Positions 1 through 39,623 of a stretch of 39,623 bases of DNA are shown here, in pieces. The notes beneath the pieces are model-generated. The model made no database searches. It was not told the DNA's origin and worked only from the letters and a program-made list of their open reading frames with translations. Numbering within the stretch: the stretch's first letter is position 1; each line of letters starts with the position of its first letter. The position numbers and the translations under genes are program-made. This stretch comes from Candidatus Methanophagales archaeon. Its GTDB lineage: Archaea > Halobacteriota > Syntropharchaeia > Alkanophagales > Methanospirareceae. The stretch covers positions 1-39,623 of the forward strand of contig JAPWVK010000113.1 of assembly GCA_029241965.1 (NCBI GenBank). Reading direction: 5' to 3'.

Positions 1-2
1 AA

Positions 3-457
3 ACAAAGACATGGTACCTCAATGTAACGAAGGCGATAACGGATACTTTGAAGAAAATTGGCAGGAGTGAGTTACTTAAAGAGGAAACACGCCTCGTAAA
101 TTCACTGAAAATGTAGGTGGCACATTTTTTCTAAACAGGTTTGAAGTAAACATGGTGGATTTTAATATTGATTTTAACAAGGCGCCGAAAGGCATAAAAG
201 GAACGGATTTTGAAGCGCCAATGAGCGGTGCATTTTATCTTACAGAATATTCTGATGAAATAGCGCAGTTGTATAAAATAGGAAAAGAAATCGAGACATA
301 TCGAAATGTTCCTGAGTTGGTGGATAAGATAAAGTATTATTTGGAGAATCCTATTGAAGCTGAGTCCATTAGAAAAGCCGGGAGGCAAAGAGCATTGCGA
401 GATTATACCTGGGAGAAAGGTTTTGAGAAAGTGTTTAATGAGATGGGGATCTCATGA
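3..457 (+). pseudogene. CgeB-like glycosyltransferase C-terminal remnant, frame disrupted near 105-116
   Basis: Frame 3 reads TKTWYLNVTKAITDTLKKIGRSELLKEETRLVNSLKM* (3-116); another frame then reads ENVGGTFFLNRFEVN-MVDFNIDFNKAPKGIKGTDFEAPMSGAFYLTEYSDEI... to 457, resembling the C-terminus of CgeB-type GTs. Confidence 0.5.
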
Positions 458-505
458 AAGATTAAATCTATTTCAAAAGAATAGGAGAAGGGGAGAGCGA
501 TAAAT

Positions 506-1111
506 ATGGAAGGAAATGTTTATAATTTTAAAAATGAGATTAAAACACAAATAGAAGAAAGTATAGCGCCTAAAAAGGAGATTATTGATAATGATAAATA
601 CATTGATGTTATCAATGATACAGCAGGAGAGATTATTGTGGCATATAAAAAAAATAAAAAAGTTCTTTGGTTTGGAAATGGGGGAAGCGCTGCAGATGCT
701 CAACATTTAGCCTGTGAGCTTGTAAGTAAGTTTTGTATGGAAAGAGAGGCTATTCCATCTATTGCTCTCAATACAAATACCTCGATATTAACGGCGGTTT
801 CAAACGATTATGGTTATGATAAAGTGTTTGAAAGGCAGATTGAAGCATTTGCTGAGAAGGGAGACGTTTTAATTGGTATTACCACAAGTGGTGAATCATT
901 AAATGTGATCAGGGCTTTAAAATCGGGTAAGAAGATGGGTGCTGTTACAGTAGCGTTTACTGGCAAAAGAGCAGATAAGCTGAAGGATTTTGTTGACTAT
1001 TTAATCACTGTTCCTTCAGATAATACACCACATATTCAAGAATCTCACATCATGATTGGACATATTATCTGTTATTTAGTTGAGAAAGAACTATTTGGGA
1101 ATGGAAAATGA
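506..1111 (+). CDS. gmhA: Sedoheptulose 7-phosphate isomerase (SIS domain)
   Basis: GNGGSAADAQHLACELVSKF and TSGES motifs; adjacent to gmhB, hddA and hddC homologues. Confidence 0.9.
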   Translation: MEGNVYNFKNEIKTQIEESIAPKKEIIDNDKYIDVINDTAGEIIVAYKKNKKVLWFGNGGSAADAQHLACELVSKFCMEREAIPSIALNTNTSILTAVSNDYGYDKVFERQIEAFAEKGDVLIGITTSGESLNVIRALKSGKKMGAVTVAFTGKRADKLKDFVDYLITVPSDNTPHIQESHIMIGHIICYLVEKELFGNGK

Positions 1112-1758
1112 ATAAAGCAGTTTTTCTTGATAGAGATGGAGTTATAACACAAGACCCTCCACATTATGCACATAGAATAGACCAACTAAAGCTAATTCCA
1201 AAATCTGCTGACGCTATTAGATTGTTAAATGAAAATGGATTTAAAGTTGTTGTAGTGTCGAATCAATCTGGAGTGGCAAGAGGATATTATCAAGAAAAGG
1301 ACGTAGAGATATACAATAGTGCGATGGAAAAAGAATTAGAAGAGAGAGGGGCTTATATTGATGCGATATATTATTGTCCACACTATCCCGAAGCGAAGAT
1401 AGAAGCATATAGAATGGATTGCGATTGTAGAAAGCCCAAGCCGGGGATGTTAAAACGAGCAGAAAAGGATTTGGACCTGGATTTGAAACGGTCTTTTCTG
1501 ATAGGGGATAAGTTAATTGATGTAGAAGCGGGTTATAGAGCAGGCTGTAAAACCATATTGGTGCTTACTGGTCATGGTAATGATGAATCGAAAAAAAATG
1601 CGACGATGAATATAAAACCAAAATATGTCTCAAAAGATTTACATACCGCAAGTCAAATAATAAATGGAACCACAAGATTGCACAGATTTCCACAAGAAAA
1701 TATGAAGATGCATGATGTAAAAGAGATGGTGGAAGGTAAAAGATACCATGATGAATAA
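1108..1758 (+). CDS. gmhB: D-glycero-manno-heptose 1,7-bisphosphate phosphatase (HAD, HisB-N type)
   Basis: FLDRDGVI, SNQSGVARGYY, CDCRKPKPGML, GDKLIDVEAG; overlaps gmhA stop. Confidence 0.88.
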   Translation: MNKAVFLDRDGVITQDPPHYAHRIDQLKLIPKSADAIRLLNENGFKVVVVSNQSGVARGYYQEKDVEIYNSAMEKELEERGAYIDAIYYCPHYPEAKIEAYRMDCDCRKPKPGMLKRAEKDLDLDLKRSFLIGDKLIDVEAGYRAGCKTILVLTGHGNDESKKNATMNIKPKYVSKDLHTASQIINGTTRLHRFPQENMKMHDVKEMVEGKRYHDE

Positions 1759-2719
1759 AGATGCTAAGATATTTATTGCTGAACACGAGGGGATGATTGG
1801 CGCCGCTCTGATTAGATATCTGAAAACAGCAGGTTTCGATAACCTCATTACTAAATCCCTCTCGCAACTCGATTTGACCAATCAGAATGATGTGCGTAAA
1901 TTTTTTCTACGGGAAGAGCCAGAATATGTTTTTTTAGCTACTGCTGAGGAAGGTGGGATTCTTGCAAATATAGCCTATTCTGCCGATCTTATTTACACGA
2001 ACCTGCAAATACAAGCCAATTTAATCCATTTTGCTTGGGAAGCAAAAGTAAAGAAATTACTTTTTCTGGGTAGTTCTTGTATTTATCCCAAGTTTTGCCC
2101 ACAACCGATGAATGAAGAAGCTTTGCTAACCGGTTCACTGGAACCGACCAATGAGGCTTATGCTATTGCAAAAATCGCGGGAATAAAAATGTGCCAGGCA
2201 CATAACAAGCAACACGATACTAATTTTATCTCCGTTATCCCGACGAATATCTATGGTCCACGTGACAATTTTGACTTAAAAACTTCGCATGTGATTCCAG
2301 CCCTTATTCGTAAATTTCACGAAGCAAAGGCAGGGAAAAAGGGGGAAGTAACGATCTGGGGCACCGGGACTCCACGCCGGGAGTTTCTTTATGTTGATGA
2401 CTTTGTCGATGCGTGTTTATTTTTAATGAACAATTATAATCAACCGGGAATAATTAATGTGGGTTATGGTAAAGATATTTCTATTAAGGAACTGGCATTG
2501 ATGATAAAAGAGGTTACGGAGTTTGATGGTAAATTGATTTTTGACGAAACCAAACCAGATGGTATGCCGAATAAACTATTAGATGTAAGTAAAATGAGTG
2601 CGTTGGGTTGGAGACCGAAGATAAATTTGAGGGAAGGTCTGGGGAGGACTTATGAATGGTTTAAAAAAAAACTTTCTTTAAAAAAGAAAGCTTTACCAAA
2701 GAAATATAATACTTTATAA
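1748..2719 (+). CDS. GDP-L-fucose synthase/GDP-colitose synthase-like epimerase/reductase (SDR)
   Basis: GSSCIYPK, EPTNEAYAIAKIAGIK, PTNIYGPRDNFD, SHVIPALIRKFHEA, KPDGMPNKLLDVSKM: Fcl/WcaG signature. Confidence 0.88.
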   Translation: MMNKDAKIFIAEHEGMIGAALIRYLKTAGFDNLITKSLSQLDLTNQNDVRKFFLREEPEYVFLATAEEGGILANIAYSADLIYTNLQIQANLIHFAWEAKVKKLLFLGSSCIYPKFCPQPMNEEALLTGSLEPTNEAYAIAKIAGIKMCQAHNKQHDTNFISVIPTNIYGPRDNFDLKTSHVIPALIRKFHEAKAGKKGEVTIWGTGTPRREFLYVDDFVDACLFLMNNYNQPGIINVGYGKDISIKELALMIKEVTEFDGKLIFDETKPDGMPNKLLDVSKMSALGWRPKINLREGLGRTYEWFKKKLSLKKKALPKKYNTL

Positions 2720-2746
2720 CAATAAAAAAGAGGGAAGAGAGAGGAT

Positions 2747-3328
2747 ATGAATAAAGAAGATTTAATAGAATTTGAAGAAGAGATAAAGCAGTTGTTTCTT
2801 GATAAGATGATAAGATCTCCGGTACATTTATCAGTTGGTGGCGAAGAGCCTCTGATAGAAATTTTCAAGGAAGTTAAGGAGGATGACTGGGTATTTTCAA
2901 CGCACAGAAGTCATTATCATGCGCTGCTCAAAGGGATAAACAGAGGATGGCTAAAGAACGAGATAATCGAGAACAGAAGCATACATATCATGAGTAAAGA
3001 ACATAAATTCTTTACATCAGCTATTATGGGTGGCATAGCGCCAATTGCAGTTGGCGTAGCCATGGCTTTGAAGAGAAAGGGGTCAAAAAATAAGGTATGG
3101 GTATTTATGGGGGACATGAGTGCTGAGATGGGGGTTGTCCATGAGTCTATGAAATATGCGGCAAGGCACAGTTTACCAATCGTCTGGGTAGTTGAGGATA
3201 ACGAGCTGAGCGTTAATACGCCAACCCAAGAGGTATGGGGCAAAAGCGAAGTTGAGCCAAAAGTTATAAGGTACAAATATCAGAGAGTGTATCCGCACCA
3301 GGGAGTGGGAGAGTGGGTGGTATTTTGA
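2747..3328 (+). CDS. TPP-dependent enzyme, E1-alpha/transketolase N-half-like (minimal)
   Basis: STHRSHYHALLKG, GGIAPIAVGVAMALKRKG, GDMSAEMG...VVEDNELSVNTP (degenerate GDG-X-NN TPP motif). Confidence 0.8.
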   Translation: MNKEDLIEFEEEIKQLFLDKMIRSPVHLSVGGEEPLIEIFKEVKEDDWVFSTHRSHYHALLKGINRGWLKNEIIENRSIHIMSKEHKFFTSAIMGGIAPIAVGVAMALKRKGSKNKVWVFMGDMSAEMGVVHESMKYAARHSLPIVWVVEDNELSVNTPTQEVWGKSEVEPKVIRYKYQRVYPHQGVGEWVVF

Positions 3329-3861
3329 CATACAAAGATGAGCTAACCCGAGCTATGGAGCTGCTTACTAAGGATGAGCGGGTCATATTTCTGGGTCAAA
3401 ATATAGTTTATCCCGGCAGCATCATGTCTTCATCGCTTCAGGAGGTACCAAATTCGAAGAAGGTAGAACTTCCTTTAATTGAGGACATGCAAATGGGAAT
3501 GTCTATTGGGCTATCCTTAGAAGGTTATATACCCGTTTCAATCTATCCGAGGATGGATTTTTTGGTAATAGCTACAAATCAATTGGTGAATCATCTGGAC
3601 AAGATAGAGGAAATGTCATGTGGACGATTTAAACCTAAAGTAATTATCAGAACAGCAATTGGGAGCACAAACCCGCTTTATCCAGGGATACAGCATTGCT
3701 CGGATTACACAGAAGCGTTTAAGTGCATGTTGAAAAATGTAGAAGTCATAAAACTAACAGAAAGTAAAGAGATAGTTCCTGCATACAACCATGCTCTGGA
3801 GAGGAGAGACGGGAGGTCTACTCTACTGATAGAGGTAGCAGACCTCTATTCCAATCCGTAG
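3313..3861 (+). CDS. TPP-dependent enzyme, E1-beta/transketolase pyrimidine-domain-like (minimal)
   Basis: Overlaps the upstream alpha-like gene by 16 bp; ELPLIEDMQMGMSIGLSLEGYIPVSIYPRMDFL resembles the Pyr domain; GTG at 3313 or TTG at 3325 as start. Confidence 0.75.
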   Translation: MGGILTYKDELTRAMELLTKDERVIFLGQNIVYPGSIMSSSLQEVPNSKKVELPLIEDMQMGMSIGLSLEGYIPVSIYPRMDFLVIATNQLVNHLDKIEEMSCGRFKPKVIIRTAIGSTNPLYPGIQHCSDYTEAFKCMLKNVEVIKLTESKEIVPAYNHALERRDGRSTLLIEVADLYSNP

Positions 3862-3874
3862 GAGGAAAGATAAA

Positions 3875-4807
3875 ATGAAAATATTGGTTACTGGAGGAGC
3901 GGGATACATTGGGTCTATATTAGTTCCCACGCTACTAAAAAAAGGGCATGAAGTAATCGTTGTAGATAATTTTTTGTATAACCAGACTTCGCTGTTAGAT
4001 TGCTGCCATGATGAGAAATTAACTGTTATTCGTGGAGATGCAAGAGATAAAGAACTTATTTCCAAATGTTTAAAAGATGTTGATGCAGTTTTCCCTCTGG
4101 CATGCATTGTTAGTATGCCTGCTTGTGCCAAAAAACCAGTTGAAGCGCGAACCATCAACTTTGATGCAATCAAGATGATATTAGAGTTGCGAAGCAAAGA
4201 TCAGATAATCATTTTCCCTACCACGAATAGTGGATATGGAATAGGGCAGAAGGGAATTTACTGCACTGAAGAAACCCCTCTTAATCCCGTTTCTCTCTAT
4301 GGCCGCTTAAAAGTGGAGGCAGAGAAGATAGTTTTGGAAGCTGGCAATTGTATCACCCTGCGACTTGCCACGGTATTTGGGATTAGCCCACGCATGCGTT
4401 TAGACCTTTTAGTTAACGATTTCACTTACCGGGCAGTTACAGATAGATTTTTAGTTCTTTTTGAATCTCATTTCAAGAGGAATTATATACACATCCGTGA
4501 TGTAGCTAAAGCATTTATTCACTGCCTTGAAAACTTCGATAAGATGAAAGACGAGCCCTACAATGTCGGATTAAGTGATGCCAATCTAAGCAAATGGGAA
4601 CTCTGTGAGGAGATTAAGAAACAGGTTCCTGATTTTTATTTTGTAGAAGCCGAAGTAGGAGAAGACCCGGATAAAAGAGATTATATTGTGAGCAACGAAA
4701 AGATTGAAGCCACCGGCTTCAAGCATGATTATTCATTACAGCAGGGCATTGCAGAACTGATAAAAGGGTATCAGGTTATAAGAATAAATCAATTTTCTAA
4801 CATTTAG
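3875..4807 (+). CDS. NAD-dependent sugar epimerase/dehydratase (SDR)
   Basis: MKILVTGGAGYIGSILVPTLLKKGHEV; SLYGRLKVEAEK (YxxxK analogue). Confidence 0.85.
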   Translation: MKILVTGGAGYIGSILVPTLLKKGHEVIVVDNFLYNQTSLLDCCHDEKLTVIRGDARDKELISKCLKDVDAVFPLACIVSMPACAKKPVEARTINFDAIKMILELRSKDQIIIFPTTNSGYGIGQKGIYCTEETPLNPVSLYGRLKVEAEKIVLEAGNCITLRLATVFGISPRMRLDLLVNDFTYRAVTDRFLVLFESHFKRNYIHIRDVAKAFIHCLENFDKMKDEPYNVGLSDANLSKWELCEEIKKQVPDFYFVEAEVGEDPDKRDYIVSNEKIEATGFKHDYSLQQGIAELIKGYQVIRINQFSNI

Positions 4808-4817
4808 GAGATTTTTT

Positions 4818-6293
4818 ATGACACAAGAACTGGATTTGTTATTAGTTAACGCTGGTGGTCGGGGACAGGTATATGGTGAGTTAGGCTCTTCACTTTCTGG
4901 AATTGAGCCTCCCCTTTGGTGTGGGTTGCTCGCGGGATTCATTCGAGAATATGGATACTCGGTAAAAATAGTAGATGCAGAGGCAGAAAATTGGAGTCCT
5001 GGGCACGTGGCAGAGAAGATTGCCGAATATAACCCCCTTCTGGCGGGCATTATTGTACTTGGAGCAAATCCTTCTGCATCTTCCACTCCTAAGATGACGG
5101 CTGTGAACGAAACACTCACGGCACTGAAAAAGAAAGCGCCGCATATCAAAACAATCCTTGGCGGTCTTCATCCATCAGCGCTTCCTGAACGAACTCTAAG
5201 AGAGGAAAAGGTTGATTTTGTTTGTCCGGGAGAAGGTTTTTATACCATCCTACAACTTTTGGAAGTGTTGAAGGCAGGCGAAGATAAGAGAGATTATGAA
5301 ATTAAAGGTCTCTGGTATATTAAAGATGACAAGGTAATATCAAATCCCATGCCACCATTAATCGAGAATCTTGACGAACTTCCTTTTGTCGCATGGGACC
5401 TTCTACCGATGGATAAGTACCGAGCTCACAATTGGCACTGTTTCGACCATATTGACCAGAGGCAGCCCTATGGAGTCATCTACACGAGTTTAGGGTGCCC
5501 CTTCAATTGTAGCTATTGTAATATCCATGCACTCTACAATGGTAAACCCGGCATCCGTTATCGCAGTCCAGAAAAAGTAGTAGAGGAGATAGACTTTCTT
5601 GTAAAGAATTATAATATAAGAAACTTTAAGGTTATTGATGAGTTGTTTGTCCTTAGAAAAGACCGTGTTATGCGTATTTGCGACCTCATCATCGAAGGTG
5701 GCTATGATTTGAATATGTGGGCTTATGCAAGGGTTGATACAGTCAGCGAGCCTCTATTGAAGAAAATGAAACAAGCGGGTTTCAATTGGATTGCTTTTGG
5801 GATTGAATCGGCAAACAAGAAAGTTCGTCAGGACGTTTCCAAAAGAATTACCCATAAGAAAATACAAAAAGCTGTTGAGATGACACATGCCGCCGGGATT
5901 CACATCATTGGTAATTTTATATTTGGTCTTCCCGAGGATGATTTTGAAACGATGCAAGAAACCTTGAATATGGCGAAGGAGTTTAATTTTGAATACGTAA
6001 ACTTTTATACAGCTATGGCCTACCCCGGTTCTCAGTTATACGAAGATGCCTTGCGGGAAGGCATTAAATTGCCAGAACAATGGCAGGGATATGCACAATA
6101 TTCTGAGGATACATTACCGTTACCAACAAAACATTTATCAGCTGCAGAAGTTCTACGTTTCCGAGATAATGCCTTTAAGGAATACTTTAATAATCCAGAT
6201 TACATAGAAATGATCAGAGAAAAGTTTGGTCCTAAGGTTGTAGAACACATTGAGGAGATGCTTAAAGATGAAATTCACAGGAAGTTTGTCTAA
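4818..6293 (+). CDS. B12-binding domain radical SAM protein
   Basis: N-terminal cobalamin-binding-like domain; CPFNCSYCN (CX3CX2C); GNFIFGLPEDDFET. Confidence 0.88.
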   Translation: MTQELDLLLVNAGGRGQVYGELGSSLSGIEPPLWCGLLAGFIREYGYSVKIVDAEAENWSPGHVAEKIAEYNPLLAGIIVLGANPSASSTPKMTAVNETLTALKKKAPHIKTILGGLHPSALPERTLREEKVDFVCPGEGFYTILQLLEVLKAGEDKRDYEIKGLWYIKDDKVISNPMPPLIENLDELPFVAWDLLPMDKYRAHNWHCFDHIDQRQPYGVIYTSLGCPFNCSYCNIHALYNGKPGIRYRSPEKVVEEIDFLVKNYNIRNFKVIDELFVLRKDRVMRICDLIIEGGYDLNMWAYARVDTVSEPLLKKMKQAGFNWIAFGIESANKKVRQDVSKRITHKKIQKAVEMTHAAGIHIIGNFIFGLPEDDFETMQETLNMAKEFNFEYVNFYTAMAYPGSQLYEDALREGIKLPEQWQGYAQYSEDTLPLPTKHLSAAEVLRFRDNAFKEYFNNPDYIEMIREKFGPKVVEHIEEMLKDEIHRKFV

Positions 6294-6318
6294 ACTAAAT
6301 TTCTGGAGGGGGTTTTAT

Positions 6319-7320
6319 ATGATAATAAGCAGAACACCATTTCGAATATCCTTTTTCGGCGGAGGAACAGATTATCCGGTATGGTATAATGAACACGGAG
6401 GAGCAGTGCTTGCAACTTCAATAAACAAGTATTGCTATATCACCCTTCGGTATCTTCCACCATTCTTCGATTACAAGTATCGCATAGTCTATTCTAAGCA
6501 TGAAATGGTCAAAGATATTTCTGAAATACAACATCCATCAGTCCGGGAAACACTCAGGTTTATGAATTGGGACGACCGTGGAGTTGAGATACACCATGAC
6601 GCTGATTTACCTGCAAGGACTGGTCTTGGTTCCAGTTCGGCATTTACCGTATGCCTGCTTAATGCGCTGTACGCCTTAAAAGGCAAAATGGTAACCAAAA
6701 GACAGTTAGCCTTAGAGGCAATACATATAGAGCAGGATAGAATAAAAGAGAATGTTGGGTCACAGGATCAGACAACTGCCGCTTTCGGAGGATTTAATAA
6801 AATTGAATTCGGCGGTGAGCAACACATACAAGTTCAGCCAATAACGTTAAATGCAGAAAAACTACAACTTTTTCAGGAGCATCTGCTGCTTTTTTTTACC
6901 GGTTTTGCGAGGATCGCCTCGGAAATCGCAGGTGAGCAGATAAAAAAAACGCCCAAGAAGGAAAATGAGTTGCGTAGAATGTCGGAAATGGTAGATGAAG
7001 CCATGAGTATTCTCAATGGCAACAGCTCGGACCTCACCGATTTTGGTAGACTTATGCACGAAACCTGGATGATTAAGCGAAGTTTGACAACTAAGATTAC
7101 AACACCACAGATAGATAAAATCTATGAAACTGCTTTAGAAGCAGGAGCTTTGGGTGGGAAATTATTAGGTGCTGGTGGTGGTGGGTTCATACTGTTTTTT
7201 GTAGCGCCCGAAGACCAGCCTAAAGTGAAAGAGAAATTGAAAGAGTTATTATATGTGCCATTCAAATTCGAGAATTTAGGTAGTCAGATAATATATTATG
7301 CACCACCAGATAATTTTTGA
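6319..7320 (+). CDS. hddA: D-glycero-alpha-D-manno-heptose-7-phosphate kinase-like GHMP kinase
   Basis: SRTPFRISFFGGGTDYPVWY, GLGSSSAFTVCLLNAL, GKLLGAGGGGFILFF; preferred start 6319 (RBS ggaggg) rather than 6250. Confidence 0.85.
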   Translation: MIISRTPFRISFFGGGTDYPVWYNEHGGAVLATSINKYCYITLRYLPPFFDYKYRIVYSKHEMVKDISEIQHPSVRETLRFMNWDDRGVEIHHDADLPARTGLGSSSAFTVCLLNALYALKGKMVTKRQLALEAIHIEQDRIKENVGSQDQTTAAFGGFNKIEFGGEQHIQVQPITLNAEKLQLFQEHLLLFFTGFARIASEIAGEQIKKTPKKENELRRMSEMVDEAMSILNGNSSDLTDFGRLMHETWMIKRSLTTKITTPQIDKIYETALEAGALGGKLLGAGGGGFILFFVAPEDQPKVKEKLKELLYVPFKFENLGSQIIYYAPPDNF

Positions 7321-7594
7321 TAGTATGCAATGGCATATAATCGGATCTGCGGCTGCACTTCTGACGATGTTCGGATTTGTGCCACAGGCGATAAAAATGT
7401 ATCGCACAAAATCTGTCGAGGATGTGAGCTTTCCCATGTTATTTCAGTTCAGCGTGGGAGTTTTTTTATGGATATTGTATGGAATTCATTTACAGGATTT
7501 TATCATTGTTGTAGCAAATCTTGTTACTTTTATTATCCTTATCATAGCAATAAGTTTATATTTTTTATATCATGTCAAAAATACCGAAGTGTAA
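7298..7594 (+). CDS. SemiSWEET / MtN3-like PQ-loop sugar transporter
   Basis: ~98 aa with three hydrophobic segments and GFVPQAIKMYRTKSVEDVSFPMLFQFSVGVFLWILYGI (PQ-loop). Start 7298 or 7325. Confidence 0.87.
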   Translation: MHHQIIFDSMQWHIIGSAAALLTMFGFVPQAIKMYRTKSVEDVSFPMLFQFSVGVFLWILYGIHLQDFIIVVANLVTFIILIIAISLYFLYHVKNTEV

Positions 7595-7603
7595 AGGAAA
7601 TCG

Positions 7604-8374
7604 ATGATGGGAACGGTAGAGAATATGTATGATTTAGAAGAAATTGATGTTGTAATCCTCTGTGGAGGATTAGGTAAGAGGCTGAGACCAGTTGTTTTCG
7701 GTCAGCCGAAAGTATTAGCAAAAATAGGGAAAAAGGCATTCCTGGATATTCTAATAGACAATCTTCTATTGTATGGGTTTAAAAATATAATTCTAAGTGT
7801 TGGCTATCTGAAAGAGCAGATAAAAGAGCTGATAAAAAACCATTTTGGTTGTGAGGAAGATTATAACATCGTATTTTCAGAAGAAGAAGAACCTTTGGGA
7901 ACAGGTGGAGCGTTAAAGAAAGCGAAAACACTGATTAGAAGCAATCCTTTTATGGTCATGAACGGAGATTCAATCTGTAGCGTAGACTTCAGAAGTTTTG
8001 TTGATTTCCACAGTGAAAAGAAGGCTTTGCTCTCTCTCGTTTTGGTGCGTTCAAAAACGGCTGAAGATTACGGAAGTGTCGCCTTAGATGATTCACAAAG
8101 AATAACAGACTTCGAGGAGAAGGTGACTGACGGAAGCGAAAACATAATAAATGCCGGAGTATATCTTATGGAAAAGGATATTTTTTCTTTTATGCCTGAG
8201 CAAAACAGGTTCTCGCTGGAGTATGAGTTGTTCCCAAAAATCATTGATGAAAATAGATGCTATGGCTTTTTAACAGAAAGCGAATTCATAGATATCGGAA
8301 CACCAGAGAGATATGAGAAAGCAATTGATCTACTAAAAAGTGATACCTTTAAATATAGTCAGAGATCAAAATGA
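7604..8374 (+). CDS. hddC: Heptose-1-phosphate guanylyltransferase-like nucleotidyltransferase
   Basis: ILCGGLGKRLRPVVFGQPKVLAKIGKKAFLD, GTGGALKKAK, NGDSICSVD. Confidence 0.82.
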   Translation: MMGTVENMYDLEEIDVVILCGGLGKRLRPVVFGQPKVLAKIGKKAFLDILIDNLLLYGFKNIILSVGYLKEQIKELIKNHFGCEEDYNIVFSEEEEPLGTGGALKKAKTLIRSNPFMVMNGDSICSVDFRSFVDFHSEKKALLSLVLVRSKTAEDYGSVALDDSQRITDFEEKVTDGSENIINAGVYLMEKDIFSFMPEQNRFSLEYELFPKIIDENRCYGFLTESEFIDIGTPERYEKAIDLLKSDTFKYSQRSK

Positions 8375-8388
8375 ATAGGAGATAAAAA

Positions 8389-9513
8389 ATGCGAATAAAT
8401 TTTGGCGAACTGGTAATAGGAGACATAGCAAAGGAATATTTACAGCGGGTTATAGATAAGAATTGGGCTTCAGAAGGAGACAATGTAAAGGAATTCGAGG
8501 AGGAATTCGCTGCACATTTCGGGTATAAACATGCCATTGCTACGAGTTCAGGCACGGATGCGAATATTTGCTCTTGCGCGGCATTATATGATTTTGGCGC
8601 AAAAAGGGGAGACGAAATTATCACGCCAGCATTATGCTTTGTAGCCACTCCGAATTCAATCTTAGCCGCAGGGTTTATCCCTAAGTTCGTTGACATCGAG
8701 TTGGAAAACCTCAATATTGATCCTCATAAGATTGAAGCGGCTATCACTGATAGGACTAAAGCTATTATGGTTGTTCATACCATGGGAAAACCATGCGACA
8801 TGGATTCTATTCTGAAAATTGCTCAAAAGTATGATTTGATGGTTATAGAAGACGCATGTGAAGCGCATGGAGCTACCTATAAAGGCAAAGTGGTTGGTAC
8901 AATTGGGGATATGGGAACATTTAGCTTTTATACCGCACATCAGATAGTTTGTGGGGAAGGCGGTATCGTTGCCACCGATGATGATGAAATAGCTGATGTG
9001 GTCAGATCGGTAAAATCACATGGGCGTCCTCCAGACAGCATATACTTCGATTTCCAGCGTGTCGGTTTCAATTCGAAGATGAATGACATGGAAGCTGCTC
9101 TCGGGCTTGAAGGCATCGAACTCTTTGAGAAAAACTTCGACAAACGCAAAAATAATTTATATAAGTTACTTGAATTGACCAAAGAACTATCAGATTATTG
9201 CTATTTTATCAAAGAAGAAGAGCATGAGAAAATAAGCCCTCATGCTTTCCCGTTGGTTCTGAAAGATGAAAAATATGATCGTGATAGACTTTACAACTAC
9301 TTGGAATCTAAAGGTATTCAATGTAAAACATTATTTGGAAGTTTGCCGACTCAACATAAAGCATTCAAATTCCTAAATTATCAATCGGGTCAATTTCCAG
9401 TAGCCGAATATGTTGGAAAGAATGGATTGCATTTCGGTATGCATCAGTATATAAACGATGATGATTTAGTCTATATCAGTGATAGCTTGAAAGGCTATTT
9501 CAAATATTTTTGA
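8389..9513 (+). CDS. DegT/DnrJ/EryC1/StrS-fold enzyme, predicted ColD-like 3-dehydratase
   Basis: Family motifs ATSSGTDAN, EDACEAHGA, FSFYTAHQIVCGEGG; His184 (codon cat 8938-8940) occupies the PLP-lysine position. Confidence 0.85.
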   Translation: MRINFGELVIGDIAKEYLQRVIDKNWASEGDNVKEFEEEFAAHFGYKHAIATSSGTDANICSCAALYDFGAKRGDEIITPALCFVATPNSILAAGFIPKFVDIELENLNIDPHKIEAAITDRTKAIMVVHTMGKPCDMDSILKIAQKYDLMVIEDACEAHGATYKGKVVGTIGDMGTFSFYTAHQIVCGEGGIVATDDDEIADVVRSVKSHGRPPDSIYFDFQRVGFNSKMNDMEAALGLEGIELFEKNFDKRKNNLYKLLELTKELSDYCYFIKEEEHEKISPHAFPLVLKDEKYDRDRLYNYLESKGIQCKTLFGSLPTQHKAFKFLNYQSGQFPVAEYVGKNGLHFGMHQYINDDDLVYISDSLKGYFKYF

Positions 9514-9558
9514 CATTGTTTTCCTCTATTATTATCTCCTCGTTATTACTCGAAACTA

Positions 9559-10671
9559 TTATTTTAAACGATATCTCGCATCTTCAACTGCCTTCCAGGA
9601 GCCTGATGTTGGGACAAGAAATGAAAAATTCATTATGAATTGAGTTATCATAAAAGATAATAACGTTCCACCTATTTTAGGTATAAAGAAAAATAGCAAA
9701 AATCCTAAGAACAAAGGGTTTTGTAAAACGATCAGGGGGTAAAGAAGAACGATAAATAAAATAATTGTCGGAGAAATAATATGTGTCATGAGCGCATAAG
9801 GATAGATAATTTTTCCAAAAAGTCCTTTTCCAAGCATATCAAGATTGTTCATGTATACTCTTCTTAAACCATTTATTCGTTTCATTTTCTGAATGATCCG
9901 TCCTTTTACACTCAATGGAACACGTTCATATACAATTGCATCCGGATTATATATTACCCGATAACCTAATCTGATTATTTTAAAAAGCATATCCGAATCA
10001 TCAGCATACGCATTGGGGTCAATCTTTATTCTCTTTAATAAATCCGTCCTGAAACTCATTAATGGTCCATTACACACTGAAACCGATTGAATTCTACTTT
10101 CACCAAGTCTCCAGATATCAAAATAAAATCTATACGAATCTTCCTGTAACTTAGACAGTCTGGTTTTGTCAGAAATTATAACTATTTTTCCGGTAACTCC
10201 TCCGATGTTCGGATTTGCAAAAGTTTTTGATATTCGTAATAATGAATCTTCCTTCAGCAGGGCATCGGCGTCGGATATCACGGTTATTTCACTTTCTAAG
10301 GAAGGGAAAATCCAGTTTAAGGCTCTTGCTTTTCCTTTTCCTCCCTTACTTTCAATTACCCGCGCATTCAATGATTTTTCTTGTATTGTCCTTGATGAAA
10401 TGTCTTTTGAATTATCCGTGGAATGATCGTCCAACAATATAATTTCCCATCTATCCTCGGGATAATCGAGTTGAGACGTGTTTTCGATTTTTTCTTTTAT
10501 TATTTTCTCTTCATTGTACATTGGTATGAGCAGTGTTATTGTTGGTAAATAATCAATTTCAGGCAGTTCTACTTTTTTCTTTGAAAATATGTACATAATT
10601 AAAGTATAGGATAAAAAAAGGACTATCTCAAATGCAACCAGTATCTGCCAGATTGAATATAAATTAATCAT
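9559..10671 (-). CDS. Glycosyltransferase family 2, membrane-associated
   Basis: TITLLIPMYNEEKIIKEKIENT, ILLDDHSTDNS, VISDADALLKEDSL; hydrophobic termini. Confidence 0.88.
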   Translation of the reverse strand: MINLYSIWQILVAFEIVLFLSYTLIMYIFSKKKVELPEIDYLPTITLLIPMYNEEKIIKEKIENTSQLDYPEDRWEIILLDDHSTDNSKDISSRTIQEKSLNARVIESKGGKGKARALNWIFPSLESEITVISDADALLKEDSLLRISKTFANPNIGGVTGKIVIISDKTRLSKLQEDSYRFYFDIWRLGESRIQSVSVCNGPLMSFRTDLLKRIKIDPNAYADDSDMLFKIIRLGYRVIYNPDAIVYERVPLSVKGRIIQKMKRINGLRRVYMNNLDMLGKGLFGKIIYPYALMTHIISPTIILFIVLLYPLIVLQNPLFLGFLLFFFIPKIGGTLLSFMITQFIMNFSFLVPTSGSWKAVEDARYRLK

Positions 10672-10742
10672 ATTGGTGTAAACATTGTTTTAGAAGTATT
10701 TATAGTTTTCCAACAATTTCTATTTCTCTAAAATAAATTATT

Positions 10743-10831
10743 GACACAGATTAACGCAGATTAACACAGATGATAAGAATCAACACGGTTAAACTAAAAT
10801 AAATCCGCGTAAATCAGTGTAAATCCGTGTC
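10743..10831. repeat. Imperfect inverted repeat with 10-bp internal periodicity
   Basis: Left arm gacacagattaacgcagattaacacagatg (10743-10772), right arm aatccgcgtaaatcagtgtaaatccgtgtc (10802-10831); ~22/30 complementary by hand alignment. Confidence 0.75.
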
Positions 10832-10896
10832 TTTAAATAGAGGGAAGTTATACTTTATATACAATGAAAAATCTCACTACTACCACTGTAAATAGC

Positions 10897-12369
10897 TCAG
10901 CGAGTTCGGCGTATTTTCCAGGTCCATTTTCGGATGAAATAAGCAAGATTGACTATAAGCCGTGAAAGCCAGTCCACTGCCAAAATTTTATCTTTTAATC
11001 GGTCAACCACAGGACTTTTTAGATACACACCCATAAATTTGCCACCTCTGACTGATTCCGGATTGTAGTATATATACGGTAGTCCATAAACAGACTGCCA
11101 ATACCCATATTTTAGAGCGCCCAGATTTGGAGCGGGATTTAAACGGCGGTTAATCTGACTTACGACTTCACCATGATTTTTAGAGATATAACATCCTCCT
11201 AAATCTTCATAAACCGCTCTCCCAATAAGAATGGATGGTTTTTCCCAGAAAGTACTCTCGATACCCATAGTCGACCTGAAAACGATCACTTTTTCACATG
11301 CCCCCATCAATTCATAGGAGTCAATTTTAGCATCAGCAGGAATAGTGATCAGGTTTGGCGCTTTTAATCTAGCTAACTCTCGCGTTTGGGCATTTTTCAA
11401 GCCTTTCAAATTGGGATGAATTCTAACATAGAACATGATATTCTTATCAATATCAGCGTTTATCATGGCATGAATTGCATCATTTTGATTTTTATAAATT
11501 GGATTTTGCCAGCCCGGAATAGCTTCGAATTCATCTTCTGAGGAAATAAAGATTGCAATGTTTCTCTTCGATGAATCAAAACTTTCTGGTAAATTCCCCT
11601 TCCTTTGGGATTTGGTGAATGAAAACCAGCTTTGGTCCTTTCCCCCTCGTCGGTCTTCAAACCACTGCCTTGCCATTTCTTCTTTTTCACTGTGAGGGCG
11701 CTCATCATTCCAGTATTTTTCTATCTGGTCTTTTTGATATTCAATATCGTGGGGGTAAGTATCCTCAATCAATATATATCTTTGCAAAATGCCAGCCCGG
11801 TCATGAACGAATGTTTTAATGCCGAGATTTTGGGCGGCTCGAAGGGCAGGTCTTAATGCTGCGAATCTGCCATTAAACAAATAAAAGACATCTGGCTTAA
11901 TTTCTTCCAGATGATGTTTGATTGCATCATAAACTGCTATTGACATCAATAGATTTTTATTGATAAAATTCTTATATTGACTCAAGTTTGGATTTGGCTC
12001 ACGAACCATACTGATCAACGTGGAGGCGACTGCCATTCCAATATCAGCATTATCAACTTCAAACGCTTTCAACTCTTGCATAGATGAAAAATCAGGCAAA
12101 TCCAAATCTATAATGAAATTATTTAAAGCAAGTTCGTGTCGATTTTGCCTGGGCAATTTAATAAGATTTAATCCTTTATCACGCCTTGATTTACATAAAA
12201 TACAACTTAATTTGAAATGATTTGGATTGGGTTCACAAGAAGGCAAATCGCCTGAACATTGAATGATGTGCACTTCGTCACCATTATTAATATGTTTGGC
12301 TGCAATCTCCAGATCAGTTGCAAGATGCGGAATCCATGCGCTGAATGGCATATATATCAGTACTTTCAT
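10897..12369 (-). CDS. Capsule-biosynthesis-like glycosyltransferase (GT-B-like)
   Basis: N-terminal MKVLIYMPFSAWIPHLATDLEIAAKHINNGDEV; C-terminal VIVFRSTMGIESTFWEKPSILIGRAVYEDLGGCY. Confidence 0.55.
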   Translation of the reverse strand: MKVLIYMPFSAWIPHLATDLEIAAKHINNGDEVHIIQCSGDLPSCEPNPNHFKLSCILCKSRRDKGLNLIKLPRQNRHELALNNFIIDLDLPDFSSMQELKAFEVDNADIGMAVASTLISMVREPNPNLSQYKNFINKNLLMSIAVYDAIKHHLEEIKPDVFYLFNGRFAALRPALRAAQNLGIKTFVHDRAGILQRYILIEDTYPHDIEYQKDQIEKYWNDERPHSEKEEMARQWFEDRRGGKDQSWFSFTKSQRKGNLPESFDSSKRNIAIFISSEDEFEAIPGWQNPIYKNQNDAIHAMINADIDKNIMFYVRIHPNLKGLKNAQTRELARLKAPNLITIPADAKIDSYELMGACEKVIVFRSTMGIESTFWEKPSILIGRAVYEDLGGCYISKNHGEVVSQINRRLNPAPNLGALKYGYWQSVYGLPYIYYNPESVRGGKFMGVYLKSPVVDRLKDKILAVDWLSRLIVNLAYFIRKWTWKIRRTR

Positions 12370-12376
12370 GTTGACC

Positions 12377-13885
12377 TCATTTTATCAGTCTCTCTATAAA
12401 AGTTGCAACGCTTAACGCGTTATCTGTAATGTCAAAATTTTCAACCATAACTGAATAAGATTCATCAATTACTCCATCTCCAGCTTTACAGAGCAGTAGA
12501 TTTAATTCTCTTTCCAACTCATCATGGTTGATTTTGTAATTTAAAATATCTTCCAATTTGAAATCTTCATCATACGAAAAAACTCCTGGCAAACTTTTAT
12601 ACTCGGGATTGCCAAAAACAAGTACATTTTTACCGCCGCTGATTGCTTCCCAACCTGCGGTTCCAGTAATGGTGGCAACAAAAATGCTGTTTTTTATCAG
12701 GGAATAGGTGTCAAAATCGGGTGGAACAACCTTTACATTTTTAATCAAGCGTAATCTCGCAAAAAACCATTTTCCCCTCATTAATTCTGTTTGCTTAGGA
12801 TTTTCTTTCACATATATACACCAATCGTCTGGGATAATCTTAGATAATCTTTCGATCGCCAGCAATTGATCTACATAGATGCCTCCAAGACCTGATGTTG
12901 TAAGCTCAGGCTGCATATGGAGTGGGAAATAGACGAATTTTTTGGTTAAGTCGATTTGTTTGGTTAAAATATTCAATAAGTTTTTTTTGGATTCTCTGTA
13001 ATTAGAATATCTTTGTAAAAATCGCTTTGAAAAACTTCTAAAACGCATGAATAAATCCTTAACAAGTGAATAAATAATGCGCGGAGAATATACACATTTA
13101 TTTGTAAGATCAATTTGATGTTTTGACTGTAGTGGCGAATCATTTTTAGATACGTTATATTTAAAGTATCTTTGCAAAAACCCCTTTAGCACCAGATAGT
13201 TTTTTCTCTTAAATAAACTAAATAATAAACTAAGCACAAAACTTCCAAATGACCCGCTTTGTAATGAGAAAAATTCATATCTGTACTGCTTCATATCAGC
13301 CATGTAAAAAAGATTTTTTTCATGTCTTTTTTCAATTTTTAAGTTTGATATTTCACCAATTGGTTCAATTTCATTGAATTTACCAAAGTCATCTACGTTA
13401 AACAAATAAAAAAACTTGTTTGGGAACATCGTTTGATAAAACATGATAGTTTTGACATTAAGTTTCTTGGCAATCTTATACAAAACCAAATCTGGTCCCT
13501 CATGGGGTAAATTAGAAAACAATACAACATCAATATTATTTTTTGTCAACAAATTTGAAAACAAATCAAATTGCATATTAAAAATATTTAAATAATCATG
13601 AAACGATTTCTCTGCATAAAACGAATGCCTTGACATCATATCCATGAATTGGTAAGTTGAGCTGCGAAAAATTTCATCATATATATTCTGAGCACTTCCA
13701 TGATACAAATCTTTTTTGAAATCACCAACTAAAAAACTAATCATGTCATGCGTACATTCAGGTGCACTCCCTATCCATGCCTTGACATCAATAATATTCT
13801 TCTCTTTGAGTATATTAATGGCTTGGGCGGCACTTTCAGAATCAAAACCCCAAATTACTACGTTTTTCGTTTTTTTGGTAGCCAT
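12377..13885 (-). CDS. Capsule-biosynthesis-like protein (GT-B-like) with internal repeat
   Basis: VATITGTAGWEAISGGKNVLVFGNPEYKSLPGVF near C-terminus; ordered in the same operon. Confidence 0.55.
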   Translation of the reverse strand: MATKKTKNVVIWGFDSESAAQAINILKEKNIIDVKAWIGSAPECTHDMISFLVGDFKKDLYHGSAQNIYDEIFRSSTYQFMDMMSRHSFYAEKSFHDYLNIFNMQFDLFSNLLTKNNIDVVLFSNLPHEGPDLVLYKIAKKLNVKTIMFYQTMFPNKFFYLFNVDDFGKFNEIEPIGEISNLKIEKRHEKNLFYMADMKQYRYEFFSLQSGSFGSFVLSLLFSLFKRKNYLVLKGFLQRYFKYNVSKNDSPLQSKHQIDLTNKCVYSPRIIYSLVKDLFMRFRSFSKRFLQRYSNYRESKKNLLNILTKQIDLTKKFVYFPLHMQPELTTSGLGGIYVDQLLAIERLSKIIPDDWCIYVKENPKQTELMRGKWFFARLRLIKNVKVVPPDFDTYSLIKNSIFVATITGTAGWEAISGGKNVLVFGNPEYKSLPGVFSYDEDFKLEDILNYKINHDELERELNLLLCKAGDGVIDESYSVMVENFDITDNALSVATFIERLIK

Positions 13886-13889
13886 TTCA

Positions 13890-15347
13890 TTAATCCCACT
13901 CGTTTGAATATTTTTCTGTTTTTGGTGGACGTATTGGACTTATTATCACCTCAAAAACTTGGGGCAAATGACGTCTAGTTTTATTAATCAGTTCAAGCGG
14001 ACCATCCCTTCTCAATATTTTTATTCCTTCGCCAATATAAAACTTCACCGTTTTATATGGCGTGGCAGGGAAGTAAATTGACTTTTTTCTTAAAGCATAC
14101 AATTCCTCATCAGTGAAATTATCCGTTAAATTAACAGCTAAATAATTTGTGTTCCCAATCTTGGATATTTTTCTTATATATTCAAGCTCATCCTTTATAA
14201 GCCCCTTTTGTAAAGCATAATCATACAAAGCAGTTTGTGGGTATGGAGTAACGAAGTGAGGTTCATATCTCAACCTATTCTTTTTACAAAAGTCAACTGA
14301 TGCTTTAACTGTGTTATAGGTCTCATCAGGAGCACCAATCAAAAATGACGCTCCCGATAAACTTATCCCGTGTTCCCTACACAAATCGGCAGCGTTTTGG
14401 CATTGCTCGACGGTGATTCCCTTTTTATAAAAGTCTAAGATTTGTTGCGTGTTAGATTCAAATCCAATACCGAGCTCAATACAATGTGATTTACTTAGTG
14501 CTTTACAGAGTTCTTCATTAATGAGGTCTACTCGTGCTGAAGCCTCCCATTCCAAATCACTCACCTGACTTTCCATCTTTAAGGCGCAAAACTTCATCAC
14601 TCTCTTCTTGTTGTAAATAAACAAATCATCAAAAAATGCAAATGAGCTGACATCAAAGCGTTTCTTAACTTCTATTAACTCTTTTAGAATGCTTTCAGGA
14701 CTCCGTGAGCGCACTCTGTACCCTATAAAAGTTTTACAACAAAATATACAGTTATAAGGGCATCCACGGACCGAAGAAATAGGGTATACTTTACGACCAA
14801 TATTTTCAAAATAATTGTTCAGAGGGACAAGGTCCCATGCAGGATAAGGCAAATCATCTAGGTTTTCAATTGGTGGCTGAGGAGAGGTATGAATAATACC
14901 CCCCTTTTGATTTTTAAAGACGATTCCTTTCACATCTTCTAATTTTCTCCCATTCTTAACAGCCTTAATTAAATTTACTGTTGTAATTTCCCCTTCTCCC
15001 ATTACGATTGCATTAATCTGAGAATTTTGGAGTAAAATCTCTGGAATCGTTGATCCTACTGTATTTCCTGCAAAGATGAAGGATTCAGGATAAGTTTCCC
15101 TAATCATCTGCGCAATATCAACCGCATTGTTGAAAGCCATTATCAATCCGCCGATTCCAAAGGCATCTGCATGACAGTCCGATAATCGTTTTTTGAAGTT
15201 CTCTCTTGAAAGATTCTCTCCAATAACGTCAATGATTTCGACATCAAATCCTGCTTTGAGCAATGAAGCTGCCACATAGCAAATTCCAATAGGATACCAT
15301 AACCTACGGTTCATCTGAACCGGTGGATTTATTAAGCAAACTTTCAT
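13890..15347 (-). CDS. B12-binding domain radical SAM protein
   Basis: MKVCLINPPVQMNRRLWYPIGICYVAASLLKAGFDVEIID; RGCPYNCIFCCKTF (CX3CX2C). Confidence 0.88.
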   Translation of the reverse strand: MKVCLINPPVQMNRRLWYPIGICYVAASLLKAGFDVEIIDVIGENLSRENFKKRLSDCHADAFGIGGLIMAFNNAVDIAQMIRETYPESFIFAGNTVGSTIPEILLQNSQINAIVMGEGEITTVNLIKAVKNGRKLEDVKGIVFKNQKGGIIHTSPQPPIENLDDLPYPAWDLVPLNNYFENIGRKVYPISSVRGCPYNCIFCCKTFIGYRVRSRSPESILKELIEVKKRFDVSSFAFFDDLFIYNKKRVMKFCALKMESQVSDLEWEASARVDLINEELCKALSKSHCIELGIGFESNTQQILDFYKKGITVEQCQNAADLCREHGISLSGASFLIGAPDETYNTVKASVDFCKKNRLRYEPHFVTPYPQTALYDYALQKGLIKDELEYIRKISKIGNTNYLAVNLTDNFTDEELYALRKKSIYFPATPYKTVKFYIGEGIKILRRDGPLELINKTRRHLPQVFEVIISPIRPPKTEKYSNEWD

Positions 15348-15551
15348 TTATACACACCTCGGGCACAATCGCAATTTATAGTTACAGAACAGGACTCCCT
15401 CTTTCAGAAGCTTTTCAACTCCCGATGTCCATAGCCGTACCTTCTCTGTAAAGCTCTCCTCAGTTTCACGAAGTGGGAAGAGAAACTCAATCGGCATATC
15501 TATTTCCATTTTTGTTTTGCTCATTTTCCTTATTTCTATTTTTCTCTGCAC
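15348..15551 (-). CDS. Small protein, possible truncated UPF0175-like antitoxin
   Basis: MEIDMPIEFLFPLRETEESFTEKVRLWTSGVEKLLKEGVL resembles the N-terminal part of UPF0175-type proteins; weak. Confidence 0.3.
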   Translation of the reverse strand: MQRKIEIRKMSKTKMEIDMPIEFLFPLRETEESFTEKVRLWTSGVEKLLKEGVLFCNYKLRLCPRCV

Positions 15552-15598
15552 TTACATTTAGGCTGCAATTCTTCTATCATCGTTTATATAAAGTTCCA

Positions 15599-16153
15599 TC
15601 AACGTAAAATACCCTTGTTGCCAGCAGGCGTACCAAAATATTCATAATCTAACACCCCATACACCAACTCATCATGAAAATGACCATCCCAGAATCTTGC
15701 TTCTCTATGTCGCCCTTCCAATTTAAACTTGTTCTTCTCAAAGAATTTTATGCTGGCTTCATTGTAGCCAAAGATGATAGCATAAATACGATGTAATCTC
15801 AGTTCACAAAATCCATAATTGAGTAAAAGTTGAAGTGCATCCGTTGCATATCCTTTCTCCTGCCAGTTTTGGTCGCCGATGTAGATAGATACTTCCCCAT
15901 GCCCTTCTTTCCAGTTAATATGAGTTAAACCGCAACATCCGATAATCTCTTTGTCATCATTCTTTTCAATCGCAAACATAATATTGGATTGATTCATGAG
16001 GAGGAATTCAAACCACTTCTTCTGATTCAACATATTTAGCGGACGATATTCTCTCGTGTATGCTCGAATGTATGGAGAGTTCCTCCAGTCACGAAGCGTA
16101 GGCAGGTCTAACTCTTCGATTTGTCTTAATCTCACATGTTTCCCTTCTAACAT
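15599..16153 (-). CDS. GNAT acetyltransferase (RimJ/PseH-like)
   Basis: VRLRQIEELDLPTLRDWRNSP, IYIGDQNWQEKGYATDALQLLLNYGF, NEASIKFFEKNKF. Confidence 0.85.
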   Translation of the reverse strand: MLEGKHVRLRQIEELDLPTLRDWRNSPYIRAYTREYRPLNMLNQKKWFEFLLMNQSNIMFAIEKNDDKEIIGCCGLTHINWKEGHGEVSIYIGDQNWQEKGYATDALQLLLNYGFCELRLHRIYAIIFGYNEASIKFFEKNKFKLEGRHREARFWDGHFHDELVYGVLDYEYFGTPAGNKGILR

Positions 16154-16189
16154 TTTACATCACCATTTTAGAATGTTTCACACCATATC

Positions 16190-16342
16190 TCATGTTATCC
16201 ATTCATCTTCTTTTATATCTTTTTTTGCCTCTCTTCCAACAACAATGTCAATAAACTTAGGCTTTATTCCATATCCGGGTCTTTTAATTATTTTTCTTTC
16301 ACCTCTACAAATATCTTTCCCACTCGTTTTGCACCTTTCCAT
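16190..16342 (-). pseudogene. neuB 3'-end fragment
   Basis: Minus frame reads ...IIKRPGYGIKPKFIDIVVGREAKKDIKEDEWIT*, matching the C-terminus of the 17130-18158 NeuB; ~95/99 nt identity of 16194-16292 to 17146-17244. Confidence 0.88.
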
Positions 16343-16374
16343 CAATCAGATTATCACATCGCTCAACCATTATA

Positions 16375-16821
16375 TTATCTAACCTCTTCAACAAAGGCAT
16401 TCTGTGTGTAATAACTAAAGAATACGTTGAATTCCGAAAGTAACTTCTCAAACCCAATTACTAACGGTATGTTATCAATTTGGGCAAGGTAAGCATTCGT
16501 TTCTATTTCCTCCGTAACATACTCCGGGTCAAGCAAACGCAAGCAAATTTTAGCCACTTTCACCGGCATGGCACATTCCTTTTTGGGAATTACACCTCTG
16601 AGTACCGTTTCACCTAAGCTGTCAAAACTACATTTCTTCCATATTTTTGGTGGAACAAGAGAAATCGGTGCACCCGTATCCACAATAGCGATTTGTGGGT
16701 CGCTCCACGTTTTACCCGTCGTGAACTGCACAACTGTAAGAAGCCTGATACCTTTATGTAATTCTACTTCACTTTTGGCATCAATAACAGGTTCTGTCGA
16801 AAAGAAGAGTTGAATTTTCAT
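16375..16821 (-). CDS. Retropepsin-like (clan AA) aspartyl protease
   Basis: AIVDTGAPISLVPPKIW (D-T-G-A motif); start re-set to M at 16821, overlapping the upstream gene. Confidence 0.7.
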   Translation of the reverse strand: MKIQLFFSTEPVIDAKSEVELHKGIRLLTVVQFTTGKTWSDPQIAIVDTGAPISLVPPKIWKKCSFDSLGETVLRGVIPKKECAMPVKVAKICLRLLDPEYVTEEIETNAYLAQIDNIPLVIGFEKLLSEFNVFFSYYTQNAFVEEVR

Positions 16822-17093
16822 AGTAATATTCTCGTCTCTCCTTCTACAAAAAGCGTGACAAAAGGTCTCCCTATTTCTTTTCGTATAGATTTCTCTTTTT
16901 CTTCTGTCAGGTCTTTGCCGAATGCTACTACTTTCTTGTTTACAATTGCTACCCACATATCAGCATACTTCCTACGAAGTTCTGCATAGTGCTCTAATGC
17001 CCATTTTTTATCTTCCCAGAATTCTGATGGTATCTGCCCTAGCTTCTCAAAAGCACGAATTTTTGGCATCCTCCTTTTTATTTCTATACCCAT
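16818..17093 (-). CDS. DUF5678-like protein
   Basis: IPSEFWEDKKWALEHYAELRRKYADMWVAIVNKKVVAFGKDL...FVTLFVEG; ATGA overlap with the protease gene. Confidence 0.65.
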   Translation of the reverse strand: MGIEIKRRMPKIRAFEKLGQIPSEFWEDKKWALEHYAELRRKYADMWVAIVNKKVVAFGKDLTEEKEKSIRKEIGRPFVTLFVEGETRILL

Positions 17094-17129
17094 TTCATTC
17101 CTCCTTATCTATGAATACGTTTGTATTAT

Positions 17130-18158
17130 TTAAATAGCATCCCAAGTTATCCATTCATCTTCTTTTATATCTTTTTTCGCCTCTCTTCCAACAATAATGT
17201 CAATAAACTTTGGCTTTATTCCATATCCCGGTCTTTTAATTATTAACATATCCCTTGTTATTTTTGACCCTTTCGGAATATCTACTCTTGCATGAATACT
17301 CCGCCTCGCCTTTATATACATCTCTTCGCTCTCTAAATCAGATTTTTCTTTTATTCCGCTACCCCTTGCCTTTTCTACATCTCTAATACCGTTCACCATC
17401 TCTTTTAATTCATCTGGCTCAATAGCAAAAGAATGGTCTGGACCGGGTAGAGTTCTATCTAATGTAAAATGCTTTTCAATTACACAAGTACCCATTGCAA
17501 CCGCTGCTATTGGAATATGGATTCCTAAGGTATGGTCAGAAAATCCAGCAGGAACTTTAAAAGCTGTTCTCATCGTCTCTATTACTTTCAAATTAACAAC
17601 CTCAACCGGCGTTGGATATAACGAATTGCAGTGCAACAAAATAATATCCTCATTCCCTACTGATTTTATCGCATTTACTGCATCTTCTATCTCGCCTAAA
17701 TTAGCCATACCCGTTGAAATAATCATCGGTTTCCCTTTCTCGGCTGCATATTTAAGCAATTCTAAATCAGTAATTTCAAAAGAAGCGATCTTAAATGCTG
17801 GAACATGTTTATCTAGGATGTCAACAGCATCGAAATCAAAAGCAGAAGCTAAAAAATCTATATTTTTCCCTTTGCAATATCTTGCAAGTTCTTTTAGCCA
17901 TTCTCTTGGTGTTTCAATGTTTTTGATTAGTTCATAGACATTCTGCCCTTTTAAATAACTGAACTCTGGCGTGTATTTTGAATATAAATTCTCTGCTTGG
18001 TATATTTGAAATTTTACTGCATCTGCTTTTGCCTCAGTTGCAACGTCAATCATTTTTTTCGCTTGTTCTAAACTGCCATTATGATTTGAGCCCGCTTCTG
18101 CTATGATAAAGCAGGGCTCTCCTTCTCCTATTAGCCTATCACCAATTCTAACCTTCAT
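17130..18158 (-). CDS. neuB: N-acetylneuraminate/legionaminate/pseudaminate synthase family (NeuB + SAF domain)
   Basis: PCFIIAEAGSNHNGSLEQAKKMIDVATEAKADAVKFQ, GFSDHTLGIHIPIAAVAMG, VIEKHFTLDRTLPGPDHSFA, C-terminal SAF-like domain. Confidence 0.92.
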   Translation of the reverse strand: MKVRIGDRLIGEGEPCFIIAEAGSNHNGSLEQAKKMIDVATEAKADAVKFQIYQAENLYSKYTPEFSYLKGQNVYELIKNIETPREWLKELARYCKGKNIDFLASAFDFDAVDILDKHVPAFKIASFEITDLELLKYAAEKGKPMIISTGMANLGEIEDAVNAIKSVGNEDIILLHCNSLYPTPVEVVNLKVIETMRTAFKVPAGFSDHTLGIHIPIAAVAMGTCVIEKHFTLDRTLPGPDHSFAIEPDELKEMVNGIRDVEKARGSGIKEKSDLESEEMYIKARRSIHARVDIPKGSKITRDMLIIKRPGYGIKPKFIDIIVGREAKKDIKEDEWITWDAI

Positions 18159-18418
18159 GCTTCCTGATACCTCAAGCTTTCAATCTCTACTTCTCCCGCT
18201 GCGATTGGGTGCGCTAATAATTTACCGTTGTGGAAGGCTCTCATAACCCCATCAATCTTTCTTGAAATCTTAGGAGTGAAATAAGCCTCACCGCAATTCT
18301 CACAAACATAAGCGGGCACATCTTTGATTGAGATCACTTCATCTCCTACTTTTGCAACAAACTCCGTTTTCCCCTCATACAATTTCCCTTTACAAAAACT
18401 GCATCTATCTGGTTTCAT
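18155..18418 (-). CDS. YgiT/MqsA-type zinc-finger protein (antitoxin-like)
   Basis: CSFCKGKLYEGKTEF...VPAYVCENCGEAYF (two CxxC). Confidence 0.75.
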   Translation of the reverse strand: MKPDRCSFCKGKLYEGKTEFVAKVGDEVISIKDVPAYVCENCGEAYFTPKISRKIDGVMRAFHNGKLLAHPIAAGEVEIESLRYQEA

Positions 18419-18421
18419 CTT

Positions 18422-18962
18422 TCACCTCCTTCTTATTCTATATTTTATCCATTTATCTTCTTCTGGTTTATAACCTGAGTTTCAGCGTTGTATAGGCTAC
18501 AACCTAAAAGAACTCATCAGTTCAGTGGCCGTTACAAAAATAAAGGCTTGTCCGTTTTATTCTTGTTTTCGCTATGTAGCCCATATATAGGCTATATAGA
18601 TATATGGCTTTCGGCTGATTATAGTGGCTTAATGTTCCATAGATCGCAACTCATCAGAGAAAAAAAATATTGTAGCCTATAAAACTCGTAATGTCAGGTT
18701 ATAAACTGTTACTATCCTTATATGGTCTTCACACTCTGCGGCAACAACATGATGTGGAAAGGTCCCCCTGAAACCCAATATTAAGGCTGATGGACATGGC
18801 TCATCATCTGGATACTCTGCTATTATTTCCCCCTTTCGCTATAATCGCCTTAATATCATCCGTCGAAATGTTCCTCTGGAACATCCTAACCCTTGCATGA
18901 TTCGAAATAACAAACCTATCCTCTTCAACGAATCTTTTTATATGTCCAAGATCAAGTTTCAT
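18422..18962 (-). pseudogene. DUF4258 toxin-like gene disrupted by a MITE-like insertion and a frameshift
   Basis: Pieced reading: MKLDLGHIKRFVEEDRFVISNHARVRMFQRNISTDDIKAIIAKG / EIIAEYPDDEPCPSALILGFRGTFPHHVVAAECEDHIRIVTVY // KPEEDKWIKYRIRRR*. Frameshift at the C5 tract 18829-18833; insertion 18474-18698. Confidence 0.85.
18474..18698. mobile_element. 225-bp MITE-like non-autonomous element with TIRs and 6-bp TTATAA target duplication
   Basis: TIRs CCTGAGTTTCAGCGTTGTATAGGCTACAA / CCTGACATTACGAGTTTTATAGGCTACAA (23/29); TTATAA at 18468-18473 and 18699-18704; excision plus one TSD gives GTAACAGTTTATAAACCAG, restoring VTVYKPEED. Confidence 0.85.
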
Positions 18963-19194
18963 TTGCATAAGTGTTTACCCCTTTAAAATAACTGAATTCG
19001 GGCGTGTATTTTGAATATAATTCTTCAGCCTTAAAAATCTGAAATTTTACAGCGTCCACTCCAGCTTCAGCAGCAACGTCTATCAATTTCTTCGCCTGCT
19101 CTAAGCTACCGTTATGATTCGAGCCCGTTTCCGCTATGATGAAACATGGTTCTTCTTCACCTATGTGTTTACCGCCCACTCTTATTTTTCTCAT
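18952..19194 (-). pseudogene. neuB 5'-end fragment (~75 codons)
   Basis: MRKIRVGGKHIGEEEPCFIIAETGSNHNGSLEQAKKLIDVAAEAGVDAVKFQIFKAEELYSKYTPEFSYFKGVNTY then terminates. Confidence 0.9.
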
Positions 19195-20741
19195 TATACT
19201 CTCTCTTCCCGTACCTCCTCAAGAGTATTATCCAATACCTCTACACCGTTAGATTTAGCGAATTTCAATGCTGCTGGAGTAAGTCCTGATTTGGAGATGA
19301 ATATTAATCTCTTCTTTTCGGTTGAGAATTCCGATTGCTCTATCTTCTCCAGGAAATTTTTCATAGCTCTAAGGTCGGCAGGCTTATTCTTCCATTTTAA
19401 CTCAAGAATAGTGACATAATTATCATCAATGCCGACACCATCAAATTCTATGCCTTTGTCAAGGTATGGCTTAAATTCTATCCTAAGTTTTTCCCTTAAT
19501 CTCTCTCTTACTTCCGACTCCTTTGCCTTTCCCAATTCCGTCTTTGCTTTCAGATATTTCCTCTCCAGAATCTTAAGATAAATTTCCACCGGCTTATCTC
19601 TTGGACTCTCTCCGAGTTCGGCGGTTTTCCTCAAATCTAGCCACATTTTAAATACCTTATCCTCGATGTAATATCTATCTTCAATTCTCTGGAGGATATC
19701 CAGCCTTTCTAATTCAGAAGTGTAGAGCCTTGCCTCTCCTTGTGAAACCTTTATCCTCTTTGCAATCTTCGATTGTGTAAGACCATCCTCTTTGAGAAGC
19801 GTGTTCAGTATGCCTATCAAAGGAGCTTTATATTTCGCCAATGAAAGAACTGTATTGAGCAAATAGCTACAGTGCTTGTATATTCCTCCTTCTGGATATA
19901 GAGTTTCTATAAGAAAAGCTCTCTTTATCGTTGTCTGATTAACCGACAATTCATATATTCTATGAATGAGTTTGGTTCTCTTTGCAATAGAAATGATATA
20001 GAATGGATGCCCTCCGGTGAGTTGATGTGTAAGTCTTTTTGATTCTTCACCACATTCTATGACTTTCGATATTAATTCGTAAGCACTCTCTCTTTCAAAA
20101 TAATCCAGTTTCAATTCTTTAAATTGGTTGTATAAAGGACTTTCTCCATTCGCTATCATGTCCCTCATTATGTGAGGGAAAGAGCCGGAGATAACAAATA
20201 GTATGTTTTCATCATTTATGTATTCTCTAAAGATGCCCAGGATATTCCTCAACTCCCTGTAATTCTTAAGTTTTAGAATCTCCTGAAATTCGTCCATAAA
20301 TACTACTATCTTTTCTTCCTTTCCCAGCACTCTCAAATATTCAAATGCCAATTTTATTACTGCCGTCTTTGATGATTCCCCCTTCTCTAACTCTCGTAAT
20401 AGCTTTTTCACTACTTCTCCCCCAGGTAAAGCCACGAGGTCATATATCTCTAACTCCTTATCAAAGAACCATTTCGCAGATTCAAGTATGAAACTCTGTG
20501 AAAGTTCTATTGGCACTGAGAACAGAAATTCAAAATTTAGATAGATAGACTTTATTTCTTTATGCCTCTTCACGAATTCCCTTATCAGTATCGTCTTTCC
20601 TATTCTCCTCAGTCCGAAGATGCACACATTCTCCTTTATTCCGTTTAGAAATTCTTCTAAGTAGAACTCCAGTGTTTCTAATTCCTTTTCCCGGTTCGTA
20701 AACAAAATCTCCTCGCTCTCAGGATAAAAATTTTCGTTCAT
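19194..20741 (-). CDS. Archaeal ATPase with C-terminal nuclease-like (DUF234/PD-(D/E)xK-like) domain
   Basis: FGLRRIGKTILIREFVKRH (Walker A), VVFMDEFQEI (Walker B), wHTH, C-terminal IEFDGVGIDDNYVTILELKWKNK. Confidence 0.85.
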   Translation of the reverse strand: MNENFYPESEEILFTNREKELETLEFYLEEFLNGIKENVCIFGLRRIGKTILIREFVKRHKEIKSIYLNFEFLFSVPIELSQSFILESAKWFFDKELEIYDLVALPGGEVVKKLLRELEKGESSKTAVIKLAFEYLRVLGKEEKIVVFMDEFQEILKLKNYRELRNILGIFREYINDENILFVISGSFPHIMRDMIANGESPLYNQFKELKLDYFERESAYELISKVIECGEESKRLTHQLTGGHPFYIISIAKRTKLIHRIYELSVNQTTIKRAFLIETLYPEGGIYKHCSYLLNTVLSLAKYKAPLIGILNTLLKEDGLTQSKIAKRIKVSQGEARLYTSELERLDILQRIEDRYYIEDKVFKMWLDLRKTAELGESPRDKPVEIYLKILERKYLKAKTELGKAKESEVRERLREKLRIEFKPYLDKGIEFDGVGIDDNYVTILELKWKNKPADLRAMKNFLEKIEQSEFSTEKKRLIFISKSGLTPAALKFAKSNGVEVLDNTLEEVREERV

Positions 20742-20754
20742 TTTTTTGTTTGTA

Positions 20755-20786
20755 ATATATATTTGTATTAATATATATTTGTATTA
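20755..20786. repeat. Perfect 16-bp tandem duplication in AT-rich leader
   Basis: atatatatttgtatta x2 immediately upstream of the ATPase start (20741, minus strand). Confidence 0.85.
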
Positions 20787-20789
20787 ATA

Positions 20790-21058
20790 AAAGGTTCGTT
20801 ACCTTTTCCTCTTTGAAAGTTTGTAACTTCATTGCACCGCTCCCGCTTCTTTCGCAGCGTTTACCCATTTTAGCCATTTCTACGGAGCCATTATGATTCA
20901 CGAATAATGAATCCAGAATCATTTCTTACACTTCTTACAACCTTTGTAGATTTGTTATTTTTATGATGTCAAAAGCCCTTTAAAGTCCGCTTCTGCTATA
21001 TATATAACAAGGCTCTCCATCACCCACAAATCTATCCTCCATTTTTACTCTTCTCATA
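20790..21058 (-). pseudogene. Degraded neuB 5'-end fragment
   Basis: MRRVKMEDRFVGDGEPCYI... (from 21058), an unrelated stretch with stops, then NHNGSVEMAK...KLQTFKEEKV with frameshifts. Confidence 0.75.
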
Positions 21059-21731
21059 TTATCCCCCTCTTCATTAGGAATTCAGCAATCTCAAAGTCAA
21101 TAATGTCATCAATGTCTATAGATTCTTTTTTATTCATTTTCAAAAAGCCAATCTTTCCACCCACCAAAGTATTCTTTTCCATTAAAATCTCTCTCTTGCA
21201 TATGTAAATTGCTCCGCTCTCCTTAAATAAAGGCTTAGTGAACTGTCTGTTTTTCAGAGTTTTTGGATATAATCTTTCGTAACCATTATTTGTTTCGATC
21301 CAGTAATGTCCCCTATCTTCCATGACGCCTAAAACAGAATCGAAATTCCCTTCCTTTAGCATTTTTATACCCTCTGATATTCTCTTAGGTTTTACTAAAG
21401 GAGAAGTTGCGTACAGTAGAACAACTATGTCGGGTTTGTAATTTTCTTCTTCCTCTAAATACTTTACCGCATGCTGTAAAACAGGCAAAGTTGGCGTCGC
21501 ATCTCTAGCAAGTTCTTTCGGCCTGATGAAAGGAACCTCTGCACCATACTTCTTTGCTATCTCTGCTATTTCTTTATCTTCAGTGGATACTATAACTCTG
21601 TCCAGTTTTCCCACCTTAAGAGCGTTTTCTATGACGTAGGATATAAGAGACTTTCTATCTAGCTCTTTAATATTCTTTCTGGGAATCCCTTTTGATCCAC
21701 CTCTTGCGGGTATTATTGCAACTGTATTCAT
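21054..21731 (-). CDS. neuA: CMP-N-acylneuraminate cytidylyltransferase
   Basis: AIIPARGGSKGIPRKNIKELDRKSLISYVI, LLYATSPLVKPKRI, ESGAIYICKRE, IDIDDIIDFEIAE. Confidence 0.9.
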   Translation of the reverse strand: MNTVAIIPARGGSKGIPRKNIKELDRKSLISYVIENALKVGKLDRVIVSTEDKEIAEIAKKYGAEVPFIRPKELARDATPTLPVLQHAVKYLEEEENYKPDIVVLLYATSPLVKPKRISEGIKMLKEGNFDSVLGVMEDRGHYWIETNNGYERLYPKTLKNRQFTKPLFKESGAIYICKREILMEKNTLVGGKIGFLKMNKKESIDIDDIIDFEIAEFLMKRGII

Positions 21732-21736
21732 CTGAC

Positions 21737-22366
21737 TTACCTACGAATTTTAATCTTTTTTAGTAAAAAGGCTTGATCAATAAGTTTTTTGTCTTCTAGG
21801 TAGTGATACTTTCTCTCTTTAACCAGTTTCAAATCGCGGAATCTATCCAAAAATAACTTTGAAAAGTCTGTTTTCCACAACAGGTTATCCTTTCCCCTGT
21901 AATTGACCATTTGATAACCATGTGAAGTATAATTTTCAAATCCCCCGATATATGAGCTTGTGCACCGGTATATTTTATCTAAAACTTTTTCAATGTCGTC
22001 TGGCGAAATATGTATCAATAATCCAGAAGTAAAAACTACATCAAAAAAAATATCTTTATACGGAATGTAAAACGCTGAGCCTTTTACAATATTGATACCA
22101 CTTGCTCTCTTTCTTGCAATTTCAACTGCATAATCTTGCAATTCGATTCCCCACAAATTAGCATATCCCAGTTTTTTCAACAAGAGTAACTGATCGCCAA
22201 CATTACATCCTACTTCCACTACCCTTTTAGGTTTGATATTATAGAGCTCTATTAATAATAGAGGAATGTCTTTGTTGTTAGCCTTTAAAGCTTCTTTATT
22301 TCGTTCATACCAGTTGTCTCCCTCAAACTCTAAAAATATTTTATCTTGGTTGTTCATTTTCAACAC
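21737..22366 (-). CDS. SAM methyltransferase, pseudaminic-acid-biosynthesis-associated methylase-like
   Basis: VVEVGCNVGDQLLLLKKLGYANLWGIELQDYAVEIAR; FTSGLLIHISPDDI. Confidence 0.75.
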   Translation of the reverse strand: MLKMNNQDKIFLEFEGDNWYERNKEALKANNKDIPLLLIELYNIKPKRVVEVGCNVGDQLLLLKKLGYANLWGIELQDYAVEIARKRASGINIVKGSAFYIPYKDIFFDVVFTSGLLIHISPDDIEKVLDKIYRCTSSYIGGFENYTSHGYQMVNYRGKDNLLWKTDFSKLFLDRFRDLKLVKERKYHYLEDKKLIDQAFLLKKIKIRR

Positions 22367-22369
22367 CTC

Positions 22370-23686
22370 TTAGGTTAATCTTTTAAACCCTTCGTGCGCA
22401 ACTGGACCTTTAAGCAAATCGTGCACATTATGTTTTTCAATTGCTTTTTTGATTATTCCAAACACGCCATTCACATTCGCCAAATACTCCTCAACATGCT
22501 CTTCATTATGACTATATGACACATATACACTTTTCGACGCTAAAAATCCACGATTTAGCATTTCCTGGGTAAACAATGTCTGCAATGCCTGATTTTCTTT
22601 ATAATCAAATGCAAAATGTGGCAGCGGTGCAATACCATCTGTATGTATTTTCAGGTTATGTTCTTTCCCAAGTCTTTTCCATCCATCACTTATCAAATCT
22701 CCAATTCTACATAGATGGGATGGAACATTATTATCCAGCATTTTATTTATAGTGGATATGGCTGCAACCGGACCTATTCTATCAGTCCAATATGTACTGC
22801 TGATAAAAGTGCTCTGTGCTACATCCATGATCGCTTCTTTTCCGATAATCGCAGCCATTGGATAGCCATTACTCATTGCTTTTCCAAAAACAGCGATATC
22901 TGGATGGACGCCATACAACTCGTGAACTCCACCAGCCCTCAATCTCCACCCCGATGTAATCTCATCAAATATCAATACAGCCCCAATATCATCTGCTATA
23001 TCTCTACAATTCTTTAAGAAATTGTTTTCTGGCTCATGGTCTCTTATCGGCTCCATCACAATTATTCCTATATCCTCACACTTCACAATTTCTTCAAGTT
23101 CGTCTATTCGATTGTAATTGAAAGGTATTGCGGTTCCTTTCAAACCTCTTGGAACTCCAAGTGGCTCCAACCCGGGAAGCAAATGCCCATCCAAATTCTT
23201 ATCATCTGCTAAATTCGCTGAGAGATACCAATCATGCCACCCATGGTACCCACAAAAAGCAATGGTATCCTTTCTCGTATATGCACGAGCGATTCTTACT
23301 GCTACCGCTACTGCCTCCCCTCCGGTTCTTGTATATCGTACCATATCTGCCCATCGGTGAAGATTTAGTAGTAATTCTGCCAGTTCAACTTCTTCCGGGC
23401 AGTTTAGTGTAGCAAATGTTCCCCCATCAATTGCTTTTTTGACTGCGTCATCTATATCATCATCGGCATATCCTAATACGCAGGTTCCAATTCCCATAAG
23501 CGACATATCAATAAAGTTATTACCATCCAAATCCCAAATTTCGACTCCTTTTGCCTTTTTATAATAAGATGGCCACTGCTCTGGCAAGAACTGCTCGCTT
23601 CGTTTTGACAACAACTGCGACCCACCAGGGATAATTTTTTTTGCTTTATTCCACAATTTAACACCCGCTTTTGTTTTCATAATCAA
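22370..23686 (-). CDS. Class III aminotransferase, glutamate-1-semialdehyde aminomutase-like
   Basis: RTGGEAVAVAVRIARAYTRKD, FCGYHGWHDWYLSAN, LIFDEITSGWR, FGKAMSNGYPMAAI. Confidence 0.87.
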   Translation of the reverse strand: MIMKTKAGVKLWNKAKKIIPGGSQLLSKRSEQFLPEQWPSYYKKAKGVEIWDLDGNNFIDMSLMGIGTCVLGYADDDIDDAVKKAIDGGTFATLNCPEEVELAELLLNLHRWADMVRYTRTGGEAVAVAVRIARAYTRKDTIAFCGYHGWHDWYLSANLADDKNLDGHLLPGLEPLGVPRGLKGTAIPFNYNRIDELEEIVKCEDIGIIVMEPIRDHEPENNFLKNCRDIADDIGAVLIFDEITSGWRLRAGGVHELYGVHPDIAVFGKAMSNGYPMAAIIGKEAIMDVAQSTFISSTYWTDRIGPVAAISTINKMLDNNVPSHLCRIGDLISDGWKRLGKEHNLKIHTDGIAPLPHFAFDYKENQALQTLFTQEMLNRGFLASKSVYVSYSHNEEHVEEYLANVNGVFGIIKKAIEKHNVHDLLKGPVAHEGFKRLT

Positions 23687-24447
23687 TCGCCTCGTTGCTT
23701 TAAGATTATCTCATCTTCTTTTAACGACTTTAAATAACCTTCATTAATTTCTATATGCTGGTTTATTTTCAGTAGTTCTTGATGTTTTCTCAAATAGTTA
23801 ATTACATCATCAATGTAAAACATTTCTCTTCCAATACCTTCATAAATTCTCTTTATAAACTCATAATCCTCGGGATGATCAAGCGAGCATCGATATAATA
23901 GATATTTTTTATTTGAAAAGACATTCTTCTTTCTGAATTTTTCATTCTTCCTAATATAGGGGGTTACGTGCTCTCTCTCAGATGTTAATTTTGCATTTTT
24001 CCAGGCGTCCTCTAATGCAGTAAAGGAAAAAATCTCAACATCAAATCCATCTGGAAAAGAATATTCAATAGTATTACATGCATAATCACAATCTCCACCT
24101 AAGTATTCTTTGATGACCTTATCTATAACATTTGGATCATGTAAAGGACAATCAGCAGTTATCCTCACGGTGTCTTTTATATTATATTCTTTAGCGCATT
24201 GATAATACCTATCTAAAACATCTTTTTCGCTTCCTCTAAAAACTAAGACACCATTACTCTTGCAAAATTCTACGAGAATGTCGTCCTCTGAATTTACAGT
24301 TGTCGCAACAATCAATCCGTCAATTAGTCTTGCCTTTGATACTCTATTTACAACATGCCATAATACTGGTTTTCCTAATATATTCAGCATGACCTTTCCC
24401 GGTAGTCTTGTCGAACCCATTCTTGCTTGTATTATTGCTGTTGGCAT
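23683..24447 (-). CDS. SpsF/PseF-like cytidylyltransferase family protein
   Basis: AIIQARMGSTRLPGKVMLNILGKPVLWHVVNRV; RITADCPLHDPNVID. Confidence 0.85.
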   Translation of the reverse strand: MPTAIIQARMGSTRLPGKVMLNILGKPVLWHVVNRVSKARLIDGLIVATTVNSEDDILVEFCKSNGVLVFRGSEKDVLDRYYQCAKEYNIKDTVRITADCPLHDPNVIDKVIKEYLGGDCDYACNTIEYSFPDGFDVEIFSFTALEDAWKNAKLTSEREHVTPYIRKNEKFRKKNVFSNKKYLLYRCSLDHPEDYEFIKRIYEGIGREMFYIDDVINYLRKHQELLKINQHIEINEGYLKSLKEDEIILKQRGD

Positions 24448-24449
24448 AC

Positions 24450-25421
24450 TTAATCACCCATTTCTTTCATTTTTATAACTACTTCTAAAGTATCTTTCGC
24501 AGTATAAATGTTACTCAAAGGTTCAATTCTATTCTCAACGCAACTTAAAAAATGTTTCAACTCCTCTAAATACGAATTGTTTTGGTCTATTTCATATTTT
24601 TTCATTATTAACTCCTTAGAGTCAACATCATAAAATTCGAGAATATTATCTTTAAATATCCATTTGATGCTCCCTTTTTCACCTACAACCTTACAATATC
24701 GACTATATCCTCTCTCAATCATATTTAAATGGATACTGGCTATGATGCCATTTTCAAATCCAAAAATTGCCTCTGCAACATCTTCAACGTTTATCTCTAA
24801 ATCACTAACTTTGTCATGGATTGTTTTAACTTCTTTGACTTTATTATTAGCAAGCCACAGAACATAATCTATCTCATGAGAGCCATCTAATATTATTCCC
24901 CCACCCAATTCTTTAATTGCTGTATAACTTTTACGATAATCCTGCCAGGGCTTCCAATCTGGTAAGTATTGACCAACCTCCGCTCTAATGTAATAAATTT
25001 TTCCTAATATTCCCTCCTCTATATACGATTTTAATTTTCTCATGCCGAAATTGAATCTTTGATTATATCCCACCATTATTATTAAGTTACTGTCCTCCTT
25101 TGCGTTTATCAGTTCATCTACATGCTCTAAGTTGTGACTCAAAGGTTTTTCTATAAATAAATCCAACCTTTTCTTTGCTAATTCTAACGCCATAGGAATG
25201 TGATAGATTGGTGGCGTTAGTATAAAAGCAACATCATAACCTTTAGATGATAAGGCACCTTTAAAATCATTAAAAGTTTCTTTTATCTCAAAGTTCTTCT
25301 TAACATAGCCTAAATTAGCATCACTTATATCTACTACATCTATATCCTCGTAACCTAAATTGTTTAAATTGTTTATATGCCTTCTTCCGATAGATCCCGC
25401 ACCGATTACTAATATCTCCAT
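24450..25421 (-). CDS. Gfo/Idh/MocA family oxidoreductase
   Basis: EILVIGAGSIGRRHINNLNNLGYEDI; DLFIEKPLSHN; GGGIILDGSHEIDYVLWL. Confidence 0.9.
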   Translation of the reverse strand: MEILVIGAGSIGRRHINNLNNLGYEDIDVVDISDANLGYVKKNFEIKETFNDFKGALSSKGYDVAFILTPPIYHIPMALELAKKRLDLFIEKPLSHNLEHVDELINAKEDSNLIIMVGYNQRFNFGMRKLKSYIEEGILGKIYYIRAEVGQYLPDWKPWQDYRKSYTAIKELGGGIILDGSHEIDYVLWLANNKVKEVKTIHDKVSDLEINVEDVAEAIFGFENGIIASIHLNMIERGYSRYCKVVGEKGSIKWIFKDNILEFYDVDSKELIMKKYEIDQNNSYLEELKHFLSCVENRIEPLSNIYTAKDTLEVVIKMKEMGD

Positions 25422-26557
25422 CTATCTTTCCCTTTAAATCCAAAATTCGATTTGACTAACGCTTCCATATAATAATAATTCCCAAAAATTAAACTGCTGT
25501 CCGTAGCAATATTATTAGTTTTATCAAAACAGCCATGTAGTAAAATACCTTGAGAAGAGTTATCTGCGAGATAATTTTTAGAAAGGGTTTCTAATATCTT
25601 ATACGGCATTTCTTCGTATTTTTCTGCTCTTGTTTTGTCCGGCTCAACATTTGATAAGTCCACTAATCCAGAAGCAGTTATAGCTGCCGCGGAACTATCT
25701 TTTATCGTATTTGGTATCTCAGGGTCGTTAAAATCCCAATACGTAACATAATTTGGTAGGCAATTTGCTATATAATAATTGGCAAGTCTTCCCACTGTTA
25801 TTAAGAACTCTTTCTCTTTCGCATATTTATACGCCAATGCGAACCCATAAATGCCCCATCCTTGTCCTCGCGACCAACAACTTTCATCGTTATATCCTTG
25901 CAGAGTGTATTTTCTCTTTACCTGTCCCGTATCCAGATCAAATTCTATTACGTGATATGTTGACCCATCCTCTCTAATAAAATGTTGCATTGTTGTGGCG
26001 GCATGTTTATAAGCTACATCATAATACTTTTGGTTGCCTGTTTTCTCATACACCCACCACAATAAAGGTAAATTCATCATTGTATCAATAGCAGTTAAGC
26101 CGCTTTCTTGTAGATCCCCTGAAACAGTTATAGCACCTATTTCATCATTGAATCTTGACAGAAGCGAATCAGCAGCAGTCAAAGCAACTCTCTTAAAATA
26201 TCCATCTTTCGTTATGTCGTATCCAACACAGAAAGAAGGATAGAAAAGAAACCCTAAATCATGAATTTTGTTGCTATTCTTCCGAGGTTCGATTAACTTG
26301 CACAGTTCATAAGCTTTCCTCTTAAATTTATTATTTTTGGTGACTTTGTATGCCAGCCAGAGCATTCCAATCCAGAAACCATTGCACCAGTATCCATCAC
26401 TAAAAATCTCTAAGTCCCAATCCTCCTCTTTGCAGAGTTCCCATTTACCATTGACAGTAACAAATGGAAAAGAATCGTTTAACTCTTCCATATTCTTTTC
26501 TATCTTACTTAATGCATAATCCAAAGCTTGTTTGTAAACTTTCTCCGCGGTATTCAT
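25409..26557 (-). CDS. GH88-like unsaturated glucuronyl hydrolase family protein
   Basis: FSDGYWCNGFWIGMLWLAYK, HDLGFLFYPS, ESCWSRGQGWGIYGFALAYK, DSSAAAITASGL. Confidence 0.82.
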   Translation of the reverse strand: MNTAEKVYKQALDYALSKIEKNMEELNDSFPFVTVNGKWELCKEEDWDLEIFSDGYWCNGFWIGMLWLAYKVTKNNKFKRKAYELCKLIEPRKNSNKIHDLGFLFYPSFCVGYDITKDGYFKRVALTAADSLLSRFNDEIGAITVSGDLQESGLTAIDTMMNLPLLWWVYEKTGNQKYYDVAYKHAATTMQHFIREDGSTYHVIEFDLDTGQVKRKYTLQGYNDESCWSRGQGWGIYGFALAYKYAKEKEFLITVGRLANYYIANCLPNYVTYWDFNDPEIPNTIKDSSAAAITASGLVDLSNVEPDKTRAEKYEEMPYKILETLSKNYLADNSSQGILLHGCFDKTNNIATDSSLIFGNYYYMEALVKSNFGFKGKDRWRY

Positions 26558-26558
26558 G

Positions 26559-27086
26559 TCATCTCTCCCCTTTTAATTCAAAGTAAGAGAAAAGTTCCCT
26601 CTTGTCATTATCGGAAAATTCTCTCTTCTTTAATAAAGATACTATCTCTATCAGTTCATCCCTTTGTATTATTCCTTTTAGAATGCACGCTTCCAAAAAG
26701 GTTAGAAAATCATAAACATGCTCCACACTTTCATTTATCGCCATCTTCCCAAGGTACTTATCGTCGCTCAATAAAATCATCTTCCTCATTTTCGCAACTG
26801 CTATACATTCAGAATCTGCAATACTCAGCCCATATTCGGTTTTTAATTTATGTGCATATTGTAACTCTTTCCGGCGGAGAGGCACAACAAAAATGAACTT
26901 CCCTCCACCTATCTCATCAAAATACACAGATTCTTTGATTCTTTTGACGAATTTAGCCTCTCCTGTTTTTTCTATCTCGTTGAGAACAGAAGGAGTCATA
27001 ATTATATCCCTAAAAACCGTAGGTAATAGATCCAACCGGTCTATCTTTGCTAAAGAACTCAGGATACAAGTATCAATGACGGTCAT
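26559..27086 (-). CDS. DUF3368/PIN-like toxin
   Basis: VIDTCILSSLAKIDRLDLLP...GLSIADSECIAVAKMRKMILLSDDK; overlaps the UPF0175 gene. Confidence 0.82.
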   Translation of the reverse strand: MTVIDTCILSSLAKIDRLDLLPTVFRDIIMTPSVLNEIEKTGEAKFVKRIKESVYFDEIGGGKFIFVVPLRRKELQYAHKLKTEYGLSIADSECIAVAKMRKMILLSDDKYLGKMAINESVEHVYDFLTFLEACILKGIIQRDELIEIVSLLKKREFSDNDKRELFSYFELKGER

Positions 27087-27397
27087 CGCATCATCTGTGA
27101 AAGTGCACGGGCTGCCGTTTTTCTGTTTTTCGTGAAGCCCCTTTTTATTTCTATGCCTTTATCTGCTAAAACCCTCTTCATCTCTTCTATATTTAATCCC
27201 GCTAACTCCGCAGCTTTAGAAATTGACACTTCTTCTTTTTTGTATAGCTCGACAGCCGCTGCAATTTTCATCTCTTTTCTAAGCTCAAAAAAAGCCCTTA
27301 TTGCATCGTCAATGAATTCCGCCCTATTTGGATAATATCCCCCTTTTATGAGCGCGTCAACCTGCTTTTCTACTATGCTTGTTTTCATTACTATCAC
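27083..27397 (-). CDS. UPF0175-like antitoxin
   Basis: AVELYKKEEVSISKAAELAGLNIEEMKRVLADKGIEIK; precedes the PIN-like gene. Confidence 0.75.
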   Translation of the reverse strand: MIVMKTSIVEKQVDALIKGGYYPNRAEFIDDAIRAFFELRKEMKIAAAVELYKKEEVSISKAAELAGLNIEEMKRVLADKGIEIKRGFTKNRKTAARALSQMMR

Positions 27398-27423
27398 TAT
27401 TACTTTTAGTTTAAATAAATATC

Positions 27424-28557
27424 TTAAACCGTTCCAAAATCTTTTACAGTTTCAATTACAGTAAGAACCTCATCCTCGGTCATCTTTGAAAACAACGGAA
27501 GCGTAACAATCTTGCTAAACACCTCCTCTGTTACCGGGAAATCACCTGAATTAATATTAAAATGTTCCTGATAATACGAAAACCTGTAAATCGGGATATA
27601 ATGAAGATTCACCCCTATATTTCTTCCCCTCATCTTCCGGAAAAACTCATCTCTATTTATCCCATTCAATAAAACCGTATAAATATGCCATGCAGGTTTA
27701 ACGTAAGCTTTAACAATTGGCGTCTCTATTTCAGGTATAGCCTCAAAAGCCTTGTTATACCTTCTCACAATCTCTTCCCGCATCCTTAAAAACTCATCCA
27801 ATTTCTTCAATTGTGAAATTCCCAATGCCGCTTGGAAATCTGTTATCCGATAATTTCTGCCAAGAAATTTCAAATCATACGCCCACCCGGCTTCCGGTCC
27901 AAATCTATCCAAAGCACTTTTGTCAATTCCATGGTTTCTTAGCATCTTTAACCTTTCATAAAAATCTTTGTTATTTGTGACTACCACTCCTCCCTCGCCA
28001 GTTGTTATATGCTTTACCGGATGAAAACTGAACACAGTCACATCAGCAAAGTTTCCTATTTTCTTACCTTTGTATTCCGCACCAATCGCGTGACTCGCAT
28101 CCTCAATTAAATATAAATCACTTTCTTCAGCAATATCCTTTATTTCTTCAATATCACATGGATGTCCTGCATAATCAACATAAATTATCGCTTTTGTTTT
28201 GTCTGTTATCTTTTTCCTGATTTCCTCTGGATTTATATTTCTCGTTTCCTTTTCTATATCCGCAAAAATTGGCTTTAGATTGTTATACAATACCGCATTT
28301 GATGTTGCTACAAAAGTAAAAGGTGTTGTAATAATTTCAGAACCTCTTGGCAGATTTAAAGTTTGAACCGCAATGTCCAACGCACTCGTTCCGGAATTAA
28401 CGGCAACTGCATATTTGCAGCCAACATATTCGCATAGGGCATTCTCAAACTCTTCTATTTTTGGTCCTGTGGTAATCCAATCACTTTTTAAAACTGCTAC
28501 TACTTCTTCTATATCCTCTTCGTCTATCCATTGATGTCCGTAAGGTATGAATTTCAT
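27424..28557 (-). CDS. DegT/DnrJ/EryC1/StrS aminotransferase with PLP lysine
   Basis: AVNSGTSALDIAVQTL, IEDASHAIGAEYKGKKIGNFADVTVFSFHPVKHITTGEGGVV. Confidence 0.92.
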   Translation of the reverse strand: MKFIPYGHQWIDEEDIEEVVAVLKSDWITTGPKIEEFENALCEYVGCKYAVAVNSGTSALDIAVQTLNLPRGSEIITTPFTFVATSNAVLYNNLKPIFADIEKETRNINPEEIRKKITDKTKAIIYVDYAGHPCDIEEIKDIAEESDLYLIEDASHAIGAEYKGKKIGNFADVTVFSFHPVKHITTGEGGVVVTNNKDFYERLKMLRNHGIDKSALDRFGPEAGWAYDLKFLGRNYRITDFQAALGISQLKKLDEFLRMREEIVRRYNKAFEAIPEIETPIVKAYVKPAWHIYTVLLNGINRDEFFRKMRGRNIGVNLHYIPIYRFSYYQEHFNINSGDFPVTEEVFSKIVTLPLFSKMTEDEVLTVIETVKDFGTV

Positions 28558-29486
28558 AGTTCAGCACTCTTTATCCACTTTTTAGTTTTCTCAAATCCTT
28601 CTTCTAATGATATTTTTGGCTCCCATCCCAATAATTCCTTTGCTTTTGTGTGATCACACAGCAACTTAGGAATCTCGCTCTGCGGATGGTGATGTTTAAC
28701 ATGCTTTATCCTTTCAACATCTTTACAAATCAAAACCGCTAAATCCTTTATTGCAATATCCTTGCCAGAACCCGCGTTTATTACCGCTCCAACTGCTTTT
28801 TCGTTGAAGGCTGCCTCAACGATAAACTCAGCACAATCTTCAACATAAAGAAGATCTCGTGTCTGCGTGCCATCACCAAAAACGTTAAGTACTTTTCCTT
28901 CCAGAAGCGACCTGATAAATATACTCACTACTCCACCTTCCATGTTGCTTTTTTGATACGGACCATAAGTATTGAACGGTCTGGTAATCACAACTGGCAA
29001 ACCATAAGCATGGAAATAGGACAAAGCCAAGTTCTCAGCCGCTAATTTCGAGCCGGCATAAGGTGATTTTGGATTCAACGGATGCTCTTCGTTAATAGCC
29101 TCTGATGAACTCAAATCATAAACCATACAAGTTCCTATCAAAACCACTTTAACATCCTTCTTTCTTGCCTCTTCCAGAATGTTAAAAGTTCCGTTCACAT
29201 TTACATCGTAATACCTCTGCGGGTTCTCTATACTCTCCTGAACGTTTATTGCCGCTGCTGTATGGATGCAAATATCCACATCTTTAAATAGATTCTCCAT
29301 CATCTCCTTATTTCTCACATCTCCTAAAATAAATTCAAACTTCGGATTATCTCTAAACTCTTCAATATTCTCTGCTCTTCCGTTAGAGAGGTCATCTAAA
29401 ACACATACGTCATGTCCATCATCCAGCAGTCTTTTCACAATCCATCTTCCGATGAATCCCGCGCCGCCCGTTACCAGGATATTCAT
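28554..29486 (-). CDS. NAD-dependent epimerase/dehydratase (UDP-glucose 4-epimerase-like)
   Basis: MNILVTGGAGFIGRWIVKRLLDDGHDVCVLDDLSNG; SPYAGSKLAAE. Confidence 0.88.
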   Translation of the reverse strand: MNILVTGGAGFIGRWIVKRLLDDGHDVCVLDDLSNGRAENIEEFRDNPKFEFILGDVRNKEMMENLFKDVDICIHTAAAINVQESIENPQRYYDVNVNGTFNILEEARKKDVKVVLIGTCMVYDLSSSEAINEEHPLNPKSPYAGSKLAAENLALSYFHAYGLPVVITRPFNTYGPYQKSNMEGGVVSIFIRSLLEGKVLNVFGDGTQTRDLLYVEDCAEFIVEAAFNEKAVGAVINAGSGKDIAIKDLAVLICKDVERIKHVKHHHPQSEIPKLLCDHTKAKELLGWEPKISLEEGFEKTKKWIKSAEL

Positions 29487-29545
29487 ATTACCACCTTGGC
29501 TTATAGACTTGTTTCACCAACGAATTTTTACTATCACCCCATATC

Positions 29546-29869
29546 TCACACATCTTTATAGGTACGGTGCCCCCTCAGCTCAGATAAGAACCTAAAACCT
29601 TTTATAAAATCACGTGCATCAAGATTTAACGGAATTCCAAAATCCTCGATCATTGCCATGAATTTTCTCTTTGGCAGCCCTGCAACCTCCGCAGCTTTTC
29701 CCAATGATATTTTGCCTTCTACATACGCTTTTACTGCTTTTCTCGTTCTATACTCCTTTATAAATTTCTCGATAGACATATACGCCAATTCTTCTGGTGA
29801 GATGCTGACCTCCCTCGATATCTTCCTCAGCCACTCATCATATTCCTCTTTTAGCTTTATTTCCAGCAT
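29546..29869 (-). CDS. UPF0175-like antitoxin
   Basis: AVKAYVEGKISLGKAAEVAGLPKRKFMAMIEDFGIPLN; overlaps the PIN-like gene. Confidence 0.75.
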   Translation of the reverse strand: MLEIKLKEEYDEWLRKISREVSISPEELAYMSIEKFIKEYRTRKAVKAYVEGKISLGKAAEVAGLPKRKFMAMIEDFGIPLNLDARDFIKGFRFLSELRGHRTYKDV

Positions 29870-30359
29870 CTTTTAATACCGCCTTTGCTTTATCTATTAC
29901 TTCCTCCTTTAAAACCTTTCTCAATATTTCCAATAATTTATAAGCTTTGTCTTTATTAATCTTTTCCGTTAGATATGCATCAATCATGATGTTTACAGAT
30001 GAGATGTATTTCAGATTAAAGCGATCCATCACATGATATACTTTTGAATCATCTATCAATACGATACAATCTCCTCTCTCCATTGCGTATGCTATGCTCT
30101 CTATTTCTCCAGAAGATACACTGATTTCATGTTTGATCTCTTCTCGGATTGTCTTAGGCTTTACGATCCGGATATTCCCTTCGGTTGAAAGTTTCTCGAA
30201 TAAATCCGCATCTTCTGCAAACCCTTTCCCCTCCAATATCTCTTCTTTAACCTTTGGTGTCACAAGTACAGAAAAATTCTCGATCAAATAGTTGGTAAGG
30301 TCCACCCTAAACACGTTTATCCACGAAGACGTATCTATTATAATCTTTATTTTTTGCAT
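29838..30359 (-). CDS. DUF3368/PIN-like toxin
   Basis: IIIDTSSWINVFRVDLTNYLIENFSVLVTPKVKEEIL...SSGEIESIAYAMERGDCIVLIDDSK. Confidence 0.78.
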   Translation of the reverse strand: MQKIKIIIDTSSWINVFRVDLTNYLIENFSVLVTPKVKEEILEGKGFAEDADLFEKLSTEGNIRIVKPKTIREEIKHEISVSSGEIESIAYAMERGDCIVLIDDSKVYHVMDRFNLKYISSVNIMIDAYLTEKINKDKAYKLLEILRKVLKEEVIDKAKAVLKDAGNKAKRGI

Positions 30360-30441
30360 CTTCTATTATTTCTCTTTTATTTTCATCACACTATTCATCT
30401 CTCTACGGTTTGATAGCTTTTTTCCAATCCTTTATACACCT

Positions 30442-30702
30442 TCAACCAACCCCTTTTCCCCTCTCCTCATCTTTTGCTTTTAAAAATCTCGTTGCCGCTA
30501 TTATCGTTAACCCCGCTAGCTTTCCCTTCTCATCGTAATTCCTTACGATTCCGTTCTCGTCTTCTTCGTGTTCCACCACCTTTGGCGGATATGTAAAATT
30601 CATATATAGCACATCAGCGTCTTCATCGTAATCTATCCAAATCCTTCTTTGCCGTGACCTAACCACATGCGGAATCATTTTGATTATTTCTACTTCTCCC
30701 AT
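30442..30702 (-). CDS. DUF2283-like protein (antitoxin-like)
   Basis: IWIDYDEDADVLYMNFTYPPKVVEHEEDENGIVRNYDEKGKLAGLTIIAATRF. Confidence 0.8.
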   Translation of the reverse strand: MGEVEIIKMIPHVVRSRQRRIWIDYDEDADVLYMNFTYPPKVVEHEEDENGIVRNYDEKGKLAGLTIIAATRFLKAKDEERGKGVG

Positions 30703-30825
30703 ATCACTCCCCTCTTTACGATTTTATCTACCTTTGAAGTTTTGTATGCCGTGATAATGAGAAGTGGTAATATGGGTCCATCTCTCACTCGTTAATCTAA
30801 TCAAGACCTCATTTTTAGATTTCAT
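30690..30825 (-). pseudogene. Internally deleted PBECR/DUF4258-like toxin remnant
   Basis: MKSKNEVLIRLTSERWTHITTSH then, +1 frame, LLIITAYKTSKVDKIVKRGVIWEK* overlapping the DUF2283 start. Confidence 0.65.
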
Positions 30826-30833
30826 TACCAATA

Positions 30834-31880
30834 TCATTTTACTTCCTCTATCAAATTTTCTCGATATAATATCCCTTTTATTTCTTCCCTGGTAAGGTGC
30901 TTTACATCCTTTGAGGTATACGCCTTAACCTCAGTTATTTCTGATACCGAAGGGTAAGAGGATTTATCAATATGAGACAGCTCTTTCATTTCCGGAAGCA
31001 CAATAAACATATCTTCACTTTCCAAAGCTCTTCTCGCTTCATCTTCTGTCATTAACTCTTCGTATAATTTCTCTCCCGGTTTGGTGCCTATTAGTTTCAG
31101 TTTAATCTCATTTGGAGAGTATCCGCAATTTTGAGCTAATTCATCAATCATAACCTCCGCTAAATCCGTTATTTTTAGCGCCCTCATTTTGAAAACAAAT
31201 ATTTCACCTCTTTGCGCGAGCCCTGTCGCTTTAAAAAGTAGATCAATCGCTTCTCGCATGGGCATGATGAATCGGGTCATTTCATTATTAGTTATGGTTA
31301 CAGGTCCTCCGTGCTCAATCTGTTTTTTAAATAAAGGAATAATGGAACCTCTCGAACCGAGAACATTACCAAATCTCACGCTTGAAAATATTGTTTTTCT
31401 TGCACCTTTATAGTAGTTTGCAGAAGTGATTAACCTCTCTGCTAAGAGTTTTGTAGCACCCATTACATTAGTGGGGTTAACTGCTTTGTCACTGCTTGTG
31501 AATATCACCTTTTCAACTTCTTCATCCATAGCACCATCAATTAAATTCTGTATCCCAATCACATTGGTTTTTACTGCCTCAAAAGGATTGTATTCGCAAG
31601 CCAACACGTGTTTTAGTGCCGCGGTATGAAAAATAATATCTATATCTTCTATAGCGCGAGACAAACGCTCTTTATCTCGGATATCACCCAATAGAAACCT
31701 GACATTCTCGTGATCTTCATATTCTTGTTGTAACTCGAATTGTTTCGTTTCGTCTACGTCTAATATTCGCACTACTTTAGGCTCATACTTTAATATCTCT
31801 TGGACAATTTCCTGTCCTATTGAACCTGTGCCGCCAGTGATCAGGATTTTTTTGTTTTTCATCTTTTCACTTTGCTTCAT
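30834..31880 (-). CDS. Nucleotide-sugar 4,6-dehydratase (PseB/CapD-like SDR)
   Basis: KKILITGGTGSIGQEIVQEILK, HTAALKHVLACEYNPFEAVKTNVIG, SSDKAVNPTNVMGATKLLAER. Confidence 0.9.
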   Translation of the reverse strand: MKQSEKMKNKKILITGGTGSIGQEIVQEILKYEPKVVRILDVDETKQFELQQEYEDHENVRFLLGDIRDKERLSRAIEDIDIIFHTAALKHVLACEYNPFEAVKTNVIGIQNLIDGAMDEEVEKVIFTSSDKAVNPTNVMGATKLLAERLITSANYYKGARKTIFSSVRFGNVLGSRGSIIPLFKKQIEHGGPVTITNNEMTRFIMPMREAIDLLFKATGLAQRGEIFVFKMRALKITDLAEVMIDELAQNCGYSPNEIKLKLIGTKPGEKLYEELMTEDEARRALESEDMFIVLPEMKELSHIDKSSYPSVSEITEVKAYTSKDVKHLTREEIKGILYRENLIEEVK

Positions 31881-32182
31881 CGCATCGTTCCAAGCCAGAA
31901 GATATAATCAGGGTCTTTCAACTTTTCAACGAGTGCCGATAGTTTCTCCACAAGCGATGCATTTACTATGCCTCCACGATGTTTCGCATACCAAAGCGAA
32001 GCCCTGAAAAGTGCCTTGTCAGAAGGATTCAAATATTTCCGGTTGCCGTTCCTGAGACCCTTCCAGAAGATTGTGAAAAGGTCCACGTAGGTTATATCTG
32101 ACATAGGTATTATTTTTAATTTCGTACTATATAAATGTTGTTTTGGCGGATAGTACCTTGCGTAAGCAAGATACCGCTTCAT
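31877..32182 (-). CDS. Hypothetical protein
   Basis: Open frame overlapping the downstream dehydratase start; internal start MSDITYVDLFTIFWKGLRNGNRKYLNPSDKALFRASLWYAKHRGG possible. Confidence 0.5.
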   Translation of the reverse strand: MKRYLAYARYYPPKQHLYSTKLKIIPMSDITYVDLFTIFWKGLRNGNRKYLNPSDKALFRASLWYAKHRGGIVNASLVEKLSALVEKLKDPDYIFWLGTMR

Positions 32183-32212
32183 TTGACGGTAAAGTTTATA
32201 GCATTATTTCTC

Positions 32213-33214
32213 TTAAAACCGTTCTATCGTCCTCATCAGCCCTACTTCTAATTCCACTTTGGGTCCCCAACCCAAAAGCTTTTTTGCTTTGCTTATGTCT
32301 GGGTTCCTCCTCTGAGGATCGTCTTTGGGCAAAGGATGAAATTCCATTTTCGAAGAAGAGTTGGTTAACTCATTTATCAATTTTGCGAGTGATAAAATTG
32401 TTATTTCTTTAGTACTTCCTATATTTACCACTTCTCCTTTTGCTCCTTCAGAAAAAGCAAGTTTTAACAAGCCTTCTACCTGGTCCGTGACATAGCAGAA
32501 ACTCCTTGTTTGTGTTCCCTCACCAAAAATTGTTATCGGGTTATTACCTAATGCCTGCTCTACAAAGCGAGGAATAACTCTTCCATAAACGCCTTCCGCT
32601 CTCATCCTCGGACCGTAGGTATTGAAAATACGTGCTATTCTTGTATCCAGACCATGTTGATTTTTATATGCAATTACATAGGATTCACCACATCGCTTCG
32701 CCTCGTCATAACAGCTCCTCGGTCCAATTGGATTCACATTTCCTCTGTATTCCTCGGTTGTCGGTATCTCATTAGCATCACCGTAGATCTCAGAGGTGGA
32801 GGTATAAAGAAATCGAGCCCCGTGCTCTTTCGCTATGCCCAGAGCGACCCAGATCCCCAAAGTGTTTGCCTTGAGAATTTGAATGGGGTATTTCTCAAAC
32901 TCAAAAGGAGATGCTCTGCTCGCTAAATGCATCACTACATCTATTGGCACATCAAAAAATATTGGTTGTGTTATGTCATGTTCGATGAACTTGAAATTTC
33001 CTTTATCCCTCATAGAGGATATATTGGATTCCAAACCACTTGCGAGATTATCCAGACAAGTCACTTTCGCTCCTTGCTCTACAAGGACTTCACAAATCCA
33101 AGAGCCTAAAAAACCTGCTCCTCCTGTGACTAAAACATTCTTGTCTCCAATGCTCTTGCTTATCTTTCCAAGATTTCTTATTATTTCTTCAATGTCCTTC
33201 TTCATTTTTATCAC
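32213..33214 (-). CDS. NAD-dependent epimerase/dehydratase (UDP-glucuronate decarboxylase-like)
   Basis: NVLVTGGAGFLGSWICEVLVEQGAKVTCLDNL; STSEIYGDANEIPTTEEYRGNVNPIGPRSCYDEAKR. Confidence 0.88.
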   Translation of the reverse strand: MIKMKKDIEEIIRNLGKISKSIGDKNVLVTGGAGFLGSWICEVLVEQGAKVTCLDNLASGLESNISSMRDKGNFKFIEHDITQPIFFDVPIDVVMHLASRASPFEFEKYPIQILKANTLGIWVALGIAKEHGARFLYTSTSEIYGDANEIPTTEEYRGNVNPIGPRSCYDEAKRCGESYVIAYKNQHGLDTRIARIFNTYGPRMRAEGVYGRVIPRFVEQALGNNPITIFGEGTQTRSFCYVTDQVEGLLKLAFSEGAKGEVVNIGSTKEITILSLAKLINELTNSSSKMEFHPLPKDDPQRRNPDISKAKKLLGWGPKVELEVGLMRTIERF

Positions 33215-34031
33215 CTATCATCGAATCCAAAAAACTTTTAAGTGCGTCTTTAAACCTTTCATCTGCTAAAGAAAGTTCGATATTAGACTTCAGCCAGTCA
33301 AGTTTATTCCCTATGTCGTATCTCCTCCCTCTATACACGTAGGCATATATCTTCTCTCTTACGAGACGTAACGCATCGGTAAGTTGGATCTCATTTCCTT
33401 TCCCCTGTGGCGTTCGCTCGATTGCATCAAATATCGCTGGAGTCAAAATATATCTGCCTAAGATTCCCAAATTTGACGGCGCCTCTTCCGGCGAGGGTTT
33501 CTCCACTAAATCATCGACGCGGTAAATATCCCCGTCAACACCTTTTCCTTTTATTATCCCATAGCTGCTTATTTTTTCCATTGGAACTACCTCAACGGCA
33601 ATAATAGAAGTCTTGAATTCCTCGTATTTCTTGATTATTTCCGCGGTGCATTCTGGAATTGTTATAGTATCGCCTAAAAGCAGGGCAAACGCCTCTTCAC
33701 CTACAAAACTTTTCGCGTGGTAAACCGCATCCCCCAGCCCTCGTGGCTCTCTCTGCCGAGTATAAAGAAGGTTTACGTGGCTCATCATTTCGTCTATTTC
33801 ATCTAAAAACTCATTTTCCATTTCGCTCTTACCAAAATGGTCTTCTATTGCCCTTTTTCCCTTTCCCGTTATAATAAGAATATCTTTTATTCCTGAAGCT
33901 ATCGCTTCTTCCACAACATATTGTATAACTGGCTTATCCACTACCGGGAGCATCTCCTTTGGCTGCGCCTTCGTTGCGGGCAAAAACCGCGTTCCCAATC
34001 CCGCTGCCGGTATCACTGCCTTTCTAATCAT
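33189..34031 (-). CDS. galU: UTP-glucose-1-phosphate uridylyltransferase
   Basis: AVIPAAGLGTRFLPATKAQPKEMLPVVDKPVIQYVVEEA; LLGDTI; YDIGNKLDWLKSNIEL. Confidence 0.93.
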   Translation of the reverse strand: MIRKAVIPAAGLGTRFLPATKAQPKEMLPVVDKPVIQYVVEEAIASGIKDILIITGKGKRAIEDHFGKSEMENEFLDEIDEMMSHVNLLYTRQREPRGLGDAVYHAKSFVGEEAFALLLGDTITIPECTAEIIKKYEEFKTSIIAVEVVPMEKISSYGIIKGKGVDGDIYRVDDLVEKPSPEEAPSNLGILGRYILTPAIFDAIERTPQGKGNEIQLTDALRLVREKIYAYVYRGRRYDIGNKLDWLKSNIELSLADERFKDALKSFLDSMIGDKNEEGH

Positions 34032-34897
34032 TCCCTCACTCCGTATTTATTTTTCATCTCCTCGTTTATTTCATACACTGCTTTCAGCAATTTTGGTTTG
34101 TGATATTCCTCAGTGTGAGAAATAAAGGCTTTTAAATCCTTTGGCAAACACTTCCCTCCAAACGCCTTTCCGTGGACTGTCCCGTACTTACCTATTCGCG
34201 GGTCTGAGCCGACAATATCCGCTATTTCTTGAGAATCAATCACAAGCTCTTTGCAAATAAGAAAAATCTCGTTCCAGTACGATATTTTCGTGGCAAGAAT
34301 ACAATTCGATGCGTATTTTATCATCTCCGCAGTTTTCAAATCCGTTCTGAAAATAGGCGTGTTCAACGGTGCGTAAAGCTCTGCCAGAGCGTCACCTGAT
34401 TTATTGTCATATTCGCCGATTACTATTCGGTCTTCCGTAAAGAATCCCCTCTTGTATTCGGGATCAGTGCTCCAGCTACCAGAAATCTCGGTTAAAAATT
34501 CTGGATTCATGCACACTCCGAATTCGCCCGCTTTCTTCCCTGTGTATTGCTCCAGTATTGGTATTACTACCCGTTCGGTCGTTGTTGGCACTACTGTGCT
34601 CTTCACTACCACCAGATGGTACTCTTCTGGTCCTTTAGTTGCCAGTGCCTCTCCTATATTCTTCGCGGCGTCCTTTATATAGCTTAAGTCAATTCCTTGG
34701 TCTCCGAACGGTGTCGGAACACATATGAACGACACCTCTGAGTTCTCTATTGCATGGTTCAGGTCGTTCGTGAAGTTAGGCAGGTCTTTATCCACAATAT
34801 CGTAGAAGATTACTTCATATCCATTCTCGGCAAAGCCCTTTCCGACCGCGGTGCCTACCCATCCGGAACCGATTATGCTTATTCTATTCTTTAGCAT
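34028..34897 (-). CDS. UDP-glucose/GDP-mannose dehydrogenase-like protein, short form
   Basis: RISIIGSGWVGTAVGKGFAENGYEV, CVPTPF, MNPEFLTE, HGKAFGGKCLPKD (catalytic Cys); 289 aa, ends before the UDP-binding C-terminal domain. Confidence 0.82.
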   Translation of the reverse strand: MLKNRISIIGSGWVGTAVGKGFAENGYEVIFYDIVDKDLPNFTNDLNHAIENSEVSFICVPTPFGDQGIDLSYIKDAAKNIGEALATKGPEEYHLVVVKSTVVPTTTERVVIPILEQYTGKKAGEFGVCMNPEFLTEISGSWSTDPEYKRGFFTEDRIVIGEYDNKSGDALAELYAPLNTPIFRTDLKTAEMIKYASNCILATKISYWNEIFLICKELVIDSQEIADIVGSDPRIGKYGTVHGKAFGGKCLPKDLKAFISHTEEYHKPKLLKAVYEINEEMKNKYGVRE

Positions 34898-35068
34898 GGT
34901 TTGTACCCTTGATTTTATCTATACCTTACTTAAGTTTATGTATCCGGTTTCTCCATAAAAAGCATAAACGCGAAAGCAAAAACAAACAAGTATGTATTTA
35001 TTATAAAGAGCAGTAAGAAGTAAAAGGTGATAACCACTAAAGGCTAAAGCAGCGAGGGAAAGATAAGA

Positions 35069-37990
35069 ATGAGTAAAATAAGAATAAAAATGAAAAGTAT
35101 TGATAAATCATCTTTGGTCTACGGCGCTCTATTAGCTTTGATATTCGGATTATCGCTTTACATAAGGGCTCTACCTTATGACAGCATTTTTAGTGGTGCG
35201 TTCGTGCGATTCGGTGGGAACGATCCGTGGTATAATATGAGATTGGTGGAGAACACGCTGCATAACTTCCCGCATCGCATCTACTTCGATGCCCTCTCAC
35301 AATACCCGCATGGCACAATCATCCCTTTTGCACCCCTCTTTGATTATTCACTAGCGGTTATTATCTGGCTAATCGGGCTTGGAAATCCTTACGCAACTTT
35401 AGGAGAACATGGAATAGAAGTAATAGGCGCGTGGTTCCCTGCAGTTTTAGGTGCGCTTACCGTTATTCCGGTTTATTTCATCGGAAAAGAGTTATGGGGC
35501 AGGAATGCCGGTATTCTTTCCGCAGCGTTAATCGCGATTCTCCCAGGGCAATTCTTGTCACGTTCTCTGTTAGGATTCACGGACCATCACGTGGCCGAGA
35601 CGCTATTCAGCACGATAGCAATGCTATTCCTTATTCTTGCGATAAAGAGTGCGAAGGAAAATGAGATAACGTTTTATTCTGTGTCAGATAAGGATTGGGG
35701 TTCGCTGAAGAAGCCATTGATTTATTCACTGTTTGGCGGTATCTTCTTCGGGTGTTTCTACCTTTCCTGGAAAGGCGCGCCTCTATTCATATTCATCTTG
35801 CTCATCTACGCAGTGGTTCAGCACATCATTGACCATGTGAGGGGTAAAAGTACGGATTATCTCTGTATTGTGGGCATACCAATTTTCCTTGTTTCTCTGG
35901 TTATGATTATCCCCGCGCTTCATCCCGGGTCATTGACAACATTTCATGTTATCTCGCTTGTGCTTGGCATGGTCGTATTCGGGGTTTTGGGTGCTATCTC
36001 GTTCTTGATGAACTACAAGAAGATAGACACTTATGGATATCCTATTGTGATATTGGTACTTGGGATTTTGTCTTTAGTGCTTTTGAATGCTATAAATCCG
36101 TCTTTATATTCTTCGCTGACAGGCAGCCTGCGTATATTCTTTCCCACGGAGACACAGCTAACCGTAGCGGAGATTCACCCTATGCACATTGTTTCGCCAT
36201 ATACCGACAAAATTGCTGATGGTGAGGCATGGCGTTGGTTCACCACTAGCTTCTTCATTGCATTCATCGGTTTCGCATGGCTTGGCTATAAGATAGCGCG
36301 AAAATTCCGCGCGGAGGAGATTTTGTTTGTCGTGTGGAGTGTAGTAATACTATCCGCTTGTTGGAACCCACTCACGGGTGGAGGCCAAAACAGATTCGCA
36401 GCGTATTATGCGGTGAATGCTGCGCTTCTATGCGGATTCGTGTCCTGGAAGATACTCGAGTTTGTCGCGTTTAGAGGTGCTGGGACGGAAGAAGGGACAG
36501 GGGAGAAGATAAAGGGAAAGAAGAAAGGAGGTGCGGGTGTACAACAGAAGGTAAAAGAAAAAACGAAACCAGCAGTGGATAAAGAGGAGCACACAAGCGT
36601 AGCTAAAATAAAACGGTATTTACGTGCGGACATCTTCATCACTTCAATTTTAATTGGTTTGGTTATTTTTTACCCTCCTTTAACGACATCTTTAGCAACT
36701 GCAAAATACGGTGGTGGACCGGAATATGACTGGTACGAATCGCTTTCGTGGATGAAAGAGAATACACCTGACCCGGGTGTGGATTATTACGCTTTGTACG
36801 AAGAGCCGCCTGAGGGTGAGGATTATGATTATCCGCCAGAGGCATATTCGATAATAAGCTGGTGGGATTATGGTCATTGGATAACAAGAATAGCGCATCG
36901 TATTCCGGTTGCAAATCCATTCCAAAGAGGCATTGGGGGACCGCATCAGGGCGATAAGCCCGGGGCTTGTGTGTTCTTCATCACAAATGATGCAAACGAA
37001 GCGAACGAAGTTGCGGATGCGCTCGGTGTTCGATACGTGGTAAGTGATTTCATGATGGCGGATGTATGGAGCGCCTATTACAACAAATATGCTGCGATGA
37101 CTGTGTGGGCCGGGAACTCTCAATATTATAACACACTTCCGTATTACTACAATACGATGGAAGCACGTTTGCATGTATTTGACGGTGCAAGTGTGGATGT
37201 AGGTGGCGGAACCATATCTGCTTTAGAACACTATCGGTTAGTGCATGAGTCCCCTACTTTTATACTTCCATTGATGATTATGAATGAAAGTACAGGGAGT
37301 GGCTATTGGATACATAATTCCGGCAATTATAAAGCGACAGAGTCACAAGCACAGATACTTCACGGACACTTGTTCAGTATGCCTGCGGGTGTGGGAATAG
37401 AAAAGATTTTGGATGAGGGAGTTCTGCCAGAGATGCTGAAGGCCACATTCAACTCCACCGGCCTTCCTATTTCGGTGGATACTTCTATTGTGAAAAGTGA
37501 CAAAGGCGTATGGACAATTAGGGATGAAGGAAATAAAAATACGTTTTTGATAAAGGAGAAGGATGGATTGCTAAACGTTTACCTTTACGGTGTCAGAACA
37601 GGACAGCCAAATATGAAAGCATGGACACCTGAATATATAGAGCCAATGAGTTTCGTGAAGGTGTTTGAGTACGTAAAGGGCGCGAGGATAGAAGGAACTG
37701 CACCTAATGGCTCGATAGTGGAGATAGCCACAAATGTAAGCACGAATCAGGGTAGAAATTTTGTGTATACCGAGCGGGTGATGTCAAACGGTACATACAA
37801 GTTCGTTGTGCCGTATTCGACAGAAGGGCCGATAGAAGGCGGCACGAATTTCGACGTGTTTGCATCTTCTTATATATTAAGGGCAGGGCAGGCGGGGGAA
37901 AACGCAACGGTGATGTGGACTGTGGAGAAGGAAGTAAGTGTGCCGGAAGCAGCGGTGATGGACGGTAAAACGATAAGAGCGGATTTATAG
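35069..37990 (+). CDS. aglB: Oligosaccharyltransferase, STT3/AglB family
   Basis: FGGNDPWYNMRLVEN, FTDHHVAETLFS, YSIISWWDYGHWITRIAHR (WWDYG); multiple TM segments. Confidence 0.95.
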   Translation: MSKIRIKMKSIDKSSLVYGALLALIFGLSLYIRALPYDSIFSGAFVRFGGNDPWYNMRLVENTLHNFPHRIYFDALSQYPHGTIIPFAPLFDYSLAVIIWLIGLGNPYATLGEHGIEVIGAWFPAVLGALTVIPVYFIGKELWGRNAGILSAALIAILPGQFLSRSLLGFTDHHVAETLFSTIAMLFLILAIKSAKENEITFYSVSDKDWGSLKKPLIYSLFGGIFFGCFYLSWKGAPLFIFILLIYAVVQHIIDHVRGKSTDYLCIVGIPIFLVSLVMIIPALHPGSLTTFHVISLVLGMVVFGVLGAISFLMNYKKIDTYGYPIVILVLGILSLVLLNAINPSLYSSLTGSLRIFFPTETQLTVAEIHPMHIVSPYTDKIADGEAWRWFTTSFFIAFIGFAWLGYKIARKFRAEEILFVVWSVVILSACWNPLTGGGQNRFAAYYAVNAALLCGFVSWKILEFVAFRGAGTEEGTGEKIKGKKKGGAGVQQKVKEKTKPAVDKEEHTSVAKIKRYLRADIFITSILIGLVIFYPPLTTSLATAKYGGGPEYDWYESLSWMKENTPDPGVDYYALYEEPPEGEDYDYPPEAYSIISWWDYGHWITRIAHRIPVANPFQRGIGGPHQGDKPGACVFFITNDANEANEVADALGVRYVVSDFMMADVWSAYYNKYAAMTVWAGNSQYYNTLPYYYNTMEARLHVFDGASVDVGGGTISALEHYRLVHESPTFILPLMIMNESTGSGYWIHNSGNYKATESQAQILHGHLFSMPAGVGIEKILDEGVLPEMLKATFNSTGLPISVDTSIVKSDKGVWTIRDEGNKNTFLIKEKDGLLNVYLYGVRTGQPNMKAWTPEYIEPMSFVKVFEYVKGARIEGTAPNGSIVEIATNVSTNQGRNFVYTERVMSNGTYKFVVPYSTEGPIEGGTNFDVFASSYILRAGQAGENATVMWTVEKEVSVPEAAVMDGKTIRADL

Positions 37991-38040
37991 TTGGATTAAG
38001 AAACCGACACAAGAAAGTTGATTATCGAGGTGGTACAATA

Positions 38041-38448
38041 ATGGATGAGTACCAAAGAATAGAATCGGATTTTGCATTTCTGGCGGAAGATAAAAGAATT
38101 CTTGCTGTTCTTTTGTTCGGCTCGGGTGCGAAAGGGCAGGTAGTAGATAGCAGGAGTGACCGTGATTTCTGTGTAATTGCGCCAGGCGTAAGAGATAGCA
38201 GTAGTATGAGTGCGATTTTGAGAAAGATTTACGCGAATATAAACGTGTCGTTGAAAAGATACGATATATGGCTATTTGAGGAGCTTTCGCTATACATGAA
38301 GGCTCAAGTTATTGATAACCACAGGGTTGTATTTTGCAGAGATTTGCCAGAGCTCTATGAGTATTTCTATTTTTACCGGAAGATATGGGAAGATCAAAAG
38401 CATAGACAGGAACTGGATAAGGAAGCGGTGAAGGTGCTTCTGGGGTAA
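38041..38448 (+). CDS. Minimal nucleotidyltransferase (MNT) domain protein
   Basis: AVLLFGSGAKGQVVDSRSDRDFCVIAPG. Confidence 0.8.
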   Translation: MDEYQRIESDFAFLAEDKRILAVLLFGSGAKGQVVDSRSDRDFCVIAPGVRDSSSMSAILRKIYANINVSLKRYDIWLFEELSLYMKAQVIDNHRVVFCRDLPELYEYFYFYRKIWEDQKHRQELDKEAVKVLLG

Positions 38449-38628
38449 TTAGAGTATTTACGAAGATTGTATCCGCATAGCGTGATTTTAGCTAAGAAGT
38501 TGGGGTTGAAAGAGATTTATGTGGAGTTACGGGATATTTATTATGGGCCGTTTTATCAGCGGATGCAGAGTTCGTTAGATGATTAGAGTGAAGAATTATA
38601 ATTCATAAGCAGATTACATAGGTATATC

Positions 38629-38940
38629 ATGAAAGTTTGCATATTGACAACCGTGCACCCGCCGTACGATACAAGGGTATTCCACAAAGAGGCGAAGAGC
38701 CTTGCAAAGGTGCATGAGGTTGTGTTGATCGCACCGGATGAAGAAAGGGCAGATAAAAAAGTGGATAGTGTGAGGGTTATCACGATTAAAAAGCCAAAAA
38801 GTAAGGTTCTTCATCCGATAACGATGTGGCGTGTATTTAGAGCGGGATTTGGGCAGGACTGTGAGGTTTATCATTGTCATGAACCTGGTTCTCTGACCTT
38901 TTCTTGGACTTCCGCCTTCAATTCAATTCAATTCGATTAG
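38629..38940 (+). pseudogene. Truncated GT4-like glycosyltransferase N-terminus
   Basis: MKVCILTTVHPPYDTRVFHKEAKSLAKVHEVVLIAPDEE...CEVYHCHEPGSL then non-homologous tail TFSWTSAFNSIQFD*. Confidence 0.8.
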
Positions 38941-39226
38941 CTTAGCACTTCGCTCTGTCTAAATTATTATATATGTAAAGAAGACATATAGCCCACATTC
39001 CGCACTTTAAGTTTATAAAGACGGTATTTTCTGAATTTCAATCTACTATGAACCGGTTATTTACGTAAGTTATACCGATTTACATTCGTATTGCAGATGA
39101 CACCTCGGACTATCTTCTTTTTTCGCTATTCTCTCGCTATTTCGTATGAAAAAGTGGATGGGGTAGACTAACAGCCTCTTTCTTCTTCCGCTTTGCCGTG
39201 CCACGATACTCAGTAGTACGCAACTC

Positions 39227-39623
39227 CTATCCATAACAGGTACAATACATCCACTCATACTCACTGCCGAGCAATGCGAGGATTTTTTCATGAATCGGCC
39301 GTAAATTCAAGACCTTCACCATCTTGGAGCCCGTGTAAAGGAGGGTAATACCCTCAAATACCTGAAAGACTCGTCTCATCGTTGGTTTCTTCGTTGGCTT
39401 TTTCTTCTGATCAGGTATTGTCTCGTTTTCGCTCTCCAGCGCTTCCCGCAACTTCTTCTCCGCTAAACTATAAACCACGAGCGCAAGTCCCATTACCATC
39501 ACCATCGCAACTATCCTGCCCTCATTCTTCAGGAACATACTGTTGGCAAAGAAGAGGGGGTCCTTAAGGAATCTGAAGCCTCTTTCCGCATATTGCTGCT
39601 CCTTGTAAGCCGTAAGTGCTTCT
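39227..39623 (-). CDS. IS1634-family-like transposase C-terminus (runs off window)
   Basis: EALTAYKEQQYAERGFRFLKDPLFFANSMFLKNEGRIVAMVMVMGLALVVYSLAEKKLRE...PTKKPTMRRVFQVFEGI; frame open to window end. Confidence 0.82.
   Translation of the reverse strand, partial: EALTAYKEQQYAERGFRFLKDPLFFANSMFLKNEGRIVAMVMVMGLALVVYSLAEKKLREALESENETIPDQKKKPTKKPTMRRVFQVFEGITLLYTGSKMVKVLNLRPIHEKILALLGSEYEWMYCTCYG

Follow-up and report, generated by a model that had tools for sequence, protein, structure and literature searches.

An archaeal heptose operon that carries two short genes for an E1-type thiamine enzyme raises the question of what reaction such a reduced enzyme performs among sugar genes. The sequence-only reading of the window (the whole stretch of 39,623 nucleotides analyzed here) had offered two answers: the supply of sedoheptulose 7-phosphate to GmhA, and the addition of a carbon unit to a deoxy-keto sugar, as carried out by YerE. 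The interpretation favored here, drawn from sequence and held at a probability of roughly 60%, is that the pair would act as a minimal aKADH2-type carboligase: it would take a C2 unit off pyruvate and attach it to a keto sugar derived from GDP-heptose. The family and the class of chemistry are well supported; what we infer is a heterotetramer that takes pyruvate as its donor and C4 of a GDP-heptose derivative as its acceptor, together with the product formed. The operon consists of the following genes.

506 to 1111, forward strand: gmhA-like phosphoheptose isomerase, 201 aa (TIGR00441 gmhA, 1.4e-54, 184 bits against a cut-off of 209)
1108 to 1758, forward strand: gmhB-like heptose bisphosphate phosphatase (PRK08942, 3.2e-58, over the cut-off)
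1748 to 2719, forward strand: Fcl/GDP-fucose-synthase-like SDR of the 4-keto reductase/epimerase type (NF047922, 7e-137, 456 bits against a cut-off of 500)
2747 to 3328, forward strand: PP (diphosphate-binding) subunit of the minimal ThDP enzyme, 193 aa (Pfam E1_dh, 3.4e-20)
3325 to 3861, forward strand: Pyr subunit, 178 aa from TTG 3325 or 182 aa from GTG 3313 (E1-beta models, 5e-11)
3875 to 4807, forward strand: extended SDR, GalE-like, candidate epimerase/reductase (Epimerase, 4e-32)
4818 to 6293, forward strand: B12-binding radical SAM enzyme, by family matches
6313 to 7320, forward strand: HddA-like GHMP heptose-7-phosphate kinase (best match NF049969 HddA, 4e-42, under the equivalog cut-off)
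7604 to 8374, forward strand: HddC-like heptose-1-phosphate guanylyltransferase (best match NF049965 HddC, 7.5e-45, under the cut-off)
8389 to 9513, forward strand: DegT-family NDP-sugar 3-dehydratase, ColD/RfbH-like (best match the RfbH model, under the cut-off)

Both open reading frames of the pair were confirmed (PP 2747–3328; Pyr 3313/3325–3861), and the overlap and the 193 aa length initially described for them hold. The 182 aa given for the Pyr gene is less likely: the Pyr proteins of relatives begin at 'MxYKD', which makes the TTG at 3325 (178 aa) the likelier start, with a 4-nt overlap (TTGA) onto the PP stop. The domain assignments of the sequence-only reading, E1-alpha-like PP and E1-beta-like Pyr, were borne out. 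The best PDB sequence for the PP gene is human PDH E1-alpha, and the Pyr gene matches E1-beta models at 5e-11 and Transket_pyr at 2.2e-5, slightly short of the Pfam cut-off. The main matches of the pair are to E1 families, with decarboxylase-type TPP_enzyme_C as a weaker match only. The C-terminal transketolase/E1-beta domain is missing, as had been proposed; a domain search found Transketolase_C in neither open reading frame, and its only occurrences genome-wide are in the ordinary split transketolase, encoded on a different contig, and in a single additional protein of contig C189. The pair members of 216 related loci likewise have no Transketolase_C-like region, and because the same two lengths and the absent domain recur across these loci, the pair is not a chance arrangement. 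The idea that a separate nearby gene supplies the absent domain was rejected, as a Transketolase_C-like open reading frame occurs in 7 loci only, always in a separate protein of ~300 aa. The pair is therefore related to E1 and would work like an E1, but without a C domain in its members it is not an ordinary E1.

The catalytic residues point the same way. With Pyr numbered from GTG 3313, the near-invariant positions of the family in PP are H27, R54, H56, GD122–123, N152, and H184, and those in Pyr are E57 and H128. H27 (92/92), E57 (92/92), and H128 (93/93) have identical letters in 8/8 E1 outgroups, as do the other near-invariant residues with the exception of H184, shared by 6/8. Both the sequence and fold matches (PDH E1-alpha, E1-beta) and the residues held in common with the E1 outgroups (H27, R54, E57, H128) argue for a putative E1-type rather than transketolase-type enzyme. 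A loss of TPP-binding residues, which was to count against a ThDP enzyme, is not seen: E57, N152 (92/93), and the GD motif (88/93, the remainder having Glu at 123) are conserved across the family. The third residue of this motif is Met (GDM) in 73/93 rows and Gly (GDG) in 18/93; GDM is an unusual variant of the ThDP motif and sets most of clade B of the family tree apart from clade A. The window PP carries Gly32 where 91/92 members have Asn. As for structure prediction, which had been envisaged for the heterotetramer, the models cover the PP chain and a fused chain. For the window PP, the AlphaFold model (pLDDT 87) has human PDH E1-alpha as its best PDB fold match, and the model of the fused form (pLDDT 80) contains both domains and nothing after Pyr. 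Single-chain transketolase and DXS rank first in the fold search with the fused model, which we read as a chain-level effect, since each carries the two domains on a single polypeptide.

Hundreds of phages share the pair, as do a few dozen microbes with sequenced genomes. Alignment-based scans of viral contigs confirmed at least 588 and at least 548 stretches, and an alignment-based scan of 84,980 genomes recovered 48 family loci along with nine ordinary E1 loci, the latter used as an outgroup. A viral scan with the single PP sequence alone gave no match; the Pyr query, and then alignments, found the relatives. Among the organisms given in record titles are Nanoarchaeota, Pacearchaeota, Patescibacteria, Pelagibacter, Chloroflexi, and Nitrospirae. 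The related loci examined number 216 (100 after dereplication). Two forms occur, two genes of ~200 + 180 aa or a single fused gene of ~400 aa, with PP typically ~180–220 aa and Pyr ~160–200 aa against 318–371 and 336–358 aa in the E1 outgroup. The fused form is present in several MAGs and in cyanophages P-TIM68 and S-SM2 (381/402 aa; tblastn), where neighbors are annotated as kinase, epimerase, nucleotidyltransferase, and phosphoheptose isomerase, and its occurrence suggests that the two domains function together in the absence of a C domain. A further relative was detected in a 735-kb phage genome (tblastn). The two window genes (7e-50 and 1e-33), as well as the fused cyanophage gene, match PHROG 34187 (405 positions), a phage family labeled 'unknown function' in PHROGs. 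A literature search on the 'transketolase central region' gene that phages carry within sugar clusters found nothing relevant.

Phylogeny had been suggested as a check against transketolase and E1, and the family separates from both (SH-aLRT 99) in a quick tree of 102 rows with PP and Pyr joined, which has long outgroup branches and E1 and transketolase as its outgroups, the AviB/Pau/Kb sequences being left out. Clade A (20 rows) contains the fused forms and neighbors such as SPASM radical SAM, Zn-dependent alcohol dehydrogenase, and PfkB kinase genes, and clade B (73 rows) includes the window. The host genome is archaeal (ribosomal protein eL32), and no relative was found in 394 genomes of the same phylum, so the pair looks acquired; GC content does not differ between the operon (0.388) and the rest of the window (0.382). 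Beyond the operon, the window holds an STT3 oligosaccharyltransferase and PseB/PseC-like and other nucleotide-sugar genes, which indicates a chromosomal surface-glycan region and not a virus. The STT3 protein (35069–37990) is of the archaeosortase-associated type (TIGR04154, 725 bits).

The gene neighborhood ties the family to activated sugars. Of the 100 loci left after dereplication, 87 carry an NDP-sugar gene of some kind (counting SDRs) within 6 kb of the pair. Over the same distance, a kinase, isomerase, phosphatase, or nucleotidyltransferase of heptose-pathway-like type is present in 48, a B12-radical SAM gene in 38, an RmlC-like gene in 33, and a GMD/UXS-type SDR in 25. In viral loci such as L110, L114, and L132 the B12-binding radical SAM gene lies directly upstream of PP; the window gene at 4818–6293 is of this kind. 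The most specific signal comes from DegT-family proteins in which the PLP-binding lysine is replaced by histidine, a change that marks NDP-sugar 3-dehydratases (PMC8987622). The window DegT, located 4.5 kb downstream of the pair and not adjacent to it, has this histidine (His184, FYTAHQI), and the dereplicated loci have 27 DegT with His versus 4 with Lys within 6 kb. DegT genes adjoining the pair in viral loci have His in 41/41, a set that was not dereplicated and does not represent 41 independent cases, and those 0.3–5 kb from the pair (viral and cellular) comprise 34 His versus 5 Lys. When context is ignored, the DegT proteins of 20 related archaeal genomes are 25 Lys, with the window's own gene as the sole His. 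The L112 DegT has ColD as its best PDB match, its His aligned with that of ColD. An RfbH-type [2Fe-2S] cysteine cluster (CxC..C), a feature of RfbH that ColD lacks, was found in none of 90 DegT proteins, which fits ColD-type, GDP-sugar enzymes. Mapped on the tree, DegT-His requires 12 changes, at least 7 forced by starred branches, so the association has been gained or lost repeatedly.

These observations bear on the second of the initial proposals, that of a YerE-like step on a deoxy-keto sugar. It gains support because 3-dehydratases (ColD/E1) make the 3-deoxy-4-keto sugar that YerE uses, and a DegT-His gene is found in the operon and adjoining viral pairs; YerE itself is of a different ThDP superfamily. 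In the reaction proposed here, ThDP would sit between the PP subunit, whose GD...N residues would bind metal and diphosphate, and the Pyr subunit, whose Glu57 would activate the cofactor. The pair would decarboxylate a 2-oxo acid, most likely pyruvate, and join the hydroxyethyl/acetyl carbanion to a nucleotide-activated deoxy-keto sugar at its ketone, most likely that at C4; this would yield a C2-branched sugar whose new ketone is possibly reduced by a neighboring SDR. The sugar in the window probably derives from GDP-D-glycero-D-manno-heptose, made via GmhA, HddA, GmhB, and HddC, although of the operon neighbors all except gmhB score under NCBI equivalog cut-offs. This GDP-heptose would be 4,6-dehydrated by an enzyme not found in the assembly and 3-deoxygenated by the DegT-His protein, to give GDP-3,6-dideoxy-4-keto-heptose as the presumed acceptor, and the branched sugar would end in archaeal surface glycans. 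Specifically, a GDP-mannose-type 4,6-dehydratase was not found in the archaeal assembly (93% complete; the contig starts just upstream of gmhA), the SDR at 3875–4807 is by its active-site segment TTNSGYG not of the 4,6-dehydratase type, and the other SDRs on the contig look, by family matches, like LegB/RmlB/PseB types for other sugars. The order gmhB-SDR-PP-Pyr-SDR-rSAM-hddA-hddC-DegT(His) is kept on a second genome contig (L173). Between hddA and hddC, the window encodes a 98-aa membrane protein (7298–7594) that, read by eye, resembles SemiSWEET-type sugar transporters.

It is possible, if unlikely, that the pair is a sugar-acting ThDP carboligase whose donor is instead a hydroxy-2-oxo acid or a ketose, which would leave a C2-glycolyl branch or a longer one, or whose acceptor is a C3 ketone or a free sugar phosphate. 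In favor of this reading, the two clades have different neighbors and DegT-His is absent within 6 kb in 73/100 loci; ErwE, of the YerE group, takes longer hydroxylated donors, and transketolases have been proposed for hydroxyacetyl transfer in miharamycin (PMC12247030). Clade A, with its radical SAM, Zn-ADH, and PfkB neighbors, may use another acceptor. The fused form in L201, L203, L205, L208, L214, L216, L007, and L008 follows a Zn-dependent alcohol dehydrogenase gene and has a PfkB kinase near, and such loci probably involve a different sugar than the DegT-His loci. Against this reading, the E1-like branching enzymes described so far all use C2 units, KbDH-alpha/beta is restricted to pyruvate (PMC12247030), and the E1 residues are conserved throughout the family. 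As a separate observation, an acetolactate-synthase-like ThDP protein of ~559 aa is encoded near the pair in L190 (8257–9933), L183, L188, L192, L200, L204, L116, and L162; L190 and L192 additionally have, close by, a transketolase-like pair with PP of ~260 aa and Pyr/C of ~300 aa, placing three ThDP enzymes in one glycan cluster.

The first of the initial proposals, a minimal transketolase that would provide GmhA with sedoheptulose 7-phosphate or a different ketose phosphate, is disfavored and now appears quite improbable. While gmhA is the first gene of the operon and a few relatives (L011, L030, L064) lie beside GmhA, a PfkB/HldE1-like kinase, and HldE2, gmhA occurs in only 6/100 dereplicated loci, and the pair has neither the catalytic residues nor the full three-domain length of a transketolase. 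The proposal also needs a genome that lacks a transketolase of its own, which was rejected: contig C109 (loci L001/L003) encodes in one cluster a split transketolase (272 + 315 aa), TalC, and a D-glycero-beta-D-manno-heptose-7-phosphate kinase (RfaE-domain-I), a ready source of sedoheptulose 7-phosphate. This transketolase has Ala at the H27 position and Ser at the H128 position. An E1-like dehydrogenase/decarboxylase remnant that feeds acyl groups to lipoyl or carrier-protein systems, forming no C–C bond to a sugar, would be permitted by E1 homology by itself but is highly improbable, given that no E2, lipoyl, or carrier-protein gene was recognized among the annotated recurrent neighbor clusters, NDP-sugar genes dominate the neighborhood, and the C domain is absent throughout the family.

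Returning to the C2 carboligase, a broader reading can be put forward tentatively: a previously unrecognized, phage-dominated family of two-domain ThDP carboligases, with ~380 aa per active site and lacking a C-terminal domain, could make C2-branched nucleotide sugars, including branched, nine-carbon heptoses (e.g., 3,6-dideoxy-4-C-acetyl/hydroxyethyl-heptose), which phages would attach to the surfaces of hosts or virions and the archaeon would have acquired for its surface glycans. The proposed carboligase role offers a testable function for the abundant phage family PHROG 34187 and suggests that sugar branching, a chemistry otherwise met mostly in LPS and antibiotics, is also encoded by phages. 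The pair may be the smallest E1-type ThDP carboligase, in which case the C domain would be dispensable, a point of interest for enzyme evolution, and a minimal carboligase might be of use in making tertiary alcohols.

Several known systems are close to the pair. YerE, in yersiniose A synthesis, converts pyruvate and CDP-3,6-dideoxy-4-keto-glucose to a C4-acetyl sugar (PMC12247030), and the reaction expected of the pair is alike, downstream of a Lys-to-His 3-dehydratase and directed to surface glycans (PMC12247030, PMC8987622). However, YerE is a single-chain protein of the decarboxylase superfamily, whereas the pair matches E1 and does not have a YerE-like single-chain, acetolactate-synthase-like architecture. 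The split transketolase (6yak, and that on C109) likewise divides a PP half and a Pyr half between two genes, but at 272 + 315 aa it retains the C domain and lacks the H27 and H128 of the window family. E1-like pairs of deoxysugar clusters (AviB1/AviB2, Pau11/Pau12, KbDH-alpha/beta, and EvdU5/EvdS3) have been proposed or shown to attach a pyruvate-derived C2 unit to a keto sugar (PMC12247030, PMC4425429, PMC10338323), and AviB1/AviB2 and KbDH-alpha/beta are better analogues than YerE (PMC12247030). These aKADH2/AviB-type pairs are, like the window pair, two-gene E1-alpha/E1-beta-like ThDP enzymes. They differ in size, with Pau11 and Pau12 at the E1 lengths of 325 and 345 aa against ~200 + 180 aa and no transketolase C domain in the window family, and in distribution, as AviB-type pairs belong to actinomycete antibiotic clusters and the window family to phages, archaea, Patescibacteria, and Pelagibacter. 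Unlike the AviB-type pairs, the window family is tied to 3-dehydratase and heptose genes.
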